NCBI GenBank assembly: GCA_964020155.1
Contig: OZ026555.1
Span: 2,965,282-3,029,281 of the forward strand
DNA: 64,000 nt
Direction: 5' to 3'
Source: Chondrilla cf. caribensis
Taxonomy: Eukaryota > Porifera > Demospongiae > Chondrillida > Chondrillidae
The notes beneath the pieces are model-generated. The model saw only the letters and a list, made by a program, of their open reading frames with translations, had not been told where the DNA came from and did no database searches. Position 1 is the first letter of the stretch. The number at the start of each line of letters is the position of its first letter. Below, in pieces: positions 1 through 64,000 of this stretch. The position numbers and the translations under genes are program-made.

Positions 1-120
1 GGTCTCATTTGACCTTTGGAACTCATGTTCAGCATTCCACTGGAGAGTGTCATACAGATGATATGCACTGGCCATCACAGACCAGAAACAGGAATCGTAA
101 CTCTGAAATGAATCGGCTGG
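1..120 (-). CDS. Internal exon of an unidentified gene (partial)
   Basis: On the minus strand the first 120 bases are open in one frame after a plausible acceptor (pyrimidine stretch, then CGAGCAG). The reading is rich in aromatic and polar residues (for example SYDSCFWSVMASAYHLYDTL). It lies beyond the stop codon of the FBXL13-like gene at 1,002, so it should belong to the next gene on the same strand, most of which is outside the window. I do not recognise the family, and the call rests only on the open frame and the acceptor. Confidence 0.4.
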
Positions 121-1001
121 CTGCTCGGTGAAGAAAAATGAATACCTTTGCTATTGAATAGTATACATGCATTATCATTTTCCTTGAATACCAGGCCTTA
201 AACCACACATTCCAATGTACATTATCCTTATTTCACAAAATTAATTATTATAATAACAATAATTGTAATAGAATTACAGCCTACTTATGTTTGGTGTGAT
301 TAATTATGCATAATTGCACATTTAGATGTATAATAATAATATTATTATTATTACCATAGTACAGAGTATATATATTAACTTTATAAAACTATATAACAAT
401 TTTTCTAAAAATTAATAATACTGCAAGTGACCATACAACTATATTGAATTACATATAATGAGATATTGCGCTAAATAGGCACATTAATAATTTTACTATA
501 ATTATATAATATACATAATATAATAACATTATGTTATCAATATATATATACTTGCAATTGTACAGCATGCATAATACCTGCTTATGATCCAATGAGACCC
601 AGCACATGTATATTGGTTGTATTAACTCCCAAACTGAAAGGGCAGTCTGGATGCATGTTTAATCATTAATGACATAATGACTACATTTACTCCAATATAA
701 CATTCACATCACTTCCATTTTAGAATGAAGTTGTAGTGATGTGTTCAGTATGCATCACTTTATGTGCAATTAAACTACATGTATTAGGTAACCATCAAAA
801 GGTGGCTTATGAAATTAAACCTTCGGCCGATACTGTATACATACAAGAATATTATTACTCATTATTTCATACTGCAGCTGGTATACATCATGGTACAATA
901 CTGTAAAACTACGTATATTCATTGTATTTACAAGATTAGAACAAAAAAATGTGAAAAAACCTTAAAACTGATCTCAATGGAGGTTATAAAATTGAGGACT
1001 A
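121..1001. other. AT-rich intergenic stretch
   Basis: I see no gene here. The stretch is very AT-rich with runs of ATAATA and TATATA. It holds the 3' flank of the FBXL13-like gene and the intron or upstream region of the gene entering at the left edge. Confidence 0.5.
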
Positions 1002-4000
1002 TCAAATGTGACTTGTCATGGGGACAGGGAAGTCAAAGGATGGCTGAGAAGGATAGGGATCTGGATTGTAGTGTATTTCTGGACATTTTGATCTGAAGCG
1101 TTTAACAGCATCCCTGCAAACATACAAAGTAATCATTGCAATACGTATTGTCAAGAATACAAACACTCTCACCTTGTAATCTTGGGACATCCAATAATAT
1201 ACAGTTGTTTCAGTTTGTGGGAAGATTTTCGTAAATACTTTAATGCTGCATCACTAATTTTGGGCAAAAACATAATTGAATATTTCACTGTAACACAATA
1301 CATACACATTATTATAGAAAATTACACAGACTGAAAAATGAATGTTGCGTGGCCTCAAATTTGAAATTTATAATGATAAACATAATATTAATAATGTATT
1401 ATATAGACCTATAAAATGCATTTCCAGCTGCAAGTAACAGATTTTTCTGACATGTATGCAAACACCTCTTCCTGGTTGTGGACATCACACAAACCAGACT
1501 GCGTGTACATTCATTAGTCTCTTGTTCAAAACTATACTTTACTGTTACGAGCTCGATCACCTCACAAGATGTGATATTCAGGTACATACACTATTTGCCA
1601 TCTGGCAAACAATATGCACATAAATTTGATGTGTTGTGTATGGGGTCTGCACCACAGGTTCACTACACTAGTCACGGCAACCTTTTAGACTGTATATCCA
1701 GCCTATGTACATACATACGTACCTTACACTGCACTGGGATAAATCCAGTGAACTCAACTGAGCACAGCCCTGAGCAAGGTACTTCACAGCACTGTCTGTT
1801 ATCTACACACACCAGAGATGTATATTAAATTTAATACTAGATTCACGTATGTCCATTGATTAAATATTGTAACTCAGTGTAGTGAGTTTAATACACTCAT
1901 CACAGTGAAATATGAAAGAAACATCTGACCTAATAGAACATCATTCATGCAAACATGTAAACATGCATGAAATACATGTTACGTACGTCATATGTACGTA
2001 CATACGTATATTGGAAAGCACATACACAATACATACATATGTATGTACATACGTACATACATAAGTACATACATACATTCATACATATGTACGTACGTAT
2101 GTGCATATATGTACACATGCATATAATACACTGATGTACGTATGTACAACCTACAAATAAATGGACACTAAACAAATGCGTATAAATATCCTAAGTGTGA
2201 GGTACGTATAATGATGTATCTTTGAAAACCCTCAACAGGTATGGGTAACTCACTTGAAGACATCCAGAGAGGTTCACATGTGTCAGCAGGTGACAGTGAA
2301 AGGCAGCTTGACGAATACTTGAATCAGACACACGCTATGGTGTATATAAGCACAGCAAGTCAACATCAGTGGGATACATGTACATAGTTACAAAGTAGAA
2401 CAGATACGTACGTAGTTACGTATGTACATAATTACATCAGCATGAAAGTACAAGCACATACATACACACACACATACGTATGTACGTACGTACATACCAT
2501 GTTACAAAAGTGAAAGGCAGCTTGACAAATACTTGAATCAGACACGCACATACGTACATACATCAGATACATGTACATACATAGTCACAAACTAGAACAG
2601 ATAGTTACATATGTACGTACATAATTACATCAGCATGAAAGCACAATGTACATACACACGTATGCATGTATACTCTGATTTACTGACACACTGATTTGAG
2701 AGAGGTGAGGAGATTAAGGTGTGGTAGGTATCTGTTGGTTGGAGCTATTCTATCCATGAAGGGGTTATAAATGTGAAAATGTTAATGTAATATGTTAAAG
2801 AGGGTATTTGTAGCAAGAGTCCACCAAACAACATTACTCCAATAATATTATACATCATTAGTACGTGTATGTACATACCTACGTACGTACATACTTAGTA
2901 TGTAAGTTATTGTAGGTACTGCATTGGGTTGTACGTTTAATCAATACTATCACAGACACCCCTCCCTCCTGAAATATATTGATATGTACAAATACATACG
3001 TAGTTTAAGCAGCCATTACACTATTAGAATGTATATTTATATATTCTTTAAAACACACCTCACACTCTGACACATCAAGTGATTCCAAAGAAGACAGCTG
3101 ATCCACCATTTTCTACAATGAAGAAAAGAAGAATGTTTGGAAAAACTCGACATAAGTGGCCATACCCTAAACTAGACAGGTCACAACAATTGGTATGACT
3201 CTGATATCAGTAACTCAACAGTACAATACAGCGTGTGTAATCACAATTAAAAACCAAATCACTCACTTCTATACCAATGTCAGACACTTCAGCACATTCT
3301 GATAAGTTCAAATGTTTAAATTTACAATTGTTTTTGAGTGAGGCAATTCCCTGCGGGCCGTAAAGAATACAAGTGTAGGTTGATTGAAATCTATTATGTA
3401 TATGCATTATGTATTGTATCATAATATATTGATATTGATATTGATATTGACATCACATTTAACGTGGGGACCCCTTTAGCCTGAGGCTACTTTTCAATGG
3501 ACCCACAGATCGTAGAGTACAACAATCACAGCAACATTATACTTAGTTTTATTATTAGCCTATCTGTATATTAATCAAAGTTTGGTGGCTATTCCATGTT
3601 TTGTCCCTTGTGTTGGCAGGGGGGGGTGCAGGGAAAAAATCTTTGGTTACTGGATTTGATCCTGGGTGAAATCACTTCAAGCCCTCTACTCAGCCTTCTC
3701 AGCCACCAGCACCCCCCAAAAGTGCAAATATACCTTTAATATTGAATATCCACACTTCACCAATACAATCACATGTACGTAGTAGTTATACGTACGTTCA
3801 CATTCATTTACAGAGGCTGGTATTGATGGAGGGTTTCAATGAAGAGCAGCATGAAGGCCTTGGCAACCTTCATTAGTTCAATAAATAATATTTCTAGGTT
3901 CATTGGTTCGGCAAGTTTCCTCGTTTGTTCGATACATACTCTGAGGCTTGTTAGGTTATTTAGTGCCACTTGCATAAACTGGGGTACATCATAAATGTAC

Positions 4001-7000
4001 CCAAGTACATCAGGAACGAACTTCTGTTAGCACTTTTCTGGTTTATTGAATGCCCATACATTAGGGTAAATACGTACATACGTACGTATGTATTCTGTAC
4101 GTACATACGTACATACGTACGTACGTATGTACATAAATCTTGATATTTAAGCATAATAAGCAGACTACAGTAAACAAAAAGTTTACGAACATTGAAAATT
4201 ATACTCACTTCATCGCCAATATTACAGCCTCTCAAGTCCAGATACACTAAGGATTTCATTTGGCCCATTAGTTCTATACCGGCATCAAAGATGTGCTCAC
4301 AATAACTGAAGCAGGCATAGACCAATTTATGACATCTACATGTCAGAGAAAAGGTATGCATGTGAGATACTAATCAAGACACAAAATGTCACATGCTACA
4401 TACACACACACACGTATGTACGTAGGTACGTATATGTACGTATGTAAGTACAAGATGATAAGACACAATTGCAAGAGAAGTAAAAGGCAATACACATGTA
4501 CGTAGTATGTTTGTGAAAGTAAGAGAAAGCAAAAAAAACTGCAGTGGCACAATAGTTCACAGGGTATAGGGGAAATCCCTCCTTGGAAAACCTGCAAAAC
4601 ATCCACATGTTTGACTCAATTTGTCACTCTTGAAGAGCACTTCTAAGATGCTTAGAACCTAAGCATTAGAACCTACGTATTTTCTCACAATGACATAAAA
4701 TATTTGACATATTATGAATTGTACGTACGTACGTACGTATATGAATGTACATATACATACGTATGTATGTACGTACCTCTGGGACAGTCTCAAGAGTGTA
4801 ACATCACTGATCTTATAGCAGTTGGTGAGATTGAGCTCACGAAGAGAAGCACCAGAAGGACTCTCTAGGATGTGGCGAATACCAGGGTCAGAAATCCTAT
4901 CAACAGACATGTACATGGTAATAGATAAGAAAGAACTACTTACGTACATACATATTTAACCCATAATATGACACTTTATATAATAACAATACAGTCATAG
5001 ATGTACGTACCTCACACAATCAGCCACATTGAGGACAGCTAATAGTTTGAGTTGAGAGAGTGCTTTGAGTCCATGATCGGTGATCTTGCTGCAACCAGAT
5101 ATGTTGATTGCTTCCAAGTTCCTACAAACCTTCCCTAAGGCCTTTAGTGACACATCTGTTATTAAAGAGTTATCTAGAATAAACAGAGAGGAAAGATGAA
5201 TAAAGCACAATTTATACACATTTAACAGATGCCATATACAGATCACACTCACTTTCTATTTGTATGGACTTCAGCTTCCGCGATTGAAGAGCCAACAGTT
5301 TTACAGCCTTGTCTGTGATGAGTGATCCTCCTCTCAGAGTGACACGGCGCAGGGTCTGACACTGAGACACAAAAGCTATGACCATGTCGTCATTTATCAG
5401 AGGGATGTCGTCCAGCACGATTGTGTTGAGAACTGGAAATGCTCCTCCAATAAACCTCATACACTCTGGTGTCAGCTATGTATGTATGTGCGTATGTACG
5501 TACATATGTACAAGCAAGAGAAAAGGTACTTGAAACAACAAATGCATAACATAATGCATACACATACATATCAACATACATACGTACATGTGCATATACT
5601 GTATTTGAATGAAAAAAATGGAGTGTACAAATGCACACACATACAAAATGTATGTGTACGTATATAACAAATACTTACGTATGCGTGTATGATACAATAC
5701 TGACCTGTTCACATCCTGATAGATCCAAGAAAGTGACCTTCTTACAACCCTTCCTGACATAAATGTAATGAAGTCCTTTGCTGGTGAACTGTGTACAGTA
5801 AGCCAAACTGAGGAACCTCAGATTAGTGCAGTGTCTGCAGAATGTCACATATTGAATAATGTTACCAATAGCACTACATAAATAATATTATTTGTACATA
5901 TTGTACATAATAATCATGGCTATTATTACAAACAGTATACAGCAGCAGTAAATATACGTATTCATACAAAGTCACATCACAAGAGTATGTATGTACAGTG
6001 AAACCTCACTAATCCGACACCTCTATAATCCAACATTCTCTCTAATCCGACCATTATATGAGGTATAATCACCATATACAAGTATTGTAAGAGGCACTCC
6101 ATAATCCAACAACCTCCTAATCCAACATTATTATTAGGTCCCATTGAGTGTCAGATTAGAGAGGTTTCACTGTACATACGTATGGACATAAAACACTGTC
6201 AAATTATGAATGTGCATACATACGTATGTATACACAGACATGCAGTACGTGAGTTCCTACCTTGACATAACTATCAGGCTGCTGTCAGTGATGGGGCAAT
6301 AGGATAAATTGAGGTAAAGTAGTCCGGTGCATCCAGCTAAAACATCATTGAGAGCCTTATCCTACAGACATTGTACACGCAAATACAGATCAAAGAGAGT
6401 AGTGTGCTGATACATGCAGTACTGCACGGGTTGATATGTACGTATAGGCATGTCATACCGAATTTGCCCACCCCCTCCCCAAATAGGCCCCCTGGAACCA
6501 AAACAGCAACCAAATTGGTTCCCCCAGGAACTAATTTGGTTGCTGTTATTGGCCCCCCTCAACTATTTTGGTTCCCTCCTCCCTAAATGTTAGTACTTGT
6601 AAATAATAGTGTCTGATAATGTATGTACATGACTGTGTGTATGTATATGACTCTGTAAATATATAAATAATACGACATATAATGGATTAATAGAAGGGAA
6701 CCAGGCAGGAAATTTGTAAGCACTTTCTATTGCACACGATATTTTACATTAGACTAAGTATACGTACGTACTTTGCATACATAAATTGTCTACACCAGGA
6801 TACAACTATTCTATGTACTATACAAAGGTACAGGTGTGAAGCATGCACTTACATATGGTATGGTTCAAAAAAACAAACTGTAATCTCCTTTACCTTTTTT
6901 CAGTCAACAGTTAACCGTTAACCGTTATCCATTAACTATTACCAGTAGTTTTCTCATTATGTAATTATTAATACGTAAGCATATACGTACGTACGTATTA

Positions 7001-10000
7001 CCAAATGACAGGTGCAAATTGTGTATCTCACGAACGATCCATTATAGAGTCGACTAGATCCAGGAAAACGAGAGATGTCCTCATGTCTTTAGTACTTTGA
7101 ATCATTACTCAAGCCCTAGCCTTCGATACTTTAAGTCCTTCTTCTTCAACTGTTAAGAATTTATAACATACCATTGACGGTTATCTGTTAATAGTTATTG
7201 GTTAACGGTTACCAGAATTCAGTTAACTTTTAACTGATAAGCATTAACAGGCAACTTTTATCCAGTAACATTTAGTTTTTTTGAACTGTACCATATGTAC
7301 GTACATGTACGTATAAATATGTACACACATACGTATGTATGAACGTATGTCACAGATATGTTTAGTACAAAATAATACTGAACTGGAGTTGTGAAGGTAA
7401 CAAGACATAATGAACAAGACACATGCGTACGTAGGTTCAGGCAATCAGGTATAAACCTTGGTTATATTGTGAGCCTCTCGTGCACTTGCTCATACTGTTA
7501 TACACATTAGGATTGTTTTCCATATGTAAATATGTACGTATGTACGTATATACCAAATAATATGCAAAAGTGGACTGTGCACGATATGCAAAACATCAGG
7601 AGGGTACTTCACATTTTGCAAACATGTAATACGTACATCAAAGAATATAAAAAGTACATCAAATTTTCATACACATGTACGTACGTACCTACAGTACTGT
7701 ACACACATGTACCTGATCTCTAGATGGAACTAATAAATAGGACTTACTGTAAGTAAAGTACATTCTGAAAGGTTGAGGTCTTGCAGATTTTGACACTGTC
7801 CTGTTCAATACGCAAGAGTATATGTACATCAACACACATACGTACGTATGTACATGTAACATATAATCTGTATAACATGCATACATACGTACACAAAACT
7901 TATTTAACTTAACTCTACGTACGTATGTACTGCACTTTCCACTGCTTATAATAGTTCTAACATTAGATGTGATCACTGGGTGCACAATGAGACATTTGAA
8001 AGAGTGTTGTTTGGGATCAGCTATTCATTTCTCTCTAGCTGTACTGATAATGGACAATTATCATAAATTTGTCTTGAAAGCTGGATGGTACTTAACCACA
8101 TGGTTTTACTTACATACAATACATACGTACGTACATATGTGAGTAGACTGTATGTATGTACGTATGATAACTCACCTATTGCTGAAATACTTCGTTGAGT
8201 AATAAAACAGGCTCCACGAAGGTTCAGGTGACCCAGAAAAGGTCGGCACCGAGCAATCAATTTCAGGAGACCATCATCCTCAAGACTACGTACCAAAAAA
8301 GGGAAAGAAGATTGTTTACAATGAATCCACAGACATAAGAATATAGTTCTAGCAATTTTTACAACAAGTAAGCTATTAAATGTGCTCACAAGGATCAATC
8401 CTACAGCACATGCATTAAATATGTATACTCCAGTGATACTGCATAATATTATGTGTTTATCTTTGATGAAGCCATACGTACATGCGTACATAAAAACATA
8501 TACCTACATAATCCTTACAAACAAACTATTTACTGCACTGTGCACTGACTGCAAAGTACATTAACAACTTTCAATGAGTGTGCAGTAACTGCAGTTGTGC
8601 ACCTTGTTTAATACCCAAGATATTAAATACATCCCAACTTTTCCCTCAAAATTCCATCAAACAAAATTCCATCTACCCATGCTGTCCAAGACTTTAATAG
8701 GAATAGCAGTATATCTTTTCAATTTGAAAACGTTCTGAAAAGATAAGCCAGATACTGTCCATGTTTGTGCAGTAGTAACTACGTATTTCATACCCTGTTT
8801 CATGTACGTACGTACGTGGAATGAAATATACATAATCAAGCCGAATCCAATGAAGTTACACATACGTACGTACGTACATACGTATGTACGTATGTACTAT
8901 TTAATCCCTCTGCATCAAGATGGATACATGTCATACATATGGTATGTACACACTAAACACACTGTACGTACGTACGGTACTAATCATACAAAACTGAACG
9001 TTCTACGGGCGTACCCGTAGTGTGAAAACGCCCGTGAAACGGGTACGGGTACAGGCGTACCCGTACCCGTACCCGTTCTTACCGTAATCGACACCTCGTG
9101 TTATCATTGATATTGTTACGTACGCGTTAATTTTTATAATGAAGTACTATTTCGAAACGATCTTTCTACGTACGTACGTACGTTCTTCTCCCGTCATGAG
9201 TGTTCCTCGGCGTATCGTGGATAGCGAGGCGTGATACAATTCGCTCTTAAGTAGTTGTTAGAGTTCGACCGCGGTCGTTTCGTCGTCTTCTGCGTAGCTT
9301 TTTCTCGAACGACGACAATAGAGAATTTGCTGCTTCACGTAACTCGAAAAAACCATCTTCTAACGAACTATAACACGATGAAAAGGAGATACATAGGTGT
9401 TAATTTAGGTATCACTACGTAGGTGTACATTTTTTGCAATCGTCAAGTTCGGCAAACGGCCGTTCCCGTTTATTGGGTACGGGTACGGAACGGGTACGGG
9501 TACGCCCGTTCCGTACCCGTAGAACGTTCAGTTTTGTATGATTAGTACCGTACGTACGTATGTGTAAAGTATGTACGTACATGAGTACTGTACATACATA
9601 CGTACATATGTACGTATATAACATACACAAGTGTACATTCACAGTCACTCACCGATTTTTCACCTCTGACATGTCCAACTGGTATTGGTATGAATGTGAC
9701 GCCATGGAACAAAAGAAAAAATTGAATAATGGATACGTACGTACGTACGTACGTATATATGTAAAATATGTATTCCTATCAGTGTCTATGATGTTGCCAC
9801 AAATCAGGATACATACACATTTATGTAGATATATACATAGGTACACGCACGTACATACGTATGTACCCTCCAATTTGTATGTACGTACCTATATACAGTA
9901 TGTATATATACGTACGTACGTATGTACGTTATGGTACACACAACATTTAACAATGGTGTTATGAGTTGTGCAATGATTAATAAGGACCAAGTAAAATTGT

Positions 10001-13000
10001 GCCTTAACGTACGGATAGAGAGGCCACACCAAATAAGTATGTACGTACGTACGTATGTGTGTACGTATGTTAGTATGCAATTAGCACATACGTACATATA
10101 TGTACAAATGACCAATGAACTACGTACATATGCACGTAAGTATGTACATATACATACGTACGTACGTGTGTGCATCAACAGGAATGCATGTTATTGTTAA
10201 GCATAATGGAATATTATAGGTACATAGTACATCATAAGTCTGTACACAAAGATACGTACATACGTATGTAGGTACATACGTACATACATACACACAAACA
10301 TGCATACACAGGTATATTGGATAAAGTACTCACCCTATTCCATATTAATGAATTATCAATGATTTCCTTCCAATTGCGGCAAACAATAGCACATTTGAAT
10401 AGATCTTGCAAACCCACAAATATGAAAATCTGAGACAATAAAATACAGAAAGAATGTACGTTACACAATTTCACGCCTTGGAGAATATAAGCACTTCAGT
10501 ACATACAATATTGTAGCTGTATACATACTTGTACTGTGCATATATGTACGTACATAACATGTACACATGTATAGCATACGTACATAGGTACTTCTGTATG
10601 TTCACTGTACAGGAAAGGATACACAGATATGTACATAGATAAGTAATAGTTGTACCCCTCTCTTGGTCAATTTACATGGGAAATGTACTGAGGGGATATC
10701 AGTTGATTAACCGAGGTTGCAGCCCGAGGTTGATTAACTGATATCCACTCAGTACATGCCCATGTCCCAAGAATACAGTCGTGAATACACAATGGAATGT
10801 AGCAACGTTTGTTAATTACTTAGTACAAGTCACTTATAAAACAGGGTACATCACTAATAAGGTCAGGTTTGTTCCCCAGTACATAGTGAATGCACTCCAG
10901 TGGGTCCCTTTAACTTTAGTGACAATATGACCAACCGGGATACATGAAAACTTGTGTCATGGTAGACAAGAAGATCAAAGGAAAAAAGTAGTTCATAAAA
11001 TCTCTACAGCACACTTGCAATCAAGTCATTAACGATGCACCACCCTTTCAATTGACTGATCAGACCAATTTCCTGTCACCACCAACATCAACAACAGCGA
11101 ACAATGGAGCAATAACAAAATCGCCATCCCATGACACAAGGTAGTTATGTCCCTTCCACACGGGATGTGCAGCTATACAGTCACACTTTCAATCAATCAC
11201 CTCGGGCTGACGCCCTCGGTAATTAATTGAAAGTGTGACTGTATTAGCTGCACATCCCGTGTGGAAGGGACATAACTAATACTTATGTACGTATGCTGGT
11301 GTGTATTGTGTGTGTTGTGCATGTATGTGTGTGCATGGTGTGTACAGGTGAAGACTGGAGTAAACAGAATACCTTAGTGGACACTGAGATAGGTAAGAGA
11401 GAGATTGGATCACAACCTTCATCATAGTACCAAACATGACTGTCATCCGATCCTTCAGCACTTTGTTCATGCATCTACATACACATGTACATATGTACGT
11501 AAATACACATATAAGTATATACGTATCACATATGTACGTACATATATTATACATACGTACGTACATGCAATAAATATGCATATCATTAAATACACATACG
11601 TACGTATGTACGTATGTGCATTATATACGTACTTGCACTACTACATGTCTGTATTTACACATACGTATGTATTGTTACATACAAAAAGTACATACGTACG
11701 TACATGTACACATGTGCATAGTAGTGTGCATACATACGTATATACGTACGTTTGTATAGAAATGTACGTATATACGGTACTTTCAGTAAAAAAGTGAACG
11801 TACTACGGGCGTACCCGTACCCGTATTTTAACCGTACGTAGTCGACACGTCCGTAACCCGTAAATGAGTGACCCGTACTTCTACTGCATTCTTCAGCAAG
11901 TGATAATTACTTTAGGCGAAGGTGACAATGATACGTCATAATTATTGCGCAACGACGGTGTGATTTGATTCCGCGAGACGAAGAAAAATGGCTTATTCGA
12001 CCGATATATACCAGCGAATTCGAGTGCTAATCTTTCGGAAACAGAGGATTAGCACGGAATATTCGAAATTACATGGTTTTCTAACCTTTTAGACTTACCG
12101 CTGTCGCTCTCGGACACTTTTTTGCCGGGCGAAGGCTCATCTCTGCCTTAAACGAGTTCGAATCAACCGAGCGGGATTCTGACGAGGACGATCTTTCCAA
12201 CAGACGTTACTCTTCTCACGAGAGAAGGTTTCTGGATTTCTTGTACAGGTGAAGGGGCGCTTTAGGTCTGCATTTCTTTCGATTATCACTTTCTCCAGAA
12301 ATTTAACAACCCGTACGTATCCCGTAGGTATCAACACGTAGGTAAACCGTACTTAACACGTCCGTTCATCCGTAGGCAACCCGTAGTACGTTCACTTTTT
12401 TACTGAAAGTACCGTACATATGTACATACATATTTGTGTCCTGGCATTTATAAGTGGATCAAAGTAAGGTAGTGCAGTGGTGAGGCATGTGGCACAACAC
12501 ATGCCACCAGACAAGTTACGTTGTTACGTACGTACTTGGTTAAGAACCAGGCAGGAACTCAGTAAACAAACTTCTAAACTATAACCACAACAAAAGTAGA
12601 TAGTACCTATTGCCTTTGATTTTGAGTATTCGACTACGTACGTATGTGTAATCGCTTTGTATAAAGCATCTTACAAAGACACAAGTTAGCTATAATAGGC
12701 CTAGGAGTACATAGGAACACACATATGTAGGTACGTAGGTAGGTACGTATTAACCTTGAACCATTTCTTGCTTTGAGCAGAAACTCTGGTACTATCGAGC
12801 CAAGATCTGAACACATGTCTGGAAACTGTGATGCTAGCAACACGCTTCAAAATAAATAGAGCTTGTCTTCTTCTACTGACGAGTTGGGAAGCAGTGGTCT
12901 GTACAAAACAAAAGACAAATTCATACGTTTTGGTTCAGGCTTACTTACGTATATACGTAAATAACTGTATGTATATCTGTAAAGGTCTTATGGAGTTTAC

Positions 13001-14890
13001 TTCTTGTGGGGAATTATCACCTCATACATAAAATAATATGACTATAGTACAATATCTTTAATACAACATAAGTTAAAGTACGTATACATTTACAAAAGTA
13101 TGTATGTCGACATCACTTCTACACAAACACTATAAAGGACCTGCCACTCTCTAGCATATGTTTTCAGAGTTGCCCTTCTGTGGTGTTCTGCTGCAGCTTC
13201 CAGCTTGGCACGTTCTCTTTCCTTCTTCCTCTGTGCATTGCCATGGTATTCTAGCCAACCACTAATGTCAACACAGTGCTCTTGTTAAGATACATACGTA
13301 TGTACTTTGTATAGTACGTGCATACATATGTACGTACATACGTACGTCCTAACATGTTATTATACTAGAATACAATAAGTCAATATTGAAAAGATCATAC
13401 AAGGTACATATGTATGTACGGGTACTTACCTAAAACAAAAATGAAACAGTTTTTTTCTTCTATATGAGAAGGCTTTTTCATACATTTCTGGTGAAGGCTA
13501 CAACAGTGTAAGCCAACATGTAACATACAACATATACATACGTACATACTAATGTATGCCACTTGAGTTCATAGAAATCAGTGAACATGCATGTACGTGC
13601 TAGCTTACCTGTGAGTTTTCATCAAGGTCCAACAACGAATCCATTATGTTGCGAAAAAATAAATGTCTCTTGGGCTTAAGTTGAGAATCAATAAACATAT
13701 CCCTATAAACATAATACATATGTACATAAACTTATGATCAAGAGGTTCAATGCACATACATAGCCTGTGCGAGGCTGATACAGGTTAAGAATGTGATGTC
13801 CAGTGATACATTCTTAACCTATAAAATTAGGGTACTAATTTCGAAAAGCAGGCATGCATAGATGTTCTACTTGTACATTCCCACCATGCTTATATGTACG
13901 TAAGTAGCAAAATGTGTTTAAGACATACAAAGTACTGGGCATATGAGTCATTCCACCATGTGGGAATCAATATTTGGTTAATCCCCAAAGTCATTCTTAA
14001 ATTATGTTCCACACAAGTACAGTAGTTACCGATTATTTCAAAACTGATTGAACACAATTTTATTAGCAACATCCCCATTATAGCCATGGATCTAACCGTA
14101 GAGTCTATGATCTAACAAACAGCAAATACACATAGGGAAGTACAACCAAGTACATACCTACGTACCATTCAATAGACACAGGCCGGTCTGATATCAGAGT
14201 GGTGAGCTTATCAATAGTGAATTCCCAAGGATCCTCAGGTAACATAACATATAGACCAGCAACCAGTGCCTGTATGATGAACAGAAGTCAAGGAGAAGCA
14301 ACTTAGGCAAGAAACACAACAATATACAATGGATCATTATTGAAGAAGTTAGTTTCAAATGTACAGTACACCAGCCCAGAGGTTGATCTGATGTTAATAT
14401 TGATTGTTACATTCACAAAAATCGTGGTTACATAATATCACCAATTTTAAATAGAACACAGACAGGAACTCCTAACACGTACGTACACTAACATAACATG
14501 AAACAGAAATAAACAAACAAGTAAACAATAAACACACAATCATTAACGATAACAACGGTCTACAGAGCAAGATACACAAGGGTTTCGGTCGTTTATACCC
14601 TATCGATGCAGACTAATCAGTGATGGCCGATCCAGGCGCTGCAGTTAATCAATACAGGATACATAATATAATGGCTAGTCTATAGCTAGACGCTGCACTT
14701 GATTCGTCCTAATCAAAAACAGCTGAAGATGGAGTCTATACAGGGATGGCGGACACTTATAGGCTTCAGTAGGATGGTCTGATTCTAATGTACCGAACAC
14801 CTACTCACTAACTTGATAAGTCTTCGTAACTTCCTCCCCTACATCTCCGTGTTTTCCTTCGTACTTCAACAAAGAAATCGATTTCGCCAT
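1002..14890 (-). CDS. FBXL13: F-box/LRR protein, FBXL13 (dynein regulatory complex subunit 6)-like
   Basis: Spliced gene of about 21 exons and roughly 750 codons, close to the length of vertebrate FBXL13. ATG at 14,890 opens MAKSISLLKYEG. Coding exons read by phase: 14813-14890, 14166-14269, 13609-13702, 13141-13278, 12755-12898, 11373-11474, 10334-10429, 9653-9678, 8176-8285, 7748-7800, 6261-6361, 5705-5834, 5253-5475, 5011-5173, 4777-4896, 4209-4335, 3267-3350, 3059-3112, 2254-2334, about 1173-1287, and 1002-1113 with TGA. One junction between about 1,290 and 2,254 does not fit in phase, so a small exon there is probably missed. The F-box spans the exons at 11.4 and 10.4 kb (PISLLPISV, then CAIVCRNWKEIIDNSLIWNR). 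About a dozen cysteine-type LRRs follow (pattern L..LNLS.C..ITD). FBXL13/DRC6 belongs to the nexin-dynein regulatory complex of motile axonemes. Introns are full of TACGTA repeats and small mobile elements. Confidence 0.85.
3435..3712 (-). mobile_element. tRNA-derived SINE-like copy (minus orientation)
   Basis: Read on the minus strand, this has a B-box-like GGATCAAATCC and a block TTTTCCCTGCACCCCCC with CTGCCAACAC. It also has an end part with AAAAGTAGCC and GGCTAAAGG, then GTTAAATGTGATG and a short (TATCAA) run. The same order of blocks occurs at 17,795-18,110 on the plus strand, so the two are members of one short interspersed family. No coding potential is seen. Confidence 0.6.
5996..6172. 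mobile_element. Tigger/pogo-type MITE (177 bp)
   Basis: The ends are inverted copies (CAGTGAAACCTC and GAGGTTTCACTG), flanked on both sides by TA, the target duplication of Tc1/mariner-pogo elements. Inside, CTAATCC-type motifs recur (AATCCGAC, AATCCAAC). It lies in an intron of the FBXL13-like gene and is too short to code. Confidence 0.8.
8975..9550. mobile_element. GGTAC-ended inverted-repeat element A (~0.58 kb)
   Basis: Terminal inverted repeats of more than 40 bp start GGTACTAATCATACAAAAC and continue with TGAACGTTCTACGGG. The sub-terminal parts are packed with ACGGGTACGGGT motifs on both sides. The GC-richer interior (CGACCGCGG, TCGTCGTC) contrasts with the AT-rich intron. Element B at 11,776-12,413 has the same plan. 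TACGTA-rich flanks hide any target duplication. Confidence 0.75.
9653..9678 (-). CDS. FBXL13: 26-nt micro-exon of the FBXL13-like gene
   Basis: This exon codes LDMSEVKN plus two bases, between an acceptor CCAG and a donor GTGAGT. It joins the F-box exon (ending IWNR) to the first LRR exon (LEDDGLLKLIARC) in phase, as expected from the F-box family consensus after the W-N-R motif. Confidence 0.7.
10662..10770. repeat. Long hairpin with CCGAGG/CCCGAGG core
   Basis: The arms pair over about 45 bp with a few mismatches (ATGTACTGAG, GGATATCAGTTGATTAACC against GGTTGATTAACTGATATCC, CTCAGTACAT). The apex is CCGAGGTTGCAGCCCGAGG. It lies in an intron. The core resembles those of the hairpins at 11,143, 29,560 and 60,371. 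Confidence 0.75.
11143..11278. repeat. Long near-perfect hairpin with CCTCGGGCT core
   Basis: Arms of about 60 bp run TAGTTATGTCCCTTCCACAC, GGGATGTGCAGC to GCTGCACATCCC, GTGTGGAAGGGACATAACTA. The apical core is CACCTCGGGCTGACGCCCTC. It is intronic and has no coding potential. Confidence 0.8.
11776..12413. mobile_element. GGTAC-ended inverted-repeat element B (~0.64 kb)
   Basis: Terminal inverted repeats begin GGTACTTTCAGTAAAAAAG and continue TGAACGTACTACGGG. Sub-terminal CCCGTA motifs are abundant, as in element A at 8,975-9,550. Outer and sub-terminal motifs match element A while the interior differs, so they are two members or subfamilies of one non-autonomous family. It sits in an FBXL13-like intron. 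Confidence 0.75.
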
Positions 14891-16254
14891 CAGTAGGTAA
14901 CTAACTGTATCTGTTACAACCCGGCGGTGTCGAAGACTTGCTCCGAGAGGAGTACCTTCACAAATGACGAAGAAGCCCGCGTTACCATGGCAACTGACCT
15001 AGTATACCTACCGTACTTCACTTGCTAATTGAGACACTATTTGTAGGTACATTTCGTGTAAATGATTCCACGTTATGTTACATTAGTACACATATTCATC
15101 TTTAGTTTACCATACTTGTAACTTTTGGACCATTTTACAATACACCCCATATTATACATACCTATGTACCATACTTATCAATCATTCGTATCAGAGTAAG
15201 ATTTTGTACTCTTCTTAGCAGATAGAAAGGTCACATCTAAAATATCTTCAAAGATGTTGCCTAATTTACTCACCATCTGACTGGTAATAGAATTCAAAAA
15301 CAGTTGGATTGATGCTAAATACACCACTTTAATTTGTCATGCATGCGACAAATTGCTATTAATTTTGATCTAAACCTGTAAAAGATCAGATATAGCTAAA
15401 GACTATGTAACACATGTAATACTTTATAACTGACTCTGTATAGCTTTTCAGAGCAATATAATATATTTGATTGGATAGTTCATTTCAGAAATTTAAGCAT
15501 GATCACATCAACGTAACATAATTATATAATGATTATTTTGCATGCTAAATTACAAAACTAGTATTACACTATTATAGTGATATATTGATACGTTTATATT
15601 ATCACCATACAGTGCAGCTGATATAATACTACAATGGATATATAAATAATACTATGGTATTCTCAATTGGCTATTCCATGCATGCTTTCAAGTACTACTT
15701 GATTGAAATTGATTATAATTATTATGTATGTAACACACCATCATAAACACAATAAAAATTGAAAATAATGACCAATATATCGTTCAATGCATACATTCCA
15801 GTCAGTATATGCCATAGTCAACTGTCACTGAAAAGATTCTCCAATTCATTCAACTGAGACATAGCTGATTGTCTAGTTGAATTAATTAAGGATAATAGCC
15901 AACTAAAATTTCCTGAAATACAGTGAACACAGTAAATCCTGCAATTGGTAAACATTTTAAAACTAGTCTTGCATTGCCAGATTCTTCTACCACAAAGTCG
16001 GAAGATAAATATCACAACAGTTGGGCAGGGAAGAGAGAAGCTGGAAATGTTGATAATTACTAGAATGTCTTATAAGGAAGGTGCTAATTGTTTGCTTCTG
16101 GCTAGTAATGTTCAATTGGTGGTCAATGGTCATGGGCCATAAGAGGAAATCAGTTATGATATGGTCTCTATGAGATCCACCTGGATACAAGTACATGAAC
16201 AAACCAGAGTTGGAACGTATGACCACACCAGAGAAAATGCCTTGGCTATTAAAT
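14891..16254. other. Intergenic region between the FBXL13-like gene and the 156-aa gene
   Basis: It contains the upstream region of the FBXL13-like start (14,890) and the 3' untranslated region of the next minus-strand gene (stop at 16,255). The sequence is AT-rich. Short open frames around 15.8-16.3 kb on both strands show no recognisable domain, and I treat them as 3' UTR or chance. Confidence 0.5.
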
Positions 16255-19200
16255 CTACACAGCACACTTTCGATTAACGTTAGGATACATTTGCTTTTCA
16301 AGAGTTTCTAAACACTTGGCATGTTCCTGGATAAATTCCAGTTTGCTGATAAATGTGTATAAATTCTAAAATAAGAGCAAAAGAATGAAAGTTATACATA
16401 GTTGTACCTATGTACGTACATACAGCATCATTAGTTTACAAGTAGCTGCAATTATTAAAGGTCAACTTACCTTAGAACACTTGTCTACTGAGTTATGTAA
16501 ATCCTGTAGGGACTGTTGATGCATTGATAAACCATCACTACAGAGGCAGCACATCTACACAAGACACAGCATTAAGAATGATAAAATAATAACACAAAAG
16601 TATGTAATGGATAAGTTTAATGGAAAACTGCAGCCACAGAAGTTTTATTACACCAACGTTTCGACAGCTGACTCCTACCTTCGTCAGTGGTATGACTACA
16701 AGGGGTGTGTGTGTGTGGGGGGGGGGGGGGGTTAAATACAAGTGTGTGACAGTTTGTGCTGATTGTGTGATGTACGAATGATATAAAATGATGCAATAAA
16801 TAACATTAAATGCATGTCTGTGCTTGTGTAATAGATCCACGGGGAATAGTGGAATAGTGGGAATGGAAGGACAGAACATAACAATATAATGGATCATAGC
16901 AATAATAGACACAATGCATACATATGTACACGTAGGTGAAGGACTATATCAATGCACTACATCTTATATTGACTTTCCAAAGTTAACTGATCGAGATATT
17001 AACTGGGAAGGACAAGGTAACATTCTACTAGAAACACATGCACACAACTACATACGTACATGTGTACCTGGTGAAGTGAATCTGTCAGTTCCACTGTGTG
17101 CTTTTCCAAATGCAGTAATGATTGGTAGGCATACTGCTGCATGGCAGCTCCTGCCTCTCGTTTAGACTGTCAAACGAAAGAAAATAGCTAATAATTCAAA
17201 GTCACATAATGTTGGTGGGTGGATATCCATACATCATATTTTAGGCTGATATCCAACTATTTGTACCTCATGAGGTGAGAGTTTTGATTGGTGAATAGTC
17301 TTATGTAGCCAGATCCTTTGGGACCAGTTTCCAATTACGGGAGTGGAAACAATCCCATTGTAAGAAATGGTGCCAATATAATGAGTCTAGCCTACACGGA
17401 ACTAATGGATGAACGATGCCATACTATTAACTCCAGAGTTCACAGGTGCTACAGGTGCCATGCTTGAAGGGATCTCTCAGTGTTTCCCTTTAGGTTCATA
17501 ATTTGCCATGCATAAAATTCACTTCATCCCTCATAAGCTATGTGGTTTGTGTCAATGAAAAATTTCAGACTATTAGTATAGTCAAAAACCATCTAGTGCA
17601 CATTGTCCTTCTACCTATCCATGGACTGCTGGTCTAAGAAAACACATGATCAATAATGCACTCCTGACATGTCATCAGGTACACGTTTGGTTCTTCATGA
17701 GAAAAAAACATGACTGTTGAATCATGCAGTTCACTGGGCACCTTGAAAAGTAGCCACAAGGCTACAGGTTACCCCAGTGTAAATAAGATACCTGGGGGTA
17801 TATTTAGCTGATGAGAAGGAGGAAAGCTACGTATACCAAATGATAGGTCCCTGGTTCAAATCCTGGCAGTGGTGATGATCTATGTTTTCCCTGCACCCCC
17901 TGCCAACACATGGGAAGATACAATGAGAAGACCAAGGCTAATGAACACTGAATTAAGACTCTTCTATGTAAACATTAGACATTGTCTACAATCACTGTGT
18001 GTATGTGTTTAGTCGTTGTATTGATTTGTGTATTAGTGGGAGCCTTGAAAAGTAGCCTACAAGGCTAAAGGCTTTCCCACATTAAATAAGATTCCAAATC
18101 CAAATCCAAACCTTAATTCTGAATATATGCACACTTACATTTCCTACATATTGGCAGTAATATTTGATCTTCTGGTCATACCTCATTAATATATGCACAA
18201 GGATGGACAATAAACAAATGTTCATACATTACAAACTGTACCTTTTTAACATTGTCTTTGTGGGCTGAATGAACAGAAGATTCACCTGTAACAGTGACAG
18301 AGAGAAAGGATAACAAGTAAGAGTTTAGGTTATGAGCTTAACCACCTCAGTGATTACCACAAAACACTAAATATGTTAGAGGGTTAATGTAGAAATTCTT
18401 CAACATGCTTGGCAGAGTAGTAAAATGGTTTATCTTTGGACAGATAACGCATATCACAATGTTTCACTTCAATAAATCATCACAAATGTATGTTTTGCCC
18501 ACTTGGGCTTCTTCAGGCACACAGAGTGTCAGTACAATACTGATAGGAACACTATAACTAAGTAAGTAATCAGTTGGAATAACAAACTATGAATAATGCA
18601 ATAGTGAATGAGGGCTCAAGTTTGCTTGTGTAGTACGTAATTTAGTCACCACAACACTATCACAGTATAACAAATGTTGCCATGAAAACAGTACCATCAT
18701 ACAGCAATTATATAATGCATAAAACTAGTTTTATTCTATGTGCATTCAAGTGGATACACCCTTCTATGTCCAAGCAAACACACCAAATGGCTGTGTGCTA
18801 TAGAAGCATTGCTTGCTATCCAGAGCGTACTGCATAGCCATAAGATGATTGCTAATGACAATAGAACACAACATAGGAGCACAGGTACTTAGGCCATTCT
18901 TAGTTTTCAGGGAATGGATAAGCAAGACTAGACTGGCTTACATACGTAGGTACATTCACATATTCTTATTCACTGTTGTGAAAGTCACAATCCAGCATAA
19001 TATAAAAAAGTAATCTCACAACTTGATCTCATTAAGCACTAGGGCCTTCGAATTCAAGTTGAAGAACACGCATGAATGTACCAGTTTGTGGTAAATCAGG
19101 GTAACTTAGAATGCCCGTGTGACTTGATACGGGTGTATTTAGACATTTTCAATCTTAAGCTATGAACAGGCGTCCTCAAGCAATGAACTTCCCATATATG

Positions 19201-19598
19201 GATATAACACCAACACGAAATGGCGTCAATAGCTCGAGGCCATCGATTCCGATCCAGTACTCTCTTTTACCCTATTATAGGCAAATCTTAAGTAGAAAAA
19301 TGCATGCTTATCAAGTCACTCAGATGGCTACTAAGACACCTAAAACTACTATAGTGATATCACATACGTCTGTATTATCGAAAAAGTATAGTCAAGTGCG
19401 CATAGCCGGGTACCGTATAGCGGATTATTTGAATTAGATGTGAACGAATACAGAATAAAACTTACGTGATAACACTTCTTGAGCTATTTCCACTTCTGAA
19501 ACTAAACCAACTAAAAGATTCTCCTTTTTGACCCCAGATTCTACCTCAAATGCAGATTCCACCAAAATTTCGAAATTACTATCATTCTCGGCGGCCAT
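16255..19598 (-). CDS. Small helical protein of unknown identity, 5 exons, 156 aa
   Basis: The exons join in perfect phase: 19466-19598, 18242-18285, 17068-17166, 16471-16554 and 16255-16365 (TAG). I chose the ATG at 19,598 (MAAENDSNFEILVESAFEVE). An in-frame ATG seven codons upstream (19,619) is an alternative. The protein is acidic at the N-terminus. Its second half is heptad-like (LLHLEKHTVELTDSLHQ, then LQDLHNSVDKCSKNLYTFIS, FIQEHAKCLETLEKQMYP), so a small coiled-coil subunit is likely. The size and coiled-coil pattern recall subunits of BLOC-1/BORC-type lysosome-positioning complexes, but no diagnostic motif was found and this is only a guess. It starts 91 bp from the divergent demethylase gene. 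Confidence 0.7.
16530..16735 (-). other. Repeat-derived segment with degenerate CTGACGA/GAAAC motif in intron
   Basis: Around 16,645-16,735, the minus strand reads CTGACGAAGG, an unpaired stretch, then CGAAACGTTGG, next to a (GTGTGG)/poly-G run. This spacing recalls the core of hammerhead-bearing retroelements, but stems I and II do not pair. I read it as a decayed dispersed repeat in the last intron region of the 156-aa gene. Confidence 0.35.
17735..18110 (+). mobile_element. tRNA-derived SINE-like copy with a preceding partial copy
   Basis: A tail fragment (CCTTGAAAAGTAGCC, CAAGGCTAC) is followed by a fuller unit. The unit has a tRNA-like head (TTTAGCTGATGAGAAGG as A-box region, GGTTCAAATCC as B box), then TTTTCCCTGCACCCCCTGCC, and a 3' tail with AAAAGTAGCC, AAGGCTAAAGG and repeated AATCC. 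The same family occurs at 3,435-3,712 in the other orientation. It lies in an intron of the 156-aa gene. Confidence 0.65.
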
Positions 19599-19689
19599 TT
19601 TATATCGGAATTGCGTCATAGGAAAATGGAAGACAAAGTTCGATAGTTCGATTTGAGGCTTTCCGGAAAATAACTTTCTAAAGTGATAA
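19599..19689. promoter_or_regulatory. Divergent (bidirectional) promoter, 91 bp
   Basis: Only 91 bp separate the start codons of the minus-strand 156-aa gene (19,598) and the plus-strand KDM7-like gene (19,690). Both genes read intact away from this interval, so their 5' ends and core promoters must lie within it or overlap it. I see no clear TATA box. Confidence 0.6.
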
Positions 19690-26452
<6,763 letters not shown>

Positions 26453-26677
26453 ACAAGTTAATGGGATAGACAGATTCCTGTGTTCCCTATTTCATGTGCA
26501 TATACGCCTGCATACACAGTGAGAAATGTGATTTTTATCACTATCGACTTCAAGATTTGACATATCTGAACTTGTATTGATATCCCCGTGCTACAGCCAC
26601 ATAAGTGTATCTTTTTAATTTTTATGACTGCTTTTCATGAGTTATTATAGAAAATAATTTCAGAGTATCTTCACATG

Positions 26678-27105
26678 ACAAAATAATATCACCGGATTTA
26701 CACCAAACTTATAATAATCTTAACAATAAGCTAATTGTGCAAAACCCTTCCCCACCATCAGAGCGCGCAGTCACGCCTTGACTGTAAGCCTCCATCCTCT
26801 CTTATCATGAAGACCACAAGTATTCACTTGTGTGTCAGAATGGTAAGATGAGGACAGTCATCCAAATGATGTACAGGGTGTACCACACTGAGGAGCTCAA
26901 ATAAGAGCGAAACAGCTGTCTGTGGTTCCCTTTTTGAGGATTTGGATGACTGGGAGGTAATCACTGGTTGCCATCAAAATCGGACTTCGGTCTCCCAACC
27001 GATAGAGACTTCGGTCTATTTTCGGTTGGTTTGGTGTAAATCCGGTGATATTATTTTGTCAACCTTAGGCCTTGCACAGGCTTATTGTGCAAAACCCTTC
27101 CCCAC
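26678..27105. mobile_element. 428-bp insertion with 12-bp target duplication, copy 1 only
   Basis: TATCTTCACATG occurs on both sides (26,666-26,677 and 27,106-27,117), and copies 2-4 have it once, so the insertion is directly demonstrated. The insert begins ACAAAATAATATCACCGG and holds the inverse at about 27,030-27,060. It then continues with a tail that repeats TTGTGCAAAACCCTTCCCCA, also present near its start. A 12-bp duplication and an asymmetric end do not fit the TA-type elements here. I do not recognise the family. Confidence 0.75.
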
Positions 27106-27844
27106 TATCTTCACATGGTTAATCAGTTTCAAGTGTTGATTACGTGAGGAGATTAATGACTTAATGATAAACTATTCTCCTAAATGCATGAACATTGTAT
27201 ATATGTACCCATGTACTATTATATTATTATAGTAGCCATAATAAGATGAATTTAGAGTTAAAGCAATGATGTATATAATACATGAAAGGGGCTTGGTCAC
27301 TTGGAGGATTGCTACGTGCGTGTATGTACAATAATATCCTGTAATCAAAAGTGAAATATGATGATAATATTATTATTATATGTATGAATATGGCAATATT
27401 GTAAACTCATGCACTATCAATCCTCCATTATAATGGTCAGAGATTGCATAGAATTGCATGAGACGTCTCATGCAGACCAAAAATCATGAACAGTATTGCT
27501 TCATTCACAGAGATGGCTGAGGTTCAGAACCGTAGCAACTTTTAGATGTGGGATACATTTATATGGATAGCGATAGATGTCTAATGGGAGCTTTATGATT
27601 CCATTGTTCTGCATAAGATCACAAAGAAGAAAGAAATATTTAAGTATACATTACTCTGTATGAAAAATTACACAATAATATACATACAAAGGATACCCTC
27701 CTGTGGGGCAGGATAGGGCGTGGTCATTGGTGAATGCTTGTCCACGTACACAGTGTGTGGAGAGTTGTGGCACTTTGCTAGGAGGGCCAAGGCATTACAT
27801 AGACCATCTGATGCTGTGCTATACACACAAGTAGCTGTAGACAC

Positions 27845-27875
27845 TAACACACACACACGCACACACACTCACTCA

Positions 27876-27916
<41 letters not shown>

Positions 27917-27962
27917 TCACACACTCACTCACACACACACACACACACACGCACGCACACTC
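27845..27962 (+). repeat. (CA)n microsatellite with CACT interruptions
   Basis: CA repeat broken by CTCACTCACT runs. It begins inside what is a hammerhead ribozyme in the two related loci, right after AGCTGTAGACACTAAC, so repeat expansion or deletion removed the ribozyme core here. Confidence 0.9.
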
Positions 27963-28348
27963 TAATGTGCGAATGTGCAGAATCACAGATTTGCCGCTCC
28001 TTATATACCCGCTGGACACTTCAAATTTCGCGCCATAATGACGTCAGATTATTGATCGATATCCACTGCGTTGCCGTGTTGGCGAATACGTTATAAGATC
28101 ATCGGAACGCATAACAAACGCGATCGAAAATTACATCGTGACATCCGAATACTACTTGATACAGCAGTTTGAAATACATCATTGCAATCAGTACAGGAGA
28201 AGAAAAGCGAATAAAAAGGTAAAGTGACCCCGAACTGTCGACGGGTTCTGTTATTCCGTGTTTTCTGACTTGTCCATACATTTGAATGGAGCAATCATCA
28301 CCTATAGAGGTAGAATAAACAAACGAATACAATGTAAAATTTCATATG
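27963..28348. promoter_or_regulatory. Promoter-like block A (E2F and CRE motifs), fused to KDM7 copy 2
   Basis: A GC-richer block contains TTTCGCGCC (E2F-type) 4 bp before TGACGTCA (CRE, 28,039-28,046). It is repeated at 38,272-38,463 and 55,222-55,597. It ends with ATTTCATATG, after which the KDM7 copy starts at the end of exon 1. A possible short first coding exon (ATGGAGCAATCATCACC, then GAG|GTAGAA) is seen at about 28,286, but the related copy at 55.5 kb has lost that ATG. Whether the block drives either strand is inference. The minus strand is also open over about 75 codons. Confidence 0.5.
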
Positions 28349-28968
28349 CCACGGCAGGTAAGCAAATCAGACGCGACATAATTGTAAATCGATTCTATTG
28401 TCAAGCTTATAAGAGATATCATGGAATTCATGTGCTCATGTGGAGTTTATACTTTGTTGCTCGTAATCGCTATGAAGTAAAGCTTGTACGTAGCTACAAG
28501 TTCTCACGATCTTTCCCCAGTTGTGTTGGTATCCAAGAACATGAAACTTTTGATATCGAGACGTATCACTGCCCCATGTGTGCAGATAAATTTGGACCAC
28601 TTGTGTGTGAGTTGTGATGAGTGTGCCTTTCTACATGCTTGTGAGTAATTATAATCCCTGAGACACACACCTACGTACGTATCTCTATTGCAATTTAGTG
28701 AAACGCCGAAGAAACTTCCATCGCCATGATTACTCCGAAATTAACTCTGGTTCTAAGGTATCACTAATCAGTGCATGCATACTAGAAGTACATATTATTG
28801 TACCATGATGCGTGGGCGTTTCCTTTGATGTGGTCAGGTGTCTTAATCGCTAAACTACCTCATTACGTATTCATGGGGTGTATAACTTTTTTCCCAAGGT
28901 GTATAACTGACTCTGTTATACACCTCGTTAGTATTATTCTATCACTTATTAGCCGAAACGAAATTTCG

Positions 28969-29250
28969 CGTTGATAGATCAAACGGGATGGCTAGAATTA
29001 CACTGGAAAGGGACAATCGAATTCGAACGTATCGATATAGAATTAAACCCTTCCCTCAAGCCATCAACGAAACGAATTTCACATTGATAGATTGAACGGG
29101 ACGGCTAGAATTTCACTGGAAAGGGACGATCGAATTCGAACGTATCGATATATAGAATTAAACCCTTCCCTCAAGCCATCAACGAAACGAATTTCACATT
29201 GATAGATCGAGCGGGAGGGCTGGAATTTCACTGGGAAGGGACGATTGGAT
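28969..29250. repeat. Tandem repeat, unit about 113 bp, ~2.5 copies
   Basis: The units repeat the order ACATTGATAGAT, GGCTAGAATTTCACTGG, AAGGGACGATCG, AATTCGAACGTATCGATA, TAAACCCTTCCCTCAAGCC. A single diverged unit of the same kind lies at 57,470-57,605 and its mirror at about 39,970-42,310. Confidence 0.8.
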
Positions 29251-29559
29251 CGCTCTCCTACTAAAGACGGTCGGGTTAGTTATCTTCTGAATAGAGACAT
29301 TTGGGCCAGGTATCTAGTAGATAGAGACTGACAGCGGTAGCTTACTTCAAGACTTGTATCTTGTACAAGCAGCTTGGCTCTCGAAACAATCCGGCAATTC
29401 GTATAGCTAATAGTCTTAGAACTACATTTGGACGGTTAACAATCGATTTATCCATATAACTTGAGAGAAAGAACAAGTTAAATGAAGACAGGCGGTCGAA
29501 ACAAGTAACCTACATCCTCAGGCTGCGCCTTCGGATGTCTTGCATCATGGTACAAGATA

Positions 29560-29653
29560 GTTATACAATGGGAACGGAAGTTTAGCGATCAACACCTTCG
29601 GGCTCCGCCCTCAGGTGTTTAAATCGCTAAACCTTCCGTCCCCATTGTATAAC
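29560..29653. repeat. Hairpin with CCTTCGGGCT/CGCCCTCAGG core
   Basis: Arms GTTATACAATGGG, ACGGAAG, TTTAGCGAT pair with the mirror part ATCGCTAAA, CTTCCGT, CCCATTGTATAAC. The apex is CACCTTCGGGCTCCGCCCTC. A shorter variant of the core (CATCCTCAGGCTGCGCCTTC) lies just before, at about 29,516. Confidence 0.75.
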
Positions 29654-29754
29654 CTATACTTATACCCTCTTTATGCTGCACGCCTATTTGTTATGAAGTA
29701 TAATGATGAAGAAACATTTTAAATAGTTGGATGGATCACCTGCTAAAGACTTGT

Positions 29755-29756
<2 letters not shown>

Positions 29757-29824
<68 letters not shown>
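29757..29824 (+). repeat. (TG)n microsatellite, copy 2 intron 3
   Basis: Counterpart of the tract at 20,351, somewhat longer. Confidence 0.95.
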
Positions 29825-29827
<3 letters not shown>

Positions 29828-30598
29828 ACCATTAGCTTCGACAAGGCTATTGATATTCTGTTGTCACTTTATGAATATGTTAAAATTTCGTACTATGTAC
29901 TTAGTAATAAATAGAAATAATTTCGGATTATGTACCTTACCTCTTGGACACAGGCTATTCAATCCGGCACTCTTGCATTCATTTGGGAACTAAAGAAAAA
30001 GAAGATTCTGGACAGCGAAGGGATTGTTCAAAATGAAAATGCGACACTGGACTGAGTACTATGAAACCCGGCCTCGGAGAAAAGTGCTAAATGTGATTAG
30101 CCTGGAATTTTCAGACACATCATATGTTTTGAAACATGCATGGCAAAGTAATACAGGGATTTTAACTAGTCTACCACTACTATCCTACTGAGTCATCCAT
30201 TCACCATCATCTCTGAGCATTAATTCATTTGTCCACATCATAATGATTTGAAAATCCATCAAACTCTTTAATCTGCCACATTTGTTCATGAATTGTGGCA
30301 GGTTAATGAGACCTCGCCGTATGTATGTAAGTACATACCTACGATGCAGTGTTAGCATGATGTGCTATAACATGCCATATCAACGTCTTCCCCGTAGCCT
30401 CAGTTCCCTTGTTCACCCTCCTGACGTGGTTCATGCAATCGACTGGATCAATGTACACTGGCCAGGGGAATTGGATAAAAGGTATATATTGTAGCTGTTA
30501 CATAAGATCAAGGGGAAAGTGTGCTTGCATCCACCATGCTAAAATTCCCTGTTGTGAACACATTTCTTAATTGTTGTTATTAAACTTTGTGGAAAATA

Positions 30599-31397
30599 CA
30601 GTGGAACCCACTTAACACGAACACGCATAAGACGAAGTATCGTTTATCACGAACGATTCCTGTAGTCCCGATTTTGTTACATATGAAATCCGTATAAAAT
30701 GTTCCGGATAACACGAAACCGGATACTACGAATTTTCGGATACGACGAAGAAATTTCCTGGTTCGAAGTGTGACTTTTATAGGTTAACGCGAAATATGGC
30801 AGCTCCTAAGCAGAAATCTCTTTCAATCAAAGAACCCGTAGATATTTTGAAGGCAGTTGACGGAAGAGCAGGACAGCATGGATCGAAGAGTCAGATCGCC
30901 AAAGAATTCGGAATCGCTAACTCCACTCTCTCGACAATCATAAAGGATCGATAAAAGATTCTAGCGTCTTTCGAAGAATCCTCTTTCGAACCAGGAAGGA
31001 AGCGATTGCGTGTTGCAACCTTTGAAGATGTTGAGGAGGGCCTGTTAATGTTGAAACTCCCCCTGTAACGGTATCAGAGGTGCAATCTTGTGCGGATGAA
31101 CTACACAGATTCTTCCAAAGTAAAGAGGATGCAACTTCTTTTTGGGAAACATTTATTGACAAACAAAAAGTGAAGAGTCAAAGGCAGACTACGTTAACAG
31201 AATTTTTCACTAGTGGTAACAAATAACCTAGTGTTGGTTTTGTTGGACTCTATATGCTGTGTTTATTTTATTTGTACGTACTTTACTTGTTTACTGTACT
31301 TTTTATTATGCTAATGAATATTCTGTTTACATGAAATTCTGTTAACATGAAAGTTTCTAATCGGTCCCTTAAATTTCGTGTTAAGTGGGTTCCACTG
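30599..31397 (+). mobile_element. Pogo/Tigger-like DNA transposon, internally deleted (799 bp)
   Basis: The ends are inverted (CAGTGGAACCCACTTAACAC at the start, the inverse at the end) with TA on both sides. Copy 1 has the uninterrupted site (GGAAAATAATTTG), so insertion followed the duplication, or one haplotype has it. The first frame (30,796-30,954) begins MAAPKQKSLSIKE. It contains a CENP-B-type helix-turn-helix (SKSQIAKEFGIANSTLSTII) and stops. A last frame ends with QTTLTEFF, a PCNA-binding (PIP-box) motif found at the end of pogo transposases. The catalytic core is missing. Confidence 0.88.
30796..30954 (+). pseudogene. N-terminal fragment of pogo-type transposase (CENP-B HTH)
   Basis: 52 codons with the DNA-binding helix-turn-helix that would contact the element's ends. 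A TAA ends the frame after STIIKDR, where the intact transposase would continue. The DDE nuclease part has been deleted from the element. Confidence 0.75.
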
Positions 31398-31677
31398 TAA
31401 TTTATATTTGAGTTATTCAATCTAAGTGAGAAGGGTTCGCAATTTGCACAGACCCCAATGTTGTGAATTGCTAAACTTTGATTTCCATTACATCTTGTAC
31501 CATGAGCTAGACATGCATGTGGGTGTGTGTATGCTTGTGTGTGGATAAAGTGTTAACTAATTATCCCAGCTTTGTCTTCAGGATCACTTATCACTCTATC
31601 CCTGCCTAGCACACTAGATAGGCTATAGTTGTGGAGTGTAAGAAGTAAATTATTGTATAGTTTCTTTGTGTATATAA

Positions 31678-31866
<189 letters not shown>

Positions 31867-32240
31867 TAGGCTACTCTGGGGATCATACCCCCTTAGTACA
31901 CTGAACGTCACAAAAGTCTACATTCTGTTACAATACATATTTGTACAGTACATTCATGACACAACCAGCATTATATGTGGTGATAATGTATATATTGTAA
32001 TATTTTATTGACATAATATGTCTTTGTAGGGCGAGAAGATTTTCTACCTGATACCTCCAACTACAGAGAATCTCTTGAAGTATGAGCAATGGGTATCCTC
32101 CTCATCTCAAAGTGAAGTTTTCTTTGGCGATTTAGTAGATCACTGCTACAAATGCTTAATTTTAACTGGCAATACATTCTTCATTCCCTCGGGTTAGTTC
32201 AATTTTATTATTTTTTTCTCTTATGTACACACATTTGTAG

Positions 32241-32402
<162 letters not shown>

Positions 32403-33242
32403 TGACAGTTACTTGCTGAGGACTACAAGTGTTGTGTGTAGTATACGCAGTACATACTGTATGTCTTCCATATGTCCTATAGCATTTATGATTTGGAAGC
32501 AAGACTGAAAACACCAGAGAAGTTCCTTCATCCCAAATATGAAAGGCTTGTGTGGTTTGCAGCTAAAGGATTGCAGGAAAAGTTTGAAAGTGAGTAGTAT
32601 TTTTGTTACTGTCTACGTACGTACGTGCGCAACAGTGCTGCACTAACCATACCTGAGTCACAATGTTGAATAACAAGTATGGTTGTGGTGATAATCAATT
32701 ATTAAGGGTACTCCCAAGACCATTAGTCATACTGTGGTGTATGCAAACGGTAATATTTTTATCATTGGTATATGTACGTACAATTAATATGTATGGGAAT
32801 GTACCCATTGCTTTCAATTCAGCTTTGGCTTGTATGTGTTTAGTTACAATCAGTGAATGAATGGATTACCAACACTTGATACTTGTGATGGAGGATTTTG
32901 ATTGATGCACTCATATATGGGATACCAATGATAATTATTGTTTGTTGAGATAATTCCATTTAATTATCTTTAATTATCTTTAATATTAATACATATAAAT
33001 AAGAATACCTTACACACATTAAACCTACCTGTATTCAAATATTGATGTTTCAATCAATCCTTATGTATTACATGGTTTACTTTTAGGTATTCAATACGTA
33101 TCTGTGTCGCTTACGTGCATGTCTTTTGTATGCTTTCATTTAGAATGTACCTTGCAAAACATCAGGCCACACGATTTTCTTCTCAATGGTATCCATTCGT
33201 TGTATACAGCATTGTCCTCATGGTCAAGAGATAAGGTGTACA

Positions 33243-33304
<62 letters not shown>
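33243..33304 (+). repeat. (TG)n microsatellite, copy 2 intron 12
   Basis: Counterpart of 23,850-23,905. Confidence 0.95.
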
Positions 33305-33306
<2 letters not shown>

Positions 33307-36179
33307 GGCTTGTATACACATGTGTCTGTTTGTATGTGCATGTGTGGGTGTGTCAGCATATCTTTAAATCTGTAAAGTTGATAAGTGTTGACTGAATGTT
33401 TGATGTCATCCTGTTAATTTTACTTTACACCGGCATGCACCTGAATTGGGATGAAGTAAGAAGAGATTGTGTTTTTTTCTCCTACTTATAAAATTGTGTT
33501 TACCATATTGAAATAACATTATTTGATGAAAAATATACGTAGCTGTACTCATGCAGTCTCAAGTCACTCACTGGCTTTGTGTAACTCCTGTGCTTATTCT
33601 TATTCAGAAACACTGCAAGGAAATCCCACAGTCTGTCAATGAGGTGTCTCTGTTGAGTGCTCTTGAAGGTAGCATCACGTATGCACAGGTACAGTCAACA
33701 TTCACTTTATATGTTTCGTAACATGCAATGGACACTCATTAAGACAAACCGCAATGGTCCAACATGATCCGTTCTGGCTATCACTTTTTTCATATCAGGG
33801 ATTACGTTCTATATGTATATTATTTAGACTACTACAGCAAACCAAATGATCATGAAGAAATCGATTGTATTCAGTAGCAATTTGTCTTAAGGGTGTTTAT
33901 CTTGATGGATTTTGTACTGTAATGATGTTGTTGTCATACTCTGTAGTACTCATATCCTACAGGGTAAGTATGGCATGGAATATCACTCAGACCCGCCACA
34001 GGGTCAGTGGCAAAGGCCTTGTTTTGTGAGTGGTGAACCATTAAAGCTGAAGTTGAAGAGAGACAGCACCATGTACGTGCTTGGCTAGACTCATTCACAC
34101 ACATGGGTACATTACAGTGTGTGCACAAAGGGTGTGTACGTAACTACTGTCCTTTGCTATTTATTTATCATTTCAGAAAGTCATCATTAGAGCCTTCCAG
34201 TGAGTGATTTGTTGTTTGATACCTTGTGTGTTTATATTATCTGATGTTTCTACAAAACAGAGAGGAGGAGTCCTAAACAGTCTAGTAAAAGGCATACAGA
34301 GAGGTTTGTCTGCACCTGGCACTGAAGTGCATACACTCAGCATACCCTCTGTACATCATAGAGACATTTCTCAAGTTGAGGGTGTCATGTGCAATGGGTA
34401 CCACTAGTGATGTGATAATATGTGAGGGATAAAAGTGGTTGGAAGTAGTGACTATCGTTATACAGTAGAAACTCTTTGAGACAGAATATGAGGGACCCAC
34501 AAATCAGTTCTTGTTATCAGATGTTCTTCTTATCAGGATTTACTTATTATACGTACACTAGTACAGTAAACCAGATACAATACTCAAAAATTGGTTTGTA
34601 TTAAGCAGAAAAAATTGTCTGAAGAGTGTTTGTCTTCACGAAGTTCCATTGTACTTGGTTTCTCATGTAGTATACAAGATGAAGAGGATGGTCAAGAAGA
34701 TGGCGATTTTGGTAAAGCTTCATCTGTAGTAGTGTGTGTTCACATTGTTAGGTATCCTTGTTCACTGTAGTATACCTGGACGTTTACGATGAACTGCAGA
34801 CACAAGAGGAAGGAGACGATCACAATTGGGTCCCAAGTGGTGAGCTAGTAGTTTCCCATTCTGCTTGTATTTGAGCAGTTATTTCATTTCTGCCTCTTGC
34901 GGTTAAGGGAGCATAGCTTATTCTCGCAAGAAGGGTGCAGTGGCTTCCAGTAAGAGTATTGGGAAGAGAAATGCAATGAAGCCAATGGTGGGGAAAGCTA
35001 TCTGCTGCAGCCAAACTCTCCAAAATTGAAAATAGTACTACGTCCCCTGGTCAGCAGTCAAAGCAATTACCAGTCCACCACAAGTCTAAAGGTCAGTGGT
35101 CACTGTAGTACTTTGCATACTACATACATGTATTATAGTTGTAAAGATAGCACTGGGTGATATCCACTTGAGAGTATTCAACTAACTAGTCTTCATCAAT
35201 ACTATATCCATAGTCCTTATGTATCAATTCACTTATCACAAATAACTACAAATATCGGTATATTGCTTAACACTAGAGAGAGATTTCTCTGCCACATTTT
35301 GTGGTACAGCTGATGTAATAATAGAGAACACTTATTATATGCCAAAAAAATACAGTAACTTGGGTGTTAATTACTTAGTTACCTATGCATGCATGAATCC
35401 ATATACCGAAGTGTATTTACTTTTTCTTTAATTGTTATATGTGTGCTATTATTGTACTATTTGGCAGTGCGCATGCGTGCCTTTATTATAATTAATAATG
35501 GTCAGATCAAAAAAATGTATAGTAGGGGTAGTATGAATGCTCTATCCTTGGGTATGTCTGTGTATGGACACAATATTTCTCTTTCTGTGTAAATGGGAGT
35601 AATAAGGTCCAGGGTTGTGTATGAACAATATTCACTACATATATGGAACACAAATCCTCTAGTTTCTCCTACTTTGATGCTATTCTGTTGCTACTGCCAA
35701 TGTTCTGTTCCCATAACTGTGAATGGTATGTTGCCTCACTTTCTAGCCATTCACAGGAGCAAGCCAACAAGCTCGAAACAGCGATTGGGGAAGATCCTCA
35801 GTATAAAGGGTGCAGTCTACTCATACCAATCTTTGAAGAAGTGAACAAGTTAATGGGATAGACAGATTTCTGTGTTCCCTATTTCATGTGCATATACGCC
35901 TGCATACACAGTGAGAAATGTGATTTTTATCACTATCGACTTCAAGATTTGACATAATATCTGAACTTGTATTGATATCCCCGTGCTACAGCCACATAAG
36001 TGTATCTTTTTAATTTTTATGACTGCTTTTCATGAGGTATTATAGAAAATAATTTCAGAGTATCTTCACATGGTTAATCAGTTTCAAGTGTTGATTACGT
36101 GAGGAGATTAATGATCATGACTTAATGATAAACTATTCTCCAAAAGGCATGAACATTGTATAATATGTACCTATGTACT

Positions 36180-36281
36180 ATCATAGAGTGCGATAGCACT
36201 CTATATGTAGGGATATGTATGATGCAAAAACAAAATGGCGGCCCTATACCACACATACATTACAGTTTCGCAAAATATCAT
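36180..36281. repeat. ~100-bp insertion unique to KDM7 copy 2 3' flank
   Basis: Copy 1 reads from TACTATTATATTATTATAG straight into the shared flank. Copy 2 has an extra segment with a small palindrome (ATAGAGTGCGATAGCACTCT) and a GC-rich AAAATGGCGGCCC. Its origin is not recognised. Confidence 0.6.
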
Positions 36282-36776
36282 TATTATAGTAGCCATATGA
36301 ATTTAGAGTTAAAGCAATGATGTATAATATTATAATACATGAAAGGGGCTTGGTCACTCGGAGGATTGCTACGTGCGTGTATGTACAATAATACAGTATC
36401 CTGTAATCAAAAGTGAAATATGATGATAATATTATTATTATATGTATGAATATGGCAATATTGTAAACTCATGCACTATCAATCCTCCATTATAATGGTC
36501 AGATATTGCATAGAATTGCATGAGTCGTCAACAGTATTGCTTCATTCACAGAGATGGCTGAGGTTCAGAACCGTAGCAACTTTTAGATGTGGGATACATT
36601 TATATGGATAGCGATAGATGTCTAATGGGAGCTTTATGATTCCATTGTTCTGCATAAGATCACAAAGAAGAAAGAAATATTTAAGTATACATTACTCTGT
36701 ATGAAAAATTACACAATAATATACATACAAAGGATACCCTCCTGTGGGGCAGGATAGGGCGTGGTCATTGGTGAAT

Positions 36777-37090
36777 GCTTGTCCACGTACACAGTGTGTG
36801 GAGAGTTGTGGCACTTTGCTAGGAGGGCCAAGGCATTACATAGACCATCTGATGCTGTGCCGAAGGAGGTGCATATTCGCCACCACCCCTGTGTGCCAAG
36901 GGCTGATGGTCCAGCCCCTCCCTGAGTCTGCAATGCTGCCTGATGTATGAGTAGACCATTCAGGTGTTCAAAGAGTACGGGGTGGAATCAGGTGTCACCT
37001 GAGTCGTCATTTGTCAGTAAAACCTCAGACAGTGGTGTCTTTCCGGGTGTTTATTTTTCAGGACATCTAGTACATTTCCATCTATTACAT
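36777..37090 (-). pseudogene. Reverse-transcriptase element fragment
   Basis: The minus strand reads TQGGAGPSALGTQGWWRICT, then a frame with SDGLCNALALLAK, the region upstream of the RT fingers in a family of metazoan retroelements. The same segment occurs with more of the RT at 46,640-46,860 and mirrored at 53,000-53,210. Only the 5' part is present, next to an alpha-galactosidase exon. Confidence 0.65.
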
Positions 37091-37221
37091 TTCCAAATTT
37101 CTATCTGTGGAAGGATCCACAGATAGCAATTTGCTTTACCAAGCAAAAACCTGTGTGCCCGTGTCTAATCTAGCTCATCAGTTGTTCCTACTTGTTTGAG
37201 TACTTCTTTTGCCTCTTGAAA

Positions 37222-37497
37222 GGTGTTGAAGGTCACATGGTGTGGAGCAGCAGTGACTCCAAGAAACAAGTGTGGGCTGATCCCCTTTCTGGAGGCTCGG
37301 TTGCTGTCATTCTGCTGAACCTAGACGACAGTACTACTTCAAACATCACCATGGACTTCAAGACCGTTGGTATCCAATCTCAGCAGGCCTCGGCACGTGA
37401 CCTGTGGCTCCACAAGGATGCCGGGGTGATGTCAGGGAAGGTGTCCGGCTCTGTACCCCCTCATGGAGTGGTCATGTACAAACTTACTCCGAAATGA
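37222..37497 (+). pseudogene. Lone 3' exon of an alpha-galactosidase (GH27), C-terminal domain
   Basis: An open exon begins after an acceptor-like TTTTGCCTCTTGAAAG and ends with TGA at 37,497. It includes KKQVWADPLSGGSVAVILLN, VRDLW-like ARDLWLHKDAG, and SVPPHGVVMYKLTPK. These are hallmarks of the C-terminal beta-sandwich of eukaryotic GH27 alpha-galactosidases. The catalytic (beta/alpha)8 barrel exons are not found upstream, where RT-element and KDM7-flank sequence lies. It is therefore a gene fragment, probably brought in by rearrangement. Confidence 0.8.
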
Positions 37498-37526
37498 GTG
37501 GATGGCTCAAAGGAACCGTAAGGTCC

Positions 37527-37573
37527 TTTGCAGGTAGTACTGCTAACCATAGGTTAGCAGTACTACCTGCAAA
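37527..37573. repeat. Perfect 22-bp hairpin after the alpha-galactosidase stop
   Basis: TTTGCAGGTAGTACTGCTAA with CC, loop ATA, then the exact inverse. It starts 30 bp after the TGA, in the presumed 3' UTR. It could be a small mobile remnant or a structured RNA element. Confidence 0.7.
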
Positions 37574-37689
37574 TTGAAGCTGGCTGATTATACATGCATA
37601 CATGAATCTTGTGCTGTACTTGTGTCACAATAATCATTATCATTACCAAAATTGACTGATTAACATGCATACGGTTACCCACAACCAAC

Positions 37690-37696
37690 ACAGACG

Positions 37697-37734
<38 letters not shown>

Positions 37735-37785
37735 TGTACACCTTATCTCTTGAGCATACACACACACACACGCACACACACAGCC
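37690..37785 (+). repeat. (CA)n microsatellites flanking a duplicated KDM7 intron scrap
   Basis: Two CA tracts separate CAGATGTACACCTTATCTCT, the inverse of the KDM7 exon 12/intron 12 junction, here detached from the gene. It is one more small fragment of that gene. Confidence 0.6.
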
Positions 37786-37814
37786 CACTAAAAAATATAC
37801 TATACACACAAGTA

Positions 37815-37868
37815 GCTGTAGACACTAACACTGTAGTGTTTCGGCCTTTAGAGCCTCGTCAGTACAGC
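37815..37868 (-). ncRNA. Type-I hammerhead self-cleaving ribozyme
   Basis: On the minus strand, in order: stem I strand GCTGTA; core CTGACGA; stem II GGCT/GGCC closing a CTAAA loop; GAAA; stem III CACT/AGTG closing an 8-nt loop; the cleavage triplet GTC; then TACAGC, which pairs perfectly with GCTGTA. All conserved catalytic-core positions (CUGANGA, GAAA, NUH) are present. Cleavage is expected between 37,821 and 37,820. In animals such ribozymes are known from Penelope-like elements, retrozymes and SINEs, where they process transcripts. A second copy with stem-preserving changes is at 54,724. Confidence 0.85.
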
Positions 37869-37869
37869 A

Positions 37870-38113
37870 TTAATATTTACACGCTGGTACACACGCACAC
37901 ACACAAACATCAATATCACAATACTGTAGTATGTCTATACTCGGTGTACTCACACACACGTGTAAACTGTCACAAATACACACATCCAAACATGTGAAAT
38001 GATTGTGATTACAATAACTACAAAAAGTAAATTCCAACACAGCACTGACTGTTTCAGGGCACGCACACACAAACACACACATGCACACACACATGCAAAA
38101 ACATTATGCTACC

Positions 38114-38161
<48 letters not shown>

Positions 38162-38169
38162 CACACACA

Positions 38170-38234
<65 letters not shown>

Positions 38235-38271
38235 ACACACACACGCACACACACACGCACACACGCACACA
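37870..38271 (+). repeat. CA-rich tract beside the hammerhead ribozyme
   Basis: Unique segments (ATCAATATCACAATACTGTA, CAACACAGCACTGACTG) alternate with long CA runs. The same unique segments recur at 54,780-55,225, so this is one repeated locus with length-variable CA. Confidence 0.9.
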
Positions 38272-38463
38272 AATGTGCGAATGTGCAGAATCACAGATTT
38301 GCCGCTCCTTATATATATACCCGCTGGACACTTCAAATTTCGCGCCATAATGACGTCAGATTATTGATCGATATCCACTGCGTTGCCGTGTTGGCGAATA
38401 CGTTATAAGATCATCGAAACGCATAACAAACGCGATCGAAAATTACATCGTAACATCCGAATA
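38272..38463. promoter_or_regulatory. Promoter-like block B (truncated)
   Basis: Same block as 27,963-28,155, with TTTCGCGCC and TGACGTCA (38,351-38,358). It is cut at ACATCCGAATA by the terminal-inverted-repeat element that begins at 38,464. Confidence 0.5.
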
Positions 38464-39308
38464 CTAGTCTCGTTAACCAGACCCAGTTCCGCCTAACTTC
38501 CGATTATTCATCGGACGGCGAAACTGGGTCTGGGAAATACCTACCCCTAAACCGTTGCACGGGGGGCGGAGTCGAGCTAAGTGACAGACGTGACCGCAGT
38601 GTTATTCGTAATTTAAAAAATGGCGAGCACGGACGAAATTGAAGCGGCCCCTTTCCAAATCCTTTGATGGCCTTAATACTAGCTTTCCAGACATGAAAGA
38701 TAAGCAAGTAGATGCTGTTATAGGCGCGTTGAGTGTTAATGATGTTTTTATTAGCCTACCCACGGGCTACGGAAAAAACAATAACTGCCGTACTTCCGCA
38801 AGCTTTTGACATTCTACGCTTTGACGGTAAGAAACGTTCCATCGTCCTTAAAACAGATCTGTCACATATTCGAGCAGCAATCGGACGCCGACTCAAGCGA
38901 AGTTTCTGCTTTGTATTCTCGAGCTAATGTTGAAACGGATCTTGCCATTGCCACCAGTTCACTGTACGCTGGAGATCTCTTTACCCGTCATGGGCGGAGA
39001 GTTTGCTCGTACCGAAAGAAGAAACTTCGCTTAACTTTATTTAGAAACGTTAATACCGGAGATCACAAAGATTTCGCCACGTGGCTGTCAAGAACAACCA
39101 ATTTCCCTATTAAAACGCAGTAAAGCGTAAATTTACCGTTGTGTTTATTGCTTGTCACTTTCGGCAATTAGATCACAAAGACGCTAATTGGTCCGTGTCA
39201 GACGAGGACCCGTGCAACGGTTTAGGGGTAGGTATTTCCCAGACCCAGTTTCGCCGTCCGATGAATAATCGGAAGTTAGGCGGAACTGGGTCTGGTTAAC
39301 GAGACTAG
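38464..39308. mobile_element. 845-bp element with ~100-bp terminal inverted repeats and RecQ-like fragment
   Basis: CTAGTCTCGTTAACCAGACC starts the left end and its inverse closes the right end. The inverted repeats extend about 100 bp, to CCGTTGCACGG. The interior encodes a decayed helicase piece. No target duplication is evident, because the left flank belongs to the promoter-like block and the right flank is the outer end of the palindrome's left arm. It is non-autonomous. Confidence 0.85.
38619..39123 (+). pseudogene. RecQ-like helicase fragment inside the TIR element
   Basis: DKQVDAVIGALSVNDVFISL followed by PTGYGK is a RecQ-type motif 0/I (Walker A). One base too many then shifts the frame, and the next frame continues TITAVLPQAFDIL. 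A later frame (38,806-39,123) is open to a TAA but is not recognisable as a helicase core. Such helicase-like fragments occur in metazoan DNA transposons. This one cannot make a working enzyme. Confidence 0.6.
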
Positions 39309-39826
39309 GTACTAGCCGTGAAACCTTAGTTACATGAGCTCAAGGTACGTAACGTTTTACCTGTGGGAAGTTGTTGTGTTGGGATCACTAACGTGATCTC
39401 GCCATACAGGGACTGCCCTCATCACGGCCTGCTGCTACACTGATGCCATGGCGCCGAACCAAAACAACGCATAATAAGGATCCCATTCGGATACTAAAAT
39501 AATTTTGGTCTCGGACCGTACATAGTCTACCCATAGACCCTGGTCTATCTACTCCACAGTGCATATCAAAATGGTGCTTTCGATGCATCGTAGCTCAATT
39601 GAACCACGATTATCCTGATAATACGAATATGTGTACTTCTATTGATCTAGCACACGCATCTGTGGCTCGGTATTCACAGCGGACCTCTCCCTCTGCTGCC
39701 CAAAATTAATCAATGGTGCCTTTAATTCCCAACATCAGACACGACAAGATACGTGATTTGACTGCCGACCTATTGGCAGACGGTTCTCACGGAGCTAAGA
39801 TTGAACCTAACCTTCAACCACTGAAT

Positions 39827-39924
39827 CTGTAGAATTACAATAACCTCAAACTAGTTGGGGAAGGTTTTCTGCTACAACTTACAAGGACTCTGCTACCAGC
39901 CGCTACCAGTAACTGCTCCCCCAT
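39827..39924 (-). pseudogene. IFT122: Fragment of IFT122 (part of exon 2 and the next intron)
   Basis: The minus strand carries GGGAGCAGTTACTGGTAGCG and the following exon end, donor and whole intron of the IFT122 exon at 58,501-58,567. It includes AGTCCTTGTAAGTTGTAGC and the closing CAG region. It is the mirror of 57,648-57,744. The remainder of the gene is absent. Confidence 0.85.
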
Positions 39925-40021
39925 CTCTATCTACTAGATACCTGACCCAAATGTCTCTAGTAGGTGCCGATCGTCCCTATCCAGTGAACTTCTAGCCGTT
40001 CTCGATCTATCAATGTGATAG

Positions 40022-42222
40022 CACTGGAAATAAAAAATCTTGTATTTAGACCAAACTAATGAAATTAATCTTATAAGAAGAAGGATAACCTTGTAGCTAG
40101 ATGTAAAAATTTTGTATTGAAACTCCAATCTCATCACCAGGAGCACCAAACTAAAACCTAGATGACTCAATGTCTCACTTCAAGATCAGTGTCAAGGCTA
40201 AATCTTATTTTCAGTCCTCTTACATAAACTATAACTCAATAATAGAAAGAAACTTAAAGTTAGTGATTTTATTTCGTATCAAGATTTGTTTTATGATAAT
40301 TATTAGACATTCCTGTTTCAATGTAAGATCCACTTCCACTGCCAGCTAACTTCCAGTTGTCTGGTATTTGCAAATCTTGAAATGAAACTTTAATGCCGTA
40401 TTTTCAGATTGCGTACGTGCGCGTTTCAGCGGAAGTTCATTTGATTGGTTCCTTCTCTCAAATTTGCCGCGTGCGAGGTTCGAAAATGGCCGGTAGAATG
40501 CCTAGAAGTCTTCATTTACTCCAGAGGAGTTGAAACAGCAACTATTATCGTCTCGAATTCTCAGCGAAACTGATGACAAGGAACTAGAAAGTACGTGGAT
40601 GGACTCTAATGATTCTTTTATAGGCATTACATCTGTTGGATGGAAAACGGATGGATTCTGTTTTGGGAACGTACTCATTAACAAAATTTTCGCCAATACC
40701 AGCTGAAAAAGAAGACTGGACAAGATGCTCTTCAACTTGGCCCCTAAAAGCCTCGATGATCCAGAAGGTTTGGCTGTCACGGGAGTTCCTGAGGTACGTA
40801 TATTCAACTACATATTTGCTTTGTTGAGACATAGCTAAACCATGATTATGCATCCAGAGAACTCAACAACTTACCTGGTTTGAACATAGAGGAATCCCGT
40901 ACAAGAAGATTGTGGATGTCATTGATAAATATCCTTCTTTTAAGATCTCTCTGTTTGTAAGTGCAATTTGTCTGCTATACAGTACATGAGGGTAGTATGT
41001 ATAGTTGCATCTCTCACTATACAGTTGCTTCAAGAACTTTTCCACAAGCATGGAAAGAGGTTTGAGACAACATCCTCGTTTCTTGAAGCATTTCGCAATG
41101 TTCAAAAAAGTGGATGGACTGCTTGGTGCCTGCATTGTCAGTTTTAATTTCTGCCCTTGCAAGAATGAATTCGTACATGGTATGTTTAGCATTGCTCATG
41201 CAGATTGCATGTCAGTGTGCTTGAGCGAATGTTACAGTATATAATTTGTGTAATCCTTAACAGAAATGGACTCTCTATTGATGCTTGTGTCCAAGTTAAA
41301 GCCTAAGAGCTCAAAGTTGTCCATTGCTGAGTGGTTGGCACACATTTTGTGCATTGAAGAGGTCAGATATATATAAATTGTGTGTGCATTTGGAATGCTT
41401 GTTACAGTCCCTTTTGTTTCTACTTTCAGTCACTGGACCTAATTTGTAAGCTGAGGTTACCAGCTAAACATGGCCCTTATGTATAGCCGTGGTTGGCTCA
41501 CTGGATGAAATGGAGGACAGTACATTGATGTGTGACCAAAAGGTCGTGTTGAGGATCCCTCTGAGGTCCAACATTGCCAACATGGCACTGATTTTAACTG
41601 TGTTTTGCCACGTACACCATCTGAAGTTTTCTAGTGAGGTGACAGAAGTGATGGAATTCCTGCAGACGGAACTGCTAGGGATTTAAGCAAGGAGAAAGTG
41701 CTCTGTTGCATACACCAGTCTTTTCAGAGCAGTTGCTAACGAAGAGGGCCAGGCAGTGATGGAAATCTCAGACTCACAGAGTAGTTTTGACAGTGACCAT
41801 CCATACTTGGGTATCACTCTATTTTCATTGAAAGTCGCATCCTTTTCTGTTGGAACTCATTTTTGATCATTTACACGAGGATTATTTAATTTTACTTCAC
41901 AGTTGTACATGTGTTGACAGTTTTCTCTTATTTTAATCTCATTATTGATACTATGTTGGCAACGCCTAAAAACACATGCATTTTGGCTGAATTTAGATTC
42001 TTACAATAATATTATGATAAATATTGATCTCTAATTAAGATTCGATACTAAAATAAAAAAAAATGATTTTAGTACATGACCTACTTGAATCTAGATTGAA
42101 AAACTGATTTGCAGAACAGGAATTCTTATTTCTAGCAATATATTGTCTCACCACAGTTAGCTTCCAAAATGACTTATTTTTAGATCTTTTTCATCTAGTA
42201 AACAGATTTTTTATTTCCAGTG
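40022..42222. mobile_element. 2,201-bp TIR element with captured/decayed intron-containing gene
   Basis: The exact ends are CACTGGAAATAAAAAATCT and its inverse, flanked by AG on each side (40,020-40,021 and 42,223-42,224). The right palindrome arm holds the empty site (GATAGTATTC once), so the boundaries are proved within this window. CACT-type ends with a 2-bp duplication recall CMC/EnSpm-like transposons, which is inference. The interior carries a spliced-looking plus-strand gene and no recognisable transposase core. Confidence 0.85.
40490..41687 (+). pseudogene. Unidentified spliced gene inside the 2.2-kb element
   Basis: Segments with coding character are separated by introns with good donors (GAG|GTACGTA, TTT|GTAAGTG, ATG|GTATGTT). 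Readings include FTPEELKQQLLSSRILSETD, GITSVGWKTDGFCFGNVLIN, LLQELFHKHGKRFETTSSFL, LLMLVSKLKPKSSKLSIAEW and SLDLICKLRLPAKHGPYV. A TGA interrupts the first (after FANTS), and frames shift elsewhere. I do not recognise the protein. It could be a degraded element-encoded protein or a captured host gene. Confidence 0.5.
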
Positions 42223-43141
42223 AGTATTCTGTGGAAATTTCATTTCCTTGATAGCTTGGTTTGAAGAAAGGTTTTAATTCGACATCGATACGTTCGAATT
42301 CGACGGTCGATGTTTCCATTTTCAAGCTCATGTGAGCACATAAAATTTGATCTACTTGTTACAGAGAACTTATACACCTCGTGAATATTAATGAGGTATA
42401 TTTGTGAGTTACAAACTCGACATCAAAGAAAACGCCCACGCATCATGTAGTTTAATATTTCCTTCAAGTGTATTATTATCATTATCCTTATTCTATTGTA
42501 TGTATTATTATTATTAGTAGTAGTAGTAGTATTATATTATAATTATACTAGCTATAGTATACATTGATCAATGTAGAAAAGTACCTATGCCTCTGGTCTT
42601 CCATTATTCCCACCTGCAGACCAATAACCATTAGCTGTTGCACTATCGAATTTGAACCATATTCAAATGTACATACACTGAGTCATTGGAAGGATCCCGT
42701 GCAACAATACTCTATAATAATATTTTTATTATTAATTAATAGAATCGATATTATCAATATTTATATCTTATACTTGATAATTATCATAGGTGCTAAAGTA
42801 GAACAGTCATGCAGTAGGTTCACAGAATTAAAGTGTGATTTGATTTGACTTTTACCATTGATTGGATATATCAGTCCCACAACTTCTCACAGTAATGTGT
42901 GGTTCATTCGACTTGAAATAACAGCTATTAAATATGCATAAATTCGTTTTTGATGATTCATATTATTAGAGTTTGTTGCCTACAAATAGATACATGGAGC
43001 AATAATGATGAGACAAACAGATCAATTTGAAACATGGCGATAAAAAAGATTAATCCTTAATACATATCATAAAGTGGATATTGTAGTTGAAATCACACAG
43101 TTAACAGAAATGAGATCAGTCTGAAAGCAATAAATGTATAA
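42223..43141. other. AT-rich 3' flank of the kelch gene, mirrored in the right arm
   Basis: It holds an AATACACCTCG-type short palindrome near 42,380, ATTATT/AGTAGT microsatellites and the 3' flank of the kelch exon. The mirror is 56,662-57,470. I see no gene in it. Confidence 0.5.
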
Positions 43142-44080
43142 TTACATCATTTCAAATGATTCTACAAAAGTATTAGCACCGTCGCCACCTATCACAAACA
43201 ATTCCTGATTGCCATTGTCGGAAGTACAAGCTACAACAGCTGGGCTATCTCTATTTCTGTTCATTTCAGACACCTTAGTCCACTTTTGCTTGCAGTGGTC
43301 ATATAAGTAAACTGATGAATCTGGTTTGTCATCTTCATCAGTGCCACCCATAATAACAACACAATTATTTATTGTCACTAATCCACAGAACTTGAGTGGT
43401 GGTACAGGAAGGGACTGCCAAAAGCCTGAACCAGATTCCAAATTGTCAACATGATTAGGGTACTCTTTTATTGCATCAACCTTGGCTGTGTAAACCGTTC
43501 TAGTACGAGCACCAAATCCAATAAAAAGTTGGTTGAGTGTTGCTGTACACTGCACCAAAGACGACCTCATGGGAAGATCGCTTATTGTCCACCATGTGGA
43601 GGAGGAAGCAGAGCTGTTCAACACTTCTACGGATGACAGCTGACCTTTCGCAAACCTACCACCTGCAATAACAATGAAATCTTCAAAAGATGTTGATGCT
43701 GCCCAAATCCTTCCTACGTTCAGTGGTGGGAGTGTATTAAACCACCTTAAATTACCATCCAAAGTAAACACATTATTCGAATACAATTCTAATTCATCAT
43801 CATTCCTAACTTCACCACCTAGTGTGTGCACCAGGTTTTTCGTGGTTGCTAGTGTGAATCCCCACATTTCACACAAATTATGAAATCGCAGTGTGGACCA
43901 CTTCCGATTGAAAATATCAAAAACGTACAAATATTTTCGACAGCTCTCGGGCATCCATCTATCTCCAACATATATCTTCTGGTTTAAGCAAACTGCTGTT
44001 GGTCGTGTCATTCCTTCAGATATATCTGACTCCTCCCTCCAGTCGTTGTTACTCAGTTTCACCTTCTGTTCTTCTAAGAG
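43142..44080 (-). CDS. Kelch-repeat protein, 3'-terminal exon (left arm, intact)
   Basis: A single long exon is open from an acceptor (ATGTAG at 44,081) to TAA at 43,142, about 312 codons. Kelch blades are visible: YVFDIFNRKWSTLRF; LVHTLGGEVRNDDELELYSN; DFIVIAGGRFAKGQLSSVEV; SVYLYDHCKQKWTKVSEMNR; LFVIGGDGANTFVESFE. Blades carry the expected double glycine followed by tyrosine/tryptophan spacing, giving perhaps five to six blades of a propeller. No start codon is assured, because the exon begins mid-frame (LLEEQKVKL) and upstream exons were not found. Kelch propellers usually serve protein-protein contact, often as ubiquitin-ligase adaptors. The function here is not determined. Confidence 0.8.
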   Translation of the reverse strand, partial: LLEEQKVKLSNNDWREESDISEGMTRPTAVCLNQKIYVGDRWMPESCRKYLYVFDIFNRKWSTLRFHNLCEMWGFTLATTKNLVHTLGGEVRNDDELELYSNNVFTLDGNLRWFNTLPPLNVGRIWAASTSFEDFIVIAGGRFAKGQLSSVEVLNSSASSSTWWTISDLPMRSSLVQCTATLNQLFIGFGARTRTVYTAKVDAIKEYPNHVDNLESGSGFWQSLPVPPLKFCGLVTINNCVVIMGGTDEDDKPDSSVYLYDHCKQKWTKVSEMNRNRDSPAVVACTSDNGNQELFVIGGDGANTFVESFEMM

Positions 44081-44989
44081 CTACATTCATTTTAGACAGA
44101 CAAATTATTATAATTATAATGAGTGTCCCAGAAGTAGAATATTAATTTCAGTTAATAATATCTGGGCCATTGAAGCATTGTTAAATATTTCTATTTCAGG
44201 AGGTGAAAAGTGGGAAAAAAAACAAATCTGCATGGATATGTCTATATTATGTGCACTAGTAAGTATACATATGTATTTTATGTGCATTAGTGCATTAGTA
44301 AGTAATTGCATTGCATGCCTTTCCAAAAAGAAGGTCAGAAAGCTTCACAATCAAAAAGATTTTCTGCTCTTTCAAAGTCTTCACTAGGATTGTTATACAG
44401 TGTCGCAGTCTTGTTTGAGGAAAAGCCATTATGGCAGTGAATAAGGTGCTCTTCATGTTTTGGGCGTTAATGAGGTTCACACTTATTGAAAGTTGTTTAC
44501 ACGTTCTGCAGTAAATTGATACTGTACACTGGCACCCTCTGATGTATGGCTTTGTCAAAAAATGAACTGTGCTAAATATAATACTTCAGGTGGGTACAAT
44601 GTAAGAGAAAGCAAAGCAATTTCTAATGGTGTTCATACATTCATTCAAGGCCATGGTCATCTACTGAACAGATTCATGAAAATCATGACTCTTCTGGTGT
44701 ATCAATAATGAATTGTGCATGCACAATTTTAAACCTATATTGCATGGGTTTCTGGAGTTATGCAGAAAAGTTATGATGATTTGTTTTCCTATGCATGGAC
44801 TTTTCAACCATGTGGTTTTATTTCATCCAGTAGGATAGGCTAGGGCAACAAAGGACAAAGACGAAAATCCATGTATTTCGAAATGCTCCAGAGCGTTAAA
44901 GGTTTCCCTATGCAAAGTATCATACCAAGAACACAGTCTATAGCTAAAAGAGCTTTCTATTATCACTAGTTAAGTCCTATATCAGTTTG
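44081..44989. other. Interval between kelch exon and ankyrin gene
   Basis: I see no convincing exon here. Short open frames on both strands lack recognisable domains. Only the first ~50 bp have a counterpart in the right arm, because from about 44,132 the right arm is replaced by other sequence. Confidence 0.45.
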
Positions 44990-45641
44990 CTAATTTATAA
45001 CATAGAATTGACCGACCTTGTATTCGCTGAAATAAGCCATCACTTCGTCATTCTTAAACACATTGGCCATTTCGAAGCAGTCCCACTCAATTGGTTTACC
45101 GAGAATAGGACCAAATCCGCCGACAGAGCAGTAAGGGTCAGCTCCATGGTCAAGTAACATCTTCGCCATTGGGATGTTGTTATGGACAATTGCAAGATGA
45201 AGGGGAGTTAGTCTATACTCTGTCAAAGCCCTGATGTTCACATTAGCTCCCGCATCCACTAAAACAGGCACTCCTTCCAACAGGTCGCAGTCCACGCAGT
45301 AATGGAGAGGAGATCGGTCTAGATCGAAGCCAGCGTGGCAATAAGGGTCGGGAAAATTCACACACGCTCCTTCTGAAATGAGTTCCTTCATCAGTTCCAC
45401 GTCTCGAAACTCTGTGATGGCGATACACAACCAGCTGTATTTCTGTTCGGCAGTCAGCGGTTTACACTCTAACACAAAAAGGACCACAAAAATCACAGAT
45501 AAAGTTGACTTGATGTAATTATAAGTTGAAGTATTAGTCAACTTATTATAATACACACGACCTATACTTACCAAATGATGTAACTTCCACTAAATCTTTA
45601 TACGTGAAACGTTCTTGTTCATCTCTCTTCTTGGTAGTCAT
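44990..45641 (-). CDS. Ankyrin-repeat protein, two exons, 182 aa
   Basis: Exon 1 is 45572-45641 (MTTKKRDEQERFTYKDLVEV), with donor GTAAGT. Exon 2 is 44990-45468, ending TAG. The join makes a glutamate codon (G+AG). Three to four ankyrin repeats are visible: YSWLCIAITEFRDVELMKEL ISEGACVN; RSPLHYCVDCDLLEGVPVLV DAGANVNI; LTPLHLAIVHNNIPMAKMLL DHGADP. The motifs TPLH and GA(D/N) are canonical. It probably works as a small cytoplasmic binding protein. Only exon 1 survives in the right arm. Confidence 0.85.
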
Positions 45642-46199
45642 TTCGGCGAAGAATAGCTTTAAGTTAGTTAATAGTGACGCGTAAGCCACAGTGCATGACG
45701 TTTAAATTGATTCCTATTATTCAATACTGATTTGATTACTACTGTACTACTAATACATTCCGAATGGCACCTTATATTGGTTGTATTGGTGTCACCCTGC
45801 GCTGACCTGGCTATATCCATAATAATGTAATTATCAATATCCTGGGCTACAGCAGAGATGCCGACACTTTGTCCAATTGGTAATGAGAGTGCAGCCCAAT
45901 TAAACCTGCTGTACCCCAACCGAAAGGGATATGGTTAATATTAGGTTTCATAGTGACCAGTGTCTATACGGTACGTGTTGTATCTTTTCACACTGGTCAA
46001 TCAGGTCAGGAGGAAGTGACCGATATGATGACAGATCTGAGACAGAGAGATACAAACCATCCAAGGTGAGAGCGTGTGCAATGTTGACAACCACCTCATC
46101 TGGGGTGACGTAGATGGTGAATATGTCCCCCAATCAATAAAAATAGCCTACCAAAAGATTGTGCATTGACGGAAAAACATCTTTCAGTTACCATCAGAC
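45642..46199. other. Upstream region of the ankyrin gene with mirrored short ORFs
   Basis: Two short minus-strand frames (45,668-45,919 and 45,948-46,133, the latter with IYVTPDEVVVNIAHALTLDG) are repeated exactly in the right arm. One may be a remnant of a gene or element, but no family is recognised. Confidence 0.35.
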
Positions 46200-47590
46200 A
46201 CAGTAGGTAGGGAGTTCGTTAACGAACTGGCACGGCTCTTTGTTGTTTTTGCAGAGAGCTCTTCGTTAGAATCCATGTTCACACATGCTCTAGGACAAAA
46301 GATCACATTCACTGCCTAAAGCGTCGTCTTAAGTCATGGAAAGCAGGTAATATATCCGAACTCGTTCAAGAGGGTCAAGTGATCCAGTAACATTTGACAA
46401 CATCCTCTGCTACACAAAAATGGGAGCAGACAAGTTTAGCTAAACATTTGCAAAACTGGTCTTTGCAGGTAGGTTTAAGGCTGCCCAACGATTACTTGCA
46501 AACCCATGAAGACTATGAAGATAGTATTCTTTCACTGAATGCGAAGATAGATGACGATGAATCAGTACTAGATGTCCTGAAAAAAAACACCCAGAAAGAC
46601 ACCACTGTCTGATGTTTTACTGACAAATGACGACTCAGATGACACCTGATTCCACCCTGTACTCTTTGAACACCTGAATGGTCTACTCATACGTCAGGCA
46701 GCATTGCGGACTCAGGGAGGGGCTGGACCATCAGCCCTTGGCACACAGGGGTGGTGGCGAATATGCACCTCCTTCGGCACCACATCAGATGGTCTATGCA
46801 ATACCTTGGCCCTCGTAGCAAAGCGCCTATGCACAGAGGTTTTGGACTTTAACAATCTACAAGCTTATGTGGCTTAATTGTAGACTGATATCGCTAATTA
46901 AAAGAACAGGTGTGCGCCCTATAGAAATCTGTGAGGTGCGTGGAGAATCATTGGGTAGGCAATTCTTGAAGTCACCAGCAATGACATCCAGCTTGCTGCA
47001 GGCACACGACAATGGGGATTGAGGCAGCAATCCACGCCATGCATCACATCTATGACAATGAGAACACCGATGCTCTCCTTTTGGTAGACGCCGAGAATGC
47101 ATTTAATCTTCTTAACCAAAGAGCAGCCTTACACAACATTAAAGTACTCTGCCCTGCCTTAGCAACAGTACTTCAGACTAGATATTGTGGAGCATCAGGA
47201 TTATATGTTGGCAGAGAGATGTTGATATCTAATGTAGGAACAACACAAGCTGACCCCCCGGCCATGAATATGTACGCTGTTGCCATAATGCCACTACTAC
47301 ATACGAAAGCTACAACCAACAGGAATTAAACAGGCGTGGTTTGCAAATGATGCAACAGGTGGAGAATCACTGGCAGACGTACGCAGCTGGTGGGACCAAC
47401 TGATCAGTATAGGTCTGGGATATGGATACTATCCCAAGGCTAGTAAATCTTGGCTCTTGGTGAAGAAAACAAAGGCAGATGAAGCCAGCAGAATGTTCAG
47501 TGAACCAGGGATACAAATCACCACAGATCGAAGGAAGGAGGCTTTCGGGTGCTGCTATAGGCACCGTTGAATTTGAAGGGAAGTTTATGG
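46200..47590 (+). pseudogene. Decayed retroelement reverse transcriptase (left arm)
   Basis: Pieces occur in order: an upstream domain (RQAALRTQGGAGPSALGTQG, WWRICTSF), then GIEAAIHAMHHIYDNENTDA, LLLVDAENAFNLLNQRAALH (RT motif A with the first catalytic aspartate), and GTTQADPPAMNMYAVAIMPL (RT motif B). The next frame continues AWFANDATGG, where the catalytic Y-A-D-D box should stand, then SWWDQLISIG. The box has become F-A-N-D, and frames change between pieces, so it is inactive. The element family is not assigned here. Confidence 0.75.
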
Positions 47591-48060
47591 AAACCAGCAT
47601 ATTCATTTTTGATTACAGGATATTATTGTACATACACGCACGTAGCAATCCTCCAAGTGACCAAGCCCCTTTCGTGTATTATATACATCATTGCTTTAAC
47701 TCTAAATTCATATGGCTACTATTATAGTACACAGGTACATATAATATATATACGATGTTCATGCATTTAGGAGAATAGTTTATCATTAAGTCATTAATCT
47801 CCTCACGTAATCAACACTTGAAACTGATTAACCATGTGAAGATACTCTGAAATTATTTTCTATAATAACTCATGAAAAGCAGTCATAAAAATTAAAAAGA
47901 TACACTTATGTGGCTGTAGCACGGGGATATCAATACAAGTTCAGATATTATGTCAAATCTTGAAGTCGATAGTGATAAAAATCACATTTCTCACTGTGTA
48001 TGCAGGCGTATATGCACATGAAATAGGGAACACAGAAATCTGTCTATCCCATTAACTTGT

Positions 48061-49605
48061 TCACTTCTTCAAAGATTGGTATGAGTAGACTGCACCCTTT
48101 ATACTGAGGATCTTCCCCAATCGCTGTTTCGAGCTTGTTGGCTTGCTCCTGTGAATGGCTAGAAAGTGAGGCAACATACCATTTACAGATATGGGAACAG
48201 AACATTGGCAGTAGCAACAGAATAGCATCAAAGTAGGAGGATTTGTGTTCCATATTTGTAGTGAATATTGTTCATATACAACCCTGGACCTTATTACTCC
48301 CATCTACACACAGAAAGATAAATTTTGTGTCCACACAGACATACCCAAGGATAGAACATTCATACTACCCCTACTATACATGCATGTATGCATGCATAGG
48401 TAACTAAGTAATAACACCCAAGTTACTGTTTTTGGCTTATACGTAATTATTCTCTATTATTACATCAGCTGTACCACAAAATGTGGCAGAGAAATCTTTC
48501 TCTAGTGTTAAGCAATATACCGATATTTGTAGTTATTTGTGATAAGTGGATTGATACATAAGGACTATGGATATTATAGTATTGATGAGGACTAGTTAGT
48601 TGAATACTCTCAAGTGGATATCACCCAGTGCTATCTTTACAACTATAATACACGTACGTAGTATGCAAAGTACTACAGTGACCACTGACCTTTAGACTTG
48701 TGGTGGACTGGTAATTGCTTTGACTGCTGACCAGGGGACGTAGTACTATTTTCAATTTTGGAGAGTTTGGCTGCAGTTGATTCGATAGCTTTCCCCACCA
48801 TTGGCTTCATTGCATTTCTCTTCCCAATACTCTTACTGGAAGCCACTGCACCCTTCTTGCGAGAATAAGCTATGCTCCCTAAACCGCAAGAGGGAGAAAT
48901 GAAATAACTGCTCAAATGCAAGCAAAATGGGAAACTACTAGCTCACCACTTGGGACCCAATTGTGATCGTCTCCTTCCTCTTGTGTCTGCAGTTCATCAT
49001 AAAGGTCCAGGTATACTACAGTGAACAAGGATACCTAACAATGTGAACACACACTACTCCATGTCCTAAAAGCACAAAGCTTTACCAAAATCGTCATCTT
49101 CTTGACCATCCTCTTCATCTTGTATACTACATGAGAAACCAAGTACAGTGGAACCTCATTAAGACAAACACTCTTCAGACAATTTTCTGCCTAATACAAA
49201 CCAATTTTGAGTATTGTATCTGGTTGACTGTACTAGCATATGTATAATAAGTAAATCCTGATAAGAAGAACATGTGATAACAAGAACTGATTTGTGGGTC
49301 CCTCATATTCTGTCTCAAAGAGTTTCTACTGTATAACGATAGTCACTACTTCCAACCACTTTTATCGCTCACACATTATCACATCACTAGTGGTACCCAT
49401 TGCACATGACACCCTCAACTTGAGAAAAGTCTCTATGATGTACAGAGGGTATGCTGAGTGTATGCACTTCAGTGCCAGGTGCAGACAAACCTCTCTGTAT
49501 GCCTTTTACTAGACTGTTTAGGACTCCTCCTCTCTGTTTTGTAGAAACATCAGATAATATAAACACACAAGGTATCAAACAACAAATCACTCACTGGAAG
49601 GCTCT
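48061..49605 (-). pseudogene. KDM7: KDM7-like gene, 3' end (exons 15-20), inverted copy 3
   Basis: The minus strand repeats the last six coding exons of the demethylase: KSSLEPS, RRSPKQS, the acidic IQDEEDGQEDDDF, YLDLYDELQTQEEGDDHNWV, the lysine-rich SRKKGAVASSKSIGKRNAMK, and the C-terminal SSKQRLGKILSIKGAVYSYQ. The catalytic domain is absent. The inner edge of the left palindrome arm cuts it at GGCTCT, 49,605. Confidence 0.85.
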
Positions 49606-50244
49606 CAGAGCACACTCCTCGGAGCGTGTATGAATTTTCCCGACCCTTATTGCCACTCTGGCTTCGATCTAGACTGATCTCCTCTCCATTACTGCGTAGA
49701 CTGCGACCTGTTGGAAGGAGTGCCTGTTTTACGTATGCACAGGTACAGTCAACGTTCACTTTATATGTTTTGTAACATGCAATGGACACTCATTAAGACA
49801 AACCGCAATGGTCCAACATGATCCGTTCTGGCTATCACTTTTTTCATATCAGGGATTACGTTCTATATGTATATTATTTAGACTACTACAGCAAACCAAA
49901 TGATCATGAAGAAATCGATTGTATTCAGTAGCAATTTGTCTTAAGGGTGTTTATCTTGATGGATTTTGTACTGTAATGATGTTGTTGTCATACTCTGTAG
50001 TACTCATATCCTACAGGGTAAGTATGGCATGGAATATCACTCAGACCCACCACAGGGTCAGTGGCAAAGGCCTTGTTTTGTGAGTGGTGAACCATCAAAG
50101 CTGAAGTTGAAGAGAGACAGCACCATGTACGTGCTTGGCTAGACTCATTCACACACATGGGTACATTACAGTGTGTGCACAAAGGGTGTGTACGTAACTA
50201 CTGTCCTTTGCTATTTTTTTTTATCATTTCAGAAAGTCATCATT
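49606..50244. other. Spacer between the palindrome arms
   Basis: It holds about 15 bp of filler, a 111-bp ankyrin-gene fragment (49,621-49,731), and about 510 bp of KDM7 sequence (end of exon 13, exon 14 and introns) leading into the right arm. This non-mirrored part makes the structure a spaced palindrome. Confidence 0.85.
49621..49731 (+). pseudogene. Ankyrin gene fragment at the palindrome centre
   Basis: It runs from GGAGCGTGTATGAATTTTCC to GAAGGAGTGCCTGTTTTA and matches part of exon 2 of the ankyrin gene (inverse of about 45,255-45,368) with a few changes. Its first base coincides with that of the fragment at 55,598, so the two share one breakpoint. Confidence 0.85.
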
Positions 50245-51789
50245 AGAGCCTTCCAGTGAGTGATTTGTTGTTTGATACCTTGTGTGTTTATATTATCTGA
50301 TGTTTCTACAAAACAGAGAGAAGGAGTCCTAAACAGTCTAGTAAAAGGCATACAGAGAGGTTTGTCTGCACCTGGCACTGAAGTGCATACACTCAGCATA
50401 CCCTCTGTACATCATAGAGACTTTTCTCAAGTTGAGGGTGTCATGTGCAATGGGTACCACTAGTGATGTGATAATGTGTGAGCGATAAAAGTGGTTGGAA
50501 GTAGTGACTATCGTTATACAGTAGAAACTCTTTGAGACAGAATATGAGGGACCCACAAATCAGTTCTTGTTATCACATGTTCTTCTTATCAGGATTTACT
50601 TATTATACATATGCTAGTACAGTCAACCAGATACAATACTCAAAATTGGTTTGTATTAGGCAGAAAATTGTCTGAAGAGTGTTTGTCTTAATGAGGTTCC
50701 ACTGTACTTGGTTTCTCATGTAGTATACAAGATGAAGAGGATGGTCAAGAAGATGACGATTTTGGTAAAGCTTTGTGCTTTTAGGACATGGAGTAGTGTG
50801 TGTTCACATTGTTAGGTATCCTTGTTCACTGTAGTATACCTGGACCTTTATGATGAACTGCAGACACAAGAGGAAGGAGACGATCACAATTGGGTCCCAA
50901 GTGGTGAGCTAGTAGTTTCCCATTTTGCTTGCATTTGAGCAGTTATTTCATTTCTCCCTCTTGCGGTTTAGGGAGCATAGCTTATTCTCGCAAGAAGGGT
51001 GCAGTGGCTTCCAGTAAGAGTATTGGGAAGAGAAATGCAATGAAGCCAATGGTGGGGAAAGCTATCGAATCAACTGCAGCCAAACTCTCCAAAATTGAAA
51101 ATAGTACTACGTCCCCTGGTCAGCAGTCAAAGCAATTACCAGTCCACCACAAGTCTAAAGGTCAGTGGTCACTGTAGTACTTTGCATACTACGTACGTGT
51201 ATTATAGTTGTAAAGATAGCACTGGGTGATATCCACTTGAGAGTATTCAACTAACTAGTCCTCATCAATACTATAATATCCATAGTCCTTATGTATCAAT
51301 CCACTTATCACAAATAACTACAAATATCGGTATATTGCTTAACACTAGAGAAAGATTTCTCTGCCACATTTTGTGGTACAGCTGATGTAATAATAGAGAA
51401 TAATTACGTATAAGCCAAAAACAGTAACTTGGGTGTTATTACTTAGTTACCTATGCATGCATACATGCATGTATAGTAGGGGTAGTATGAATGTTCTATC
51501 CTTGGGTATGTCTGTGTGGACACAAAATTTATCTTTCTGTGTGTAGATGGGAGTAATAAGGTCCAGGGTTGTATATGAACAATATTCACTACAAATATGG
51601 AACACAAATCCTCCTACTTTGATGCTATTCTGTTGCTACTGCCAATGTTCTGTTCCCATATCTGTAAATGGTATGTTGCCTCACTTTCTAGCCATTCACA
51701 GGAGCAAGCCAACAAGCTCGAAACAGCGATTGGGGAAGATCCTCAGTATAAAGGGTGCAGTCTACTCATACCAATCTTTGAAGAAGTGA
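49732..51789 (+). pseudogene. KDM7: KDM7-like gene, 3' end (exons 13 end-20), copy 4
   Basis: It starts within the last ten bases of exon 13 (CGTATGCACAG) and holds exon 14 (YGMEYHSDPPQGQWQRPCFV) and exons 15-20 to the TGA at 51,789. From 50,245 on it is the mirror of copy 3, almost without differences. It lacks PHD and JmjC domains. Confidence 0.85.
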
Positions 51790-52259
51790 ACAAGTTAATG
51801 GGATAGACAGATTTCTGTGTTCCCTATTTCATGTGCATATACGCCTGCATACACAGTGAGAAATGTGATTTTTATCACTATCGACTTCAAGATTTGACAT
51901 AATATCTGAACTTGTATTGATATCCCCGTGCTACAGCCACATAAGTGTATCTTTTTAATTTTTATGACTGCTTTTCATGAGTTATTATAGAAAATAATTT
52001 CAGAGTATCTTCACATGGTTAATCAGTTTCAAGTGTTGATTACGTGAGGAGATTAATGACTTAATGATAAACTATTCTCCTAAATGCATGAACATCGTAT
52101 ATATATTATATGTACCTGTGTACTATAATAGTAGCCATATGAATTTAGAGTTAAAGCAATGATGTATATAATACACGAAAGGGGCTTGGTCACTTGGAGG
52201 ATTGCTACGTGCGTGTATGTACAATAATATCCTGTAATCAAAAATGAATATGCTGGTTT

Positions 52260-53650
52260 CCATAAACTTCCCTTCAAATTCAACGGTGCCTATAGCAGCA
52301 CCCGAAAGCCTCCTTCCTTCGATCTGTGGTGATTTGTATCCCTGGTTCACTGAACATTCTGCTGGCTTCATCTGCCTTTGTTTTCTTCACCAAGAGCCAA
52401 GATTTACTAGCCTTGGGATAGTATCCATATCCCAGACCTATACTGATCAGTTGGTCCCACCAGCTGCGTACGTCTGCCAGTGATTCTCCACCTGTTGCAT
52501 CATTTGCAAACCACGCCTGTTTAATTCCTGTTGGTTGTAGCTTTCGTATGTAGTAGTGGCATTATGGCAACAGCGTACATATTCATGGCCGGGGGGTCAG
52601 CTTGTGTTGTTCCTACATTAGATATCAACATCTCTCTGCCAACATATAATCCTGATGCTCCACAATATCTAGTCTGAAGTACTGTTGCTAAGGCAGGGCA
52701 GAGTACTTTAATGTTGTGTAAGGCTGCTCTTTGGTTAAGAAGATTAAATGCATTCTCGGCGTCTACCAAAAGGAGAGCATCGGTGTTCTCATTGTCATAG
52801 ATGTGATGCATGGCGTGGATTGCTGCCTCAATCCCCATTGTCGTGTGCCTGCAGCAAGCTGGATGTCATTGCTGGTGACTTCAAGAATTGCCTACCCAAT
52901 GATTCTCCACGCACCTCACAGATTTCTATAGGGCGCACACCTGTTCTTTTAATTAGCGATATCAGTCTACAATTAAGCCACATAAGCTTGTAGATTGTTA
53001 AAGTCCAAAACCTCTGTGCATAGGCGCTTTGCTACGAGGGCCAAGGTATTGCATAGACCATCTGATGTGGTGCCGAAGGAGGTGCATATTCGCCACCACC
53101 CCTGTGTGCCAAGGGCTGATGGTCCAGCCCCTCCCTGAGTCCGCAATGCTGCCTGACGTATGAGTAGACCATTCAGGTGTTCAAAGAGTACAGGGTGGAA
53201 TCAGGTGTCATCTGAGTCGTCATTTGTCAGTAAAACATCAGACAGTGGTGTCTTTCTGGGTGTTTTTTTTCAGGACATCTAGTACTGATTCATCGTCATC
53301 TATCTTCGCATTCAGTGAAAGAATACTATCTTCATAGTCTTCATGGGTTTGCAAGTAATCGTTGGGCAGCCTTAAACCTACCTGCAAAGACCAGTTTTGC
53401 AAATGTTTAGCTAAACTTGTCTGCTCCCATTTTTGTGTAGCAGAGGATGTTGTCAAATGTTACTGGATCACTTGACCCTCTTGAACGAGTTCGGATATAT
53501 TACCTGCTTTCCATGACTTAAGACGACGCTTTAGGCAGTGAATGTGATCTTTTGTCCTAGAGCATGTGTGAACATGGATTCTAACGAAGAGCTCTCTGCA
53601 AAAACAACAAAGAGCCGTGCCAGTTCGTTAACGAACTCCCTACCTACTGT
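52260..53650 (-). pseudogene. Decayed retroelement reverse transcriptase (right arm)
   Basis: Exact mirror of 46,200-47,590 with the same frame breaks and the same damaged F-A-N-D box. Both arms were therefore copied after the element had died. Confidence 0.75.
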
Positions 53651-54208
53651 GTCTGATGGTAACTGAAAGATGTTTTTCCGTCAATGCACAATCTTTTGGT
53701 AGGCTATTTTTATTGATTGGGGGACATATTCACCATCTACGTCACCCCAGATGAGGTGGTTGTCAACATTGCACACGCTCTCACCTTGGATGGTTTGTAT
53801 CTCTCTGTCTCAGATCTGTCATCATATCGGTCACTTCCTCCTGACCTGATTGACCAGTGTGAAAAGATACAACACGTACCGTATAGACACTGGTCACTAT
53901 GAAACCTAATATTAACCATATCCCTTTCGGTTGGGGTACAGCAGGTTTAATTGGGCTGCACTCTCATTACCAATTGGACAAAGTGTCGGCATCTCTGCTG
54001 TAGCCCAGGATATTGATAATTACATTATTATGGATATAGCCAGGTCAGCGCAGGGTGACACCAATACAACCAATATAAGGTGCCATTCGGAATGTATTAG
54101 TAGTACAGTAGTAATCAAATCAGTATTGAATAATAGGAATCAATTTAAACGTCATGCACTGTGGCTTACGCGTCACTATTAACTAACTTAAAGCTATTCT
54201 TCGCCGAA

Positions 54209-54278
54209 ATGACTACCAAGAAGAGAGATGAACAAGAACGTTTCACGTATAAAGATTTAGTGGAAGTTACATCATTTG
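54209..54278 (+). pseudogene. Ankyrin gene exon 1 (right arm, orphaned)
   Basis: It carries the same 70-bp exon (MTTKKRDEQERFTYKDL) and donor GTAAGT as the left arm. The intron runs into the N gap at 54,314, and exon 2 is not found after it. It is either truncated or lost in the gap. Confidence 0.8.
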
Positions 54279-54313
54279 GTAAGTATAGGTCGTGTGTATT
54301 ATAATAAGTTGAC

Positions 54314-54513
54314 NNNNNNNNNNNNNNNNNNNNNNNNNNNNNNNNNNNNNNNNNNNNNNNNNNNNNNNNNNNNNNNNNNNNNNNNNNNNNNNNNNNNNNN
54401 NNNNNNNNNNNNNNNNNNNNNNNNNNNNNNNNNNNNNNNNNNNNNNNNNNNNNNNNNNNNNNNNNNNNNNNNNNNNNNNNNNNNNNNNNNNNNNNNNNNN
54501 NNNNNNNNNNNNN
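54314..54513. other. Assembly gap (200 N)
   Basis: An unresolved stretch shown as 200 N, probably of nominal length. It falls where the right palindrome arm stops matching the left and CA repeats begin. The order and orientation on its right side are therefore less secure. Confidence 0.98.
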
Positions 54514-54549
54514 CACACACATACTCACACATGCTACCAACACACACAT

Positions 54550-54629
<80 letters not shown>

Positions 54630-54657
54630 GCACGTACATGCAAAAACATTATGCTAC

Positions 54658-54690
<33 letters not shown>
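54514..54690 (+). repeat. (CA)n microsatellite after the gap
   Basis: A long CA tract with two short unique insertions (ATGCTACCAACACAC, CGTACATGCAAAAAC). Confidence 0.95.
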
Positions 54691-54723
54691 AGCCCACTAA
54701 AAAATATACAATACACACAAGTA

Positions 54724-54777
54724 GCTGTAGACACTAAAATTGTAGTGTTTCGGCCTTCAGAGCCTCGTCAGTACAGC
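54724..54777 (-). ncRNA. Type-I hammerhead self-cleaving ribozyme, second copy
   Basis: On the minus strand: GCTGTA; CTGACGA; stem II GGCT/GGCC with a CTGAA loop; GAAA; stem III CACTA/TAGTG with a CAATTT loop; GTC; TACAGC. Compared with 37,815-37,868 the changes fall mainly in loops, and stem III gains a pair, while the core and stem I are unchanged. Cleavage is expected between 54,730 and 54,729. The flanks (TATACACACAAG-type sequence and ATTAATATT) match those of the first copy. Confidence 0.85.
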
Positions 54778-54867
54778 ATTAATATTTTCACACAAGTGTA
54801 CACGCTGGTACACACGCACACACACAAACATCAATATCACAATACTGTAGTATGTCTATACTCTGTG

Positions 54868-54869
54868 TA

Positions 54870-54919
<50 letters not shown>

Positions 54920-55067
54920 TAAACTGTCGCAAATACACACATCCAAACATGTGAAATGATTGTGATTACAATAACTACAAAAAGTAAATTCCAACACAGC
55001 ACTGACTTTTTCAGGGCACGCACACACAAACAGACTCACATACTCACACATGCTACCAACACACACA

Positions 55068-55132
<65 letters not shown>

Positions 55133-55221
55133 ACACTCACGCACACACACACACACACACACTCACGCACACACACACACACACACACTCACGCACACAC
55201 ACACACGCACGCACGCACACA
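54868..55221 (+). repeat. (CA)n tracts
   Basis: CA tracts at 54,868-54,916 and about 55,058-55,221, separated by the unique segments also seen at 37.9-38.1 kb. Confidence 0.95.
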
Positions 55222-55597
55222 CAAATGTGCGAATGTGCAGAATCACAGATTTGCCACTCCTTATATACCCGCTGGACACTTCGAATTTCGCGCCATAATG
55301 ACGTCAGAATATTGATCGATAGTCACTGCGTTGCCGTGTTGGCGAATACGTTATAAGATCATCGGAACGCATAACAAACGCGATCGAAAATTACATCGTA
55401 ACATCCGAATACAACTCGATACAGCAGTTTGAAATACATCATCGCAATCAGTACAGGAAAAGAAAAGCGAATAAAAAGGTAAAGTGACCCCGAACTGCCG
55501 ACGGGGTCTGTTATTCCGTGTTTTCTGACTTGTCCATACATTTGAATAGAGCAATAGAGGTAGAATAAACAAACGAATGCAATGTAAAATTTCATAT
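55222..55597. promoter_or_regulatory. Promoter-like block C, fused to ankyrin fragment
   Basis: Third copy of the E2F/CRE block (TTTCGCGCC; TGACGTCA at 55,299-55,306). It ends at ATTTCATATG like block A, but continues into the ankyrin fragment instead of KDM7. The short plus-strand ATG seen in block A is changed to ATA here. Confidence 0.5.
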
Positions 55598-55651
55598 GGA
55601 GCGTGTATGAATTTTCCCGACCCTTATAGCCACGCTGGCTTCGATCTAGAC
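55598..55651 (+). pseudogene. 54-bp ankyrin gene fragment
   Basis: GGAGCGTGTATGAATTTTCC to TTCGATCTAGAC matches the ankyrin exon 2 region (inverse of about 45,315-45,368). It joins directly to the upstream flank of the kelch exon (ACTGGGACACTCATT). Confidence 0.8.
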
Positions 55652-55693
55652 ACTGGGACACTCATTATATATATTTTGTCTGTCTAAATGTAG

Positions 55694-56661
55694 CTCTTAG
55701 AAGAACAGAAGGTGATCTTGAGTAACAACGACTGGAGGGAGGAGTCAGATATACCTGAAGGAATGACACGACCAACAGCAGTTTGCTTAAACCAGAAGAT
55801 ATATGTTGGAGATAGATGGATGCCCGAGAGCTGTCGAAAATATTTGTATGTTTTTGATATTTCCAATCGAAAGTGGTCCACACTGCGATTTCATAATTTG
55901 TGTGCAATGTGGGGATGCACACTAGCAACCACAAAAAACCTGGTGCACACACTAGGTGGTGAAGTGAGGAATGATGATGAATTAGAATTGTATTCGAATA
56001 ATGTGTTTACTTTGGATGGTAATATTTAAGGTGGTTTAATACACTCCCACCATTGAACGTAGGAAGGATTTGGGCAGCATCAACATCTTTTGAAGATGTC
56101 ATTGTTATTGCAGGTGGTAGGTTTGCGAAAGGCCAGCTGTCATCCGTAGAAGTGTTGAACAGTTCTACTTCCTCCTCCACATGGTGGACAATAAGCGATC
56201 TTCCCATGAGGTCGTCTTTGGTGCAGTGTACAGCAACACTCAACCAACTTTTTATTGGATTTGGTGCTCGTACTAGAACGGTTTACACAGCCAAGCTTGA
56301 TGCAATAAAAGAGTACCCTAATTGTGTTGACGATTTGGAATCTGGTTCAGGCTTTTGGCAGTCCCTTCCTGTACTACCACTCAAGTTCTGTGGATTAGTG
56401 ACAATAAATAATTGTGTTGTTATTATGGGTGGCACTGATGAAGATGACAAACCAGATTCATTAGTTTACTTATATGACCACTGCAAGCAAAGGTGGGCTA
56501 AGGTGTCTGAAATGAACAGAAATAGAGATAGCCCAGCTGTTGTAGCTTGTATTTCCGAGAATTGCAATCAGGAATTGTTTGTGATAGGTGGCGATGGTGC
56601 TAATACTTTTGTAGAATCATTTAAAAATGACCTAATTATACATTTATTGCTTTCAGACTGA
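55694..56661 (+). pseudogene. Kelch-repeat exon, right arm copy with frameshift
   Basis: Mirror of the left-arm kelch exon. An extra AT in GGTAATATTTAAGG (left arm GGTAATTTAAGG, about 56,025) shifts the frame and ends it after about 110 codons. A second open part (56,053-56,661) continues the remaining blades. The end differs (FVESFKND instead of FVESFEMM). As it stands, this copy cannot encode the full propeller. Confidence 0.85.
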
Positions 56662-57329
56662 TCTCATTTCTGTTAACTGTGTGATTTCAACTACAATATC
56701 CACTTTATGATATGTATTAAGGATTAATCTTTTTTATTGCCATGTTTCAAATTGATCTGTTTGTCTTATCATTATTGCTTCATGTATCTATTTGTAGGCA
56801 GCAAACTCTAATAATATGAATTATCAAAAACGAATTTATGCATATTTAATAGCTGTTATTTCAAGTCGAATGAACCACACATTACTGTGAGAAGTTGTGG
56901 GACTGATAAATCCAATCAATGGTAAAGGTCAAATCAAATCACACTTTAATTCTGTGAACCTACTGCATGACTGTTCTACTTTAGCACCAATGATAATTAT
57001 CAAGTATAAGATATAAATATTGATAATATCATTCTATTAATAATAAAAATATTATTATATAGAGTATTTTTGCACGGGATCTTTCCAATGACTCAGTGTA
57101 TGTACATTTGAATATGGTTCAAATTTGATAGTGCAACAGCTAATGGTTATTGGTCTGCAGGTGGGAATAATGGAAGACCAGAGGCATAGGTACTTTTCTA
57201 CATTGATCAATGCTAGTATAATTATTATAATATAATACTACTACTACTACTACTAATAATAATAATACAATAATCATACAATAGAATAAGGATAATGATA
57301 ATAATACACTTGAAGGAAATATTAAACTA

Positions 57330-57647
57330 CATGATGCGTGGGCGTTTTCTTTGATGTCGAGTTTATAACTCACAAATACACCTCGTTAATATTCACGAGG
57401 TGTATAAGTTCTCTGTAACAAGTAGATCAAGTTTATGTGCTCACATGAGCTTGAAAATGGAAACATCGACCGTCGAATTCGAACGTATCGATGTCAAATT
57501 AAACCCTTCTTCAAACCAAGCTATCAAGGAAATGAAATTTCCACAGAATACTATCACATTGATAGATCGAGAACGGCTAGAAGTTCACTGAATAGGGACG
57601 ATCGGCACCTACTAGAGACATTTGGGTCAGGTATCTAGTAGATAGAG
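57330..57647. repeat. Copy of the interspersed repeat family (single unit)
   Basis: It starts CATGATGCGTGGGCGTTTTC and contains the palindrome ATACACCTCGTTAATATTCA, then CGAATTCGAACGTATCGATG. It ends TTTGGGTCAGGTATCTAGTA. The same order occurs at 28,805-29,345 in KDM7 copy 2. It also contains the empty target site of the 2.2-kb element (57,555-57,565). Confidence 0.7.
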
Positions 57648-57744
57648 ATGGGGAGCAGTTACTGGTAGCGGCTGGTAGCAGAGTCCTTGTAAGTTGTAGC
57701 AGAAAACCTTCCCCAACTAGTTTGAGGTTATTGTAATTCTACAG
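57648..57744 (+). pseudogene. IFT122: Fragment of IFT122 exon 2 and intron, right arm
   Basis: ATGGGGAGCAGTTACTGGTA through the donor and intron to TTGTAATTCTACAG duplicates 58,527-58,623 of the real gene with two or three differences. It lies only 0.8 kb upstream of the original and in the same direction. Confidence 0.88.
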
Positions 57745-58500
57745 ATTCAGTGGTTGAAGGTTAGGTTCAATCTCAGCTCCGTGAGAACCGTCTGTCAATA
57801 GGTCGGCAGTCAAATCACGTATCTTGTCGTGTCTGATGTTGAGAATTAAAGACACCATTAATTTTGGGCAACTGAGGGAGAGGTCCGCTGTGAATACCGA
57901 GCCACAGATGCATGTACTAGATCAATAGAAGTACACATATTCGTATTATCAGGATAATCGTGGTTCAATTGAGCTACGATGCATCGAAAGCACCATTTTG
58001 ATATGCACTGTGGAGTAGATAGACCAGGGTCTATGGGTAGACTATCTACGGTCCGAGACCAAAATTATTTTAGTATCCGAATGGGATCCTTATTATGCGT
58101 TGTTTTGGTTCGGCGCCATGGCACCAGTGTAGCAGCAGGCCGTGATGAGGGTAGTCCCTGTATGGCGAGATCACGTTAGTGATCCCAACACAACAACTTC
58201 CCACAGGTAAAACGTTGCGTACCTTGAGCTCATGTAGCTAAGGTTTCACGGCTAGTACCCACAGTCTGCTCGTTTAGTGTGCCAGATTTCCTTTACTTAT
58301 GTGAAGTAAATCAAGTCTTGTCAATAGAAGTAGTGTAATGTTATTTGATGTCGTCACCAAATGATCCATCTAATTGTTATTGACCGTATTATGATGATTA
58401 TTGTAAATACATTTCCAATGAACATGTTTTACTTGAATCTTCCGATAGATTCGCATGTATCGTCTATTTTACTATATTCCTTCATGCTTTTCTCATGTAG
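57745..58500. other. Outer end of the right arm and region upstream of IFT122 exon 2
   Basis: To 58,258 it mirrors 39,306-39,826. It contains an open frame at 57,979-58,179 repeated in the left arm, but no recognisable protein. From 58,259 to 58,500 the sequence is unique. The first coding exon of IFT122 was looked for here and not found. Confidence 0.45.
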
Positions 58501-61500
58501 CATCTACAGCTTAGCTTTCAGCCCCAATGGGGAGCAGTTACTGGTAGCGGCTGGTAGCAGAGTCCTTGTAAGTTGTAGCAGAAAACCTTCCCCAACTAGT
58601 TTGAGTTTATTGTAATTCTTCAGGTTTACGACGGGAGCGACGGCAAGGTTATTCAGACCTTGAAAGGCCACAAGGATGTTGTTTACTGTGTTTCGTATGC
58701 TCTGAATGGTATGTAACGACAAGTTGGAAGTATATTTCCTGGTGTTCATGTTATATTCTATCATCAAAGGTGAACTATTTGCTTCTGGTGGAGCGGACAA
58801 ATCAGTAATTTTGTGGAAAAACAACCTGGAAGGAATATTGAAATATATGTACGTTGGTAGATGTACTCATTTGTTAGACTAAAGGTAATACAAAGACCTA
58901 AGACAATCTGTTTGGTTTATGAGAATACCCTTAATACCCCTTTTACACAGCCTACAAAGCTTTGCACATACATTGAATTCTTATTAATCCACTGCAATTT
59001 GTTTCCAAAAATATGGTGGAAAAATGAGTTTGGCAGATTAACTGGATATTCATTGCAGTTACGAAGTGCAATTTTCCGGACTACATTAATTTTGTCTATA
59101 TTCTTTGCAGGCACACAGATGCTGTTCAATGTTTGGCATTCAATCCAGTCTCACATCACCTCTTGAGCTGTGCATTGACTGAACTAGGTATGTATGTATG
59201 TATACACATAATGATCTTGCAGTCCGACATCTTTCCAACATCACCCTTGGTTCCTCACTTCCCTGTCATTATAACCAGTTTGCTGTTGTAACCAATACAA
59301 TCACTGTGTGTGTGGATACATCTGTGCTCACAAGACATGTTGCTATATAGAGACTGTCCTTGTGAAAAGTGCTGTTGTAAATTGGCCCGACCATAATTAT
59401 GTGATATAAAAATTTGATTAGTAATCATACATATGTGTGTACTTATGTACAGTGTGACTTATGTGTGTTGACCTATTGTGTGGTGTTGGTAATAAAGACA
59501 TAGAATGTATTTTATTTAGCTATTTGGTCCTCTGAACAAAAAGCTGTTAATAAGTGCAAGATACAAGCCAAACCAACTTCCTGCAGGTAAACTTGATACA
59601 CATAAGAACATTGACATATGGTGCTTGGTTCCAGGTTATTGATAATGTAGTGTTTTTGATGAGGATAGTATTACTGTTTTCTGTAATGTCATGTGTATTT
59701 GAATATTTGATACTATGCGTACCTATGTACCTATGTGTCTCATCTTTGTATTTATAGTTGGACAAGTGATGGACAGTACTTTGCTGTGGGTTTGCAAAGT
59801 GGTCATATCACCATCCGAAATAAGGTGTGTGAAAGCATCTTTCGGACTAGGTTATGTCAGTGTGTACTTATATGTCTAGAAAAAGTGTGTAGATAGAGAC
59901 TAATAATTAAGGATTTTATTAATATTTGTTTGTACATATGATATTCTGTAAGAGGCCTTCCACTGCAATGTGTGTACATATTTAGGCAGTTGAAGAAAAG
60001 TTCAGGATTGAGCCTCCTGGTGCCAGCCCTGTGTGGAGCCTACTTTGGAACCCTACCAAGTGTGTTGTGTAGTGATACATGTCATTTCTGTATTACTTAC
60101 ATAATGTTGAACGATTCACTCCCATTGTAGAGATGAATCATATGACATACTTTGTGTTTGTGATTGGAGCCAGAAACTCTCTTTCTACCAGCTGACTGGG
60201 AAACAGGTGGGTTATTCAGCACGTGTGTATTTAGAAAAATGAGTTTATGTGTGTACGTACATCTGTATACCCTGCTAATTGCCAGCCCTGTCATATTTCA
60301 TATTAATGCATAATTCTTCTTATTGTAATACTATGTGTGTGGGCACATGGATTAATCACTGGTTACTACACGCCTACCAAGAGAGTATCATATTTACTGC
60401 TCTCATCCTCAGGCACTTCACACCCTTGGGTCTCGTACAGTAAATACGATACTCCCAAGGATAGGCATGTACGTGTAACTAGTCTCACACCAATAATTAT
60501 TGCCAGTAAATGCTCCAGAAAGGTGCAGGTTAATTGTATTGTGATTCTTCCTCTGTGTCTAGCTCAAGTTCTTACCCACTTCCTTCGGAAAGGGTACCTA
60601 TGAAACGTGCCTCTGCAGCTGGTAGTTTACCAAAAACATCTCACTCCAGGAAAATGTTGCCAAAAGCAACCCATTTCGATTTCAACTGGACAGATGATGA
60701 TTTCGAAGAGCTTCAACATGGGGGGTTGTGCCTGAAAACACCACCATGGACACAAGCAAACGTCTTAAACTCTTTAATGAATGAGCAGAAGAAAGGAACA
60801 AACACTGCCCTTCTGATCAACAGGTGCTCGTTGGAGATCTTTGAAATCATCGTCTGTCATTTCTGGACTTTACCTATGTAGTTGACTTTTACATAATATT
60901 ATGTTAGTAGTTTCGACTCTTCTCTTGTGTTACTATTATTAGTCACAAAGTTGCGTCTGATGATTGTTTCATAACACAGGGCACTCAGGTGGTTACTGCC
61001 TTAACTGCAGTGCTGCAAGGGCAGTACCAACCTTTGCTGCTTGGTGGGCTCTTTGATGTATGACATTATTGTGAGCAATAAAAGTGTTGGTTAGATCAAG
61101 TTTAACTTCAGTGGAGTAAGTAACTCAATTATTTCCACTTAAGCTCCAAGGCTTCAAGGAAGTGATTTGTTTTCCCAGTTTTTTGTGTCCTGGTTCATCC
61201 ATACTGTACCTCTGTATAGTGTATGTACTACATATGTACGTATTTCTATTAATGTTTTTCTTGAGCATTATTGTTGTTATACAATATACAGATATGTACA
61301 TATGTACATATAATAATGGTGCTTGTATGTCTGATCTGAAATAAAGCACTTTTTCGTGTGTAATATGTGTTTTCTGGCCATGATATCCATAATTATAAAT
61401 TTTCATTGTTGAAATTTTTAAAGATTGGCAAGGAGAGATTCCTGAACCACGATGCATGTTGCATCAGTCAGCACCTTGGAGGGGATTTCCTTCTTATTGG

Positions 61501-63513
61501 CGGCTCTAACAAGAAGGTAAAGCAAGCATAGTGATTACAAATATTGTACTGTAGCATTTTGCTTTCATTGGCTATTCTTATTTCAGCACTTTCTGTATGT
61601 TTGTTTGATGTTGTAGGTATCTTTGTACAACAGAGAGGGGATACTGCTTGGGCCTGTTGTTGATGTTGATTCTCTTGTATGGTGTGTTCAGCCAAGACCA
61701 GGACAAAATCACTTGGTACGTACTTACGTATATTTTATCAGTTTTTAGTAATGAAAAAGTGTGTGGGCGTGATGTGGGTGTGTATGGATACATTTGGGTG
61801 TTTATGTACATATACATTTATGTGTATATGTATTTGGGTATCATTTTCATTGAAACAACCAAGGCAATTATAACACGGACTTGAGGAAATTGAATCTGAA
61901 ATGAGTTTCTATGGGAAAGAGGCATCTTCATTTGTTTATTGATCTCATTGTACCTTAGTAGTTTACGATGCATGTTTGTCCTTATATATTACGCAGAACA
62001 GTGCTTTCAAAAATATCCACCTTAGCATTTGATTTCATAATGCTTCACTTATGCCATCTTTGTCATCGCATTCATGTGAACCTGGGGCGGAAATAGAGCT
62101 ATGTATTGTATACATATACATACGCTGGAATTGTTATCATGTAAACTCAGCTAACATTCAATGCACTTAACTATGTATTTTCATGTGTTGTATATAGGCA
62201 ATTGGATGTGATGATGGAACCTTGATTTTTGTTCATTTGATCTTCAATACAGTTCATGGACTGTACAAGGAAAGGTACTATTTTTTGTTATTATGTATTA
62301 CATATAATAATTATTATACATACATATATAAGGTACATACGTACATACGTATGTATATTATGCATGTATTCACTATATTCAGTTGGGATATATTGCTTGA
62401 ACTACATAATATTATACAGTATACGCATGTATGTACATACTTACTGTACATTCATGTATTGGTAGCTATGTATATGTAATACCTCCACCACCTTTCATCT
62501 GGGTGCATGGGAAATAGACAGATTAGATATTCCACAAAGCCAGAACCGAGGGGTCCCTCTAATCTGTCAATTTCCTATGTACCCTGCTGAAAGGTGGTAC
62601 AACTCACTTGTATCCCAGCAACTGTGAGAATGGGCACAGATTTGAAGTGCTCATCAATTAATACACAGTATTAGAAAGTATCTGAGTAAGCCTGTGAACA
62701 GATGTCTATAGAGCCTGATAGACCCCGGCTGTGTGTCTACAGGATATAGACACACAGCAGTGCCTTTGATTTCACCTTGTACTGGGATTCAGGTATGTAT
62801 GTATGTATGCCCAAGCATTGAGAAACTCACAGTTATTTTATCTGTCAGGTGATGAATTCATGCAGGAAATTTGATTCTTTATACATAACAGTCAGTTGTA
62901 ATCTTCATTTTACTTTTGCATGTGAGGATGTCATTGGTGTTAGTAGAGGATTGATGATGAATATGATTATAACAACTATCTAGTTGCCCAAATCCAAAAA
63001 AACATCAACTGAAATTCAGAATTTTGCCAAATATATGTACTTCATGCCAACATTTCCTGCTATTTGGCATATTACCCCTTTTCTGTGCAGATATGCCTAC
63101 AGAGAAAATATGACAGATGTAGTTGTCAAGCACCTCATAACAGATCAGAAAGGTGTGTATGATGACATGTACTCAAACTTTACCATCTCATACTCATTGT
63201 TTGCTATCAAGTTGTATTGGTGATACCTTCTGTATGTGCAGTCCGAATGAAGTGTAGAGACCTGGTCAAGAAAATAGCCATATATAAAAACAGATTAGCT
63301 GTGAGTAGCATTTAAATATTGTATATTAACAATTGACTGAGAGTCTTGTTGTTTGCGTTCAACCCCAAGGTTCAACTACAAGAAAGGATTGTCATTTATG
63401 AATTACATGGTTCTGAGAATAGTGATATGCAATACAGAGTGCGTGATAAAATCAATCAGAAGATAGACTGCACTCTTCTGGTGGTTTGTACCAATCATGT
63501 TGTACTTTGCCAG
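58501..63513 (+). CDS. IFT122: IFT122 (intraflagellar transport complex A), WD40 part, partial
   Basis: Fourteen exons join in phase: 58501-58567, 58624-58708, 58770-58848, 59111-59187, 59520-59586, 59758-59824, 59986-60059, 60131-60206, 61424-61516, 61617-61715, 62198-62274, 63091-63152, 63242-63300, 63370-63513. The protein follows vertebrate IFT122 closely: [133 protein letters not shown]. These form the first WD40 propeller and the start of the second. IFT122 is a core IFT-A subunit for retrograde transport and membrane-protein entry in cilia. Exon 1 is not found upstream, where a palindrome arm ends 243 bp away, and the 3' part lies beyond 64,000. Confidence 0.93.
60371..60466. repeat. 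Hairpin with CCTCAGGCA/CCCTTGGG core in IFT122 intron
   Basis: Arm CCTACCAAGAGAGTATCATA with TTTACTG pairs with CAGTAAATACGATACTCCCA, AGGATAGG. The apex TCCTCAGGCACTTCACACCC with TTGGG resembles the cores at 11.2 and 29.6 kb. Confidence 0.65.
60534..60881 (+). other. Unassigned open frame in IFT122 intron 9
   Basis: Up to 115 codons: a serine-rich start, basic [20 protein letters not shown], then acidic/aromatic [18 protein letters not shown]. The composition looks more like real protein than the microsatellite frames nearby. It is in the 1.2-kb intron between two IFT122 exons that join perfectly without it. It may be a transposon-derived fragment. I do not recognise a family. Confidence 0.3.
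62490..62597. repeat. Long hairpin in IFT122 intron
   Basis: CCACCTTTCATC, GCATGGGAAA, GACAGATTAGA pair with TCTAATCTGTC, TTTCCTATG, TGAAAGGTGG around an apex that contains GAACCGAGGGGTCCC. A second small hairpin (GGCTGTGTGTCTA/TAGACACACAGC) lies at about 62,728-62,758. Confidence 0.7.
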
Positions 63514-63681
63514 GTTAGTTTCATTACAGGTACTTACAGAAGTATCTATATGACACCAGGTGTTCATGTCTGTGCGTGTGTTAATCTGTTGTTCTTGGGT
63601 GGCTGTACATACGTGTTTGTGTGTGTGAGTGTTTGTTGTGTATCTGTGTGTGTGTGTGTGTGTGTGAGTGTTTGTTGTGTA

Positions 63682-63751
<70 letters not shown>

Positions 63752-64000
63752 ATGTGTGCGTATGCATGTGTGTGTGTGTACGTGTGTGTGTGTGTGCATG
63801 TTTGTGTGTGCATGTTTGTGTGTGCATGCTTGGGGTTTATTTTGAGAATCAGCCTTTATCAATATCGTATAACATGAAGTGAGGTAATCCCAATCTCGCA
63901 GAATGAGTCAAATCACTAATGGATGATGGATACATTGTACTAATGGGTAATCCAAGACAGCATAGTCCTTTTAAACTCAGACAGGCTAACTGCGCAGGTG
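63514..64000 (+). repeat. IFT122 intron with long (TG)n tract
   Basis: A GT/TG-rich stretch from about 63,614 to 63,832 includes a duplicated GAGTGTTTGTTGTGTATCTG. The remainder to the window end is intronic. A possible exon start near 63,980 (after TTTTAAACTCAG) could not be placed in phase. Confidence 0.75.

Follow-up and report, generated by a model that had tools for sequence, protein, structure and literature searches.

Is the hammerhead-like sequence lying beside a CA microsatellite on the minus strand of this window (the whole 64-kb stretch of DNA analysed here) a complete ribozyme and, if so, what kind of element carries it? Regarding the first point, the sequence-only reading had proposed a complete type-I hammerhead ribozyme (HHR) with little likelihood of being a chance motif, and both claims were borne out. 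Read on the minus strand from 37868 to 37815, the first copy has the layout GCTGTA-CTGACGA-GGCTCTAAAGGCC-GAA-ACACTACAGTGTTAGTGT-C-TACAGC; its stem I has 6/6 pairs (6 bp), stem II, GGC(T)/(G)GCC, has three Watson-Crick pairs and one U-G, and stem III has 5-6 pairs, A15.1-U16.1 included, with cleavage predicted directly after C17, i.e. between GTC and TACAGC. The core (CUGANGA ... GAA ... UH), the three ordered stems and the open stem I correspond to the type-I topology. When both strands were scanned, the full three-stem motif occurred exactly twice in the 64 kb, on the minus strand in both cases (Table 1), and in 0/60 first-order Markov shuffles of the window. As for the fold, the hammerhead is the MFE structure of the 60-nt RNA in 4/4 sequences, among these both window copies (-18.9 and -15.5 kcal/mol); when the flanks were extended, it lost to competing folds in 3/3 stretches tried, so that activity within a real transcript is not assured. 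On the grounds of motif and fold, the sequence is confirmed as a complete hammerhead, for which catalysis is predicted.

Table 1. Features of the window related to the hammerhead and to the element that carries it.
Feature	Position	Strand	Description
HHR copy 1	37815..37868	-	Predicted cut between 37821 and 37820
HHR copy 2	54724..54777	-	Motif scan and 60-nt fold; loops differ from copy 1
B arm 1	37646..38464	-	Read inward: promoter block, GT/CA tracts, HHR, inner end
TATA-like box TATATATATAAG, arm 1	38308..38320	-	By eye; upstream of HHR, same strand
CRE-like TGACGTCA, arm 1	38351-38358	-	By eye
B arm 2	54556..55598	-	CATATG end 55593-55598, then promoter block, CA tracts, HHR
TATA box TATATAAG, arm 2	55260..55267	-	By eye
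36-bp terminal repeat CATATGAAATTTTACATTGCATTCGTTTGTTTATTC	55563..55598	-	Genomic matches; flanks diverge past CATATG
Third B arm	27820..28348	-	Intact terminus 28313-28348, promoter block
Captured alpha-galactosidase piece	37088..37640	+	Last exon, flanking intron and 3' sequence; coding 37225-37497

As for the carrier, a DNA search of the host assembly (137 Mb, 37 contigs) with a 121-bp HHR region as the query returned at least 40 HHR copies, and one further arm on contig C7 brings the total to at least 41. The copies lie in two carriers: element A-HHR, with 7 copies (the old class), and element B, with 34 (the young class). A solo relic, one of the two options first offered, is not supported by this number of copies in two carriers; moreover, the CA tracts lie inside the repeat, so the CA microsatellite is no coincidental neighbour of the HHR. 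A scan of viral contigs with a 24-base HHR pattern gave 0 matches.

Element B is organised as follows: a terminus beginning with CATATGAAATTTTACATTGC..., the TATA/CRE block, CA tracts, the HHR and an inner end, with 552 bp of an alpha-galactosidase gene often held between two inverted arms. Of the arms in the window, the first has no outer terminus, being homologous to other copies up to 38464; in the third, the HHR is truncated into the CA tract, and what survives of it is the 3' part near 27831-27850 (by eye). The 36-bp terminus has 31 genomic matches (up to 3 mismatches) against 0 for a backward-read control, and at 21 distinct ends, compared by eye, CATATG is the precise limit of homology, beyond which the flanks are different; accordingly, we rejected the idea that all B copies stem from the segmental duplication of a single region. 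Locus L017 (C15:1904826-1906700) contains both ends of B, the left one short and the right one a long arm, with this terminus in common; B has, as TIR DNA transposons do, a short terminal inverted repeat at otherwise different ends. The joined flanks of this insertion match 13 other genomic places, and comparison with 5 of these 13 unfilled places gave at most 1-2 bp duplicated and no target-site duplication (TSD) of fixed length. No B transposase was found; a 546-aa stop-to-stop frame with DDE_1 and HTH_psq domains (pogo-like; L054:8284-9921, minus) was rejected as a candidate, having its own inverted ends and being nested in an A copy.

The promoter-like block had been suggested to be part of an undescribed non-autonomous element together with the hammerhead, and comparison of the copies demonstrated that it does belong to the repeat unit. 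In 27/41 copies, a TATA module precedes the HHR on its own strand, these being 27/34 of the young B copies and 0/7 of the old A-HHR ones; 7/34 B-type copies show none within the upstream stretch examined, which extended up to 1450 nt and was shorter in three copies. Its start is 461 nt from the HHR in arm 1 and 500 nt in arm 2, with distances of 77 to 1154 nt among the copies. The output of a promoter scanner was set aside, being built on a bacterial consensus and uninformative for this animal DNA.

The alpha-galactosidase piece (Melibiase_C, 77.7 bits in the window) has at least 43 genomic matches of at least 88 bases in about 40 places, with recurring borders, and the intron sequence retained inside it (by eye) suggests capture as DNA. 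In its 3' flank, window positions 37530-37571 form a near-perfect hairpin with arms of ~20 bp, for which the miRNA-family matches are far under cut-off. Other duplications occur in the window: positions 45537-49605 and 54313-50245 form a 4.07-kb inverted duplication of 99.975% identity, adjoining an N stretch near 54313, which is either a recent palindrome or an assembly effect; 21992-26677 and 31398-36072 are a long direct duplication of 97.6% identity, with neighbouring pieces doubled too.

The other carrier, A-HHR, is dispersed, CA-rich and hairpin-ended, and measures ~1.7-1.8 kb when complete. It starts with AACAAGTAATTCGAGTT...ACTCGAATTACTTG, which forms a hairpin, and continues with CA tracts, the minus-strand HHR near that end, more CA and a unique stretch, up to the 3' hairpin AGGGGCTGCC-TGC-GGCAGCCCCTAA. 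Its copies are in L027, L035 (the same as L041), L045, L046, L047, L049 and L051; L049 and L051 are without the far end, and L027 exceeds the stretch examined. The ends are common to an abundant dispersed repeat of ~340 bp devoid of the HHR (four copies read; 40 of 738 candidates scored). For the insertion in L046, the unfilled counterpart is the paralogue L062 (~93-96% identity), and no TSD was detected at this one A-HHR site compared. Helitron-like elements are recognised by a 5' TC, a 3' hairpin followed by CTRR, and no TSD; element A shares with them the lack of a TSD (one site) and a 3' hairpin followed by CTAA, but its 5' end is AACAAG rather than TC, and its 3' end was absent downstream of the 2 Helitron loci examined, of 9 in the genome. 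These nine Helitron_like_N matches (e.g. C4:5649571), eight of which are in stop-free frames of 1562-1683 aa, possibly represent recently active Helitrons. Regarding the relation between the two carriers, three B loci (L013, L018 and L030) have kept the A 5' end ahead of the HHR, with a near-identical 25-base flank before it that is likewise found in front of an HHR-less A copy in L054; this persistence indicates that the HHR of B probably derived from A-HHR.

Taken together, we consider it rather likely that the hammerhead is a constant component of a family of non-autonomous mobile repeats, passing from A-HHR to B, with inward transcription and self-cutting. A-HHR would be the older carrier of the HHR, and its block would have fused into the inside of B, probably via recombination in the (CA)n tracts that both share; B would be a DNA-transposon-like unit, with its 36-bp terminal repeat starting at CATATG and, often, long inverted arms. 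The TATA/CRE promoter in each arm would transcribe inward, and the nascent RNA would cut itself at the hammerhead, ~470 nt from its start, separating a capped GU-rich leader from the downstream RNA; the likelier effect would be the uncapping or limiting of element transcripts, with removal of the leader as the simplest consequence. The starting points, namely the anatomy, the copies, their location and the lack of a TSD at one site per carrier, are observed in the DNA, and the steps past them are what we infer from it.

The same anatomy could be read in another way, possible if unlikely, by which the hammerhead is an inert passenger: derived from A-HHR, it would have been copied along with B, functionless, and would look intact as the copies are young. 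The conservation of the HHR bears on this choice in both directions. One row per locus was aligned, for 39 of the 41 copies, and RNAalifold returned the three hammerhead stems; taking a copy as intact when the core was kept and stems I, II and III had at least 5, 3 and at least 4 pairs, respectively, 34/39 were so. The five damaged copies, a point for the passenger, have a core change (L015, L017 and L037) or a weakened stem II (L019 and L048), and two of those scored as intact carry a stem III mismatch (L034 and L053), one of them at A15.1. Among the 23 distinct HHR sequences, 98.4% of the cells pair and no compensatory change occurs; this absence of covariation, which also favours the passenger, is explained by the family being too uniform, and the misfolding of the longer RNA points the same way.

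As for divergence, with regions cut from L045 and at most 7 old copies, the HHR differs about half as much as its neighbours, with 1.8% vs 3.9-6.7% in the old-old comparison and 3.4% vs 7.0-7.6% in the old-young one, values that weigh against the inert passenger. With regions cut from the window, instead, old copies differ from each other little more in the neighbours than in the HHR (2.2-2.4% vs 1.8%), and among the young B copies the HHR and the promoter block diverge equally (2.6% each), both in favour of the passenger; in the young copies the other neighbours are close, at 2.8-3.3%, and divergence is higher in the terminus, at 3.8%, and in the alpha-galactosidase piece, at 4.8%. Position N7 is freely variable in hammerheads, and it is there that the old/young difference within the core falls, again arguing against an inert sequence. 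Overall, constraint on the HHR is suggested by these comparisons, not proven.

Use of the ribozyme in the manner of a retrotransposon, as in non-LTR retrozymes or Penelope-like elements, is much less probable; according to this scheme, the ribozyme would free monomers that are circularised and then reverse-transcribed. In the genome, 4/4 of the HHR pairs spaced by less than 1 kb converge, and so does another pair 7.7 kb apart; no direct tandem pair occurs within 5 kb among the at least 41 copies, and in the single direct pair, at a distance of 5.3 kb, one HHR belongs to A-HHR and the other to B. Given that the close pairs converge, a single B unit has no two direct ribozymes between which a unit-length RNA could be set free, and retrozyme-style circularisation does not follow. 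According to the report on non-LTR retrozymes (Cervera and de la Pena 2020, PMC7229834), these are direct tandem HHR repeats with RNAs of ~170-400 nt, and animal type-I hammerheads come mostly from elements of this kind, which, with the presence in the host genome of a separate HHR family with a very short stem III, speaks for the retrotransposon-type use. Likewise, the sponge sequences combine a type-I hammerhead with a multi-copy, non-coding animal repeat, but, unlike in those retrozymes (PMC7229834), the units are kb-sized, the HHRs occur singly or converge, the termini of B are inverted, and the tested sites have no TSD. Direct tandem HHRs ~150-450 bp long, typical of retrozymes, were not found among the at least 41 copies. 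The tie with retrozymes or SINEs expected by the earlier reading is not supported, given the lack of direct tandem pairs within 5 kb among these copies, the unit sizes of ~1.7-3.6 kb across the carriers, far above 170-400 nt, and the absence of a TSD at one site per carrier, including the A-HHR site with the unfilled paralogue. Finally, a link with Penelope-like elements did not emerge either: no reverse transcriptase was noticed by eye among the ORFs of at least 100 aa in L054 and L055, three of which were checked against Pfam.

Regarding other mobile or repetitive DNA, Spy-type DNA transposons insert without a TSD. B resembles them in this respect at the one insertion compared, with the difference that no transposase was found for it. 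Satellite repeats with hammerheads reportedly occur in cave crickets; B differs from these in that its units are dispersed, end at exact termini and have different flanks. The same distinction applies to the Schistosoma W-elements, presented as chromosome-restricted, satellite-like hammerhead repeats with functional evidence stated (PMC8490949). Penelope-like elements and the rotifer Terminons also have hammerheads in the terminal parts of a mobile element, and the Terminons occupy a single chromosomal niche, the telomeres, with host genes captured between units (PMC6431247, PMC12477314); B is niche-bound with a captured host gene as well, but its niche is mid-chromosomal and not telomeric. 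Unlike Penelope-like elements, B ends in a short terminal repeat, and no reverse transcriptase was noticed (by eye) in the long B-bounded L054. In general, animal hammerheads have been reported mostly from retroelements and satellites; in the titles and abstracts searched, with subscription papers mostly outside, none was described in TSD-less inverted-repeat elements, or concentrated in one zone of nearly every chromosome.

As for comparison with the Rfam models, the sequence-only reading had taken a covariance score below threshold as counting against a hammerhead, and this is formally the outcome: no family reached the gathering score anywhere in the window, nor in five loci scanned whole (L010, L020, L045, L046 and L051), the best value being 26.8 bits against a cut-off of 56.3. 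At a loose threshold, Hammerhead_3 and RAGATH-1-hammerhead overlap the first copy with 21.9 bits (cut-off 48.5) and 21.2 bits (cut-off 56.3), respectively; among the five loci, a hammerhead-type match (E up to 1) was obtained in L045 only, an old-class copy scoring 24.3 bits with Hammerhead_3, whose alignment forces a type-III outer stem that differs from that of the motif, and 26.8 bits with RAGATH-1-hammerhead, whose alignment tracks the identical hammerhead core. In a genome-wide Hammerhead_1 search, with 73 of 12345 candidates scored, this HHR family was absent among the 8 matches listed. The sub-threshold scores are read as those of a variant outside the coverage of the models, because 34/39 aligned genomic copies retain the core and the pairing; it would seem, then, that a hammerhead family that looks intact can escape detection at the Rfam cut-offs. 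The idea that a hammerhead-like sequence was assembled by chance within a CA-rich region, to which the low Rfam scores would lend themselves, can practically be discarded in view of the motif-free shuffled windows and of this retention.

A second, distinct hammerhead family (RF00163) is present in L001-L008, around positions 1501-1545, with at least 8 matches (E up to 0.001), 5 of them above cut-off. Its stem III is very short, several copies have a TATAAAAGG-like box just upstream, and repeat parts of ~100-320 bp recur within some of the loci in direct and inverted order.

The last aspect considered was the chromosomal location. Matches to B components were pooled (33 young HHR, 40 terminal and 40 of the 43 longer alpha-galactosidase matches, 113 in all), and a zone was defined as the DNA within 500 kb of the median of the pooled matches of each chromosome; the lists are lower bounds, with about 40 candidates scored per search, and the alpha-galactosidase matches include apparent real genes, so not all of them are B. 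Left out were three of the 43 alpha-galactosidase rows (second pieces of counted places, all inside zones), 12 shorter A-repeat rows and the second arm on C7. With a median derived from the same matches, which favours B, 112/113 fall in one zone per chromosome; by the same measure, the values are 8/40 for A 3' ends, 1/7 for the old HHR copies and 3/8 for other Rfam-detected HHRs, with an expected fraction of 0.187. The zones occur on 24/25 of the largest contigs, with none seen on C23, and their medians lie at 0.38-0.60 along the contig, except for C1 (0.24); on C10 the zone is near 3.0 Mb and on C4 near 3.5 Mb, and 2/31 of the 36-bp termini are outside (C7:773397 and C18:1533949). Free of the bias of the median, the summed spans of the merged loci amount to 3.5 Mb, while 2000 random placements averaged 31.6 and did not fall below 18.4, with the lengths of C11, C14, C22 and C23 interpolated. 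In two of the zones, ends of alpha-galactosidase genes ~3-8 kb apart on one strand (C6:3170957-3187344 and C21:2017953-2022409) look like tandem genes.

In conclusion, the B zones, which are mostly mid-chromosomal, behave like centromeres and may be such. A bolder and quite doubtful extension of the favoured reading is that a TSD-less TIR element living almost solely at centromeres took up a hammerhead, and that its RNA, self-driven and self-cut, takes part in making or limiting centromeric transcripts. If true, this would be the first ribozyme tied both to a mobile element of the DNA type and to dispersed repeats of a centromere zone; if the zones are indeed centromeres, the compact genome of this sponge would allow testing the role of a self-cleaving RNA in centromere transcription.
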